From a virus, in IMG/VR virus record IMGVR_UViG_3300021963_000506, positions 1-28,970 of that record: a DNA stretch of 28,970 bases; one strand, written 5' to 3'. Of the stretch, positions 1 to 28,970 are shown piece after piece. The translations under genes and the position numbers were made by a program. The number at the start of each line of letters is the position of its first letter. Positions within the stretch are counted from its first letter, which is position 1. The notes beneath the pieces are model-generated. The model saw nothing but the letters and a program-made list of their open reading frames with translations, was not told where the DNA came from and ran no database searches.

Positions 1-33
1 GATGAGTGCTGCTACTAATACAAGTTTTTTCAT
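1..33 (-). CDS. Start of a secreted or membrane protein (partial)
   Basis: Only the first eleven codons lie in the window and read MKKLVLVAALI, a charged start followed by a hydrophobic run typical of a signal peptide. An AAGGAAACAATT sequence just before the ATG supplies a ribosome binding site, and a promoter lies at 62..90. The gene continues off the left edge, so its function cannot be judged. Confidence 0.6.
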   Translation of the reverse strand, partial: MKKLVLVAALI

Positions 34-61
34 AATTGTTTCCTTTGACTTTGATATAGTA

Positions 62-90
62 ATTATATCAAATAGACGAATATTTGTACA
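62..90 (-). promoter_or_regulatory. Sigma70-like promoter P1 (TGTACA-N17-TATAAT)
   Basis: On the minus strand TGTACA and TATAAT are separated by exactly 17 bp, with the -10 box about 30 bases before the ATG at 33. The 36 bases at 60..95 are identical to 1290..1325, which carries promoter P2. Three further sites in the window share the boxes and spacing. Probably used by unmodified host RNA polymerase, so early. Confidence 0.75.
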
Positions 91-109
91 GGGCTTTATC
101 ATATAAAGA

Positions 110-1267
110 TTAGGAAAAAATACGAAGAATAATACAATCCTCGTTAATTCTACCATTAACTGCAGATTCCTTAGTCTTCAAGTTTTTAAACTCGTTAGCT
201 AGGTTTCGCTTAGTCATATCGGCATAACCCGTAACCATCTCAGGTTTACGCATAGTCTTAGAGCCTGATGTAGCTACTTCATAGTTGAGGATGGTCGTAC
301 CCTTAATGGATAGCTTACTATCTCCAACTGCACGATATACTTGCAGTTTCTTATATTTAGTATTATAAAGCCAAGTTTCGCTAGATCCTATGATATTCAC
401 AGGGGAAACAGACTTGAGATTAAGCTCTGCAAATTCCTTAAGGAATTTTACTTTAGCAGCAAGTACGGATGCAGGCTTTTCTTTACGAGCTCGTGGCTTA
501 CGTATAGCTTTAGCAGTCACTGCTTGCTGAGCACAGGCATCATTAATACTTTGATAAAGCTTAATTAATTTCTTGAGTTTTGTTTTCTTAAAGTTAGAAT
601 AACCTTCAACAAGCTGAGGATCTTTACCCTCTAATGCCTCACACAATTCTTCAAGACCTTTTTCGAATGCGATAGGAATATGCTTTGAAACAGCAGCACT
701 TACGTCATTCGACTTAAGATATGCTGCAATATCGAATTCGATATCATTGAGTACGAACTCGTCAATAAACCCATCGATTTCAGCAATGTGAGCAGAGGCA
801 GCTTCAACCACACGATCTTGAACTGATACAATAGGTTTATCTACTTTTTCTTTTTGTTTGCCAACAATAGTTGACGTAACTTTTGTGATACCTTTACGCA
901 TTTCTGCAATGCGGTCTTCAATAAACTGAAGATCATGATCCAAAAGTGGTTGATCGCGCTGTTTAAGGCGAATCATTGTACCCACTGAGCGAAACTCAAA
1001 GTCTGACAAAGAGTCAAATTCGGTACTTTTCTTGCCAACATATGACATGAACCACTTGCGTTTGTCCTTGTTGTCATAGGCTACGTTATAATAATTTAGT
1101 GCGCGTATAAGACTAGCTCTGTAGTCTAGGGGATTGATGATGGGTTCAGCACTACCCTTACCAGTGCCAAAAATTTCTTCCATCTTTGCAGCAGTTTCGC
1201 GGCGCTTTTGAGCTCGCTTTTCGCCTGCAGTAAGTTTTGATTCTGTTGGTTCTTTAACAATAGCCAT
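110..1267 (-). CDS. Conserved phage protein, 385 aa, unknown function
   Basis: Long open frame with a good ribosome binding site (GGAG, six bases before the ATG) and its own promoter P2 upstream. The protein is charged and lysine-rich. Residues 1-30 are strongly basic, and around residues 245-265 there is a second basic patch (KAIRKPRARKEK). No signal peptide or TM segment is visible. The N-terminal third contains RALNYYN and RKWF motifs that I associate with an unnamed family in marine T4-like phages. I recognise no enzymatic motif. The basic patches would fit nucleic acid binding, but that is inference. Confidence 0.85.
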   Translation of the reverse strand: MAIVKEPTESKLTAGEKRAQKRRETAAKMEEIFGTGKGSAEPIINPLDYRASLIRALNYYNVAYDNKDKRKWFMSYVGKKSTEFDSLSDFEFRSVGTMIRLKQRDQPLLDHDLQFIEDRIAEMRKGITKVTSTIVGKQKEKVDKPIVSVQDRVVEAASAHIAEIDGFIDEFVLNDIEFDIAAYLKSNDVSAAVSKHIPIAFEKGLEELCEALEGKDPQLVEGYSNFKKTKLKKLIKLYQSINDACAQQAVTAKAIRKPRARKEKPASVLAAKVKFLKEFAELNLKSVSPVNIIGSSETWLYNTKYKKLQVYRAVGDSKLSIKGTTILNYEVATSGSKTMRKPEMVTGYADMTKRNLANEFKNLKTKESAVNGRINEDCIILRIFS

Positions 1268-1291
1268 ATATTTCTCCAGTTTTATAGGATA

Positions 1292-1320
1292 ATTATATCA
1301 AATAGACGAATATTTGTACA
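1292..1320 (-). promoter_or_regulatory. Sigma70-like promoter P2 (TGTACA-N17-TATAAT)
   Basis: Second copy of the P1 element. It sits about 25 bases before the ATG of the 385-aa protein, so the predicted leader is under 20 bases and includes the GGAG ribosome binding site. The identity with P1 covers 36 bases and ends sharply on both sides. Confidence 0.75.
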
Positions 1321-1330
1321 GGGCTATTTT

Positions 1331-1348
1331 GTAATACTCAAGTATTAC
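1331..1348 (-). terminator. Possible hairpin at the dsbA-like stop codon
   Basis: GTAATAC and GTATTAC form a perfect 7-bp stem around a four-base loop, and the stop codon of the preceding gene lies inside it. It sits directly before promoter P2. The stem is AT-rich and no T-run follows on the minus strand, so it may be a weak terminator or an mRNA end-protecting hairpin. Confidence 0.3.
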
Positions 1349-1598
1349 CATCTACGATAGTAGTGTAAAGAGTCTCGAACTCTTCGTGATCAGCCTGCTC
1401 AACGTGGAAGTTTTGCTTATAGTACACCTTCGCCATCTTATTCAGAGTGCGCTTGGGAAGCTTAAACTCGTCGCTCATTTCTTTGATAGTTTCTTTAATA
1501 AGATCACGTTCTGCTGAGATGCGTGTCATTGAATCGGAGATTTCTCCGAGCATTTTCTTGATCTTTTGACGATCCGAAGGAGATGAAATTTGTGTCAT
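1338..1598 (-). CDS. dsbA: DsbA-like double-stranded DNA-binding protein
   Basis: An 86-aa, highly charged, mostly helical protein. Its layout (an N-terminal coiled-coil-like helix with the run SMTRISAERDLIKETIKEM, then KMAKVYYKQN, then EEFETLY at the end) follows T4 DsbA, a small late-gene regulator that binds double-stranded DNA at late promoters. T4 DsbA is 89 aa, a close match in length. The ATG overlaps the stop of the small membrane protein upstream (ATGA), so the two are probably translationally coupled. The assignment rests on remembered pattern similarity rather than an alignment. Confidence 0.6.
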   Translation of the reverse strand: MTQISSPSDRQKIKKMLGEISDSMTRISAERDLIKETIKEMSDEFKLPKRTLNKMAKVYYKQNFHVEQADHEEFETLYTTIVDGNT

Positions 1599-1786
1599 GT
1601 TTTAAAGCTCACTTTGCTTTCAAAAATAAGTCTTACTAGGACAATTGCTGCCCATGTTTCAAGAGTGTATGGAATATTTAGAACAGGAAATAGTGTGTTC
1701 AAACCCCAGATAATTGCGAATGGGCCAAGTACTACAACAAGTATTGCTAGCAATATTGCACTGCCAATAATTGTATTAGAACGCAT
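1595..1786 (-). CDS. Small membrane protein, 63 aa
   Basis: The start is the ATG at 1786 because AAGGA lies six bases before it. An upstream in-frame TTG at 1792 has no such site. Residues 5-30 form one long hydrophobic segment (IGSAILLAILVVVLGPFAII), and a second moderately hydrophobic segment covers about 43-55. The central WGLNTLFPVLNIPYT motif recurs, in my memory, in small proteins of marine T4-like phages. Function unknown. It overlaps its upstream neighbour by 11 bases and its downstream neighbour by 4. Confidence 0.75.
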   Translation of the reverse strand: MRSNTIIGSAILLAILVVVLGPFAIIWGLNTLFPVLNIPYTLETWAAIVLVRLIFESKVSFKT

Positions 1787-2099
1787 ATTCAATCCTTACA
1801 ACATTCTCGGGAATAAAAGAGCGCCATTCATTCTTGTCAAGATCAAATGCAGTGATAGACTTAGTATTTTCACTTTCACCTTTAGGATGAAATTCTTGAG
1901 GAATAAGTTTTGGATTACGAGTGCACCGCATTATTCGAAGAGTTCCATCCTTTTTAGTAAAATGGATGGTGGTGCTTTGATTTTGGTCGGACAATAGACC
2001 TTTGAGCCAAGATGCGAATTCTGGATCTTTCAGAAATTCTTTTTTGTTTTCTTCCGACATAATATTAGTCCAGTCAATTCCGGAATTAGATGTGATCAC
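1776..2099 (-). CDS. DUF2693-like SH3-fold phage protein, 107 aa
   Basis: The start codon is GTG at 2099, supported by GAGGTAACTC immediately before it. An ATG 13 codons in has no ribosome binding site. The pattern FTKKDGTLRIMRCT followed by a short insert, then AFDLDKNEWRSFIPENVVRIE, is what I recognise in a beta-rich phage family (DUF2693-like) with the -DGT-R-MRCT- signature. Its biochemical role is unknown. It lies in a run of four overlapping small genes reading from promoter P3. Confidence 0.7.
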   Translation of the reverse strand: MITSNSGIDWTNIMSEENKKEFLKDPEFASWLKGLLSDQNQSTTIHFTKKDGTLRIMRCTRNPKLIPQEFHPKGESENTKSITAFDLDKNEWRSFIPENVVRIEYAF

Positions 2100-2289
2100 G
2101 AGTTACCTCATTAATATAGTTGACGAATGACCTGAGTTGTTCTGTTGTTAAGAATGACTCAGACTTAGATGAATGAAAGCCTTTCGGTTCATCTAACAAG
2201 ATTTTTTCAATCACTAGATGAAACAGATTTTCGTTGATTTTGAGTATATCAACTCTCATTCTAAAAAAATCATTAAAGTCTATGATCAT
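2086..2289 (-). CDS. Hypothetical protein, 67 aa
   Basis: A small acidic protein starting at an ATG that overlaps the preceding stop (ATGA), with AAGGGA six bases upstream. It contains no TM segment or cysteine. The C-terminal part (LTTEQLRSFVNYINEVTRD) looks helical. I do not recognise the family. The tight coupling to neighbours supports it as a real gene. Confidence 0.65.
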   Translation of the reverse strand: MIIDFNDFFRMRVDILKINENLFHLVIEKILLDEPKGFHSSKSESFLTTEQLRSFVNYINEVTRDHI

Positions 2290-2513
2290 GGCAAATCCCT
2301 TACTACATTCACTTTAATAATTTGTTGATCTCCGGCGTATGCTTTTGCAGAGGATTCTTTAGGGAATACCTTAACAACGGTGTACGACATATCATTTTCA
2401 AATTCAGATAGGACCATATATCCTTTCTGAAGTCCTTTCGACAAAGTCATAGTGACCTCATCTGTAGTTGATACTTTAGCTCTTAGCAATGCGGGTACCT
2501 GCCTTTCTGTCAT
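2286..2513 (-). CDS. Hypothetical protein, 75 aa, first gene after promoter P3
   Basis: The ATG is preceded by GGAG at eight bases and lies about 30 bases downstream of the P3 -10 box, so this is the first gene of the unit running to at least 1338. The sequence alternates beta-type stretches (GYMVLSEFENDMSYTVVKVF, QQIIKVNVV), suggesting a small beta-rich fold. No catalytic motif is seen and I do not recognise it. Confidence 0.65.
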   Translation of the reverse strand: MTERQVPALLRAKVSTTDEVTMTLSKGLQKGYMVLSEFENDMSYTVVKVFPKESSAKAYAGDQQIIKVNVVRDLP

Positions 2514-2542
2514 AGTAATAACTCCAATTAGTTAATGATATA

Positions 2543-2571
2543 ATTTTATTACGAATACGAATATTTGTACA
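2543..2571 (-). promoter_or_regulatory. Sigma70-like promoter P3 (TGTACA-N17-TAAAAT)
   Basis: TGTACA is followed 17 bp later by TAAAAT. The eight bases after the -35 box (AATATTCG) are shared with P1 and P2, which shows that similarity extends into the spacer. It serves the four small genes plus dsbA-like. Confidence 0.7.
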
Positions 2572-2581
2572 CCGATGTATT

Positions 2582-3499
2582 CTAAAGTACTCTAAGCGTT
2601 ATTCCTGTACTTGTATCATGCTTAAATATTTCCACATAATCTTTTACTGTTGCACTAGAAACAGTCTTTATCTTATGAGGTTCTCCAAGTGGTTGCGATT
2701 CAATCGGTTGTGACGTCTCAACAATAACTTCTTCAAGTTTAATTAGATCTTTTTTATTGTATGCAAGTGTTTGATTTACAGCAATAAACATCAATACGGC
2801 AAGTGGGTCAAACACAAATACTATAAGAAGAATCATAACCCTGACAGCTTTTTCTAATGTATTAGCGTCAGGGTTATCTTCATATATTAACGCTGCGATG
2901 TATTTGATCGGCCCGACTTCGGCTTCGACTTTACGGAGCTCGACTGCGATTGGGGCTTTCTCTTCGTTAAGGGTTGCGATGGCTTTTTGGGCGGTGGCGA
3001 TCTCTTCGAGGAGACGGGTTCTTTCACGGGCTTGGCCTCTTCTAATTGAGGCTGAACGATCGGCTCCGGCTTCGGAGGTACTTCGATCGAGGGCCGCGTT
3101 AACTTGTGAATCCAGTTGAGAAATTGTCTTACGAGCTGCATTTATATTTTCCTTTTGAACATTGATTTTTTCTTCGATGATTGCTACTTTTGCAGCAACA
3201 TCACCACTTGTTACACCTTGATCTAAATGTGCTTTAGATAAGAAACCAAATATACCCATGCTCGTTAGAAGCATAAGGATTGTGATCGCACTTACAAAAT
3301 AAGTTTTAAGTAGTATTGTAGTGCGTTCCCAATTCTGATATAACCAGGACGTAACTACGATCTTTGATAGACCTAATACTGCGCCCATGATTGCAATTGA
3401 GTATGGTGCGCCTGAAAAAATAGCCATCAATCCCATGATGGCATAGTACTCTGCAATTGCTGAGAGTGATATTGCGCTTAAGAATAAGAGATAAATCAT
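2582..3499 (-). CDS. Membrane protein with central coiled coil, 305 aa
   Basis: Three or four TM segments fill residues 1-95, a charged helical region fills about 100-200, and another TM segment lies near 222-245 (VMILLIVFVFDPLAVLMFIA). The helical part carries an Arg-rich stretch (SASIRRGQARERTRLLEEI). I associate this arrangement with an uncharacterised family common in marine T4-like phages. The start overlaps the upstream stop as ATGA. The coding DNA at about 2895-3120 is much richer in G+C than its surroundings and uses GCC, ATC, GTC and CTC codons. This creates long spurious frames in other phases. Confidence 0.85.
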   Translation of the reverse strand: MIYLLFLSAISLSAIAEYYAIMGLMAIFSGAPYSIAIMGAVLGLSKIVVTSWLYQNWERTTILLKTYFVSAITILMLLTSMGIFGFLSKAHLDQGVTSGDVAAKVAIIEEKINVQKENINAARKTISQLDSQVNAALDRSTSEAGADRSASIRRGQARERTRLLEEIATAQKAIATLNEEKAPIAVELRKVEAEVGPIKYIAALIYEDNPDANTLEKAVRVMILLIVFVFDPLAVLMFIAVNQTLAYNKKDLIKLEEVIVETSQPIESQPLGEPHKIKTVSSATVKDYVEIFKHDTSTGITLRVL

Positions 3500-3900
3500 A
3501 GCTTTACGTGTGATCTGTGTATTTTACAATTGATGATACCATTATACCACTCGTCTATATTTTCAAGTACTTTTCTTGAAAATTGTTCACGAGCTTCAAG
3601 GTACGACATCGTTCCTTTATTATCGCACAAATAAAGAATTTCTCTTGTAAAACTTTGTTGCCCAAGCTCGGCAACGTCCTTCTTTAATTCTTCCGAAGAA
3701 GACCAATATGATTGCCAGTCAGATAGTACCTTTTCTTTCTTCTTTTTACCTTTTACGGTTTTAGTCTTTGAAAACCAGAAGAGTTTTTTACCTATGTACT
3801 TTCTGCCGCTATTCGTATTTGTAATCAGATAGACGAATCCTATATGTTTCTCTATCTGATCTTCAGTAAACTCTTTATTTTGATAAATCCACATTACCAT
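3496..3900 (-). CDS. GIY-YIG-like endonuclease-type protein, 134 aa
   Basis: Residues 22-38 read FVYLITNTNSGRKYIGK, matching the VYLI-x(8)-YIG core of GIY-YIG nucleases. EAREQF near residue 102 could hold the conserved Glu. The basic insert at about 46-58 (KTKTVKGKKKKEK) is typical of a phage subfamily I have seen in T4-like genomes. It is too short for a complete homing endonuclease with a DNA-recognition domain, so it may be a stand-alone nuclease or a structural relative. No clear ribosome binding site is seen, and the ATG at 3894 is an alternative start. Confidence 0.7.
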   Translation of the reverse strand: MVMWIYQNKEFTEDQIEKHIGFVYLITNTNSGRKYIGKKLFWFSKTKTVKGKKKKEKVLSDWQSYWSSSEELKKDVAELGQQSFTREILYLCDNKGTMSYLEAREQFSRKVLENIDEWYNGIINCKIHRSHVKL

Positions 3901-4198
3901 TACCAGTGCTTGTAATGGTATATTTATAATCTAGTCCTGCGTTACCCGTACTAGTAATCTTATAGGTACTAGATGCACTAGCATTTTCGCATGTTACTAC
4001 GAATGGCGATTGCCAATATCCTGGCCATGTTTCTTTTTTAACATCGTATTCTTTGATCTGATAATAATCAGGTCTCATATCATACCACGGAGTTGGTGTT
4101 TTATTCTGTTGATTCTGTGTATCAGAAACGCCAGTTTTAATTTCTTCGTGTGTTCCATCGTCATAGTAGATTGTTACCTTATTGATCTTCTTCGTCAT
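3875..4198 (-). CDS. Hypothetical protein with C-terminal repeat, 107 aa
   Basis: The ATG at 4198 has GAGGAG seven bases upstream, which decides the start over an earlier frame opening. The N-terminal part (VTIYYDDGTHEEIKTG) looks like a short beta unit. The middle is Trp- and Pro-rich (PTPWYDM, WPGYW). The end holds two near copies of Y-x-I-T-S-T-G-N. It overlaps the zinc-ribbon gene by 20 bases. Function unknown. The repeat and aromatic content would fit a structural or adhesion role, which is inference only. Confidence 0.7.
   Translation of the reverse strand: MTKKINKVTIYYDDGTHEEIKTGVSDTQNQQNKTPTPWYDMRPDYYQIKEYDVKKETWPGYWQSPFVVTCENASASSTYKITSTGNAGLDYKYTITSTGNGNVDLSK
3921..3928 (-). promoter_or_regulatory. 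Possible T4-type late promoter box TATAAATA
   Basis: This exact T4 late -10 octamer lies 21 bases before the ATG of the GIY-YIG-like gene, inside the 3' end of the upstream coding region. Only two exact copies were found on the coding strand. Because it falls in coding sequence it may be chance. Confidence 0.3.
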
Positions 4199-4340
4199 CT
4201 TCGTACTCCTCTTCTTCAAATATATCACTTCCGCAGAAAGGACAATATGCTATATCAGATGTTCTAAACTCATCATCAGCTTTAAATGTAATTTTTCCGT
4301 GGGCTCCACAATTATCGCAATCGAAATGTTTTAATGCCAT
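4179..4340 (-). CDS. Small zinc-ribbon protein, 53 aa
   Basis: An open frame that begins with an ATG overlapping the preceding stop (TAATG) and has two Cys pairs, CDNC (residues 8-11) and CPFC (33-36), spaced as in a zinc ribbon. An acidic tail follows (EEEEYEDDEEDQ). Small proteins of the type MALK-FDC-NCG with a C-terminal CP-CGSDI are, as I recall, common in T4-like marine phages. A role as an adaptor for DNA or polymerase is possible but unproven. Confidence 0.8.
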   Translation of the reverse strand: MALKHFDCDNCGAHGKITFKADDEFRTSDIAYCPFCGSDIFEEEEYEDDEEDQ

Positions 4341-4975
4341 TATTTTACCTTTTCATACATTACAGTATTAGTGTCACCTAACGCCCACTTAGAGTCTGTC
4401 TCAACAGACCATCGTTTTGTTGCAACTCTAAAATCTGGTTGTTTTAATTCTTTTGGATTGCTACTTGGTTCTAATATGATTAAACGATTATTTGGCTGAG
4501 CAGCAAACTGCCCATTATCACACTGAATGAAATTATAAGACTTGTGATCCTCGACATCTTCAGAAAACCCCGTATCAAGAATGTTAAAGTCAGGATGAGC
4601 AGAATCAACTGTAAAAAGATAAACACCATACATCCAATCTCCATTTTTAAGTTTGAATTTACACCTCATTGATTGAAGTTGCGCTTTCTTTATAACAGTT
4701 ATATCGTAAGAAAGACTATCCCAAAGTTGCAAGTAATCTAGAGGAAGAGGTTCTCCTTCGATAGGTTTCCAGCAATAGGCGTGTAATGGTAACTTATCAT
4801 ATAAAGCACCATAATTATTGAGATAAGATTCAATGCGAAATGCTTGACCTCTTAACGATTTAATACTTACCCACCAGCATGGTTCTAATTCATCATGACC
4901 TTTTTCAAAGTCGTAAAGAAACTCTCTACGAACATAACACTTAATGGGTGGTAGATTTGCTACTATATGCGCCAT
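4340..4975 (-). CDS. Conserved T4-like phage protein, 211 aa
   Basis: The start at 4975 is chosen because AGGA precedes it by about five bases and the N-terminus MAHIVANLPPIKCYVRREFL matches the family as I remember it from marine T4-like phages. An upstream extension to 5044 would overlap the aldolase far more. Conserved-looking blocks include WWVSIKSLRGQAFRIESYL, NYGALYDKLPLHAYCW and DNGQFAAQPNNR. No membrane segment or nucleotide-binding motif is visible. Function unknown. Its place after nrdB and the aldolase suggests co-expression with nucleotide metabolism. Confidence 0.85.
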   Translation of the reverse strand: MAHIVANLPPIKCYVRREFLYDFEKGHDELEPCWWVSIKSLRGQAFRIESYLNNYGALYDKLPLHAYCWKPIEGEPLPLDYLQLWDSLSYDITVIKKAQLQSMRCKFKLKNGDWMYGVYLFTVDSAHPDFNILDTGFSEDVEDHKSYNFIQCDNGQFAAQPNNRLIILEPSSNPKELKQPDFRVATKRWSVETDSKWALGDTNTVMYEKVK

Positions 4976-5592
4976 GTTTTTCCTGATGCCAATACGATTT
5001 GACAAATATGTTCTAATCTTTCTATATGCTCGAATGCTCTCCATGGAGATGAATCAATTGCTACAACTCCATGTCCTTTGATACCTACAATATCATAAGA
5101 AATGTTACCGTAGTCATCTAACTTTAAATTTTTATGACATTCATCCGCCAGTTCTTGACTAATTGGCGGAACATCAAGAACATTTGCTGCCACTCGAGTG
5201 TATCTGCTCAATTCTGGAAAGTCATTAACAATTGTACTAAGATCAATACCAGCATGCATAGCAGCAACACAATAAGTAGGATGGAAGTGCATAACAACAC
5301 GAACATCGTTACTGTGTTGCCCCATTGTTCGCTGTAAACCAAAGTGTAGAGGAATCTCTCCACTGGGTTTTAGGTTGGCGCTAATATCTGTATAAAATTC
5401 TTCTTGCCACAATAGTCCATGAATGCTGATCTTTTTGAATTGATCGGGTTGCAAAGTTTGCTTTCTTACGCCAGATGGAGTAACATAGAAATGATCGCGA
5501 TCATGATGACGAATAGAAGCATTTCCATCGCGACTAGTAATCCAATTTCGGCGATATGCCTCAACCATTGTTTCACATATAGTTTCTAACAT
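4963..5592 (-). CDS. Class II aldolase/adducin-family protein, 209 aa
   Basis: The ATG at 5592 overlaps the nrdB stop (TAATG), so translation is coupled. An upstream in-frame extension to 5622 is unlikely. Class II aldolase signatures are in order: the GNAS phosphate-binding loop with RDGNASIR, TPSGVRK, PSGEIPLH with the candidate catalytic Glu, the metal-site HFHPTY, and a third His in GIKGHG. The length fits fuculose- or ribulose-phosphate aldolases and epimerases of about 215 aa. It probably splits or epimerises a sugar phosphate using a divalent metal in the cytosol. The substrate cannot be deduced. Its position inside the ribonucleotide reductase operon hints at pentose or sugar-phosphate supply. 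Confidence 0.85.
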   Translation of the reverse strand: MLETICETMVEAYRRNWITSRDGNASIRHHDRDHFYVTPSGVRKQTLQPDQFKKISIHGLLWQEEFYTDISANLKPSGEIPLHFGLQRTMGQHSNDVRVVMHFHPTYCVAAMHAGIDLSTIVNDFPELSRYTRVAANVLDVPPISQELADECHKNLKLDDYGNISYDIVGIKGHGVVAIDSSPWRAFEHIERLEHICQIVLASGKTWRI

Positions 5593-6581
5593 TATGCAGC
5601 TTTTCCCCAAACATCGTTCCATGAACCTCCAAGAGCGCCTTTAGCATAATCAGTTACGCGGTTCTCAAAGAAGTTGCCATGAATCGGTGCATTAATCATT
5701 TCCTCTACCCAAGGTAAAGGATTCTTTTTAACTTTAAAGATACCCTTCATTCCAAGACTAATCAAACGACGATCAGCAATGTAGCGAATATAGTGTTTAA
5801 CATCTTCAGGCGATAGATCTTGCATTGGCCCCATAGCAAATGCAAGATCGATAAACTTATCTTCAAGTTCTACCATCTTCTCAGCAATGGTATATATCTT
5901 ACCTTTAAGTGAGTCATTCCAAATCTCTGGATTTTCTTTGATGTATTCTTTAAATAACTTAATCATAGACTCAGTGTGTTGAGTTTCGTCTACAATAGAC
6001 CACGTGACGATCTGACCCATGCCTTTCATCTTGCCATGACGAGGAAAGTTCAATAACATGATGAATGAACTAAACAATTGCATACCTTCAGTGAATGCTG
6101 AGAATACTGCAATATGTGTTGCTGTAGACTCGATCGTTGTATTCTTAGAAGATACATCCATAATATAATCGTGCTTATCTCTCATTTCCTGATAAGATAA
6201 GAATTCATTGTAGGTAGTATCAGGCAAACCAAGAGTTTCAATCAAGTGAGAATACGCTGCAATGTGCAGAGCTTCACGAGCTGCGAATCCAAGTAGCATC
6301 ATTCTTACTTCAGGTTGAGGAAAGTAAGGTAGATAATTGCGAACATAACCACCTGCTACATCGATATCACCTTGAGTAAAGAACCTAAAGATGTGCGTAA
6401 GAAACTTCTTTTCTTCATTAGTGAGTTTCTTTTTCCAATCTTTTACGTCTTCCGCCATTGGCACTTCGGTATGCAACCAATGACTTTGTTCATGCTTTAA
6501 CCAAGCATCATACGCCCAAGGATAGTTAAATGGTTTGAACGTATTACGATCTGATAGAAGATTACTTTTTTCTTTAACCAT
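5592..6581 (-). CDS. nrdB: Ribonucleotide reductase class I small subunit (R2)
   Basis: This 329-aa protein has all expected di-iron ligands: D72, E103, H106, E165, E199 and H202 (AREALH, FTEGMQ and DETQH motifs). Y110 is in the place of the radical tyrosine. The spacing aligns better with the eukaryotic/T4-like R2 type than with E. coli NrdB. It supplies the tyrosyl radical to NrdA for reducing ribonucleoside diphosphates. It follows thioredoxin with an eight-base overlap, and thioredoxin and NrdA lie just upstream, so reductase and reductant are co-expressed. All key residues are present, so it should be active. Confidence 0.95.
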   Translation of the reverse strand: MVKEKSNLLSDRNTFKPFNYPWAYDAWLKHEQSHWLHTEVPMAEDVKDWKKKLTNEEKKFLTHIFRFFTQGDIDVAGGYVRNYLPYFPQPEVRMMLLGFAAREALHIAAYSHLIETLGLPDTTYNEFLSYQEMRDKHDYIMDVSSKNTTIESTATHIAVFSAFTEGMQLFSSFIMLLNFPRHGKMKGMGQIVTWSIVDETQHTESMIKLFKEYIKENPEIWNDSLKGKIYTIAEKMVELEDKFIDLAFAMGPMQDLSPEDVKHYIRYIADRRLISLGMKGIFKVKKNPLPWVEEMINAPIHGNFFENRVTDYAKGALGGSWNDVWGKAA

Positions 6582-6834
6582 TTATAAACTCTCTTAATTG
6601 TTCTTGTGTTAAAGACCCGGTAATTCTTTTAACTTCTGTTGACTCTTCTGTACGACCCGACATCATTACGAGTGTAGGAACAGTTCTTATATTAAACTGT
6701 TTCGCCATCTCCATGTTGTCATCTATGTCAATTTCGATAAACTCAGTATCAAGATCATCGGCATTCTTGACAACTTCCGAAAGAGCTTTACATGGCCCAC
6801 ACCATGATGCTTGAAATTTGAATACGATTTTCAT
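6574..6834 (-). CDS. Thioredoxin
   Basis: The active site WCGPC is at residues 11-15, and the cis-proline motif TVPTL is at about 56-60. At 86 aa it is shorter than E. coli thioredoxin (about 108) because the first strand and helix are missing, as in phage thioredoxins and glutaredoxins such as T4 NrdC. It likely re-reduces the C-terminal CxxC of NrdA, which is encoded two genes upstream. It abuts the preceding gene and overlaps nrdB. Confidence 0.92.
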   Translation of the reverse strand: MKIVFKFQASWCGPCKALSEVVKNADDLDTEFIEIDIDDNMEMAKQFNIRTVPTLVMMSGRTEESTEVKRITGSLTQEQLREFING

Positions 6835-7023
6835 TTACCAGTGCCTTATAGTATTGGCTATAATAAAGAAACATGTGATAACATGTATTATAACCCAAAA
6901 TGTTTTTAGTGCTAAAGCTACGTGAGCTTCTTTAAGTGTAAGGATAGGAACATCTGGTCTATCCTTATCATCTTGTCCCATTAAATGACCAGTAGCTCTG
7001 GCCCATATCTTCCAGTACTTCAT
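6835..7023 (-). CDS. Small one-TM protein next to nrdA, 62 aa
   Basis: The polar N-terminal half includes YWKIWARATG. A C-terminal TM segment covers about residues 36-57 (ALKTFWVIIHVITCFFIIAN) and the protein ends in RHW. It is coupled to nrdA by a TAATG overlap. I recall similar small proteins beside nrd genes in marine T4-like phages, without assigned function. A membrane anchor for the reductase complex is conceivable but only inference. Confidence 0.75.
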   Translation of the reverse strand: MKYWKIWARATGHLMGQDDKDRPDVPILTLKEAHVALALKTFWVIIHVITCFFIIANTIRHW

Positions 7024-8831
7024 TATCCCTCACATGCAATACAATCGTTACCTTGAGCAATTGCAGCCATGTCAAGTTCTTTAATGATTTCTCTTTCTAC
7101 TTTCTTTGCAACCTTATCAGCTTTTCCAATCTTTTCTGAACGGCAATAATATAATGTCTTGAGCTTTTTCTTCCATGCTAGAAAATGAACACTGTGAATA
7201 TATTTAATATGCGAATCTGGTCGGAAGAACACATTCAGTGATTGTGCTTGATCTATATATTCTTGTCTATCAGCAGCATGTTCAATAACCCATCGTTGAT
7301 CGATCTCCATAGAAGTCTTAAATACTTCCTTGGTATGCTCATCCATCCATGTTAAGTGTTGCACAGAACCATCATTGGCAATAATTGAAGACCAAATATC
7401 ATTATAATCATTTGTTGATATCGTCTCACCATCACCTGCCAGATGCTTCTGAATAACTTTATCTAACCAGCGATTCTTATTTAGGTGAGAGCCTGATAGA
7501 GTGTCTTGGCGATAAGCGTTAGCCCGATAAGGTTCAATACTAGGAGAGGTATTGCCCATAAGAATGGAAGATGAAGCATTGGGAGCAATTGCCATAAGAT
7601 GGCTGAAACGATTGCCAGTACCTTTAGCGTCAGGAGCCTCACCTCTTTCCATTGCAAGACTCTTATTCGCTTCATCCAGCTTTGTACGAACATTTCTAAA
7701 AATCCTATTGTTTAATGACTTTGCGACCACGGATTCCCAGGCGATGCCGTTCTTCTGAAGAAGAGCATGAAAACCGAGGGCACCAATACCAATAGAGCGT
7801 TCCATAGAAGCAGAGTATCTTGCACGTGATATGCTGTCAGGAGCATTATCAATGAAGTACTGAAGAACGTTATCGAGCATCTCAGCGACGTCTTTAAGAA
7901 AAAGTTTGTCATCTTTCCAATCATCGTAGTACTCCAAATTCAAAGACGATAAACAGCATACTGCTGTACGCTCTTCATTAGTGGGAAGGATAATCTCTGA
8001 GCAAAGATTGCTTTGATTAACTCTAAGTCCCTTATCCTTAAGCCATTGTGGAAGCTTGCGATTAGACTCATCGATGAAGTGAATGTATGGCTCACCTGTC
8101 ATCATTCGCAATTCTAGGATTTGCTGCCATAAGTGTTTAGCCGATACGACTTCACGCACTTCATTGCTTGCTGGATCAATAAGTTCCCAATCGTCACTTG
8201 CATCAGGATCAATCATGCAGTGTTCTATAATTTCCATGAATTTATCTGGAATATTGATTCCATGATGTAAATTCAAAGTACGCATATTTTGATCGCCAGT
8301 GGGTTTCCTCATCTCAAGAAATGGGATAATATCAGGGTGAGAAATATCGAGGTATGCAGCATAACTGCCACGACGAGTCCTACCTTGTCGATAAGCGAGA
8401 GATGATGCATCATACATTTTAAGGTGAGGCATAACTCCAGTAGATTTATCATCCGCTGAGCGAATACCAAAGCCGATGCCGACACCACCTCCCAACATTG
8501 AGAGCCAATTCGTTTCAGATAGATTGTCAACTAGTCCCTCCGCAGTATCTTCGATAAAGTTAAGAAAACAAGAGATAGGAAGGCCGCGCTTAGAACGACC
8601 AAAAGATAGTATGGGAGTAGAATAACTAAGCCAATGATTACTGGAGTAATTATACAGACGCTGAGCATGATCTGGATTACTACCAAAAATACTCGAAACA
8701 TATGCGAATCTTTCTTGAGGAGATTGTTCATCATCCTTCATGTAACTTTCTTTAAGTCTAATTTTACCGAGTTCATCAAATAGATTATCGCGTGTATAAT
8801 CCACCTTGATGCCGTGTACGACGTCATCCAT
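7023..8831 (-). CDS. nrdA: Ribonucleotide reductase class I large subunit (R1)
   Basis: This 602-aa protein has the catalytic R1 signatures: the redox pair in LPISCF and AVCCLSSLN, the NLCSEI thiyl-radical loop, the TLYYCR radical-transfer tyrosines and a C-terminal CIACEG for reduction by thioredoxin. E. coli NrdA has 761 residues. Here the N-terminal ATP-cone that senses dATP is absent, so overall-activity feedback is probably lost. That would let the phage push dNTP pools high. AAGGA lies about five bases before the ATG. It follows thyX by 11 bases in the same operon. Confidence 0.95.
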   Translation of the reverse strand: MDDVVHGIKVDYTRDNLFDELGKIRLKESYMKDDEQSPQERFAYVSSIFGSNPDHAQRLYNYSSNHWLSYSTPILSFGRSKRGLPISCFLNFIEDTAEGLVDNLSETNWLSMLGGGVGIGFGIRSADDKSTGVMPHLKMYDASSLAYRQGRTRRGSYAAYLDISHPDIIPFLEMRKPTGDQNMRTLNLHHGINIPDKFMEIIEHCMIDPDASDDWELIDPASNEVREVVSAKHLWQQILELRMMTGEPYIHFIDESNRKLPQWLKDKGLRVNQSNLCSEIILPTNEERTAVCCLSSLNLEYYDDWKDDKLFLKDVAEMLDNVLQYFIDNAPDSISRARYSASMERSIGIGALGFHALLQKNGIAWESVVAKSLNNRIFRNVRTKLDEANKSLAMERGEAPDAKGTGNRFSHLMAIAPNASSSILMGNTSPSIEPYRANAYRQDTLSGSHLNKNRWLDKVIQKHLAGDGETISTNDYNDIWSSIIANDGSVQHLTWMDEHTKEVFKTSMEIDQRWVIEHAADRQEYIDQAQSLNVFFRPDSHIKYIHSVHFLAWKKKLKTLYYCRSEKIGKADKVAKKVEREIIKELDMAAIAQGNDCIACEG

Positions 8832-8842
8832 ATTTTTCCTTC

Positions 8843-9526
8843 TTATTGAGTTACGTAATTATTGGCTAGGGGAAATACTTCCGCAATAACCTTAGCACAT
8901 TCTAGTGCAACAAGTCTATGTTCTTTTTGTGTGCCATTACCTGAGCGTAGTTGGATAAAATGTACCCAGCTTCTAAGTGTTCCATTCATATATAGGCGAC
9001 TGACTGTATTACCTTCCGGAAGAACTGCTCGAGCTTGTTCTTTGGCAATACCATTATCTATGGCCCACTGATATGCGCTTTTTGCTTCTTCAATAACACG
9101 CTTTTGCATATTCTCCCATTGGTATGCAATGAATCTATCTTTATCATTACTAAGATCAAAATCTACACTATTCTGTCGATTCTTATTATCTTGGTAACGA
9201 GGTTCTCTAAGAACGAAATTCAGATCTTTAGTAGGATCTGCATATCGTTGAGAGAATTCTTGAAATGAAAAACTACGATGACGTAACATTTGACGTGCTA
9301 TGTCTCTCGTAGTTTGTATTTCAAGGCATGCTGACACCATTTCTAGGGGTGACCAGTGCTGGTGCTTAACCAAATAATTGATTAGCTTTTCTGATGTTTC
9401 TGTATTAAATTGATTGGAAGGATTTGATACTCGAGCACAAAAGGCAATGAGTTCTTGTACATCATAAAGACCTTCAGATATAAGCTCTTTAGAAGGTTTC
9501 GAAAAAGAAATTAATTTAACTTGCAC
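8843..9526 (-). CDS. thyX: Flavin-dependent thymidylate synthase ThyX
   Basis: The ThyX signature RHRx7S is at residues 82-92 (RHRSFSFQEFSQR). The 227-aa length and the C-terminal RSWVHFIQLR region also fit. ThyX methylates dUMP to dTMP using methylene-tetrahydrofolate, NADPH and FAD. The start codon is GTG, supported by GGAG six bases upstream. It is the first gene behind promoter P5, ahead of nrdA. T4 instead uses the unrelated Td enzyme. The only Td-family protein in this window is the hydroxymethylase at 26876..27640. Confidence 0.95.
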   Translation of the reverse strand: MQVKLISFSKPSKELISEGLYDVQELIAFCARVSNPSNQFNTETSEKLINYLVKHQHWSPLEMVSACLEIQTTRDIARQMLRHRSFSFQEFSQRYADPTKDLNFVLREPRYQDNKNRQNSVDFDLSNDKDRFIAYQWENMQKRVIEEAKSAYQWAIDNGIAKEQARAVLPEGNTVSRLYMNGTLRSWVHFIQLRSGNGTQKEHRLVALECAKVIAEVFPLANNYVTQ

Positions 9527-9536
9527 CGAGATCTCC

Positions 9537-9574
9537 GTTTAATATATAGTCACCTGGTTGATTATATATTAAAC
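9537..9574 (-). promoter_or_regulatory. 38-base inverted repeat overlapping the thyX promoter
   Basis: GTTTAATATATA and TATATATTAAAC are perfect 12-base arms around 14 bases. Inside them TCA/TGA also pair, giving 15 of 16 possible pairs and a six-base loop. One arm covers the -10 box of P5 and the other lies in the leader just before the ribosome binding site. This is a strong candidate operator for a dimeric repressor or activator. Confidence 0.55.
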
Positions 9575-9589
9575 GTGAGATTTAGTACA
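9561..9589 (-). promoter_or_regulatory. Sigma70-like promoter P5 (TGTACT-N17-TATAAT)
   Basis: The -35 box TGTACT and the -10 box TATAAT are 17 bp apart. It opens the thyX-nrdA-trx-nrdB operon about 35 bases before the GTG start. It is the only family member with a mismatch in the -35 box and the only one overlapped by an inverted repeat, so it may be regulated separately. Confidence 0.65.
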
Positions 9590-9593
9590 ATTT

Positions 9594-9980
9594 TTATTTC
9601 AGTATTTTACTAAAAAGTTCTATGTGAGAGATAAGATAACCGAGTGCTATAGCACCACCAACAATCATATAACGCCAGCGTTCTAGAATATCAACTCTTT
9701 CTTTCATGTCATTAATAGATTTAGTCATTGACGCATGCTGCTCGCTGTCAGATTTAGCAAGATGATCAATCTTTTCATCAATCTTTTGCATAATCTCACG
9801 ATTACCAGTAGTAATGCGCGAATGGATTTCTTTGACGTCACTCTTTAATTCAGCAACATCATCTTTAATTGCTTCGACTTGTGCTTCCAATTTTGCGATT
9901 CTTTCTGGCATATCCATAGCCTTGGTTTCCTGTAATGGAACTGCGGTGGTACTAGTTGAGACTATTCCCACCGGTCGCAT
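9594..9980 (-). CDS. XhlA-like coiled-coil protein with C-terminal TM, 128 aa
   Basis: Residues 24-95 are a heptad-type coiled coil (RIAKLEAQVEAIKDDVAELK is one part). Residues about 103-121 form a TM segment (RYMIVGGAIALGYLISHIEL). This coiled-coil plus tail-anchor plan resembles XhlA-type hemolysin/lysis-associated proteins. The ATG overlaps the previous stop (TAATG). A later in-frame Met at residue 22 is an alternative start. It closes the lysis region. Confidence 0.7.
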   Translation of the reverse strand: MRPVGIVSTSTTAVPLQETKAMDMPERIAKLEAQVEAIKDDVAELKSDVKEIHSRITTGNREIMQKIDEKIDHLAKSDSEQHASMTKSINDMKERVDILERWRYMIVGGAIALGYLISHIELFSKILK

Positions 9981-10177
9981 TATTTTTTCTCTGGAACTTT
10001 TGTTCCTTCTAATTTTTTATGAACTTTCATTTCTTTACATTCTTGAGTAGGCTTTCCATCCTTACCCATAACTACTTTTCCATCTTTACCGATTTTATCG
10101 ATACAGACTTTTTTAGTTTCAGCTGCTTGAACAGAAAGCGCAAGAGACATTAAAGCGAGTGCTAGTAATTTTTTCAT
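9980..10177 (-). CDS. Small secreted Lys-rich protein, 65 aa
   Basis: A clear signal peptide (MKKLLALALMSLALSVQA, then AE) predicts export to the periplasm and a mature peptide of about 47 residues. The mature part holds two cysteines (KVCID and TQECK) that could form a disulfide, and is rich in Lys and Gly (GKDGK repeated). Function unknown. Its location among lysis genes suggests an envelope role. Confidence 0.75.
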   Translation of the reverse strand: MKKLLALALMSLALSVQAAETKKVCIDKIGKDGKVVMGKDGKPTQECKEMKVHKKLEGTKVPEKK

Positions 10178-10413
10178 TTTTGTTCCTTTTTATTTGCTTT
10201 AGGCGCAAATCGCTCTGCGACTGTAACGCCAAGACCGGTCATTGCTAGATATATCATGCTTTCAAACATAAATTCTTTAACTTCAAATTTCCAAAATAAA
10301 TTTGCCATAAATGCTATAGCACATAAAATGAATGCAAGAAGGGTAACTACTCTCTTACTGCTAAGAGTATCGTCATCGCCGTCCTTCAGCATTGAATGTA
10401 CTATAGACCACAT
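10174..10413 (-). CDS. Two-TM protein, holin candidate, 79 aa
   Basis: A short polar N-terminus (DGDDDTLSSKR) is followed by TM1 at about 22-42 (VVTLLAFILCAIAFMANLFW) and TM2 at about 50-68 (FESMIYLAMTGLGVTVAERF). The tail is Lys-rich (KANKKEQK). Size, two hydrophobic helices and basic C-terminus match class II holins. It sits two bases from the next membrane protein in the region with endolysin and spanins. Holin identity is inferred from topology and context only. Confidence 0.6.
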   Translation of the reverse strand: MWSIVHSMLKDGDDDTLSSKRVVTLLAFILCAIAFMANLFWKFEVKEFMFESMIYLAMTGLGVTVAERFAPKANKKEQK

Positions 10414-10414
10414 A

Positions 10415-10915
10415 TTATAACTCTGGCTGTGGTGCTGCTGGAGGTGCTAACTTACCACCATAACCGGCAATCGGCATTGCTACGCTTTGAGGAACGCCAG
10501 GTAAAGAGAAATCATATGCTGGTTCTTTTTTAGGTGGAGCAGGTGGAGCAGTCATTGCCTTTTTTGTCTCTGCAAAATTCTCATTAGCCTGCTTTTGAGC
10601 TTGTAACATTGCTTCTTTGTCTTCCTTAGAAGTACCAGCAAGCATAATACCTGATAGTGTGCCTGTTAAGAATGTAGCAATAGGTACAATCAACTCAAAA
10701 AACTTTTGATCAATTGGAGATATCGCATTAAGAGGTTGTGTTACAAATATAAGAGAATATAAAACAACGAATACGATTCCGGTAAGTGTAAGAGCGAGAC
10801 ATATACCAATAAAGAACTTTAGGCGAGCCATTAGTTGTTCTTCGCTATACATAAATGATTTATTTTCCACAGCTAACTCCTTTGGCTTGCTGAACAGGTG
10901 CTTGAGCATTTTCAT
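10415..10915 (-). CDS. Two-TM membrane protein with Pro/Ala-rich tail, 166 aa
   Basis: The start at 10915 has AGGA seven bases upstream, although this overlaps the preceding gene by 56 bases. TM1 covers about 32-56 and TM2 about 74-93. A charged helix (KEDKEAMLQAQKQANENFAE) and a low-complexity tail rich in Pro and Ala follow. The tail would lie in the cytoplasm or periplasm depending on orientation. No family is recognised. It could be a second holin or antiholin, since it neighbours the 79-aa candidate. Confidence 0.7.
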   Translation of the reverse strand: MKMLKHLFSKPKELAVENKSFMYSEEQLMARLKFFIGICLALTLTGIVFVVLYSLIFVTQPLNAISPIDQKFFELIVPIATFLTGTLSGIMLAGTSKEDKEAMLQAQKQANENFAETKKAMTAPPAPPKKEPAYDFSLPGVPQSVAMPIAGYGGKLAPPAAPQPEL

Positions 10916-11126
10916 CTATAGGTCCTAATCTTGGATCACGCTGCCCTTTGAATATATGTTGAGGACATGTGCGGGTTACATCACACGTTGGTAATTTACA
11001 AATTTCTTTATCCCAATTCTTAGGATCTTGACAAGGATAACGAAATCTATCACCAGCAAAAATTGCTAGGGCAATTGGCATTAAAAGTAAAACTAATAAC
11101 CACTTACCTAGTTTAAGATCATTCAT
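10860..11126 (-). CDS. Exported or anchored Cys-containing protein, 88 aa
   Basis: Residues 8-24 form a hydrophobic signal or anchor (WLLVLLLMPIALAIFAG). The rest is polar with five cysteines (YPCQ, EICK, PTCD, RTCP, VSCG), suggesting disulfides in the periplasm. A strong ribosome binding site (AGGAG, then six bases) precedes the ATG directly after the endolysin stop. Not recognised. The context is the lysis cluster. Confidence 0.7.
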   Translation of the reverse strand: MNDLKLGKWLLVLLLMPIALAIFAGDRFRYPCQDPKNWDKEICKLPTCDVTRTCPQHIFKGQRDPRLGPIDENAQAPVQQAKGVSCGK

Positions 11127-11127
11127 A

Positions 11128-11751
11128 TCAATCTCCTAAAACATGAAGAGCATGCTCATAGTGTTTGATACGATCATCTAATCCAATAGTACCACCATTA
11201 ATTCTTTTTGTTAGCGTTACCATATCACCTGCATCAGCCCATTGATTTAATTTATTCGTCTCCCAGAACCAACACGCAGATTGGGCAGCACCTTCAAATG
11301 TTTGAAGATATTCTGAAGCTTCTTCAACTGGAATTCCAAGCGAAGCTGCAAACCAAGTGTAGTTCTGCTTACCAGTAAGTTGAATCAATCCACGGCCGCA
11401 ATAACGCCATCCGTCGCCCGATTCTTCTGGTCCATTTCCCATACGATTGCCATATACTTTATTAGCTATGGCTTGTTGTTTATCTGGACGATTTGCATAT
11501 GCATTTGCTGTAGCATCATCGGGAAAATATTTTGGAAATATTTTACGTAGAGTCGCTGCTTTATAGTTTAGATTTTCTTTTAGCGCTGTAAATCCAGCAG
11601 ACTCGTGAGAACATTGCGCGATAAAAGCTGCAATGCGTTTTGCAGTATTAATCTCATAGTCTGGAAGTAATTGTGATAAAGCCTTATGCCAATGATCAAT
11701 ATAAGGATTCTTTGGTAATAGTTGTTTAAGTTGATCTTTAGTTAGTTCCAT
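11128..11751 (-). CDS. Endolysin, GH19 chitinase-like lysozyme
   Basis: A 207-aa glycoside hydrolase family 19 domain with AAFIAQCSHESAGFTAL (first catalytic Glu in HES), YGNRMGNGPEESGDGW, YCGRGLIQLTGKQNY and the late INGGTIGLDDR motif. Such phage enzymes cut the peptidoglycan glycan strand at lysis. No signal peptide is visible, so access to the cell wall must come through a holin. It is coupled to the spanin-like lipoprotein by TAATG. Confidence 0.93.
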   Translation of the reverse strand: MELTKDQLKQLLPKNPYIDHWHKALSQLLPDYEINTAKRIAAFIAQCSHESAGFTALKENLNYKAATLRKIFPKYFPDDATANAYANRPDKQQAIANKVYGNRMGNGPEESGDGWRYCGRGLIQLTGKQNYTWFAASLGIPVEEASEYLQTFEGAAQSACWFWETNKLNQWADAGDMVTLTKRINGGTIGLDDRIKHYEHALHVLGD

Positions 11752-12014
11752 TATTTTACACTTTCATAAATTCGTTTTTGTACGTTATACCATTCTACTA
11801 TCGCATCATGCTTTATTGCACATTCATAATAGGTAGTATAGTTTTTAGAAACAATTCTACTTATATCACTTAATTTTGCACTTTCTGACATTTGCTCTAA
11901 TTGTGGGCATTTCACCATTAGAGTTTCAGGCATAACTGGAAACTTAGCTTTAACTGGAACAGAAACTGCACAGCCGCTAAGAATAAACGCTGCAATTAAA
12001 ATTATATATTTCAT
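11751..12014 (-). CDS. Outer-membrane spanin-like lipoprotein, 87 aa
   Basis: The N-terminal MKYIILIAAFILSGC is a signal peptide ending in an LSGC lipobox, so a lipoprotein with mature Cys15 is expected. The mature part has KCPQLEQ, then NYTTYYECAIKHD, a pattern seen in Rz1-like lysis lipoproteins. It overlaps the preceding i-spanin-like gene as ATGA and precedes the endolysin. It would connect to the inner-membrane partner and disrupt the outer membrane. Family assignment is by pattern and synteny. Confidence 0.65.
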   Translation of the reverse strand: MKYIILIAAFILSGCAVSVPVKAKFPVMPETLMVKCPQLEQMSESAKLSDISRIVSKNYTTYYECAIKHDAIVEWYNVQKRIYESVK

Positions 12015-12484
12015 TTCTTACTCTCTGTACCACTTTGAGAAGATTGCGCAGCAATGTTTAGAGATTTTATAAACTCTTTAGGTATTTCACATTCGCCACC
12101 AGCTGCAAACCTAGTATCAAACTTAACAACCTCACGATCAACGTATCGTATTACTTCTTCACCCTTTTCTCTTATTATTCTTTGTTGAGTAACAACTTTC
12201 TCAACAATCTTAACTGTTTCTTTTGCGCCTTCTGCTTCTGCTGCTGCAAGTTTTACCTCTAACTCTTTTACTCTAGCTTGCCACGCCTCTTCATTCGAAA
12301 TTGCACCTGACATATAAACACCAAATGCTATTAACACAATAGACACCAATTGTATTGGTGTCTTATACATATAAATTGCAGGAATGGGAATCAGTCGTAA
12401 AAAATATGTAACAGTTAGTCCCAGTACTCCTACAAGAAGTATACCATAAAAGATCCAGTTAGGAAGAAAGCTAAGAATCCACAT
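12011..12484 (-). CDS. Inner-membrane spanin-like protein, 157 aa
   Basis: Two N-terminal TM segments (about 10-30 and 42-61) are followed by a long periplasmic helix (residues 66-130, AWQARVKELEVKLAAAEAEG and onwards). A C-terminal CEIPKEFIKSLNIAAQ resembles the ends of Rz-like proteins. The gene order i-spanin, o-spanin, endolysin supports the call. An extra TM segment relative to classical Rz is unusual. Tight TAATG coupling to the preceding capsid-targeted gene suggests one late transcript. Confidence 0.62.
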   Translation of the reverse strand: MWILSFLPNWIFYGILLVGVLGLTVTYFLRLIPIPAIYMYKTPIQLVSIVLIAFGVYMSGAISNEEAWQARVKELEVKLAAAEAEGAKETVKIVEKVVTQQRIIREKGEEVIRYVDREVVKFDTRFAAGGECEIPKEFIKSLNIAAQSSQSGTESKK

Positions 12485-12771
12485 TATTTTTTAACGATGT
12501 AGCTTACGTTTTTCTGTCCGCTGGTAGGATGAATAAAAGTTTTCTTAAATACTTTTCCGCCATGTTCTTTAGCGTGCGAAAATGCATCTTCTTTTTTACC
12601 AAATTCATTGGCTGGAGCTTTAATCATAGGCGAAGCTTCTTCTTTTTTAACCGTTTTATCTTTTGAACCAGCAAGTTTACGACCAACTGCGCTTGCTAAT
12701 GCTCGTCCAGCTACAGAACCAAGTGCAATAAGAGCTGGATTTTCTAGAATAAATTCTTTAAATGTTTTCAT
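12484..12771 (-). CDS. Small internal head protein with capsid targeting sequence, 95 aa
   Basis: The N-terminus MKTFKEFILE is almost identical to the T4 internal-protein targeting sequence MKTYQEFIAE, with Glu10 at the prohead-protease site (IxE). Cleavage would leave 85 residues: an Ala/Gly-rich helix (ALIALGSVAGRALASAVGRK), a Lys-rich linker and a small C-terminal unit (FGKKEDAFSHAKEHGGKVF). In T4 such proteins are packed with the DNA and injected. The net charge is basic, which suits DNA contact. It is a candidate functional counterpart of T4 IPI*. The activity is unknown. Confidence 0.8.
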   Translation of the reverse strand: MKTFKEFILENPALIALGSVAGRALASAVGRKLAGSKDKTVKKEEASPMIKAPANEFGKKEDAFSHAKEHGGKVFKKTFIHPTSGQKNVSYIVKK

Positions 12772-13313
12772 TGCCCCACCTGTAAGTTCTTTTTTCTACG
12801 AACCATATAATCAGGAACTCCCATAATTCCAGATATAGGTTTACCTTTTTTATTTAGTCTTATTGCAGCTTGGTCTGTTGAAGTTGCAGTACCAGTAGTA
12901 TTTGCTACACCATCCTCGTATACTCTCATAAATTTTTCTATGAGAATCTCTTCTTCAACTAAAGTGATATTGTTGTTTTCTAGAATATTAATCGTTTCCT
13001 GTAATTCACCTTGAGTTATCTTTTTTCCATTAATATATGACTCTTTAATAAGCCAATATGCTGCGACTAAACTTTTAAGTCTATTATCGCCACCAGGAAG
13101 TTTAGCAAGAATACGCTTTAAAGAAAACACTAATTTATCAAGTTGTGTATAAGAATCTTTTTCATCTTCGGTTTTAAGATCGCGCGTCTTCTTAAGAGGC
13201 TTACCATCCTTATCGATGATGCCATACTTGTATGCTTCTGTTTTCTCGAAAGGAGTAACGAGCATATATAAAATCTTAAAAGCTATAAGATTGTTAACAA
13301 TTCTACCAGCCAT
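12768..13313 (-). CDS. Conserved T4-like phage protein, 181 aa
   Basis: It starts with ATG coupled to the preceding stop. The N-terminal IVNNLIAFKILYMLVTPFEK, the central LPGGDNRLKSLVAAYWLIKE and the C-terminal tail GIMGVPDYMVRRKK are blocks I remember from an uncharacterised family next to virion genes in marine T4-like phages. Mostly helical, with no signal peptide and no catalytic motif visible. The position between head and lysis genes suggests a virion or assembly role, by context only. Confidence 0.8.
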   Translation of the reverse strand: MAGRIVNNLIAFKILYMLVTPFEKTEAYKYGIIDKDGKPLKKTRDLKTEDEKDSYTQLDKLVFSLKRILAKLPGGDNRLKSLVAAYWLIKESYINGKKITQGELQETINILENNNITLVEEEILIEKFMRVYEDGVANTTGTATSTDQAAIRLNKKGKPISGIMGVPDYMVRRKKNLQVGQ

Positions 13314-13684
13314 TAAAGTTTCCTTAAAGCAATTACTACATTTTTGTCTAGTGTTATGTCAGACAACTTAATTCCATAATCTTCTATTTCATCAGGCATT
13401 CTATTAAGATACACTAAGAAAGTAATTAATATCGGCCAATCCTCTTCATCTATCTTCGTGAATAACATTTTAGTGAGAGCATCACCGAATAAATTATAAA
13501 GAACAATAATATGATTAAGAATTAGTCTTTCTCTGAGTTCTTGACTGCTCTTATATCTTGAAAATAACTTCTTAAGATATAAGAATCTCTTTAGATCTTC
13601 TTCAAATTCTTGTATACTATGACACTGCGGATTATCATAGTGATGCATAGCATACAAGAGAAAACTATCATCATTCAATTTCAT
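13313..13684 (-). CDS. Conserved phage protein, 123 aa
   Basis: A helical, leucine-rich soluble protein with the blocks LLYAMHHYDNPQC, ELRERLILNHIIVLYNLFGD and TKIDEEDWPILITFLVYLNR. I recall this as a family widespread in T4-like marine phages near structural genes, function unknown. No clear ribosome binding site lies before the ATG. A stable hairpin ends seven bases upstream, so translation may depend on coupling or be low. The next gene follows directly. Confidence 0.8.
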   Translation of the reverse strand: MKLNDDSFLLYAMHHYDNPQCHSIQEFEEDLKRFLYLKKLFSRYKSSQELRERLILNHIIVLYNLFGDALTKMLFTKIDEEDWPILITFLVYLNRMPDEIEDYGIKLSDITLDKNVVIALRKL

Positions 13685-13691
13685 AATAAGT

Positions 13692-13707
13692 AGGGACCGA
13701 AGTCCCT
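13692..13707 (-). terminator. TTCG-loop hairpin after the Ig-like gene
   Basis: On the minus strand AGGGAC-TTCG-GTCCCT forms a six-pair, very stable tetraloop hairpin four bases after the stop of the Ig-like structural gene. Only a short mixed ACTTATT follows, not a T-run. It is more likely a weak terminator or RNA 3'-end stabiliser that lets an abundant upstream message accumulate. Confidence 0.55.
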
Positions 13708-13711
13708 ATAA

Positions 13712-14272
13712 TTAGGTACCGAATGTCAACGTTGCTGCGTCGGAATTAACCTTAACTGCACCAGTTGTAGAAGATACTACTACACGATATTGTGAACCGC
13801 TATCAGCAAGAACTTGTCCTGTTAGAACAATCGTTGCATTGGTTGCACCAGAAACGTTAGCCCAACGTGCTGTAGAAGAAACACGCTTTTGCCATTGATA
13901 AGTCGCTGAACCCGTAGAAGCTGTTGCGGTAACACCGAAAGTTGCTCCACCAGTAACAGTTGTCTGGTTAGCTGGTTGTACGCTAATAGTGATAGATACT
14001 TCGGTATCAGCAACGATAGTATCATCGGCTGCATCACCCGATGTTGCGTTAGCAACTGACATTGCAACTAGCAACTCAGATTTATAACGTGATTCACCAT
14101 TAGAACCCTTATATTCATCGACTAACCACCAACCTGCGCCAAGGATACCCTTGCCTTTGTTAGTTGCTAGTGCAGCTTCTTCTGCAGAAACGAATACTGC
14201 TTTTGCTGCATCGGCAGTGCTCAAATATTTTGGCTTGCTTTCAGTAGCGTCTGTTTTTCCCCATAGTGGCAT
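13712..14272 (-). CDS. Ig-like virion structural protein, 186 aa
   Basis: Residues 1-85 form a unit starting MPLWGKTD that I know from abundant structural proteins of marine T4-like phages. Residues about 93-186 look like a bacterial Ig-type domain, with VQPANQTTVTGG, the TYQW core Trp and a DSGSQYRVVVSS strand. It is probably a head decoration or other exposed virion protein, comparable in domain type to T4 Hoc, though not shown here. AAAGGAG before the ATG is a strong ribosome binding site. A hairpin follows the stop. Confidence 0.8.
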   Translation of the reverse strand: MPLWGKTDATESKPKYLSTADAAKAVFVSAEEAALATNKGKGILGAGWWLVDEYKGSNGESRYKSELLVAMSVANATSGDAADDTIVADTEVSITISVQPANQTTVTGGATFGVTATASTGSATYQWQKRVSSTARWANVSGATNATIVLTGQVLADSGSQYRVVVSSTTGAVKVNSDAATLTFGT

Positions 14273-14288
14273 GGTTTTTCTCCTTTGT

Positions 14289-15785
14289 TTATTTTGTTAA
14301 GCGATCAACTGCTTTGTTGATGTTTGCTGAGCGTTTAAAAGATTTTGCTTTCCATTTATCTGCAAGATCAGTTGCTGCAGACTTTGAAGAAGGCTTTCTA
14401 GCTTTATCAGCCATATTTTCAAAGTCTGCTCCAATTTTACGTGTAACTACTGCGTCTCTACTAGCTTTCTTAACGTAAGAACCTAGAGTTGCCTTGCTTA
14501 TTTCGTCTAGTTGTTCGAACTCTTCCATAAAAGAATCAAATCCTTCTTCCATTAGAGAGTCAAAAGTTTCTTCGTCTAATGCAATTAGGAACTCTACAGC
14601 TTCGGCAAACTTATCCTTCTTTGGACGTCCTCTTCCACGCTTTGGTTCATCCTTTGCTTTCTCAGCTGTATCATTATCGGCAAATCTACGTGTTGCAATA
14701 ACACCAGTGGAAGTTTTCTTGATGTCATGACGAGCGCCAGCACCAGTTACACGATCAGTATCAAATTTCTTTTTGTATTCTGGTGTTCCTGGCCAAAGAG
14801 TTTCATCCATCTGTTCGGCTTCTTCTTTACGAAGAAGTTTGAAGTCGTGCTTGTCGAGCTTACCATTCTTATTCTTGTCAAGCTTGTGCTGGTTACCTTT
14901 AAGTTCTTCTTTCATTTCGCCTTCTTTCTTTTTATCTCTTTCGGCTTTGCGCTGAGCAAGATATGCTAGAAATTTATCGTCAGTTTTAGCAGCAACTTCT
15001 TCATTACGTTGCTTAGCATAGTAAGCTGCGAGAGCCATTTCTTTACGCTTCTCTTTAGACTTACCCTCAAACTTTGGATTATCAGACTTAACGAAGTCGC
15101 TAATCCAATCTCCTGCTTTAGCATCTTTACCTAGAACTTCTTGTAACTCAGAAACAATCTCGTCAAGTTGTTCTTCTGTAAGAGGAAGAGTGTGTTGTTC
15201 GATGAATGTTTTATAAGTTTTCTTTTCTTCCTTCATTTCTTCCTCTCCCTTGTTGAAGATGATTTTGTGTGCTCTGTGCTTGCGTCCTTGTTTGTCTACT
15301 TTATAGTCAGCGGTATCTTGTTCCGCCTCTTCATTGAAGTGGCTATGAGCTACTGTAGTTTTCTTATTAGAACCCTTACCGGATAAGTGAACTTTATCGC
15401 CTTCACGATGAGCAGTTACTGTACGATTAGTTTCATCTTTAAAAGAAGTATGTTCACCATCTTTTAATTTCTTAATAGCAGCTTGATGTTCTGGGTGTAA
15501 TGGATAAGAGTTTTCAGATCCATGATGAACAGTAATCATTTTACCCCAGCTATACTTATCTTTCTTGACAGTTACTGCTTCATCTAGTTCAATCTCTTCA
15601 TTTGCCTTACGAAGAGCTTTCTGTACTGCGGGATGATCAGATAAACCGGGCTTTAGTTTATCCATAGCTTTAGTAGCACCTGTCATATTTCCACCAGCAT
15701 AACGCTTGTCGTTGGCGATACCGATGCCCTGTTTGACATCCTTTTGAGTCATACGTTTTTCTAATATTTTTTTTATAACAGACAT
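14289..15785 (-). CDS. Large internal head or scaffold-like protein with EF-hand and AT-hook, 498 aa
   Basis: Highly charged, low in aromatic residues and built of segments separated by LxE-type sites (ELDEA at 67, QLDEI at 207, QLDEI at 426; also QMDET at 326). These resemble T4 prohead-protease sites. Residues 303-314 are a canonical EF-hand loop (DKNKNGKLDKHD). Residues 381-390 (PKRGRGRPKK) are a textbook AT-hook. LDEISKATLGSYVKKAS near 427 is a block I know from marine-phage internal proteins. An internal ATG at residue 184 (position 15236) has a good AGAGGA site and opens KKTYKTFIEQ, like a targeting sequence. Likely packaged or core protein; the role is inferred. Confidence 0.78.
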   Translation of the reverse strand: MSVIKKILEKRMTQKDVKQGIGIANDKRYAGGNMTGATKAMDKLKPGLSDHPAVQKALRKANEEIELDEAVTVKKDKYSWGKMITVHHGSENSYPLHPEHQAAIKKLKDGEHTSFKDETNRTVTAHREGDKVHLSGKGSNKKTTVAHSHFNEEAEQDTADYKVDKQGRKHRAHKIIFNKGEEEMKEEKKTYKTFIEQHTLPLTEEQLDEIVSELQEVLGKDAKAGDWISDFVKSDNPKFEGKSKEKRKEMALAAYYAKQRNEEVAAKTDDKFLAYLAQRKAERDKKKEGEMKEELKGNQHKLDKNKNGKLDKHDFKLLRKEEAEQMDETLWPGTPEYKKKFDTDRVTGAGARHDIKKTSTGVIATRRFADNDTAEKAKDEPKRGRGRPKKDKFAEAVEFLIALDEETFDSLMEEGFDSFMEEFEQLDEISKATLGSYVKKASRDAVVTRKIGADFENMADKARKPSSKSAATDLADKWKAKSFKRSANINKAVDRLTK

Positions 15786-16232
15786 TTAATTTCCCTTCAA
15801 GGATGAAGTTAACATCCACGCGTGTTTCTTATGAGTATCGATTCTTTGAGCAATAAAATCTGCTAAACCTTGCTCATTAGAATCTGTTGCAAGTACAAAT
15901 GTTTTGTTTAGACAATCAATAACTTCATTGTTGTCAGCTACTAAACTATTTAGCATTTGTTTTACGTTATCTCCAACAATTAACGAGTTTTCGGTTAATG
16001 TTGAACTTGTATATAATTCTGTTAAACTTGGTGGAGCGTACTCTCCAAGCTTTCTAAGATTCTCTGCGAGTGGATCTACAGCGCCATATAGGTCCTCGTA
16101 TAGATCAGCAAAGAAATCATGATACTGGCTGAAGTGAATTCCTTCAACGTTCCAGTGAAATGCCTGAGCCTTGAAGTACATGACAAATGTATTTGCAAGA
16201 CAATTCTTTAGTGATAATCTTAATTCATCCAT
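15786..16232 (-). CDS. Dps/ferritin-like protein, 148 aa
   Basis: The Dps ferroxidase set is complete with exact family spacing: H26, H38, D53 and E57 (FHWNVEGIHFSQYHDF, then VDPLAENLRKLG). Dps proteins form 12-mers that oxidise Fe(II) with peroxide and can bind DNA. Here the usual Lys-rich DNA-binding tail is absent at the N-terminus. The gene abuts the large internal head protein and lies inside the virion block. It is therefore probably expressed late, and may be part of or packaged in the particle. It has no capsid targeting sequence. Confidence 0.9.
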   Translation of the reverse strand: MDELRLSLKNCLANTFVMYFKAQAFHWNVEGIHFSQYHDFFADLYEDLYGAVDPLAENLRKLGEYAPPSLTELYTSSTLTENSLIVGDNVKQMLNSLVADNNEVIDCLNKTFVLATDSNEQGLADFIAQRIDTHKKHAWMLTSSLKGN

Positions 16233-16243
16233 TTTAATTCCAA

Positions 16244-18367
16244 TTATTTAGTGTATGTTTTGTGTGTTAAACGATCATTCTCTACTTTGCGTACTCTTGG
16301 TACTAGCTTCATAGCAATTCTATTAAGTACAACTTTTCTTTTTTGAATTGTACGTTCAATTCTTTCCTTTTCCGCTACTGATAATTTGCTTAGAGGCTTT
16401 CTTGCTAATCTCTGTTTCATTAGATTAACTGCAAGTCTACGTGCTCTATTATTAATTACCTTATTACTAGAGCGCATCTTTAATGCAATCTTTTGTCTAC
16501 GCTCGCGCTTAGCTTGCGTCTTTGCAAATCTCATCTTCGCTTTAATTCTTTCACTACGCGAAAGAACTTCCATAATGACTTCTTCTTTAATATCGATGAT
16601 ATGCTCGCCGGTTTCATCATCGATAATTGCTAGTTCTTCGTCGTCATATGCTTCGAGATAATCGTCATCAGTCATACCACCAATCATATCATCGATATCT
16701 TTATCTAAGAATCCCGATTCTCCAACACCATCGTCACCATCTATATCCATATCATCTTCTGTACCAAGAGAAGCTTCGCCAAGTTTATGTTTAATTTTCA
16801 TTCTACGATGGCTATCGGTTCTTCCTCCAAGTGATGAACCAACTTTCTTATGTTCTGGATCTTGAGAATGTTCTGCTTCTTGATCAGACTCATTGTCTTT
16901 TACGATATTCTTAACAGAAACTTGTTCTGCTACTTTACCAGCAACAATCTTATGATCATACTTAATGCCTGCATCGGCCGCCATCTTTAGCATATTGCTA
17001 ATAATAGACCATGCTTCGGGAGTAAGACGTTTATTTTTTACTGCACGTAATCCCTGATTAACCATGTTCTCTGGTCCACTCTTCTCATCTACATCCATTA
17101 CTCCTAGAGAAGATGCAACTATTCGAGCAACCTTAATCTTATCTGCTGGTGAGAATTTCATTTCTTGTAATCCTTGTTGTACTTCTTCGCCGAAGGCTTC
17201 ATCTTTGCCTGAATTTTCATAATCTATTAAAACGCCTTCTAACTCGTGTTGATGCATGTGCCAATAGTCTTCGTGATGCATAAATTCACCAACCTTGTTT
17301 AGGCTTTCACGAGCTTTTTCATGAGCTGCAATCCATACATCCTTTTCGGCATTAGTAAATTTTTCACCAGTTAAATGCTTATCGTTTAATCCCATGTAAA
17401 TATCAGTTGCTTTAAGTGCATTCAATACTGCAATGGGATCATGTTTGTGCGTGGTTGCGCGTTCAATAGTATCTTGGAATGCTTTGGCCGCATCAGCAGA
17501 ATGATGAAAGTTCTTAGTAGTGTAACCCTTATAGGAGATCTCTGTTGGCGTAGGACCAGGTCTAATATCTTCTTCAATATCTATCGGTTGAGCATCACTC
17601 AACCATTTCTTACTGAGATCACCTAACTTATCAACTACTGTAAGATAATTAGATCCTCGATCAACTATCTCAAATACGTTCTTTCCATCAGATACTTTAT
17701 CTCCAATGTTAAAGATTTTGCCAGCAAAATATAGTTCACGTAATTCATTCGTTTCAAACTTAACTTGTTCTTTAACTGGCTCAACACCCATGCCTTCACG
17801 AATATCATTCATAAGACGTTTGCCATCTAACTCGGTCATGGTATGTGGTAGACCTTTCTTAAAGAGATTATAATCTCCTTTCTTAGCGGCCTCTCTCATC
17901 TTAGTACCAGACATGCCTGATGCACTATCCGAATCTGGATCACGTTCACCTGCAGATACAACTTCTATCGTATCAAAGGTAAAGTTTTTTCCGTTATACT
18001 TGTTTAGTAACTGAGTGTATTCTGCAATTCTATCTGACCCTGCAACCATAACAAGGTTTTTATACTTCTTAGATAGCATTGCCGCTGCTTCCATGAATGT
18101 ACGTACTTGTTCGTTTGCTGCAACGAAATTAGTCTTAGGAAACATTCTCTTAAGGTAATATACCTTACGATCTACTGGAAGAGGATTTGATTTTTTATCG
18201 TGAGTACGTGAAGCGAATATGACGTGATCTGCCTTCTGTGCGATGGCGATCTTTTTAACTGCATTGACTAGTAATTCATGCCCTGTAGTGGGAGGTTGAA
18301 ATCTGCCAAATGCAAATACTACTTTTTTAGAGGGCAACTCCTTAATGAGTTGTCTATATTTTTTCAT
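16244..18367 (-). CDS. Capsid-targeted nucleotidyltransferase (NMNAT-like) with basic tail, 707 aa
   Basis: I chose the ATG at 18367 because GGAG precedes it and the resulting N-terminus MKKYRQLIKE fits the capsid targeting pattern. An ATG nine bases earlier is possible. Residues 16-165 are a nucleotidyltransferase domain: FGRFQPPTTGHELL (T/HxGH motif), VMVAGSDRIAEY and SGTKMREAA (the SxTxxR motif). This matches cytidylyltransferase/NMN adenylyltransferase enzymes. A central region of unknown fold follows. An acidic stretch (about 525-590) then leads into a very basic C-terminal 110 residues (AKRERRQKIALKMRS, RAIMK-type repeats), suited to DNA binding. Probably packed in the head and injected; the substrate is unproven. 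Confidence 0.8.
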   Translation of the reverse strand: MKKYRQLIKELPSKKVVFAFGRFQPPTTGHELLVNAVKKIAIAQKADHVIFASRTHDKKSNPLPVDRKVYYLKRMFPKTNFVAANEQVRTFMEAAAMLSKKYKNLVMVAGSDRIAEYTQLLNKYNGKNFTFDTIEVVSAGERDPDSDSASGMSGTKMREAAKKGDYNLFKKGLPHTMTELDGKRLMNDIREGMGVEPVKEQVKFETNELRELYFAGKIFNIGDKVSDGKNVFEIVDRGSNYLTVVDKLGDLSKKWLSDAQPIDIEEDIRPGPTPTEISYKGYTTKNFHHSADAAKAFQDTIERATTHKHDPIAVLNALKATDIYMGLNDKHLTGEKFTNAEKDVWIAAHEKARESLNKVGEFMHHEDYWHMHQHELEGVLIDYENSGKDEAFGEEVQQGLQEMKFSPADKIKVARIVASSLGVMDVDEKSGPENMVNQGLRAVKNKRLTPEAWSIISNMLKMAADAGIKYDHKIVAGKVAEQVSVKNIVKDNESDQEAEHSQDPEHKKVGSSLGGRTDSHRRMKIKHKLGEASLGTEDDMDIDGDDGVGESGFLDKDIDDMIGGMTDDDYLEAYDDEELAIIDDETGEHIIDIKEEVIMEVLSRSERIKAKMRFAKTQAKRERRQKIALKMRSSNKVINNRARRLAVNLMKQRLARKPLSKLSVAEKERIERTIQKRKVVLNRIAMKLVPRVRKVENDRLTHKTYTK

Positions 18368-18396
18368 ATGCTCCATCAATTATTGAATTGTACTAC

Positions 18397-18558
18397 TTAT
18401 TTATTCTTTTTATGTTCTTGGTCTTCGTAATCCGGTAACATTTTTGGAGTTACCGGCAATTCACCAGGTGTCATCTTTTTACGATGTAGGGTAAGCTTAT
18501 CCGTTCCTTCGTAACCAATGTTATTTTCTTCTTGAATAAAATCTTTAAACGATAACAT
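18397..18558 (-). CDS. Very small capsid-targeted protein, 53 aa
   Basis: The ATG overlaps the stop of the upstream capsid-targeted gene (TAATG). The frame runs 53 codons, starting MLSFKDFIQE, a capsid targeting sequence with Glu10 at the cleavage point. The remaining 43 residues are polar (YEGTDKLTLHRKK, then ELPVTPKMLPDYEDQ). It lies in what would otherwise be a 190-base gap. Such short injected peptides in T4 act against host functions. No activity can be assigned. Confidence 0.75.
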   Translation of the reverse strand: MLSFKDFIQEENNIGYEGTDKLTLHRKKMTPGELPVTPKMLPDYEDQEHKKNK

Positions 18559-19262
18559 TAGCAGTTCCACTTTCTAAGTGCCTTATTAATTCGTGAATCT
18601 GGATCACGCGCAGTCTTAGCGGAAGTTAAACGCTTCTTCATACCACCCATACGAGCACAGAAAGACTTACGGCGATTAGCGGCTTTACTTCCAGGTTTAA
18701 GCTTTGAAGGTTTAGTAGTTACTGCAGTTTGCAGATTACCACCAGTCTTCCTATTATAAGCATCAACGCCTTTTTGCGTTAGACCACCTTCAGAAGATTT
18801 ATGTCCTTTAGCATCAATGGCATATTCGAGAAGTTCAGCATCATCTATTGATTCAAGAGTTTCCCATATAGTTTCTGAATTAATTCCATTTTCTTCGGCT
18901 AGTTGTTCTATGACTTCTTCAATAAGATCAAATTGCTCATCAGCAGATAATTCTTCATTTGCTTTTTCTTTATTACGACGATTTTGATAATCACTAGTTT
19001 GAGCAGGAGCTTTCTTACGAACAGGTTTCTTGCCACTAATAATATCCTCTTCTCGCTTACGACGAGCAAAATAATCATTAGAAACTTCGTCTAGTTCAGT
19101 TTCTTCATTAGCAGCTTTAAAGTCTGCATCTGTAGGTGCACCTTTGCTACCAGGTTTGCGCATGCGTTCACCGGAACCAGATTTAATTCTTTTACGCTTG
19201 GCATGAATGTTATCCCACAATCCACGCTTGCCTTCTTTAATATATTCTGAAAAGTTTAGCAT
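18558..19262 (-). CDS. Capsid-targeted internal protein, 234 aa
   Basis: The ATG at 19262 has AAGGA seven bases upstream and gives MLNFSEYIKE. An upstream in-frame extension is rejected. After the targeting sequence comes a basic block (KRGLWDNIHAKRKRIKSGSG), then ELDEVS, a second protease-type site. An acidic helix follows, and a C-terminal basic block with KPGSKAANRRKSFCARMGG ends in KWNC. Both basic blocks are familiar from widespread, uncharacterised phage domains. Likely a DNA-associated internal head protein; the function is unknown. Confidence 0.78.
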   Translation of the reverse strand: MLNFSEYIKEGKRGLWDNIHAKRKRIKSGSGERMRKPGSKGAPTDADFKAANEETELDEVSNDYFARRKREEDIISGKKPVRKKAPAQTSDYQNRRNKEKANEELSADEQFDLIEEVIEQLAEENGINSETIWETLESIDDAELLEYAIDAKGHKSSEGGLTQKGVDAYNRKTGGNLQTAVTTKPSKLKPGSKAANRRKSFCARMGGMKKRLTSAKTARDPDSRINKALRKWNC

Positions 19263-19278
19263 TTTATTTTCCTTGGTA

Positions 19279-20505
19279 TTAGTAAATTTCTCGCCATTGC
19301 ATTCCAACACCAACGTTGGTGTTCTGTGCTCCAAGATTTGTTGCTACAACAACATAAATCTCCGAATCTGTAGAATCGTAATTTTGAACTATATAGTTCT
19401 TCTTGGCAGAAGATGGTAAGTTAGATCCTGGCGATCCACCAGCCTTTTGGCTACCTTGCGTAGAAGCACCAACCCAACCATTGTCGATTTCGTCACCACC
19501 AGTGAACTCCGTGGCGTCTACATTATATTGAACACCACTATCGGCGTCAACATCAGTCCATGTTGTTTCTGTTAGTTGACTTGTATTTGATAATTTAATT
19601 AGACGCCACTTAATGTTCTCGCCATCACTGAACATGTTAAGGTTGCCCATACGAACAATCATTCTATTCTTGTAACTTCTAAATGTATTCTTTAGACGAA
19701 TAGCCATGATTGGTGATGTTGAACCAGAAGTAAGAAGTCTTGGTGTATTTGAAACTGCCCAATCTTGACCTGCTTCAACATAACCACCCTCCGATAATAC
19801 TGTTGAACAGATCTGATCGAAATAAGCGCCTGCTGTAGTGCCAGTGTTTACTAACTCACAACGAACTGGTAAGTTTGGATTACTCATATAGACAGTAGCA
19901 AGATTATTACTATTGTTAAACTCATGCGCAAATACATACTCGCCATCGTGAACAAAACCGCAGCGAACTCGACCAACACCTAACCATTGAAAGTCAATCC
20001 AAGCTAACTGTGTTTTCGTTATATCAATATTAAATGCGCTAGGTCCTGTACCGTCGCACTGATCTTTATTCCACTGACTTTGTGTAAATCGTCTTTCTAC
20101 TGGAGCACCTGTTACAAAACTTCTAATCACCCAAGATAGTGTTCCATCTCCTGCTTGCTCTAAGAATATACCATCATTATCATCGAAGTAACCAGTACGT
20201 TTGATTGTGTTGGCAGTGGCTGTATAAAAATTAAAACTAGAAAGAATTACTTGACTCTTTCCGGGCATGTAGTGATGATAGAATTTTGTTTGATGAACAA
20301 TTCTACTTGATGAGTTAGATGTAGTCGACAATCTAGCACATGTTTTATTTTCTTGGAAAGCGACTGCGCCACCACTAACAGAATAGTCAATAAAGTTTGG
20401 ATCTAAACCGTATAGGTGTTTATAATCGCCAAGTGTATATGGCATACTAACGCGCCCACGACCAAACGCATCAATGTTTTGTTCTTCTTGAAACAAATAC
20501 GTCAT
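19279..20505 (-). CDS. Virion structural protein, 408 aa
   Basis: The ATG at 20505 has GGAG six bases upstream and overlaps the preceding stop as ATGA, so I prefer it to the upstream ATG at 20517. Beta-rich and Asn/Thr/Ser-rich, without TM segments. It contains long blocks such as IDYSVSGGAVAFQENKTCAR and ATANTIKRTGYFDDNDGIFL that I recall from conserved structural proteins in marine T4-like phages. The C-terminal IVQNYDSTDSEIYVVVATN and GVGMQWREIY look like a beta-sandwich domain. Probably a tail or surface component. Whether it is head, tail or fibre cannot be told. Confidence 0.8.
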   Translation of the reverse strand: MTYLFQEEQNIDAFGRGRVSMPYTLGDYKHLYGLDPNFIDYSVSGGAVAFQENKTCARLSTTSNSSSRIVHQTKFYHHYMPGKSQVILSSFNFYTATANTIKRTGYFDDNDGIFLEQAGDGTLSWVIRSFVTGAPVERRFTQSQWNKDQCDGTGPSAFNIDITKTQLAWIDFQWLGVGRVRCGFVHDGEYVFAHEFNNSNNLATVYMSNPNLPVRCELVNTGTTAGAYFDQICSTVLSEGGYVEAGQDWAVSNTPRLLTSGSTSPIMAIRLKNTFRSYKNRMIVRMGNLNMFSDGENIKWRLIKLSNTSQLTETTWTDVDADSGVQYNVDATEFTGGDEIDNGWVGASTQGSQKAGGSPGSNLPSSAKKNYIVQNYDSTDSEIYVVVATNLGAQNTNVGVGMQWREIY

Positions 20506-21266
20506 ACTATTCTCCATCCATCTCTATAAATCATTTGAATTCCACCATTATCTATCCTTAGAATAAATCCGCCCGGATCATTATCAACGTTTCCTTGAAC
20601 GATAATAGGAAACTTAGAACAACGTCCGGACTCATCTTTAATAATAACATATCTACCATTCTTTACGTTTACTGGTAGTGTTATTGTTACTGTTCCAGCG
20701 TAGTTAACACCAATGTAGTAATCTTTTCTACTAACCATGTACGTTGGAGTTATCACCAATTTAGTTTGGTGATCGAGATTGATAACGTCTCCAGCTCCAC
20801 CACCGGGACCAGCCGCGGATATTTTAGCAACCCATTGTTCAAGAAACTTAAGCTTATCTGTGACAGCTTTCATTTCATTTGATATTTCCGGAGCTATTGG
20901 CTGTTGGAAACTATGAGAATCTTTTGGAAGAGCTGACAAGTATTTTGTAACATCATCTTGTCTTTGCTCAGGAGTCTTGGGTTCTACTATCTCTTCTATA
21001 AACTCTACAGCTTCAGTTAATTTCTCAGGCTGTGGTGTACTCTGCAAATCGCTGAGCATCGCTGTAACATCTTTAGCTACATTCTCTTTAACTTTTTTAA
21101 TAAGTTTTTCTTGAGGATCAGTAGCTTTAACTTGGCTTAATTGAATTAACAAAGAATCGAGATCAGCTCTAGCATTTTCTTTAACTTGCTTTAGCGCTTG
21201 ATGTTTTGGATCTTTAGCTTTTGCTTCTGCTACAAGTTTCAGAAAGTCGTTTAACTCGCTGTTCAT
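20502..21266 (-). CDS. Structural protein with tandem helical repeats and beta C-terminus, 254 aa
   Basis: The ATG at 21266 overlaps the upstream stop (ATGA). Residues 8-75 contain two consecutive repeats of about 33 residues, each with a KDP/TDP turn and a K-x-x-KVKENV/QVKENA helix. A Pro-rich linker (about 95-125) and a Gly-rich stretch (AAGPGGGAGDV) separate this from a C-terminal beta domain (TVTITLPVNVKNGRYVII, GGIQMIYRDGWRIV). That domain resembles small phage fibre or baseplate tip domains. It is coupled to the structural protein that follows. A helical shaft plus a beta tip is inferred. Confidence 0.75.
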   Translation of the reverse strand: MNSELNDFLKLVAEAKAKDPKHQALKQVKENARADLDSLLIQLSQVKATDPQEKLIKKVKENVAKDVTAMLSDLQSTPQPEKLTEAVEFIEEIVEPKTPEQRQDDVTKYLSALPKDSHSFQQPIAPEISNEMKAVTDKLKFLEQWVAKISAAGPGGGAGDVINLDHQTKLVITPTYMVSRKDYYIGVNYAGTVTITLPVNVKNGRYVIIKDESGRCSKFPIIVQGNVDNDPGGFILRIDNGGIQMIYRDGWRIV

Positions 21267-22492
21267 CTCTGCCAACCTTTAATGATGTCAGCCGAGAAGT
21301 TTGCTTTGCTGAATTCCATACGATCTACTATCTTAACTGCTCCACCAGTGAGGTGATCAATAGCAACAAAACCTTCTACGCCAGTTGTCTTAAATCCATT
21401 TGCTGTTCTAAGAAAAGTACTAATGTGTCCGGCTTGATTCATTTTATTTATGATCATTGCTTTAGCCTCAACCAACACGTTAACTAAATCAAATATTGCT
21501 ACAATCTGATTCTGATCATGATGAGCAAAGAAGTTTAGAATTTTTTTTCTCTTATCTTCTTGTGCTTTCTTTCCGGCTACAGTTGATCGCTTTTCAATTT
21601 CTTTCTCGTATTTGTCATGGATATGGTGGAATAACTCACGCACATGGGCTTTAGTATCAATAATTTGTTCTGACTTTTTAATCTTAGAATTGTTGAACGT
21701 TTTAACTGCAAGTAGTAAGTCTTCATCGTTGCTTATCCCATTTAAAGTTGGTGCGCTGATGGAGCCAAATAACTTACCAGCGCGTGACAGAACGTCTGTC
21801 ACCTTCTTTGTTTCTTCAGCTGTGAAGGTAGCAGTACCGGAATAATCATGATAATTTGCATCGTCCATCCATATAGTTGGAACTGTAGCAAATTTGTCTA
21901 CGATCGTCTTCCCAAAGCTAGCGGTCATAGACTCAAATGAATTACCTGTATATGTAGTATGCCAAACAACACCTATCTTAGCAGAGCGTACTTTCTTGCC
22001 AAGCTCTGAATCAAATGGAACTGCATATACAATTGTGTTAGGATGGAAAGTGATATACTTCTCACCATCGATGATCTCGGTCTTCTTATCATTAGTAAAC
22101 ATCAAGTCGCCTTGATATACGCCTGACTTTATACCGAGCTTTGAGAATTCTTTTAGTGCTGTCTTAAACTTCTCGGCTAAATCGCCAGAAGTATCAGCAT
22201 CAATTTCTTTGTTTGTTTTATAAATCTTAGGTTCTTTATTGAATACGCCTTTTTTAGCGATAAAGAACTTTCCATCTCGTGGATCTATACCAGCAAAAAT
22301 TGCAGGAGCTCCGTCCCACTTCACCGTTGCAGTAATTTTGCTTTTGCTGTGACCGGCTAGCATGTCTCGAAGAGACTGTAAGAATGCGATCGCTTTGCGC
22401 GTACCGGTTACACCTTCGTTGAAGACGAGATCTTCAACGTGTTCCATGTGAGTATTTTTTTCTTCTTTTATGAACTGTTTAAGATTTAGCAT
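21263..22492 (-). CDS. Capsid-targeted ligase-like nucleotidyltransferase, 409 aa
   Basis: The N-terminus MLNLKQFIKE is a capsid targeting sequence. Residues 55-67 read ATVKWDGAPAIFA, which contains KxDG (K58), the lysine nucleotidylation motif I of ATP/NAD ligases and capping enzymes. FFIAKKG follows, GVYQGDLMF sits at 124-132 in the place of motif III, and EGFVAID followed by VKIVDRMEF near 373-395 in the place of motifs IV/V. I recall KVP40-type phage relatives of unknown function. It may seal nucleic acid ends or be an inactive relative. The start lies at the predicted transcription start of P4, with no ribosome binding site. Confidence 0.75.
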   Translation of the reverse strand: MLNLKQFIKEEKNTHMEHVEDLVFNEGVTGTRKAIAFLQSLRDMLAGHSKSKITATVKWDGAPAIFAGIDPRDGKFFIAKKGVFNKEPKIYKTNKEIDADTSGDLAEKFKTALKEFSKLGIKSGVYQGDLMFTNDKKTEIIDGEKYITFHPNTIVYAVPFDSELGKKVRSAKIGVVWHTTYTGNSFESMTASFGKTIVDKFATVPTIWMDDANYHDYSGTATFTAEETKKVTDVLSRAGKLFGSISAPTLNGISNDEDLLLAVKTFNNSKIKKSEQIIDTKAHVRELFHHIHDKYEKEIEKRSTVAGKKAQEDKRKKILNFFAHHDQNQIVAIFDLVNVLVEAKAMIINKMNQAGHISTFLRTANGFKTTGVEGFVAIDHLTGGAVKIVDRMEFSKANFSADIIKGWQR

Positions 22493-22499
22493 TTATTTT

Positions 22500-22528
22500 A
22501 TTATACCACATATTTGATTATTTGTACA
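22500..22528 (-). promoter_or_regulatory. Sigma70-like promoter P4 (TGTACA-N17-TATAAT)
   Basis: Consensus boxes are 17 bp apart and preceded by the same GCCC as P1 and P2. The -10 box ends eight bases before the ATG of the ligase-like gene, so the expected transcript would begin at about the start codon. Confidence 0.7.
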
Positions 22529-22535
22529 GGGCTTT

Positions 22536-23447
22536 TTACCAAGGATCACCAGATAATTTTACTGATGAAGCCATTTTTTCTGATTCAAACTTAAAACGAA
22601 TCTTCATTATTTTCTTTTCACCAGCTTTTACGCCAATAGATTCATTACCAACTATCTCTAATTTTATCTCGTATTTACTTAAGGCTCTAAGCTTTTCATT
22701 ATCTGTAGGATCCATAACAACTGCTTTATATGGAGGTTTACTTCCCTGACCAGTAACTTTTACGTAAGGAGGAATTAATATTTCTGCGTCCATCCAATCA
22801 GATAATAGATACTTCATTAAGTCTTTCTGATTAAATTTCTTTAGTCTTGTATATAATTCATCACGCATTGCAGCTAGAATCTTAACGCCAATTTCTTCTG
22901 TATGCTTTTTAATACCAGGATTATTTCTAATATAATTTTTACGATCCTGAGCACTTGGAGGTAACTTAAATTTTATAATAGTTTGTTTTAATTGATTATC
23001 ATATTCATCTGCTAATTTAATTCCTAAATTACGATCTACTGTACCTAATCCTGGATTCTTAAATCCAATGTCTCCACTACCCTTTGTAGCTTTAGCAGAT
23101 AATCCTAAGAAACCTTTATTAGGTCCACTACTAAATTGAATTAATATATCAGTTGGGTTTTTCTTTTGATCTACTGGAGCTCCAAACGCAGCCGACATAG
23201 AACCCGGTCTAGCGGTCCACCATACGCCTTTAACTGAATTAGAATACCCGTTCTGTTTAGCCCATATTAAAAATTCTTTAGCCATAGCTTCAGCTTTACC
23301 GATAGCATCACTCACTTCATCTGGCTTAGCTTCTTTACAACGGTTATTATACTGAGTTTGCGCGTCCTTATCGTACCACTTGTTTCCGTTAAGGACGAAT
23401 CCTGTATAAATTTCATTAATATCAGATAATATAGTATTAGCCGTCAT
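22536..23447 (-). CDS. Conserved phage protein, possible PD-(D/E)xK-like fold, 303 aa
   Basis: The ATG has GGAG five bases upstream and follows a TATAAATA late box. The central block PTDILIQFSSGPNKGFLGLSAKAT has Asp, a hydrophobic strand, and SAK where restriction-type nucleases have (D/E)xK after a DILI strand. GVWWTARPGSM and WMDAEILIPPYVKVTGQG are further conserved-looking motifs. I recall relatives in T4-like phages without function. The nuclease idea is inference from one motif and could be wrong. It precedes the ligase-like gene by 43 bases. Confidence 0.75.
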   Translation of the reverse strand: MTANTILSDINEIYTGFVLNGNKWYDKDAQTQYNNRCKEAKPDEVSDAIGKAEAMAKEFLIWAKQNGYSNSVKGVWWTARPGSMSAAFGAPVDQKKNPTDILIQFSSGPNKGFLGLSAKATKGSGDIGFKNPGLGTVDRNLGIKLADEYDNQLKQTIIKFKLPPSAQDRKNYIRNNPGIKKHTEEIGVKILAAMRDELYTRLKKFNQKDLMKYLLSDWMDAEILIPPYVKVTGQGSKPPYKAVVMDPTDNEKLRALSKYEIKLEIVGNESIGVKAGEKKIMKIRFKFESEKMASSVKLSGDPW

Positions 23448-23474
23448 GACTTCTCCATGTATAATATTATACTA

Positions 23475-23482
23475 TATTTATA
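23475..23482 (-). promoter_or_regulatory. T4-type late promoter TATAAATA
   Basis: The exact T4 late -10 sequence (recognised in T4 by gp55 sigma with gp33/gp45) lies in intergenic DNA. It sits 28 bases before the ATG and directly after the terminator of the previous operon. It would drive the virion block below it. A second TATAAT-like run follows at about 23468, but with no good -35. Confidence 0.65.
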
Positions 23483-23488
23483 AAACTA

Positions 23489-23510
23489 AAATCGCCCCGA
23501 AGGGCGATTT
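23489..23510 (-). terminator. Rho-independent terminator after the methyltransferase gene
   Basis: AAATCGCCC-TTCG-GGGCGATTT is a nine-pair stem with a TTCG tetraloop one base past the stop. It is followed by TAGTTTTATA, which supplies a broken T-run. It ends the DNA-modification operon and separates it from the late promoter immediately downstream. Confidence 0.85.
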
Positions 23511-23511
23511 G

Positions 23512-24696
23512 TTAGAAGAAGGACTCAAGACTTGGTATGTCTACCTTATCTCGAATCTCATAGGTCTTTTGGCCATTAAACTGATAGACGAGATTAGCAT
23601 TAATCTTATCTCTCTTGCCTTCAAGAGATGCCTTTATCTCATTTGCCATGTCTGTAGCAGTTCCTACGGGAACGTTCTGGCATACGTGATTTAGATATCT
23701 TGATGGATTTAGAAGCTCAAAGTCTTCTGGTAAACCCATGATACTCATAGCTTCACGATAGGTTAGGTATCTATCTTCAGTGGGATGAGTTAGCAAATTG
23801 GGATAGTGACCAACGAATGCTCCAATATGTCCCTTAGGAACAGTTGTTAGTCTTCGCATAATATTACCCTCACCTTGCAACTTAGTGAAGATTCTATCAC
23901 ATCGTTCTGCGGCTCGGTCAAGACCTTGTGACCTCATCCATTGACCAACCTCATCGTACTTCTTTCCTTTACGCTCAAGCCAATCCATTGCATTATCGGT
24001 TTTCTCGATAATATTATAGAAGTCTTTATGAGTGATACCACCTTCAAGTTCTTCTAAAACATAACGATACATAGGATCCCACTTGCTTGGAATCTTCTCG
24101 TTAGTAACTATTTGCTGTGAAGCATTCTTAGATACTCCATTGAACACACTCTCGATTGTATTGAGAGGTTTATCAAAGTAATTAAACAAAGGAACAGTCT
24201 TACCTTTCCAGAAGAAATAGAAAGACCTTTCACGGATCTGAGGAACGCCGTGCAACAGTGACTTAGTCCTATAGATAGACATAGTGTAACCATTACGTGT
24301 AGCAATATCGTGTAGTTTATCTACGATAGGCTTACCAAGCTTACCTGCAAATCCTGGCGCATTCTCTCCCCACATTACCATCGGCTTAATTTGTTCTAGC
24401 ACGTATGTTGTGGTAGTATACATCCATTCATTCGCTGCTGCATCTGAACTGGCGTATCCACTAAGCGACGACAAACCTGCGCAAGGACAAGTCGTACCAA
24501 CTACGTCAACGTAATGAGGATGCTTTCCACCTTCATCTAGCAAGATGTATGGAACATCTTTGTAATGATTTACGAGATGTGAATCATTAGAATTGAATGG
24601 ACTATACGAAAGAAGATAGTCTGGTTTACTTCCAAATGCGGCGGCTTGGCCGAGCGCTTGTCCACCAATAAGTGGTACGATAAAGGCATGCTTCAT
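23512..24696 (-). CDS. Divergent C5-cytosine DNA methyltransferase
   Basis: The catalytic motif IV is intact (TTCPCAGLS, Pro71-Cys72). So are ENAPGF (motif VI, 111-116), QIRERSFYF (motif VIII, 153-161), YREAMSIMGLPEDF (motif IX region) and CQNVPVGTATD (motif X). The AdoMet end is atypical: motif I reads VPLIGGQALG without the usual D/E-x-F-x-G-x-G start, and the acidic residue of motif II falls in LLSYSPFN with none present. The protein overlaps agt by four bases and ends at a terminator. It probably acts on cytosine C5 in DNA. Why a phage with hydroxymethylcytosine needs it is unclear. Confidence 0.85.
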   Translation of the reverse strand: MKHAFIVPLIGGQALGQAAAFGSKPDYLLSYSPFNSNDSHLVNHYKDVPYILLDEGGKHPHYVDVVGTTCPCAGLSSLSGYASSDAAANEWMYTTTTYVLEQIKPMVMWGENAPGFAGKLGKPIVDKLHDIATRNGYTMSIYRTKSLLHGVPQIRERSFYFFWKGKTVPLFNYFDKPLNTIESVFNGVSKNASQQIVTNEKIPSKWDPMYRYVLEELEGGITHKDFYNIIEKTDNAMDWLERKGKKYDEVGQWMRSQGLDRAAERCDRIFTKLQGEGNIMRRLTTVPKGHIGAFVGHYPNLLTHPTEDRYLTYREAMSIMGLPEDFELLNPSRYLNHVCQNVPVGTATDMANEIKASLEGKRDKINANLVYQFNGQKTYEIRDKVDIPSLESFF

Positions 24697-25898
24697 AGGT
24701 TATCTTTTATCTTTTGCATCATCTCTGCAAATGTATGCTGAGAATCTTGGTGTTGTTTATAAAATTCAAATGCCATATTACGATACTCATCTCGCATAAC
24801 CTGATCTTTAGACAACTTAGCAATTAAATCATAAGCTGGTTGCATATCATTATCATCGAGCCAAACGGTACCATTGTCCTTGCAATTGATTAGCTTATCG
24901 CCAAACTTACGATGAGTACAACGTTCGCCATAACTCTTACGGAAGACTGGAACTACGCCAGTGCATGCAACTTCGCAGTGAGTATATTCAATCGAACGCT
25001 CAATGAATCGTTCATCAAGGATTGATAATTGGTATCCAAATCCACATGCCGACATACGATAAAGCATCTGCTCGTTTATATATGGACCAAACACATAAGC
25101 TGGTTGATCCTTCTGCATGTTAATCGTATTGATGTCATCGGCAATGTGACCATGAAACTCCGATAATTCTCTGAAGGCAAGATACGCTGGTGATTTTTCA
25201 ATACCTTCGAACGTAGTAATACAACCATTAGGACGTAGGAATTCATTATGAAACTTAAACATTTGGACATAGCCTTTCCAACTTGTGGTACGGCCAATCC
25301 ATTTATGTTCGTTTGGTCTAGTCTGATCAATGTCAAGCCAGTACTTAGCTCTCACTGCATCGAAGTCCATTCCTGGTTGAAAGTTAAGAATAGTCTTAGA
25401 CTTATCTTCTTCAAGGAATCCAGCTAAACCTCCGCCATCAGTTACTGTGGAAACATACCTAGCGAAATCGTTATTAGTACTATGGCCAAAAAGAATGCTA
25501 GCTTTTCTAACAGACTCATTGATTGCGGCATTGCGCTTGATTGAAAGAGATGAGTGGTCATGTTGAATGAGAACAACTGGTTTGACAATTTCGTCTAGTG
25601 CTCTCTTAAACTGATTAATACATTCTTCACTATGACCTACCGATGGTAGACTATTGATGATGACTACATCAGCCTTGTTACAACCCTCGATCATCTTATT
25701 AGTTTCTTCAGGCTTTGCAAACTTCAATTGTACTACGTTCGAAACATCATGGGCATTCTTGCGAGTCCACGATTTATCTTTAGACGAGAAGACAACAAAG
25801 TCGTATCCATTCTTTGCCATCCATTTAGTTTGCTCAACAGTAAATTTAGTGACACCGCATCCTTCAATACCGCGTCCCATAATGATTGCGACTTTCAT
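24693..25898 (-). CDS. agt: Alpha-glucosyltransferase for hydroxymethylcytosine DNA
   Basis: The 401-aa protein follows T4 AGT (400 aa) block by block: RGIEGCGVTKFTVEQ, IQHDHSSLSIKRN, KWIGRTTSWKGYVQMF, EGIEKSPAYLAF, MSACGFGYQLS, IEYTHCEVACTGVVPVF and QHQDS. T4 AGT transfers glucose from UDP-glucose to hydroxymethylcytosine in DNA with alpha linkage. The ATG at 25898 overlaps the preceding stop (ATGA), and an upstream extension is unlikely. It lies in one operon with dCMP hydroxymethylase and dCMP deaminase, which supports the substrate. Confidence 0.93.
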   Translation of the reverse strand: MKVAIIMGRGIEGCGVTKFTVEQTKWMAKNGYDFVVFSSKDKSWTRKNAHDVSNVVQLKFAKPEETNKMIEGCNKADVVIINSLPSVGHSEECINQFKRALDEIVKPVVLIQHDHSSLSIKRNAAINESVRKASILFGHSTNNDFARYVSTVTDGGGLAGFLEEDKSKTILNFQPGMDFDAVRAKYWLDIDQTRPNEHKWIGRTTSWKGYVQMFKFHNEFLRPNGCITTFEGIEKSPAYLAFRELSEFHGHIADDINTINMQKDQPAYVFGPYINEQMLYRMSACGFGYQLSILDERFIERSIEYTHCEVACTGVVPVFRKSYGERCTHRKFGDKLINCKDNGTVWLDDNDMQPAYDLIAKLSKDQVMRDEYRNMAFEFYKQHQDSQHTFAEMMQKIKDNL

Positions 25899-26452
25899 TC
25901 TTCTTCGCTCCATTCTCCAGTTTTATTTCGCTCTGCAGCAGCATCTTCTCCGTAAATTTCATCGGCATGAGCATCGCATACGGTTCGGTGCCAGCCTTGA
26001 TAATAAGTACGACCAGGAGAACCACATTGTTCACAGGTACGATAGCTCATATGCTCTGCAAACGAAATATAATTATAGTGCTCGTCTGTGCCACCTTCAA
26101 CATAGAATCTAAGTCCGCCAAACTTTTCTTTTACTTGAGATGCAACAGGCACTAATTCTTTTTGTCTTTCCATTTCTAGACGACGTTCTTCAACTTCTTC
26201 AGCTGTAATTGGCTTACCATCTTTCCAAGGCCAACTACCACTCGTGTCATAGTATTCTTTTATGTGTTCGTATCTATCTTTAGCGTATTGATATTTTGAA
26301 GTTAGTTTAGAACACAATATGTCAATGATATTATACCATCCATTGCCGCAATCGAAACCCCAGCACATTGCAGTGTGAGTCATTGGCGCATGACGATTCT
26401 TAAATATCAAAGGATATTTAGCGCATAGTGCTTCATCTAGTTCTTGTTTCAT
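25895..26452 (-). CDS. Conserved Cys-rich phage protein, 185 aa
   Basis: The ATG at 26452 has AAGGA eight bases upstream and starts MKQELDEALCAKYPLIF. Conserved-looking features are MTHTAMCWGFDCGNGW, FGGLRFYVEGG, and a Cys cluster (TCEQCGSPGR, then TVCDAHADE) that would bind zinc. I recall relatives scattered through phages without function. It sits between dCMP deaminase and agt, with ATGA coupling to agt, so it may take part in the modification pathway. That is context only. Confidence 0.8.
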   Translation of the reverse strand: MKQELDEALCAKYPLIFKNRHAPMTHTAMCWGFDCGNGWYNIIDILCSKLTSKYQYAKDRYEHIKEYYDTSGSWPWKDGKPITAEEVEERRLEMERQKELVPVASQVKEKFGGLRFYVEGGTDEHYNYISFAEHMSYRTCEQCGSPGRTYYQGWHRTVCDAHADEIYGEDAAAERNKTGEWSEEE

Positions 26453-26469
26453 TTCAATATTCCTTACAA

Positions 26470-26922
26470 TTAAGACTGAATCCATTCATATTTTACACCG
26501 GTTTCATCAAACATACTACATGTATTAGTCCATGACTCTGTCCAGATATCTGGTACGGCATCATCTGTGATCACTGTTACATTCTCAATTCCCACTTGAA
26601 TGATACCCTTTGCGCATTCTGAGCAGATAGGTAAACCATATACGTATAGCGAAGCGCCATCTAGTGATACGCCATTGAATGTTGCGTTATAGATTACATT
26701 CATTTCTGCATGAACAACAAGACGATACTTTGTAGGTCTATCAGCATATCTATCTATTGAATCTAGTATTCCTCGCGGAAACCCATTATAACCTTGTGCT
26801 AAAATCTGGCCTTTAGAACCTACTGCAACTGCACCAATCTTTCTACTTGGATCTTTACTCCAAGTAGAAACTTCTTTAGCCAGAGATAAATAACGACTTT
26901 GCCAATTCTTCGCGTTTGTCAT
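26470..26922 (-). CDS. cd: dCMP deaminase
   Basis: The zinc and catalytic motif VVHAEMN (H71, E73) and PICSEC (C100, C103) are the cytidine/dCMP deaminase signature. The usual PCxxC is here PICSEC, with Ile before the first Cys. AAGGA five bases before the ATG fixes the start even though it overlaps gene 42 by 47 bases. The enzyme turns dCMP into dUMP, feeding ThyX and lowering unmodified dCMP beside the hydroxymethylase. At 150 aa it is shorter than T4 Cd (193 aa). Confidence 0.93.
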   Translation of the reverse strand: MTNAKNWQSRYLSLAKEVSTWSKDPSRKIGAVAVGSKGQILAQGYNGFPRGILDSIDRYADRPTKYRLVVHAEMNVIYNATFNGVSLDGASLYVYGLPICSECAKGIIQVGIENVTVITDDAVPDIWTESWTNTCSMFDETGVKYEWIQS

Positions 26923-27640
26923 ATTCTTCCTTAGTGATACTCAATTCGCGTGTTTTAACATAATGATCAACAAGATAGAACTGACGCTCATAAATGTGAA
27001 GTGAACCGGCGTTCCATATGATCTCGCCTCGATTATAAAATTTTCCACGATAAGATAGTTCTTGTACTACCTGTTCTAGTACATAAAGTTGCCATGCGTA
27101 GTCATTACGATAACCGGCCCATGCATCATTGCTTCTCATGTTAACAACTGCATATACTCTTCCGTCACGAATCAAGTATTGAACTGTATTAGTACACATG
27201 AAGTCTGATCGACCAGCCTTGTTATGATCACCCCACATCGTAGGACGTGTGTAAATCATAGTTGCACGACGAGAATCTGGACGATCTTCAAGTTCAGTTA
27301 CAACATGAAGAAACTGATTATTGTTTTCGCCTGAATAGATACACCATCCATAATTAGAATTGATATAACCATCTTTATCAGCCACTTGTTTCCAGATAGC
27401 AGGAGGTCCACCGGGAATATCATTTACGTTCAGTGACATAGACTTATACCAGTCGAGTTCTCGTTGAACGTAATCTTCATTCACTGTACCAAAGATAAGA
27501 GGTGAATTAGCCCAAAAGCTAACACCCATGATCTCGATAGTTTTGACACCAGACTTATCAGTTACAAACTTACCTTCACGATATAACCGCGCAAATTCTG
27601 TACGAATATCATGTACAGTCAGTCTAGAAACACCCATCAT
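26876..27640 (-). CDS. 42: dCMP hydroxymethylase (T4 gene 42 type)
   Basis: Belongs to the thymidylate synthase superfamily and closely follows T4 gp42: DKSGVKTIEIMGVSF, VQRELDWYKSMSL, INSNYGW, DFMCTNTVQYLIRD with catalytic Cys149 (Cys148 in T4), and MRSNDAWAGYRNDYAW with Asp180 (Asp179 in T4) that selects cytosine. It makes 5-hydroxymethyl-dCMP from dCMP with methylene-tetrahydrofolate. It starts at an ATG coupled to the preceding stop. Another ATG follows immediately. Length 254 aa versus 246 in T4. Confidence 0.95.
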   Translation of the reverse strand: MMGVSRLTVHDIRTEFARLYREGKFVTDKSGVKTIEIMGVSFWANSPLIFGTVNEDYVQRELDWYKSMSLNVNDIPGGPPAIWKQVADKDGYINSNYGWCIYSGENNNQFLHVVTELEDRPDSRRATMIYTRPTMWGDHNKAGRSDFMCTNTVQYLIRDGRVYAVVNMRSNDAWAGYRNDYAWQLYVLEQVVQELSYRGKFYNRGEIIWNAGSLHIYERQFYLVDHYVKTRELSITKEEYDKREELAKSLFISG

Positions 27641-28134
27641 TCTTCGAATCTCCCTGTTGGAATATATTTTCCAACTGCATCTTCCTGTGCTACTACACCT
27701 TCAAATTGGGCAATTGTATTTCGTTTTTGGGGTACCGCATCAATACGGAATTTAGTAGGATACAAATCTGTAGTTGGATGTGTTGCTTTACTAGTACGAC
27801 GATTAAAGATGTCCTTACCCATTTCTTGACCATCAATATCGCCACGCATATATGCAACAAGGAATGAAGCATAGTTAATCATATCAATCGCCGAGTCTTC
27901 GACTGATTCAAAATTAACTTTACCACCTTGCTCCATAGTTTCAAGTACTGAATACATGCGAAGCATCTTACCATTGATCGTATCTAGAATAGTATAAACG
28001 CCACGCGGATAGTGATCAGCTTGGCGTACACGACTCAATGGATTCTGATAGTCTTGGCCTTTGCGTTCTTGAAGTTGAGCAGCTTCCATCAGGATGTTTG
28101 CTGATTCGCGACTAAATTGTTTTCCTTCTTTCAT
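27637..28134 (-). CDS. DUF1599-like nucleotide-modification-associated protein, 165 aa
   Basis: The ATG at 28134 has GAGGA five bases upstream. An upstream TTG opening is not needed. The motif set QERKGQDYQNP, then KMLRMYSVLETM, then VEDSAIDMINYASFLVAYM is what I recall for the helical, MazG-like domain DUF1599 (nucleotide-modification-associated domain 1), common in phages with modified bases. Its enzymatic role is not established. The position directly before gene 42 fits handling of modified or unmodified dNTPs. Confidence 0.75.
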   Translation of the reverse strand: MKEGKQFSRESANILMEAAQLQERKGQDYQNPLSRVRQADHYPRGVYTILDTINGKMLRMYSVLETMEQGGKVNFESVEDSAIDMINYASFLVAYMRGDIDGQEMGKDIFNRRTSKATHPTTDLYPTKFRIDAVPQKRNTIAQFEGVVAQEDAVGKYIPTGRFEE

Positions 28135-28135
28135 A

Positions 28136-28783
28136 TTATTCCTCTTCTTTAACAAAATTTAAATCATCGTAATATTCTTTAGTACGAGTTTCCATGCTTC
28201 TGATTATAACACAATCTCCACGTTTAGAAGCAGTAAAATGATCATAATAATTATTAGTAGCCTTTTTATCATTGCGATAAAGACTAGGCGTCCAGTAGTT
28301 ATCAAACGTTTTTGGATTAATTACTAGACTAAAATTGATTCCATAGTGATCTGGAAATTCATCAACATAACCAGTTACTAAAGCGTTAAGCTTTAAAGCA
28401 TGCTTTCTGAACGTACCAACTTGGGTTTGCTTCATTGAAAACCACTTACCAATCATGCGTTTGAATTCTAGTTTGTAAACATCTGGATGACGATAATGGA
28501 CTACATCATACATAAAACTTTCTTCATTGCGGTGATTCCATAAGTTAGGATTTCGTTCCGATAATTCTCCAACACTTAATAGAACCGATTCTAACGCAAA
28601 TTCGCCTGCAATTCTAGAACAATTACGATAAACTTCTTCATAACTACGACCTTGTCGATTACGAATAGGACATGAATAGATGTCATCAGCCATTGGCTTT
28701 ACATAAGCATCTACGGCTTGTTTAGAAACTTTAATGTATTCATTATCGCGAAGTACGCGAGCAAGTTCACTGATGTAACTCAT
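28136..28783 (-). CDS. Hypothetical protein, 215 aa
   Basis: A soluble, charged protein starting MSYISELARVLRDNEYI, coupled to the upstream stop (ATGA). Blocks such as YVKPMADDIYSCPIRNRQGR, RNCSRIAGEFALES and YGINFSLVINPKTF are visible, but none that I recognise as a family. No TM segments or obvious nucleotide-binding motif. It is the second gene of the modification operon in this window, so a linked function is possible but unsupported by motifs. Confidence 0.7.
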   Translation of the reverse strand: MSYISELARVLRDNEYIKVSKQAVDAYVKPMADDIYSCPIRNRQGRSYEEVYRNCSRIAGEFALESVLLSVGELSERNPNLWNHRNEESFMYDVVHYRHPDVYKLEFKRMIGKWFSMKQTQVGTFRKHALKLNALVTGYVDEFPDHYGINFSLVINPKTFDNYWTPSLYRNDKKATNNYYDHFTASKRGDCVIIRSMETRTKEYYDDLNFVKEEE

Positions 28784-28970
28784 AGCATGAACTTTTTCAA
28801 AACTTGATTAGCCTGAGTCGTATCTTCAACATTATCCTTCAGCTCAAGCAATCCTACGACGAGTTCTGACTTATGCATAGCAAGTAGTTCCAAAGCATAG
28901 TCAATATCATCAGTGTCTGCCTGATCCATCCAGTCGTCAAAGACTTCAGTAGTAATATTCAGAAGGAAGT
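28780..28970 (-). CDS. C-terminal part of an unknown protein (partial)
   Basis: The last 62 codons of a gene entering from the right edge. The acidic helical sequence includes FDDWMDQADTDDIDYALEL and ends KKFML. The stop TGA overlaps the next ATG. With so little present no function can be proposed. The open frame, with coding-like composition to the edge, supports a real gene. Confidence 0.6.
   Translation of the reverse strand, partial: FLLNITTEVFDDWMDQADTDDIDYALELLAMHKSELVVGLLELKDNVEDTTQANQVLKKFML

Follow-up and report, generated by a model that had tools for sequence, protein, structure and literature searches.

Candidate T4-type capsid targeting sequences on five unrelated proteins of an uncultured virus

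The T4-like virus represented by the 28,970-nucleotide stretch analysed here (IMG/VR record IMGVR_UViG_3300021963_000506; hereafter the window) probably packs enzymes, besides its DNA, into its particle for delivery into the host, because five of its proteins, unrelated to one another, start with the ten-residue tag that loads proteins into the T4 head. We consider it very likely that these N-termini are T4-type capsid targeting sequences (CTS), and with them we propose packaging, gp21 cleavage and injection of the tagged proteins. Enzymes are suggested by fold and motif for two of the five cargoes: a predicted ligase-fold nucleotidyltransferase and a predicted NMN/NaMN adenylyltransferase-like protein.

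A shared N-terminus on five proteins

The tags, the proteins that carry them and a putative promoter are as follows:

12742..12771 (-): CTS-like tag MKTFKEFILE of the 95-aa protein
12484..12771 (-): 95-aa tagged protein, C-terminal half a mobile cassette
18338..18367 (-): CTS-like tag MKKYRQLIKE of the CTP-transferase-like protein; Glu10 in 30/31 aligned relatives
16244..18367 (-): HIGH-superfamily nucleotidyltransferase, NMN/NaMN adenylyltransferase-like, 707 aa (phrog_3041, E=6e-73)
18529..18558 (-): CTS-like tag MLSFKDFIQE of the 53-aa protein; tagged homologue in relative L013
18397..18558 (-): 53-aa tagged protein (ORF), function unassigned
19233..19262 (-): CTS-like tag MLNFSEYIKE of the DUF6321 protein
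18558..19262 (-): 234-aa protein with a GLWDNIHAKRKR segment and a C-terminal DUF6321 (PF19846, E=1e-19)
22463..22492 (-): CTS-like tag MLNLKQFIKE of the DUF6267 protein; Glu10 in 31/31 relatives with a letter there
21263..22492 (-): DUF6267 protein, 409 aa, predicted ligase-fold (covalent) nucleotidyltransferase (Pfam PF19782, E=1e-105)
23475..23482 (-): TATAAATA, exact match to a T4-type late promoter, located by inspection, putative in function

The five N-termini reported by the first-pass annotation were confirmed on the minus strand, each with an ATG and an open frame (starts at 12771, 18367, 18558, 19262 and 22492), and its pattern M-[KL]-x-[FYL]-x-x-[FYL]-I-x-E fits all five ORFs exactly. 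Positions 4 and 7 are F, Y or L, and the tag ends in I-x-E (aliphatic residue 8, Glu10), in 5/5 tags. The bodies behind the tags are mutually unrelated, as had been claimed: pairwise BLASTP of the mature parts gave nothing below E = 0.3. Nor did the tags arise by recent copying from each other: as DNA they are identical at 16 to 24 of 30 nucleotides.

A shared start of this kind could arise by chance, or from the base composition of AT-rich phage genes, with starts rich in K and F and no targeting role. The genome is indeed AT-rich, and the strict pattern was fitted to the five window sequences after the fact. When the N-terminal codons of each ORF were permuted, a control that keeps composition, the pattern occurred 0.02 times on average (maximum 1 in 100 shuffles), against five in the window; the same scan of the T4 genome returned ipII, ipIII and gene 61.1, with a shuffle mean of 0. 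Because the pattern had been fitted to five sequences, independent tests carry more weight. Among 79 loci selected through DUF6267 homology, independently of the tag, and with the DUF6267 and CTP-transferase-like ORFs left out, 43 ORFs carried a T4-derived pattern against 1.6 expected (maximum 9 in 60 shuffles), and at internal ATGs of these loci the T4-derived pattern was found at just 4/3955. Across IMG/VR, the back-translated T4 tag occurred at at least 120 places, against 0 for one codon-permuted control. Codon shuffles, the internal-ATG control and the permuted-codon database scan rule out a chance origin, against which the invariant Glu10 also speaks, and we give that reading a negligible probability.

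The tagged proteins found in IMG/VR fall into about 93 body clusters. These clusters, the unrelated bodies in the window and the occurrence of one body with and without the tag bear out the earlier description of the tag as a portable signal. Tagged proteins of relatives span several folds, including those of ligases, nucleotidyltransferases, HAD proteins, ADP-ribosyltransferases and SAM-lyases. With dozens of unrelated tagged proteins in relatives, the large packaged proteome suggested by the first-pass annotation is a well-grounded proposal that reaches further than that annotation could tell.

Conservation, processing and homologues

Mutagenesis of the T4 CTS assigned positions 4 and 7 to targeting and positions 8 and 10 to cleavage, and Asp at position 10 still targets, so that targeting is separable from processing (PMC9026906). 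In relatives of the window, conservation of the tag peaks at these same four positions, with Glu10 and the aliphatic residue at position 8 the most constrained. Large hydrophobic residues occupy position 4 in 30/30 and position 7 in 31/31 DUF6267 relatives, and in 31/31 and 30/31, respectively, of the CTP-transferase-like relatives. The start of the tag is fixed in several relatives, because a stop, or the absence of any other start, lies upstream. Both AlphaFold models also reach their lowest confidence at the tag residues, which is expected of a detachable leader.

No gp21 protease gene was found in the window, which the length of the 29-kb fragment may explain. All seven reference T4-like phages have a gp21-family S77 protease, as do the three longest relatives (G001-G003) and, of 13 long contigs retrieved with the T4 tag, 11. 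At the position aligned with the T4 gp23 cleavage site, [LF]-x-E is conserved in 10/10 phages.

T4-GC190 of cyanophage S-SM1, a homologue of the window CTP-transferase-like protein, begins MKKFSAFLNE followed by A. This "cytitidyltransferase" was detected in purified S-SM1 virions, in a study giving 41 virion proteins (Sullivan 2010, PMC3037559). It shares with the 707-aa protein a homologous catalytic domain and a CTS-like start, and differs in about 70 extra residues that separate tag and catalytic domain. In the literature searched, the authors make no mention of a tag on T4-GC190; a T4-type tag would offer an explanation for the presence of a "cytidyltransferase" in cyanophage virions. The strict pattern finds only one convincing tagged protein in S-SM1, which indicates that lineages differ in how many proteins they package.

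The DUF6321-type protein of P-SSM7 is also tagged (MKTYSQFIEE followed by GKKKGLWDNIHAKRKR). In podoviruses P-SCSP1u and HTVC168P, which belong to the T7-like Autographiviridae, the homologues of the 234-aa protein begin MAKKKGLYANIHAKRKR and MAKRGLYANIHAKRKR, without the tag and directly after the tag position. A universal tag is ruled out, as several homologues in gp21-bearing phages do not have the canonical form: DUF6267 of S-PM2, S-WAM2 and HTVC008M, the CTP-transferase-like protein of DLP6 and the DUF6321-type protein of HTVC008M.

Four independent lines, namely the conservation pattern, gp21 and the gp23 site in the lineage, the S-SM1 virion homologue and the tagless podovirus homologues support reading the N-terminus as a portable T4-type CTS. 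Two other roles were weighed. The tag might send proteins elsewhere than the head, for example to the baseplate, a replication complex or the cell membrane, in keeping with the replication and metabolism genes (uvsX, gp41, RNR) that neighbour it in relatives. The pattern is nevertheless identical to the experimentally defined T4 CTS, a tagged homologue was detected in virions and the tag is lost in homologues of the T7-like podoviruses, and we judge another destination very improbable. Somewhat less remote, but still improbable, is that the N-terminus docks onto a scaffold or prohead core protein and brings its carriers to the prohead but is not removed by gp21, or that these proteins are degraded or expelled after a role in assembly only. 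The separability of targeting and processing in T4 fits such a peptide, as does the retention of just part of the motif in some relatives; the strongest constraint falls, however, on Glu10 and the aliphatic residue 8, as a protease site would impose, and the S-SM1 homologue is present in mature virions. The catalytic motifs of both predicted enzymes are conserved as well, which argues for activity over a purely structural role.

Predicted functions of the tagged proteins

The nucleotidyltransferase signatures assigned earlier to two tagged proteins proved right, for the DUF6267 protein and the 707-aa protein. PDB sequence searches returned nothing useful for either, so fold comparison was needed. 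In DUF6267, K58, D60, G61, E373, G374 and K387 are invariant in 36 sequences, corresponding to motif I (K-x-D-G), an E-G and a later K. VIA-align comparison of the model, computed without four rows from named phage records, gave only RNA or DNA ligases among its 40 best rows (Z 5.9-8.0, with RNA ligases on top at Z about 8), the model pLDDT being low around the motif I lysine; the two best Foldseek rows were DNA ligases, weak at E of 0.1 or worse. The protein thus looks like a covalent nucleotidyltransferase of the DNA/RNA ligase and capping enzyme superfamily, as predicted from its model. In relatives, a HAD protein that carries the tag and is akin to polynucleotide-kinase phosphatases is encoded just upstream of DUF6267.

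The family of the 707-aa protein conserves GRFxPPTxGH and S-x-x-K-M-R in 37 sequences, motifs of the (T/H)xGH and S-x-x-x-x-R types that mark the HIGH superfamily; GSDR is conserved too, and the C-terminal part is long and variable. Pfam PF01467 scored over its cut-off in relative L027 and under it in the window protein. Foldseek matched the model to NadD/NMNAT with a probability of 1.00 and to NaMN adenylyltransferase with E=5e-6 (Rossmann-like fold). Preferring a "cytidyltransferase" annotation to NMN adenylyltransferase is not supported by the modelled fold.

The C-terminal half of the 95-aa protein recurs in IMG/VR as a cassette inside larger proteins of relatives; a database search with this protein among named phages gave chance matches only.

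Proposed mechanism and comparison with known systems

In the mechanism we propose, the tagged proteins would be produced late in infection with a 10-residue N-terminal propeptide. Late timing is suggested by the TATAAATA box, which lies just upstream of gene 22536-23447, itself preceding tagged genes. There are two exact matches to the box, both upstream of gene starts; allowing one mismatch, it is not enriched overall (44 vs 73 expected). Residues 4 and 7 of the tag would then bind the prohead core and draw the protein into the prohead, as the position-specific conservation suggests here and as the literature has shown for T4 IPIII. The gp21 serine protease would cut after I/L-x-E at residue 10, freeing the mature protein before the DNA is packed; we infer this cleavage in the window proteins, gp21 itself being present in relatives. 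The mature enzymes would leave the head with the DNA and enter the host cell, an injection inferred by analogy with that shown for T4 internal proteins (PMC9026906, PMC12373910), and would be used in the first minutes of infection, ahead of any phage gene expression.

We propose that the injected enzymes probably counter host defence or damage. Proteins injected by a phage are active before its genes are read and are among the first to meet host defence; of T4 Ip1-3, for instance, each inactivates a single kind of GmrSD restriction enzyme (PMC12373910). A more specific and tentative reading, which we hold possible but rather unlikely, is that the CTS serves quite generally to load a varying set of enzymes that act early, at whose core is a pre-packaged repair kit consisting of the DUF6267 ligase-fold enzyme, joined in relatives by the tagged HAD protein, and the NMN-adenylyltransferase-like enzyme. 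If that were true, RNA or DNA ends would be mended and NAD restored in the first minutes, against nucleases and NAD-depleting defences, and injected effectors of environmental T4-like phages could be recognised by the tag, from sequence alone. Injected proteins are hard to find because a short leader is their sole shared feature; the ten-residue motif could predict in advance which hypothetical proteins are injected.

The closest known system is that of T4 IPI, IPII and IPIII with their CTS (Mullaney and Black 1996; Repoila 1994; reviewed in PMC9026906). Like the window proteins, these have a ten-residue N-terminal propeptide with key positions 4, 7, 8 and 10, unrelated mature parts, several members per genome and a gp21-type protease in the lineage. 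The T4 proteins are small and basic, whereas the window cargo includes large enzyme-fold proteins, and T4 is a T-even coliphage, whereas the window lineage is a Kyanoviridae-like marine or freshwater group. The leader extends well past the T-even coliphages, into uncultured Kyanoviridae-like viruses. The first-pass annotation had called the cargo unlike T4's small internal proteins; this fits the enzyme-fold proteins of 409 and 707 aa but is not the whole contrast, as T4 heads contain an enzyme too, Alt (PMC9503650); for the same reason enzyme packaging as such is not new. Alt, an injected ADP-ribosyltransferase, has an N-terminal propeptide removed by gp21 (PMC9026906, PMC9503650), like the proposed window cargo, but is of a different enzyme class, and the window tags resemble the IPIII type. 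The ejection proteins of giant phages SPN3US and phiKZ likewise include enzymes packaged in the head, with propeptides cut by a gp21-like protease (PMC5694885); these propeptides are mostly longer than 100 residues, in contrast to the 10 residues of the window tag. Against this background the CTS was already known, and it is its breadth and the enzyme cargo in the window lineage that look new.

The tagged proteins of the window and the case against chance

The window is a 28,970-base IMG/VR fragment from a T4-superfamily phage. Among named phages, Methylophilales phage Melnitz, phage C48C1 and Stenotrophomonas phage DLP6 come closest to it in DUF6267. The window shares the gene order recombinase/primase-helicase, DUF6267, CTP-transferase-like protein with marine Kyanoviridae. 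All five proteins to which the first-pass annotation had assigned a ten-residue T4-type capsid targeting sequence (CTS, or tag) were found as ATG-started ORFs, exactly where they had been placed:

12484-12771, minus strand, 95-aa protein, MKTFKEFILE
16244-18367, minus strand, 707-aa CTP-transferase-like protein, MKKYRQLIKE
18397-18558, minus strand, 53-aa protein, MLSFKDFIQE
18558-19262, minus strand, 234-aa DUF6321 protein, MLNFSEYIKE
21263-22492, minus strand, 409-aa DUF6267 protein, MLNLKQFIKE

Between tagged genes lies an untagged Dps/ferritin-like DNA-protection protein (15786-16232). Also among them is a 498-aa charged protein (14289-15785) with numerous [ILV]-x-E sites and a tag-like stretch, MKEEKKTYKTFIEQ, that is internal rather than N-terminal. 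Exact TATAAATA, the T4-type late promoter, occurs only twice in the window (23475-23482 and 3921-3928, minus strand), each time about 20-30 bases upstream of a gene start.

When codons were shuffled within each ORF start, a mean of 0.02 tag matches was expected in the window, against five observed; the same scan of the T4 genome recovered ipII and ipIII, together with gene 61.1. Since the pattern was derived from the five sequences themselves, it was tested on data picked without it: 79 loci chosen by DUF6267 homology, with the DUF6267 and CTP-transferase-like ORFs taken out. There the T4-derived pattern M..[FYL]..[FYL][ILV].E starts 43 other ORFs versus 1.6 expected, and follows 4 of 3955 internal ATGs. 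The back-translated T4 tag MKT[FY]KE[FY]IxE matches at least 120 stretches in IMG/VR, including some near-identical T-even isolates, versus none for its codons in permuted order (one permutation, a limited control). Despite these two limits, a chance origin is untenable and the tag of the five proteins is real.

Signal residues, protease and virion evidence

In T4, CTS residues 4 and 7 serve targeting and residues 8 and 10 processing, and Asp10 blocks processing while targeting is kept (PMC9026906). The same four positions are constrained in relatives of DUF6267 and the CTP-transferase-like protein selected by their bodies: F, Y or L at 4; F, Y or L, with a single V, at 7; I, L or V at 8; and Glu10 in 31/31 and 30/31 relatives, respectively. 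Positions 3, 5 and 6 vary among DUF6267 relatives. Because relatives whose alignment stops short of the tag were scored as gaps, this conservation holds among tag-bearing relatives, and exceptions exist. The gp21-type protease, Peptidase_S77, is present in 7/7 reference phages, in the window's three longest relatives and in 11 of the 13 long contigs found via the T4 tag. Aligned to the T4 gp23 cleavage site (LTE|A), each of the ten phages carries L-x-E or F-x-E, so the protease target site is conserved in the lineage. The five tags are best explained as T4-type CTSs, as originally read.

Sullivan and colleagues detected the T4-GC190 'citidylyltransferase' in purified S-SM1 virions (PMC3037559). 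Its sequence starts MKKFSAFLNE|AERSF, a tag of which we found no mention in the papers searched, all from the open-access part of PubMed Central. The S-PM2 homologue lacks such a tag and went undetected in the S-PM2 virion, which fits tag-directed packaging but weakly, because several true structural proteins were missed there too. The P-SSM7 DUF6321-type protein starts MKTYSQFIEE|GKKKGLWDNIHAKRKRG, one step off the T4 sequence, and two podovirus homologues (T7-like Autographiviridae) start MAKKKGLYANIHAKRKR and MAKRGLYANIHAKRKR, at the tag-end position. A simple rule does not cover HTVC008M, in which gp21 is present but both the DUF6321-type protein and DUF6267 are untagged.

Probable cargo enzymes and a possible end-repair set

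DUF6267 has invariant K58-x-D-G, E373-G and K387. The 40 best VIA-align rows for its AlphaFold model (pLDDT 80, motif I stretch at low confidence) are all RNA/DNA ligases (Z 5.9-8.0), with weak Foldseek values; we take it as a putative ligase-type covalent nucleotidyltransferase. Conserved motifs of the 707-aa protein are GRFxPPTxGH, GSDR and S-x-x-K-M-R. In Foldseek comparison, NaMN/NMN adenylyltransferases match its model (pLDDT 86) with probability 1.00; 'cytidyltransferase' is a traditional label. The tag is the lowest-confidence part of both models, as would be expected of a removable leader.

Several close relatives encode, immediately upstream of tagged DUF6267 with its ligase fold, a tagged HAD protein that shows weak similarity to polynucleotide-kinase phosphatases (phrog_415):

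L044, 749-1369, tagged HAD protein
L019, L020, L024, L031, L032 and L063, tagged HAD protein in the same arrangement

Together with the kinase of zeta-toxin/polynucleotide-kinase type that adjoins DUF6267 in HTVC008M, this arrangement hints at a possible packaged kit for the repair of RNA or DNA ends.

The remaining tagged proteins are the DUF6321, 53-aa and 95-aa proteins. The C-terminal half of the last is a mobile cassette, EEASPMIKxPxNEF...KKTFIHPTSG, that recurs in relatives (L289-L296) inside homologues of the 707-aa protein and other long proteins, so that tagged proteins lengthen and shorten through gain and loss of cassettes.

Breadth of the tagged set and relation to T4

The 292 tagged ORFs in the collected loci fall into about 93 clusters of unrelated bodies, with runs of consecutive tagged genes in L053, L209, L210, L215 and L240. 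Known domains among them include those of the ART-PolyVal, S-AdoMet lyase, PAP2, lytic transglycosylase, NUDIX, GNAT, NT5C and nucleotidyltransferase families. These clusters, from environmental viral contigs (L169-L248 and L053), constitute a list of candidate injected effectors. T4 gene 61.1 (54 aa, NC_000866 18966-19130) itself starts with a full CTS, MKTFKEFIKE, and is annotated there as 'hypothetical', not as an internal protein.

The tagged proteins are likely to be packaged in the phage head, and we infer that in the window's phage the tag is cleaved and the cargo injected. What looks new is a set of proteins, nucleotidyltransferases among them, whose packaging the CTS would direct in a Kyanoviridae-like lineage; an earlier description may exist outside open-access PubMed Central. 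Because the CTS mechanism is already known from T4, enzyme cargo (Alt) included, we class the system as a variant of the T4 mechanism.

What the first reader, a model, noticed from the sequence alone, without database searches (positions are those of the whole stretch)
21263..22492. A capsid-targeted protein with the KxDG nucleotidylation motif of ligases
K58-W-D-G61, KKG, GVYQGDLMF and EGFV/VKIVD appear in the order of ligase motifs I, Ia, III, IV and V in a 409-aa protein that also has a targeting sequence. An injected end-sealing or RNA-repair enzyme would act before any phage gene is expressed, for example on genome nicks or on tRNA cut by host defence.
Basis: partly seen in the sequence, partly recalled or inferred. 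Interest (0 to 1): 0.7.

Follow-up and report, generated by a model that had tools for sequence, protein, structure and literature searches.

The report
Capsid-tagged ligase-fold phage protein family
A very common phage protein that databases list only as 'unknown function' is predicted to be an enzyme that joins broken nucleic-acid ends, and in this group of phages it carries an address label for being packed in the virus head and injected with the DNA.

Summary
The finding holds up. Window 21263-22492 (-) encodes a 409-aa member of Pfam DUF6267 / PHROG 455, a family with no assigned function that is widespread in T4-like cyanophages, pelagiphages and freshwater relatives. Down to 25% identity, every proposed ligase-motif residue is invariant: K58-x-D60-G61, K81, D129, E373-G374 and K387. 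AlphaFold models of this protein, and independently of a shorter cyanophage form, match polynucleotide ligases. For the short form all 50 top PDB entries are ligases; the best is Naegleria RNA ligase (Z 8.1, 174 residues, 3.9 A), with RNA ligases ahead of DNA ligases. There is no OB fold. The family is therefore very probably a new branch of the covalent nucleotidyltransferase (ligase) superfamily. The leader MLNLKQFIKE|E fits the T4 capsid-targeting sequence: the same pattern finds IPII, IPIII and gp24 in T4 and three virion proteins in S-CREM2. It is confined to the window's clade. Homologues without it were not reported in three cyanophage virion proteomes, while the neighbouring NMNAT-like protein, which has the leader, was. 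In S-PM2 the two are fused. Catalysis, substrate (RNA versus DNA), donor (ATP versus NAD+) and packaging are untested.

The parts
21263..22492 (-). DUF6267 / PHROG 455 gene, 409 aa; predicted covalent nucleotidyltransferase of polynucleotide-ligase fold
22463..22492 (-). Leader, residues 1-10 MLNLKQFIKE, capsid-targeting-like; predicted gp21-type cut after E10 (IKE|E)
   Evidence: pattern test; E10 invariant in A1; residues 1-14 of the model have pLDDT under 50
22310..22321 (-). Motif I, K58-W-D-G61, predicted adenylylated lysine
   Evidence: invariant; a split intein in a relative (L044) sits directly after G61
22247..22255 (-). Motif Ia, K80-K81-G82 (K81 invariant)
22106..22114 (-). Motif III, Q127-G-D129
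   Evidence: Q127 and D129 invariant
22025..22042 (-). Motif IIIa region, P151-N-T-I-V-Y156
   Evidence: P151, N152 and Y156 invariant
21437..21820 (-). Helical insertion, about residues 225-352, between motifs IIIa and IV; shortened in the 301-324 aa cyanophage forms
   Evidence: model secondary structure; alignment
21365..21376 (-). Motif IV, E373-G-F-V376
   Evidence: E373, G374 and V376 invariant
21320..21334 (-). Motif V, K387-I-V-D-R391 (one lysine; not the KxK of many ligases)
   Evidence: K387 and R391 invariant
16244..18367 (-). HIGH-family NMNAT/cytidylyltransferase-like protein with its own capsid-targeting-like leader MKKYRQLIKE; fused to DUF6267 in S-PM2
22536..23447 (-). Upstream ORF, 303 aa, no family assigned; its position holds unrelated or very diverged ORFs in relatives

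Best explanation
The protein is a divergent polynucleotide ligase: K58 attacks a nucleotide donor (most likely ATP) to form lysyl-AMP, using D60, K81, D129, E373 and K387, and AMP is passed to a 5'-phosphate so that a 3'-OH can seal it. The fold lies nearer RNA ligases (NgrRnl, Rnl1, Trl1, REL1, Rnl2) than DNA ligases and has no OB domain, so RNA ends, such as tRNA or other RNA cut by host defence, are the more likely substrate. In this clade the first 10 residues act as a T4-type capsid-targeting leader, removed after E10 by the gp21-type prohead protease. The enzyme would then be packed in the head, together with the leader-bearing NMNAT-like protein encoded nearby, and enter the cell with the DNA. 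Shown by computation: fold, motif conservation, leader pattern, synteny and fusion. Inferred: catalysis, RNA preference, cleavage, packaging, injection.
For: Invariant motif residues down to 25% identity. Two AlphaFold models, pLDDT 84.7 and 80.6. Foldseek's first four hits for the long form are DNA/RNA ligases. VIA-align rows are led by T4 Rnl2 (Z 6.5, 103 residues, 3.4 A) and REL1 for the long form, and for the short form all 50 listed entries are ligases, led by NgrRnl (Z 8.1, 174 residues, 3.9 A), RNA ligases Z 8.1-5.5 and DNA ligases mostly at or under about 5.1. Precedent: RLIG1 also has KxDG, one described motif-V lysine, no RNA-binding domain and NgrRnl as top DALI hit, and is an RNA ligase that did not seal nicked DNA (PMC11494293). 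Leader: regex controls in T4 and S-CREM2; 118 of 147 long forms match strictly and 0 of 33 short cyanophage forms; gp21-type protease in 9 of 9 genomes tested. The leader-bearing NMNAT neighbours are virion proteins in S-SZBM1, S-CREM2, S-SCSM1 and S-SM1. NMNAT-like gene downstream in 71 of 83 loci; fusion in S-PM2.
Against: No Foldseek E-value below 0.001 against the PDB, and Z values sit in the range the tool calls common. Sequence-profile comparison with phage ligases is null, though true ligase pairs also fail it. Motif V has one lysine and motif III has Asp where ligases usually have Glu. No T4-like polynucleotide kinase was found in any DUF6267 phage tested, so ends left by anticodon nucleases might not be healed. 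Homologues without the leader were not reported in S-SZBM1, S-CREM2 or S-SCSM1 virions, and I found no virion proteome for the leader-bearing clade. G004 and G005 already encode a DNA ligase, an Rnl1-type and an Rnl2-type ligase, so a fourth is not obviously needed.
Confidence: 0.5

Rival explanations
1. It is the missing DNA ligase of T4-like cyanophages: a nick-sealing enzyme of the replication module that replaces gp30, with no role in the virion outside the leader-bearing clade.
For: A review states that cyanomyoviruses lack g30 and may hold an unrecognised distant homologue (PMC2984593). DUF6267 lies just after uvsX and gp41 in many genomes, and in 8 of 14 DUF6267 genomes searched it is the only ligase-like gene found with PF01068, PF09414, PF09511 and PF01653.
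Against: It coexists with a canonical PF01068 DNA ligase in 6 of 14 genomes, including G001, whose DUF6267 is 82% identical to the window's. There is no room for the OB fold that DNA ligases use. RNA ligases score higher structurally. Host ligase can substitute for gp30.
Confidence: 0.2
2. The fold is a covalent nucleotidyltransferase but the product is not a sealed nucleic acid: for example transfer of AMP or GMP to an RNA 5' end (capping) or to a protein.
For: The superfamily includes capping enzymes, and the Foldseek rows of the short form include a capping enzyme (1p16, rank 13). Motif V is atypical. The long helical insertion (residues 225-352) has no counterpart named in the searches.
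Against: Almost all matches are ligases; capping enzymes also use an OB fold (general knowledge), which is absent here.
Confidence: 0.12
3. The N-terminal leader is not a capsid address and the protein works only inside the infected cell.
For: The leaderless family members keep the whole enzyme core and were not reported in virions, so the ancestral function may be intracellular. The regex also gives a few chance hits in T4 and S-CREM2.
Against: The leader is conserved across a strongly supported clade, is predicted disordered, picks IPII, IPIII and gp24 in T4, and the neighbouring protein with the same kind of leader is repeatedly found in virions but was not detected in S-PM2, where the fused form has none.
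Confidence: 0.27

Closest known systems
Naegleria gruberi RNA ligase (NgrRnl, Rnl5 type)
   Same: Top structural match of the short form (Z 8.1, 174 residues, 3.9 A); KxDG motif I (general knowledge)
   Different: NgrRnl has an additional N-terminal domain (general knowledge); DUF6267 has a short helical N-terminal region with invariant N13, H15, H18, E20 and, in long forms, a helical insertion between motifs IIIa and IV
RLIG1 (human C12orf29 / Yasminevirus RLIG1)
   Same: KxDG, a single described motif-V lysine, nucleotidyltransferase domain without an added RNA-binding domain, NgrRnl as nearest structure (PMC11494293)
   Different: Compared by description only; no direct sequence or structure alignment with it was made here. 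Eukaryotic and giant-virus protein; no capsid leader or NMNAT partner is described
T4 RNA ligases 1 and 2
   Same: Phage enzymes of the same predicted fold (Rnl2 Z 6.5 with the long form; Rnl1 Z 7.1 and Rnl2 Z 6.3 with the short form)
   Different: No sequence similarity detected; DUF6267 occurs beside both types in G004 and G005, so it is a separate lineage
T4 internal proteins IPII, IPIII and Alt (capsid-targeted, injected proteins)
   Same: IPII and IPIII start MKTYQEFIAE|A, the same pattern as MLNLKQFIKE|E
   Different: Those proteins are not ligases; virion presence of DUF6267 is not shown

Membership tests
Covalent nucleotidyltransferase / polynucleotide ligase superfamily | Motif I KxDG with invariant lysine | tested here: met
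   K58, D60, G61 invariant in A2, 32 sequences, 25-100% identity
Covalent nucleotidyltransferase / polynucleotide ligase superfamily | Motif Ia basic residue, motif III acidic residue, motif IV Glu-Gly | tested here: met
   K81, D129 (Asp rather than Glu), E373, G374 invariant
Covalent nucleotidyltransferase / polynucleotide ligase superfamily | Motif V with two lysines (KxK) | tested here: inconclusive
   Only K387 is invariant; the second lysine is absent. RLIG1, a working RNA ligase, is described with one motif-V lysine
Covalent nucleotidyltransferase / polynucleotide ligase superfamily | Nucleotidyltransferase fold | tested here: met
   Two predicted models; ligases lead all PDB comparisons, 50 of 50 listed entries for the short form; individual scores are moderate
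Covalent nucleotidyltransferase / polynucleotide ligase superfamily | Covalent lysyl-AMP (or GMP) intermediate | not testable with these tools
   Needs biochemistry
ATP-dependent DNA ligase / capping enzyme | OB-fold domain following motif V | tested here: not met
   The protein ends 22 residues after K387; the model shows one helix there
RNA_ligase (PF09414), RNA_lig_T4_1 (PF09511), DNA_ligase_A_M (PF01068) | Match to the family profile | tested here: not met
   Pfam scans of 32 members find DUF6267; no ligase family appears among the 25 families listed nor for the window protein itself
T4-type capsid-targeted internal protein | N-terminal targeting sequence ending in a gp21-type site | tested here: met
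   Pattern match with controls; conserved in the clade
T4-type capsid-targeted internal protein | gp21-type prohead protease in the same phages | tested here: met
   PF03420 in 9 of 9 genomes tested; the 29-kb window itself, a fragment, was not searched for it
T4-type capsid-targeted internal protein | Found in the virion, processed | tested here: inconclusive
   Published data cover only leaderless homologues, which were not reported

The most novel reading that the evidence does not exclude
A virion-packaged, self-recharging NAD+-dependent ligase: DUF6267 takes AMP from NAD+ and releases NMN, and the co-packaged, sometimes fused, NMNAT-like protein regenerates NAD+ from NMN and ATP. The invariant N-terminal N13/H15/H18/E20 cluster would be a new NMN-binding module. 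Such a system could seal cut nucleic acid at the moment of entry and resist NAD+-depleting defences. No evidence here shows the NAD+ donor; the fusion, synteny and shared leader only make it possible.
Probability: 0.1. Interest if true: 0.88.

Novelty: new variant of a known kind. Interest (0 to 1): 0.62.

Why it matters
DUF6267 was present in all 14 non-T4 phage genomes tested, in 463 phage records and in at least 588 stretches of viral contigs, yet it carries no function in Pfam, PHROGs or NCBIfam. A ligase assignment would name one of the more abundant unknown proteins of marine and freshwater phages. It makes testable the open question of whether cyanophages, described as lacking a T4-type DNA ligase, hold an unrecognised one. 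It also suggests that repair enzymes, not only inhibitors and modifiers, can be delivered from the phage head.

Tried and rejected
Profile-profile comparison (hhalign) of DUF6267 with T4 Rnl1, T4 Rnl2, phage Rnl2-like and DNA-ligase alignments gave nothing above unrelated controls. It was set aside as uninformative because T4 Rnl2 against phage DNA ligase also fails; only Rnl2 against its nearer kin succeeds. Sequence search of the PDB found no relative. Weak Pfam hits (Biopterin_H, SWI2_SNF2, kinase and others) scatter and are taken as chance or composition. An idea that SSCSM1_90, a virion protein of S-SCSM1, is a homologue of the window's upstream ORF was rejected: no significant similarity. 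T4 late-promoter sites (TATAAATA) in the window do not exceed chance (2 found, 3.2 expected). No PADLOC defence match and no tRNA in the window. No capping or DNA-ligase assignment was made, for lack of an OB fold. No paper in the library names DUF6267.

Full report
WHAT IS THERE. The window is a whole 28,970-base IMG/VR virus record. The finding's ORF is exact: 21263-22492, minus strand, 409 aa. It is a full-length member of Pfam DUF6267 (E 1e-105) and PHROG 455, both of unknown function, and has no confident NCBIfam or PADLOC match. tblastn finds it in 463 phage records, mostly T4-like cyanophages plus Pelagibacter HTVC008M, Methylophilales Melnitz and Stenotrophomonas DLP6.

MOTIFS. In 32 homologues of 51-97% identity, and again in a mix of long forms and 301-324 aa cyanophage forms down to 25% identity, few columns never vary; in the second set only 36 of 409. 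They include K58-W-D-G61-A-P, K81, Q127 and D129, P151-N152, Y156, E373-G374-x-V376, K387 and R391. All eight ligase-motif residues I tested are invariant. W59 is not universal (the DLP6 homologue, outside that alignment, has KYDG). Motif V has one lysine, unlike the KxK of many ligases, and motif III has Asp for the usual Glu. An independent sign that motif I matters: in L044 the gene is split by a split intein placed directly after G61 (KWDG|CVHEDT... and ...LIHN|SPAIFAG), with a free-standing ORF between the halves. Inteins favour active-site motifs (general knowledge).

FOLD. The model of the window protein has pLDDT 84.7. Foldseek against the PDB gives no E-value below 0.001, but ranks 1-4 are DNA or RNA ligases, and VIA-align is led by T4 Rnl2 (Z 6.5, 103 residues, 3.4 A), REL1, Trl1, archaeal RNA ligases and DNA ligase 1. 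To remove the helical insertion (residues 225-352) as a confounder, I folded the natural short form from S-SM1 (pLDDT 80.6). All 50 listed entries are then polynucleotide ligases: NgrRnl (Z 8.1, 174 residues, 3.9 A), T4 Rnl1 (7.1), Trl1 (6.9), REL1 (6.4), Rnl2 (6.3), and DNA ligases mostly at or under about 5.1. Single scores are moderate, and the tool warns that Z under 8 is common; the weight lies in the uniform ranking in two models and in the agreement with invariant motifs. Sequence profiles do not see the relation, but they also fail between known ligase families. The published case of RLIG1 is closely parallel: KxDG, one described motif-V lysine, no RNA-binding domain, NgrRnl as best structural match, RNA ligation but not nicked-DNA ligation (PMC11494293).

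CAPSID LEADER. Residues 1-14 are disordered in the model. MLNLKQFIKE|E matches M-x(1,4)-[FLYIVM]-x-x-[FYLM]-[ILVM]-x-E. As a control, this regex hits 6 of 263 T4 ORFs, including the two at 65416-66415 that begin MKTYQEFIAE (identified as IPII and IPIII from general knowledge) and gp24; and 5 of 265 S-CREM2 ORFs, of which three are mass-spectrometry virion proteins (gp6, gp13 and the cytidylyltransferase gp154). In the window it hits four genes: this one, 12484-12771, 16244-18367 and 18558-19262. In the family, 118 of 147 long forms match strictly and most of the rest nearly so; none of 33 short forms do, nor do S-SZBM1 or S-CRM01. Leader-bearing forms fall in one supported clade. A gp21-type protease is present in 9 of 9 genomes tested.

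VIRION EVIDENCE. I found no proteome for the leader-bearing clade. In S-SZBM1 (PMC9146016), S-CREM2 (PMC10665884) and S-SCSM1 (PMC9602691 and record annotation) the leaderless DUF6267 proteins were not reported in virions. The NMNAT-like proteins of these three phages, and of S-SM1 (PMC3037559), all start with a leader and are virion proteins. In S-PM2, where the NMNAT-like domain is fused to a leaderless DUF6267, the cytidylyltransferase was not detected in the virion. This fits a working leader, with the usual limits of mass-spectrometry sensitivity.

CONTEXT. DUF6267 follows uvsX and gp41 in many genomes, and an NMNAT-like gene lies downstream in 71 of 83 loci with enough sequence. Among 14 DUF6267 genomes, 6 also have a PF01068 DNA ligase, 3 an Rnl2-type and 2 an Rnl1-type RNA ligase; none has an NAD+-dependent DNA ligase; 8 have DUF6267 only. 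A review says cyanomyoviruses lack g30 DNA ligase and may have an unrecognised distant homologue (PMC2984593). T4 PNK-like sequence was found in none, and only weak 2H-phosphoesterase hits in two.

VERDICT BY STEP. Ligase-type nucleotidyltransferase fold: about 0.85. Active enzyme with K58 as nucleophile: about 0.75. Ligase rather than another transferase: about 0.7. RNA rather than DNA ends: about 0.6. Packaged in the head in this clade: about 0.65. These are my estimates; steps after the fold are inference. The explanation as a whole is put at 0.5; a strict reading in which every step must hold would be lower.

NOVELTY. It is a new family within a known enzyme kind, with a new setting (capsid leader, NMNAT partner or fusion, helical insertion, no OB fold). 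It is not filed under PF09414, PF09511 or PF01068, whose profiles it does not match, nor as a DNA ligase or capping enzyme, for lack of the OB fold.

Noticed in passing
L044:2647-5050: DUF6267 gene split by a split intein exactly after motif I KWDG; N-intein ORF 2647-3201, a free-standing ORF 3223-3909 (possible homing endonuclease, no convincing Pfam match) and a C-intein of 38 residues starting at 3887. A literature search was not followed far enough to say whether this insertion site has been reported.
   Followed up: partly
L424:3492-5267 (S-PM2 LN828717): DUF6267 fused to an NMNAT-like HIGH-family domain in one 591-aa protein; in the older S-PM2 record (NC_006820) the same region is annotated as two ORFs in different frames.
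   Followed up: partly
window 12484-12771, 16244-18367, 18558-19262: Three more genes with capsid-targeting-like leaders (MKTFKEFILE, MKKYRQLIKE, MLNFSEYIKE).
   Followed up: partly
window 15786-16232: Ferritin-like/Dps-like protein (Pfam Ferritin, 1.4e-21) encoded among the leader-bearing genes.
   Followed up: no
window 23512-25913: C5 cytosine methyltransferase-like and DNA alpha-glucosyltransferase genes side by side just upstream, suggesting modified DNA in this phage.
   Followed up: no
window 22536-23447: Upstream 303-aa ORF with a D...(S)xK arrangement (NPTDILIQF...GLSAKA) that might be a nuclease; equivalent positions in relatives hold ORFs with no significant similarity, one of them (SSCSM1_90) annotated as a virion protein.
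   Followed up: partly
window 22430-22456 (DUF6267 residues 13-21): Invariant N13-x-H15-x-x-H18-x-E20 cluster before motif I, not known to me in ligases; a possible metal- or cofactor-binding site.
   Followed up: no

Follow-up and report, generated by a model that had tools for sequence, protein, structure and literature searches.

A C5-cytosine-methyltransferase-fold protein with replaced AdoMet-site residues is encoded beside hydroxymethylcytosine genes in uncultured phages

In a stretch of 28,970 nt (IMG/VR record IMGVR_UViG_3300021963_000506, positions 1-28,970; hereafter the window), a 29-kb fragment from an uncultured T4-like phage, the genes for synthesis and alpha-glucosylation of hydroxymethylcytosine (hmC) were found together with a gene for a C5-cytosine-methyltransferase-fold protein, herewith called MT. 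The intact catalytic centre of MT, its rebuilt methyl-donor pocket and its near-exclusive setting in hmC operons suggest an undescribed further DNA chemistry. To our knowledge, hmC phages have been thought to need a hydroxymethylase and a glycosyltransferase only; a conserved third enzyme, MT, goes with the hmC set in many uncultured phages, whichever the sugar. No description of a C5-methyltransferase homologue linked to dCMP hydroxymethylase was found in the openly licensed literature.

The gene run for hmC synthesis and alpha-glucosylation

The genes form a minus-strand run from 28783 to 23512 (Table 1), in which neighbouring ORFs of the ORF list overlap and packing is tight, the ATG of MT overlapping the stop codon of the alpha-glucosyltransferase (AGT) gene by 4 bases. 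The first-pass annotation had named four of them, a hydroxymethylase, a dCMP deaminase, a DUF1599-like protein and an AGT homologue, all of which were recovered on this strand by profile and PDB matches. Its proposal of one coupled operon ending in a terminator is in good agreement with the overlaps and with a terminator-like hairpin, AAATCGCCC-TTCG-GGGCGATTT followed by a T-rich tail (23510-23489), directly past the last stop codon; this hairpin was singled out by its position, the terminator scan giving sites no more frequently than in shuffled sequence. A promoter scan of the window likewise gave no more sites than the shuffles. Two genes inside the block covered by that annotation, u196 and the C5-methyltransferase-like gene at 23512-24696, were not mentioned in it. 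Profile searches of Pfam, PHROG and NCBIfam gave no significant family for u196, and u215 had no Pfam or PHROG match, its homologues adjoining the operon in about ten related loci.

Table 1. Features of the gene run, in order of transcription
Feature	Position	Strand	Evidence
u215, 215-aa protein without assigned function, head of the run	28136..28783	-	ORF
DUF1599-like / MazG-related protein	27637..28134 (ORF to 28155, ATG at 28134)	-	phrog_1485 1.6e-14; phrog_18404 1.1e-13
dCMP hydroxymethylase, gp42 type	26876..27640	-	PDB 1b49 E 4.8e-89, whole-length homology
dCMP deaminase	26470..26922	-	PF00383 1.2e-17; phrog_174 (dCMP deaminase) 2.2e-38; PDB 7fh4 7.5e-27
u196, protein with CxxC zinc-ribbon-like C-terminus	25895..26485	-	ORF
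DNA alpha-glucosyltransferase (AGT)	24693..25913	-	PF11440 6.2e-94; PDB 1y6f 1.9e-107
MT, C5-cytosine-methyltransferase-fold protein, last gene	23512..24696	-	PF00145 4.5e-14
Terminator-like hairpin after the last gene	23489..23510	-	9 pairs, 5 GC, tetraloop, T-rich tail

Cys148 and Asp179 are the catalytic residues of dCMP hydroxymethylase (T4 gp42), and thymidylate synthase carries Asn at the position of Asp179. The hydroxymethylase of the window is 57% identical to T4 gp42, with T4 C148, D179 and E60 aligned to C149, D180 and E61, confirming the earlier identification of a gp42-type enzyme with conserved Cys149 and Asp180. The DUF1599-like protein, with a weak match to PF07659 (E 0.025, below the cut-off), is a probable dNTP (dCTP) pyrophosphohydrolase, judging from its sequence; it is present in 48 of 65 related loci, MazG proteins being near 53 of the 65. 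The MazG/DUF1599 proteins appear to stand in for gp56 in most relatives. T4-type dCTPase (gp56) was matched in phage XG4 only among seven long MT records, the window itself being a 29-kb fragment, and T4-type dNMP kinase (gp1) gave no match in six relatives of 114-167 kb nor in XG4. The description of the hmC and glucosylation set as complete is thus no more than tentative.

The AGT scored 315 bits against PF11440 (cut-off 25) over the whole length, and its true start is probably the ATG at 25898. It shares 43% identity with T4 AGT, and H114, D115, R204, K209, E306 and E311, which we take to be the active-site residues of the T4 enzyme, are all identical. By homology, the DUF1599/MazG-like protein would remove dCTP, the deaminase and the hydroxymethylase would convert dCMP to dUMP and hm-dCMP, respectively, hm-dCTP would be incorporated into phage DNA, and AGT would transfer alpha-glucose from UDP-glucose onto hmC in the DNA. 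Synthesis of hmC by this phage is very probable, and alpha-glucosylation of its DNA is likely; the earlier prediction of alpha-glucosyl-hmC DNA is thus well supported by the homology and the retained active-site residues. The statement that non-enteric phages seldom have such a set is true of isolates, among which AGT occurs in 627 records, most of them enteric, but it fails for uncultured phages, in which the operon is common.

Linkage and motif pattern of MT

Of the MT loci whose upstream sequence was long enough, 64 of 65 had a dCMP hydroxymethylase gene nearby, in contrast to none of 75 ordinary viral C5-methyltransferase loci. In the reverse search seeded by hydroxymethylase, MT was present in 33 of 42 loci, while in 9 of 42 none was found within 9 kb. 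Chance linkage was rejected on the canonical control (0/75) and the reverse search (33/42). The glycosyltransferase slot beside MT varies (AGT, TAGT, BGT-like GT-B with UDP-galactopyranose mutase, and others), whereas MT is constant, and MT is followed in relatives, in two arrangements, by UvsX/DnaB-like helicase or by clamp/clamp-loader genes. Exactly one PF00145 gene was found in each of 8 long MT records. MT appears not to be needed for glucosyl-hmC as such, given the 9 hydroxymethylase loci without it and T4, which lacks it. A single genome scan detected MT solely in ten MAG contigs, taken to be binned phage DNA; with no cellular source seen in that scan, a bacterial origin was rejected.

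The predicted structure of MT (pLDDT 88) gave VIA Z 24.4 to M.HaeIII (1dct) and 22.3 to CmoX, and the C5-methyltransferase catalytic motifs IV (PC), VI (EN) and VIII (QxRxR) are all present. For motif comparison, 72 non-redundant MT homologues were set against 72 canonical C5-methyltransferases, using HhaI position numbers. The MT family, which forms one monophyletic clade (support 100/100), retains the catalytic positions P80 (71/72), C81, S85, E119, N120, Q161, R163 and R165; in MT itself the catalytic set Cys72, Glu111-Asn112 and Gln153-Arg155-Arg157 is invariant, Cys72, Glu111, Arg155 and Arg157 being found in 72/72. The AdoMet positions are different. Phe at F18 (69/72 canonical) is V/I in 72/72 MT, Gly at G20 (71/72) is Leu in 72/72, Gly at G303 (72/72) is Cys in 71/72, and Asn at N304 (69/72) is Gln in 72/72, while E40 (E/D in 71/72 canonical) is unconserved. 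At the AdoMet-site positions F18, G20, E40 and N304 or their equivalents, MT thus carries V/I, L, an unconserved residue and Q. In addition, A19 is Pro in 72/72, F79 is Cys in 70/72 and Q82 is Ala in 71/72 MT. The PLIGG motif of MT falls on the same motif I positions in a separate, independent profile alignment, and Leu9, Cys339 and Gln340 are putative fillers of the AdoMet site. The alignment of motifs II and III is uncertain by 1-2 positions; Asp54, kept in 68/72, closes the strand that in HhaI carries the adenine-binding D60, and is possibly the D60 equivalent. Because Asp54 is kept, MT may still use a cofactor that contains adenine, conceivably AdoMet itself bound in a different pose. MT is under strong purifying selection (dN 0.033 and dS 0.97 against L005; dN/dS ~0.03).

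Possible roles of MT

The motif pattern slightly favours the view that MT is not an ordinary AdoMet methylase. Our best explanation, to which as a whole we give an even chance, is that the run is an hmC-hypermodification operon in which MT is a repurposed C5-methyltransferase whose Cys would attack C6 of hmC or of leftover C, without ordinary AdoMet methylation. MT would flip out the base, Cys72 would attack C6, and the 5-methylene or carbanion intermediate would serve another exchange at C5, replacing methylation by AdoMet. The candidate ranked first is a swap of the hmC hydroxyl for another small nucleophile, a second hypermodification; next come the addition of a one-carbon unit onto leftover C and, ranked third, its removal from hmC at chosen sites. 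Any single one of the three is at best unlikely, and it counts against the first that AGT and MT would compete for one hydroxyl. Latent reactivity of this type is documented: an engineered C5-methyltransferase attaches thiols to 5hmC, M.HhaI can hydroxymethylate DNA (PMC7176277), and dehydroxymethylation of 5hmC without SAM has been reported for C5-methyltransferases (PMC11347137). We tentatively propose that MT founds a phage enzyme family with AdoMet-free, C5-methyltransferase-type covalent catalysis on 5hmC, for hydroxyl exchange or for addition or removal of the hydroxymethyl group at chosen sites; if true, phages would employ in nature a reaction that has hitherto appeared only as a side activity in vitro.

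MT could instead be an ordinary, though diverged, AdoMet-dependent C5-cytosine methyltransferase, acting on leftover cytosines or host DNA with an altered motif I that still binds AdoMet. A PF00145 score of 53 bits (cut-off 22), the complete predicted fold and the retention of all catalytic residues together with Asp54 agree with this, but at F18, G20, G303 and N304, which are near-fixed in canonical enzymes, every MT or almost every MT has a different, likewise fixed residue, the acid at E40 is not conserved, and the NCBIfam dcm model TIGR00675, with a cut-off of 100.65 bits, gave a score of 28. Such a methylase would have little substrate in hmC DNA because C5 of hmC is already occupied, yet MT is almost confined to hmC phages, and we regard this reading as rather doubtful.

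The constant adjacency of a glycosyltransferase, and the replication genes that follow MT in the two arrangements, would fit a catalytically idle protein that binds DNA or flips bases for the glycosyltransferase or replisome; the four residues invariant in 72/72 would be superfluous for a mere scaffold, and the adjoining glycosyltransferases are unrelated or only distantly related, making this role improbable. Equally improbable is a plain T4-type glucosyl-hmC operon in which the methylase gene is a passenger without any particular function: the T4-like set suffices in T4 for glucosyl-hmC, and T4 has its own Dam methylase near gene 56, but the linkage of 64/65, the position of MT unchanged while the glycosyltransferase and downstream genes change, and the low dN/dS stand against it.

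If MT acts on hmC, phage DNA chemistry would gain a base not yet described or an enzyme that edits hmC, together with a further layer of protection from restriction and from defences aimed at hmC, and 5hmC labelling would gain a tool.

Comparison with known systems

The locus resembles the T4 pathway for hmC and glucosyl-hmC (gp42, cd, gp56, gp1, AGT, BGT) in its gp42-type hydroxymethylase (57%), dCMP deaminase and AGT (43%), with active sites kept. It differs in that the genes are compact in one operon, in which BGT is absent; in having MazG/DUF1599 proteins rather than gp56; in gp1, for which the long relatives gave no match; and in the extra C5-methyltransferase-like gene, which in relatives lies between glycosyltransferase and replication genes. 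With the canonical C5-methyltransferases (M.HaeIII, M.HhaI, DNMT1) MT shares the fold and motifs IV, VI and VIII, whereas in motifs I and X the residues at the AdoMet positions are replaced, and the canonical viral loci are unlinked to hmC genes.

CmoX of Synechococcus phage S-B43 (PDB 8yf3) is a phage C5-carboxymethyltransferase with a changed donor pocket, involved in DNA hypermodification (PMC12783734), and is like MT in its fold and in having a substitution where HhaI has N304. CmoX keeps Phe-25, Glu-47 and Asp-69 for Cx-SAM, together with Arg-350 and an SPPC motif (PMC12783734), whereas MT has Val/Ile, lacks a conserved acid and carries Gln340 and (T/V)CPC. CmoA (TIGR00740) was not found in the 8 long MT records by a search whose control matched, the window covering only 29 kb. 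The assignment of MT as a CmoX carboxymethyltransferase was rejected on the (T/V)CPC motif, Gln340 and the lack of CmoA in these records.

The TET-type phage pathway (C5-methyltransferase, TET and TAGT) is similar in that TAGT occupies the same glycosyltransferase slot in some relatives, but hmC here comes from dCMP hydroxymethylase; TET/JBP (PF12851) had no match in the 8 long MT records, where no positive control matched either. Among the isolates of the phage collection, MT homologues (30-32% identity) were confined to cyanophages S-TIM5/54/61/66 and Pseudoalteromonas phage XG4; these homologues share the PL(I/V)GG motif and the Cys, and the phages also carry hydroxymethylase or hydroxymethylase-like genes. 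S-TIM54 differs in having AGT far from MT; in XG4, which gave no match to AGT, MT is directly followed by a gp56 homologue. As isolates, S-TIM5 and XG4 open the role of MT to direct testing.

Layout of the predicted hydroxymethylcytosine operon

The 29-kb virus record carries a minus-strand run of seven ORFs in the order u215, DUF1599-like, HM (gp42-type dCMP hydroxymethylase), dCMP deaminase, u196, AGT (DNA alpha-glucosyltransferase) and MT (a C5-cytosine-methyltransferase-fold protein), the AGT stop and MT start codons overlapping by four bases. The first-pass annotation had read hydroxymethylase, deaminase, DUF1599-like protein and AGT homologue as an hmC and alpha-glucosylation operon; all four are present on the minus strand, and the HM, deaminase and AGT matches support this reading well. 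MT and u196 fall inside the same interval and were not mentioned there. With the MT gene added, the operon joins hmC synthesis to a conserved C5-methyltransferase that has probably been repurposed, an arrangement of which no earlier description was found in the literature searched, itself only part of the whole.

Coordinates of features in the window and at related loci
Feature	Record	Position	Strand	Remark
Seven-ORF run	window	28783 to 23512	minus	ORFs overlap or nearly touch (ORF calling)
MT	window	23512-24696	minus	last gene
Terminator-like hairpin	window	23510-23489	minus	after MT
NrdA, NrdB, flavin-dependent thymidylate synthase (ThyX)	window	5592-9526		
Ferritin/Dps-like protein	window	15786-16232		uncommon phage cargo
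Class II aldolase/adducin-domain protein	window	4963-5622		uncommon phage cargo
'ThyA'	L002 (S-TIM54)	12114-12956		near MT
343-aa gene, partial second MT copy	L012	6638-8060		directly after MT
Inositol synthase-like to C82 set	L058	2960-7260		before MT
C14	L049	154-540		

HM shares 57% identity with T4 gp42, whose residues C148, D179 and E60 correspond to C149, D180 and E61 of HM. AGT matched PF11440 (6.2e-94) and the solved T4 enzyme (1.9e-107), and retains the T4 active-site residues H114, D115, R204, K209, E306 and E311. The deaminase assignment is clear from family and structure matches. On these matches, the straightforward reading is that the operon would make hm-dCMP and alpha-glucosylate hmC. 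The DUF1599-like protein matched the DUF1599 Pfam family at E 0.025, short of the Pfam cut-off, but it shares phrog_18404 with C8, a MazG-like neighbour at related loci; this shared family suggests a nucleotide pyrophosphohydrolase, likely a stand-in for gp56. Among the long records searched, gp56 matched only in XG4, a Pseudoalteromonas phage, and the T4-like record L400; T4 gp1, the dNMP kinase, was not found in six long relatives or XG4, whereas the same search picked it up in L400.

Linkage of MT to dCMP hydroxymethylase loci

For 65 distinct MT loci the upstream sequence extended 5 kb or more; HM lay within 9.5 kb of MT in 64 of them and dCMP deaminase was present in 59, versus HM at 0 of 75 canonical viral C5-MTase loci. 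The reverse, HM-seeded search found MT at 33 of 42 loci, and of the nine without it, two (L400, L402) resemble genomes of enteric T4-like phages. Directly before MT lies AGT at most loci and, at the others, TAGT, C20 (a BGT-like GT-B protein) or C82, and MT is followed by UvsX, C13 and a DnaB-like helicase, or by clamp and clamp loader; since both sides thus differ among loci, MT holds its position while its neighbours vary. Each of eight long MT records has exactly one PF00145 gene. Among the isolates of the phage collection searched, MT occurs only in S-TIM cyanophages and in XG4, which carries HM. The S-TIM54 'ThyA' has Asp in place of the pyrimidine-binding Asn of thymidylate synthase (RSNDMATGVPLD; motif by eye), and by sequence may be a dCMP hydroxymethylase. 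In L011 and L012, MT is followed by a 343-aa gene and by a second, partial copy (115 aa) of the MT C-terminus, and the L012 UvsX and helicase appear intein-split.

Best VIA matches of C20 were T4 BGT (Z 15.5) and AGT (13.7), other GT-B enzymes scoring nearly as high; its Foldseek matches were weak, and UDP-galactopyranose mutase often accompanies it. At L069, L077-L080 and L083 (C20, C40 before MT), a phrog_14998 BGT-like glycosyltransferase of unnamed family adjoins this mutase, which suggests galactofuranosyl-hmC DNA. At L039, L040, L041 and L051, a TAGT-type glycosyltransferase, UDP-glucose dehydrogenase and NAD epimerase beside the deaminase, with no TET seen, suggest that the sugar on hmC is a uronic acid or a pentose. 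L058 carries myo-inositol-1-phosphate synthase-like, FkbM-like methyltransferase and 5-hmdU kinase helical-domain proteins with C82, possibly another hmC decoration. C14 (128 aa; L049 and about 23 related loci) sits between deaminase and glycosyltransferase, and gave no Pfam or PHROG match; its VVGMNPS motif is uracil-DNA glycosylase-like by eye.

Fold, donor pocket and possible reaction of MT

The AlphaFold2 model of MT, built from a 33-sequence alignment (mean pLDDT 87.9), is nearest to the solved C5-cytosine methyltransferases M.HaeIII (Z 24.4, 274 residues), DNMT1, M.HhaI and CmoX (Z 22.3). MT scored 53 bits against PF00145 (cut-off 22) and only 28 against TIGR00675 (cut-off 100.65). A tree that included 31 canonical sequences put all MT homologues, those of cyanophages and XG4 among them, on one side of a long-stemmed branch (support 100/100), the two most distant members having long branches.

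A set of 72 MT homologues, made non-redundant at 85%, was aligned against 72 canonical C5-MTases from viruses and Rhodobacteraceae and numbered on the HhaI sequence, whose numbering and motifs are consistent with the matches to solved structures. Both sets are invariant for the catalytic cysteine, S85, E119-N120, Q161, R163 and R165. At the AdoMet site, F18 (69/72 canonical) is V or I in 72/72 MT, A19 is P in 72/72, G20 (71/72 canonical) is L in 72/72, G303 (72/72 canonical) is C in 71/72 and N304 (69/72 canonical) is Q in 72/72; F79 is C in 70/72, Q82 is A in 71/72, and the ribose-binding acid E40/D (71/72 canonical) is not conserved in MT. An independent profile-profile alignment also places MT PLIGG on AGLGG. 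These replacements have become fixed and show no drift; together with a dN/dS of about 0.03 (against one relative), they argue that the pocket is rebuilt and the gene not decaying. Caution is called for above all by Asp54 of MT (68/72), which may have kept the adenine-binding role of D60. A less likely alternative is that MT works as an ordinary methylase on cytosine left unmodified, a role to which Asp54 and the shared invariant residues would be suited and the replaced donor-site residues would not.

An engineered C5-MTase couples thiols onto 5hmC, and M.HhaI hydroxymethylates DNA (PMC7176277); hydroxymethyl loss without AdoMet has been reported for C5-MTases (PMC11347137). Since the covalent machinery is kept, the donor pocket rebuilt and hmC synthesis encoded alongside, MT could be a native version of this latent chemistry on hmC; which reaction it would perform, and with what partner, we can only infer. 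In CmoX the N304 position is changed to Arg, accepting carboxy-AdoMet (PMC12783734); MT is altered at the same position, but to Q.
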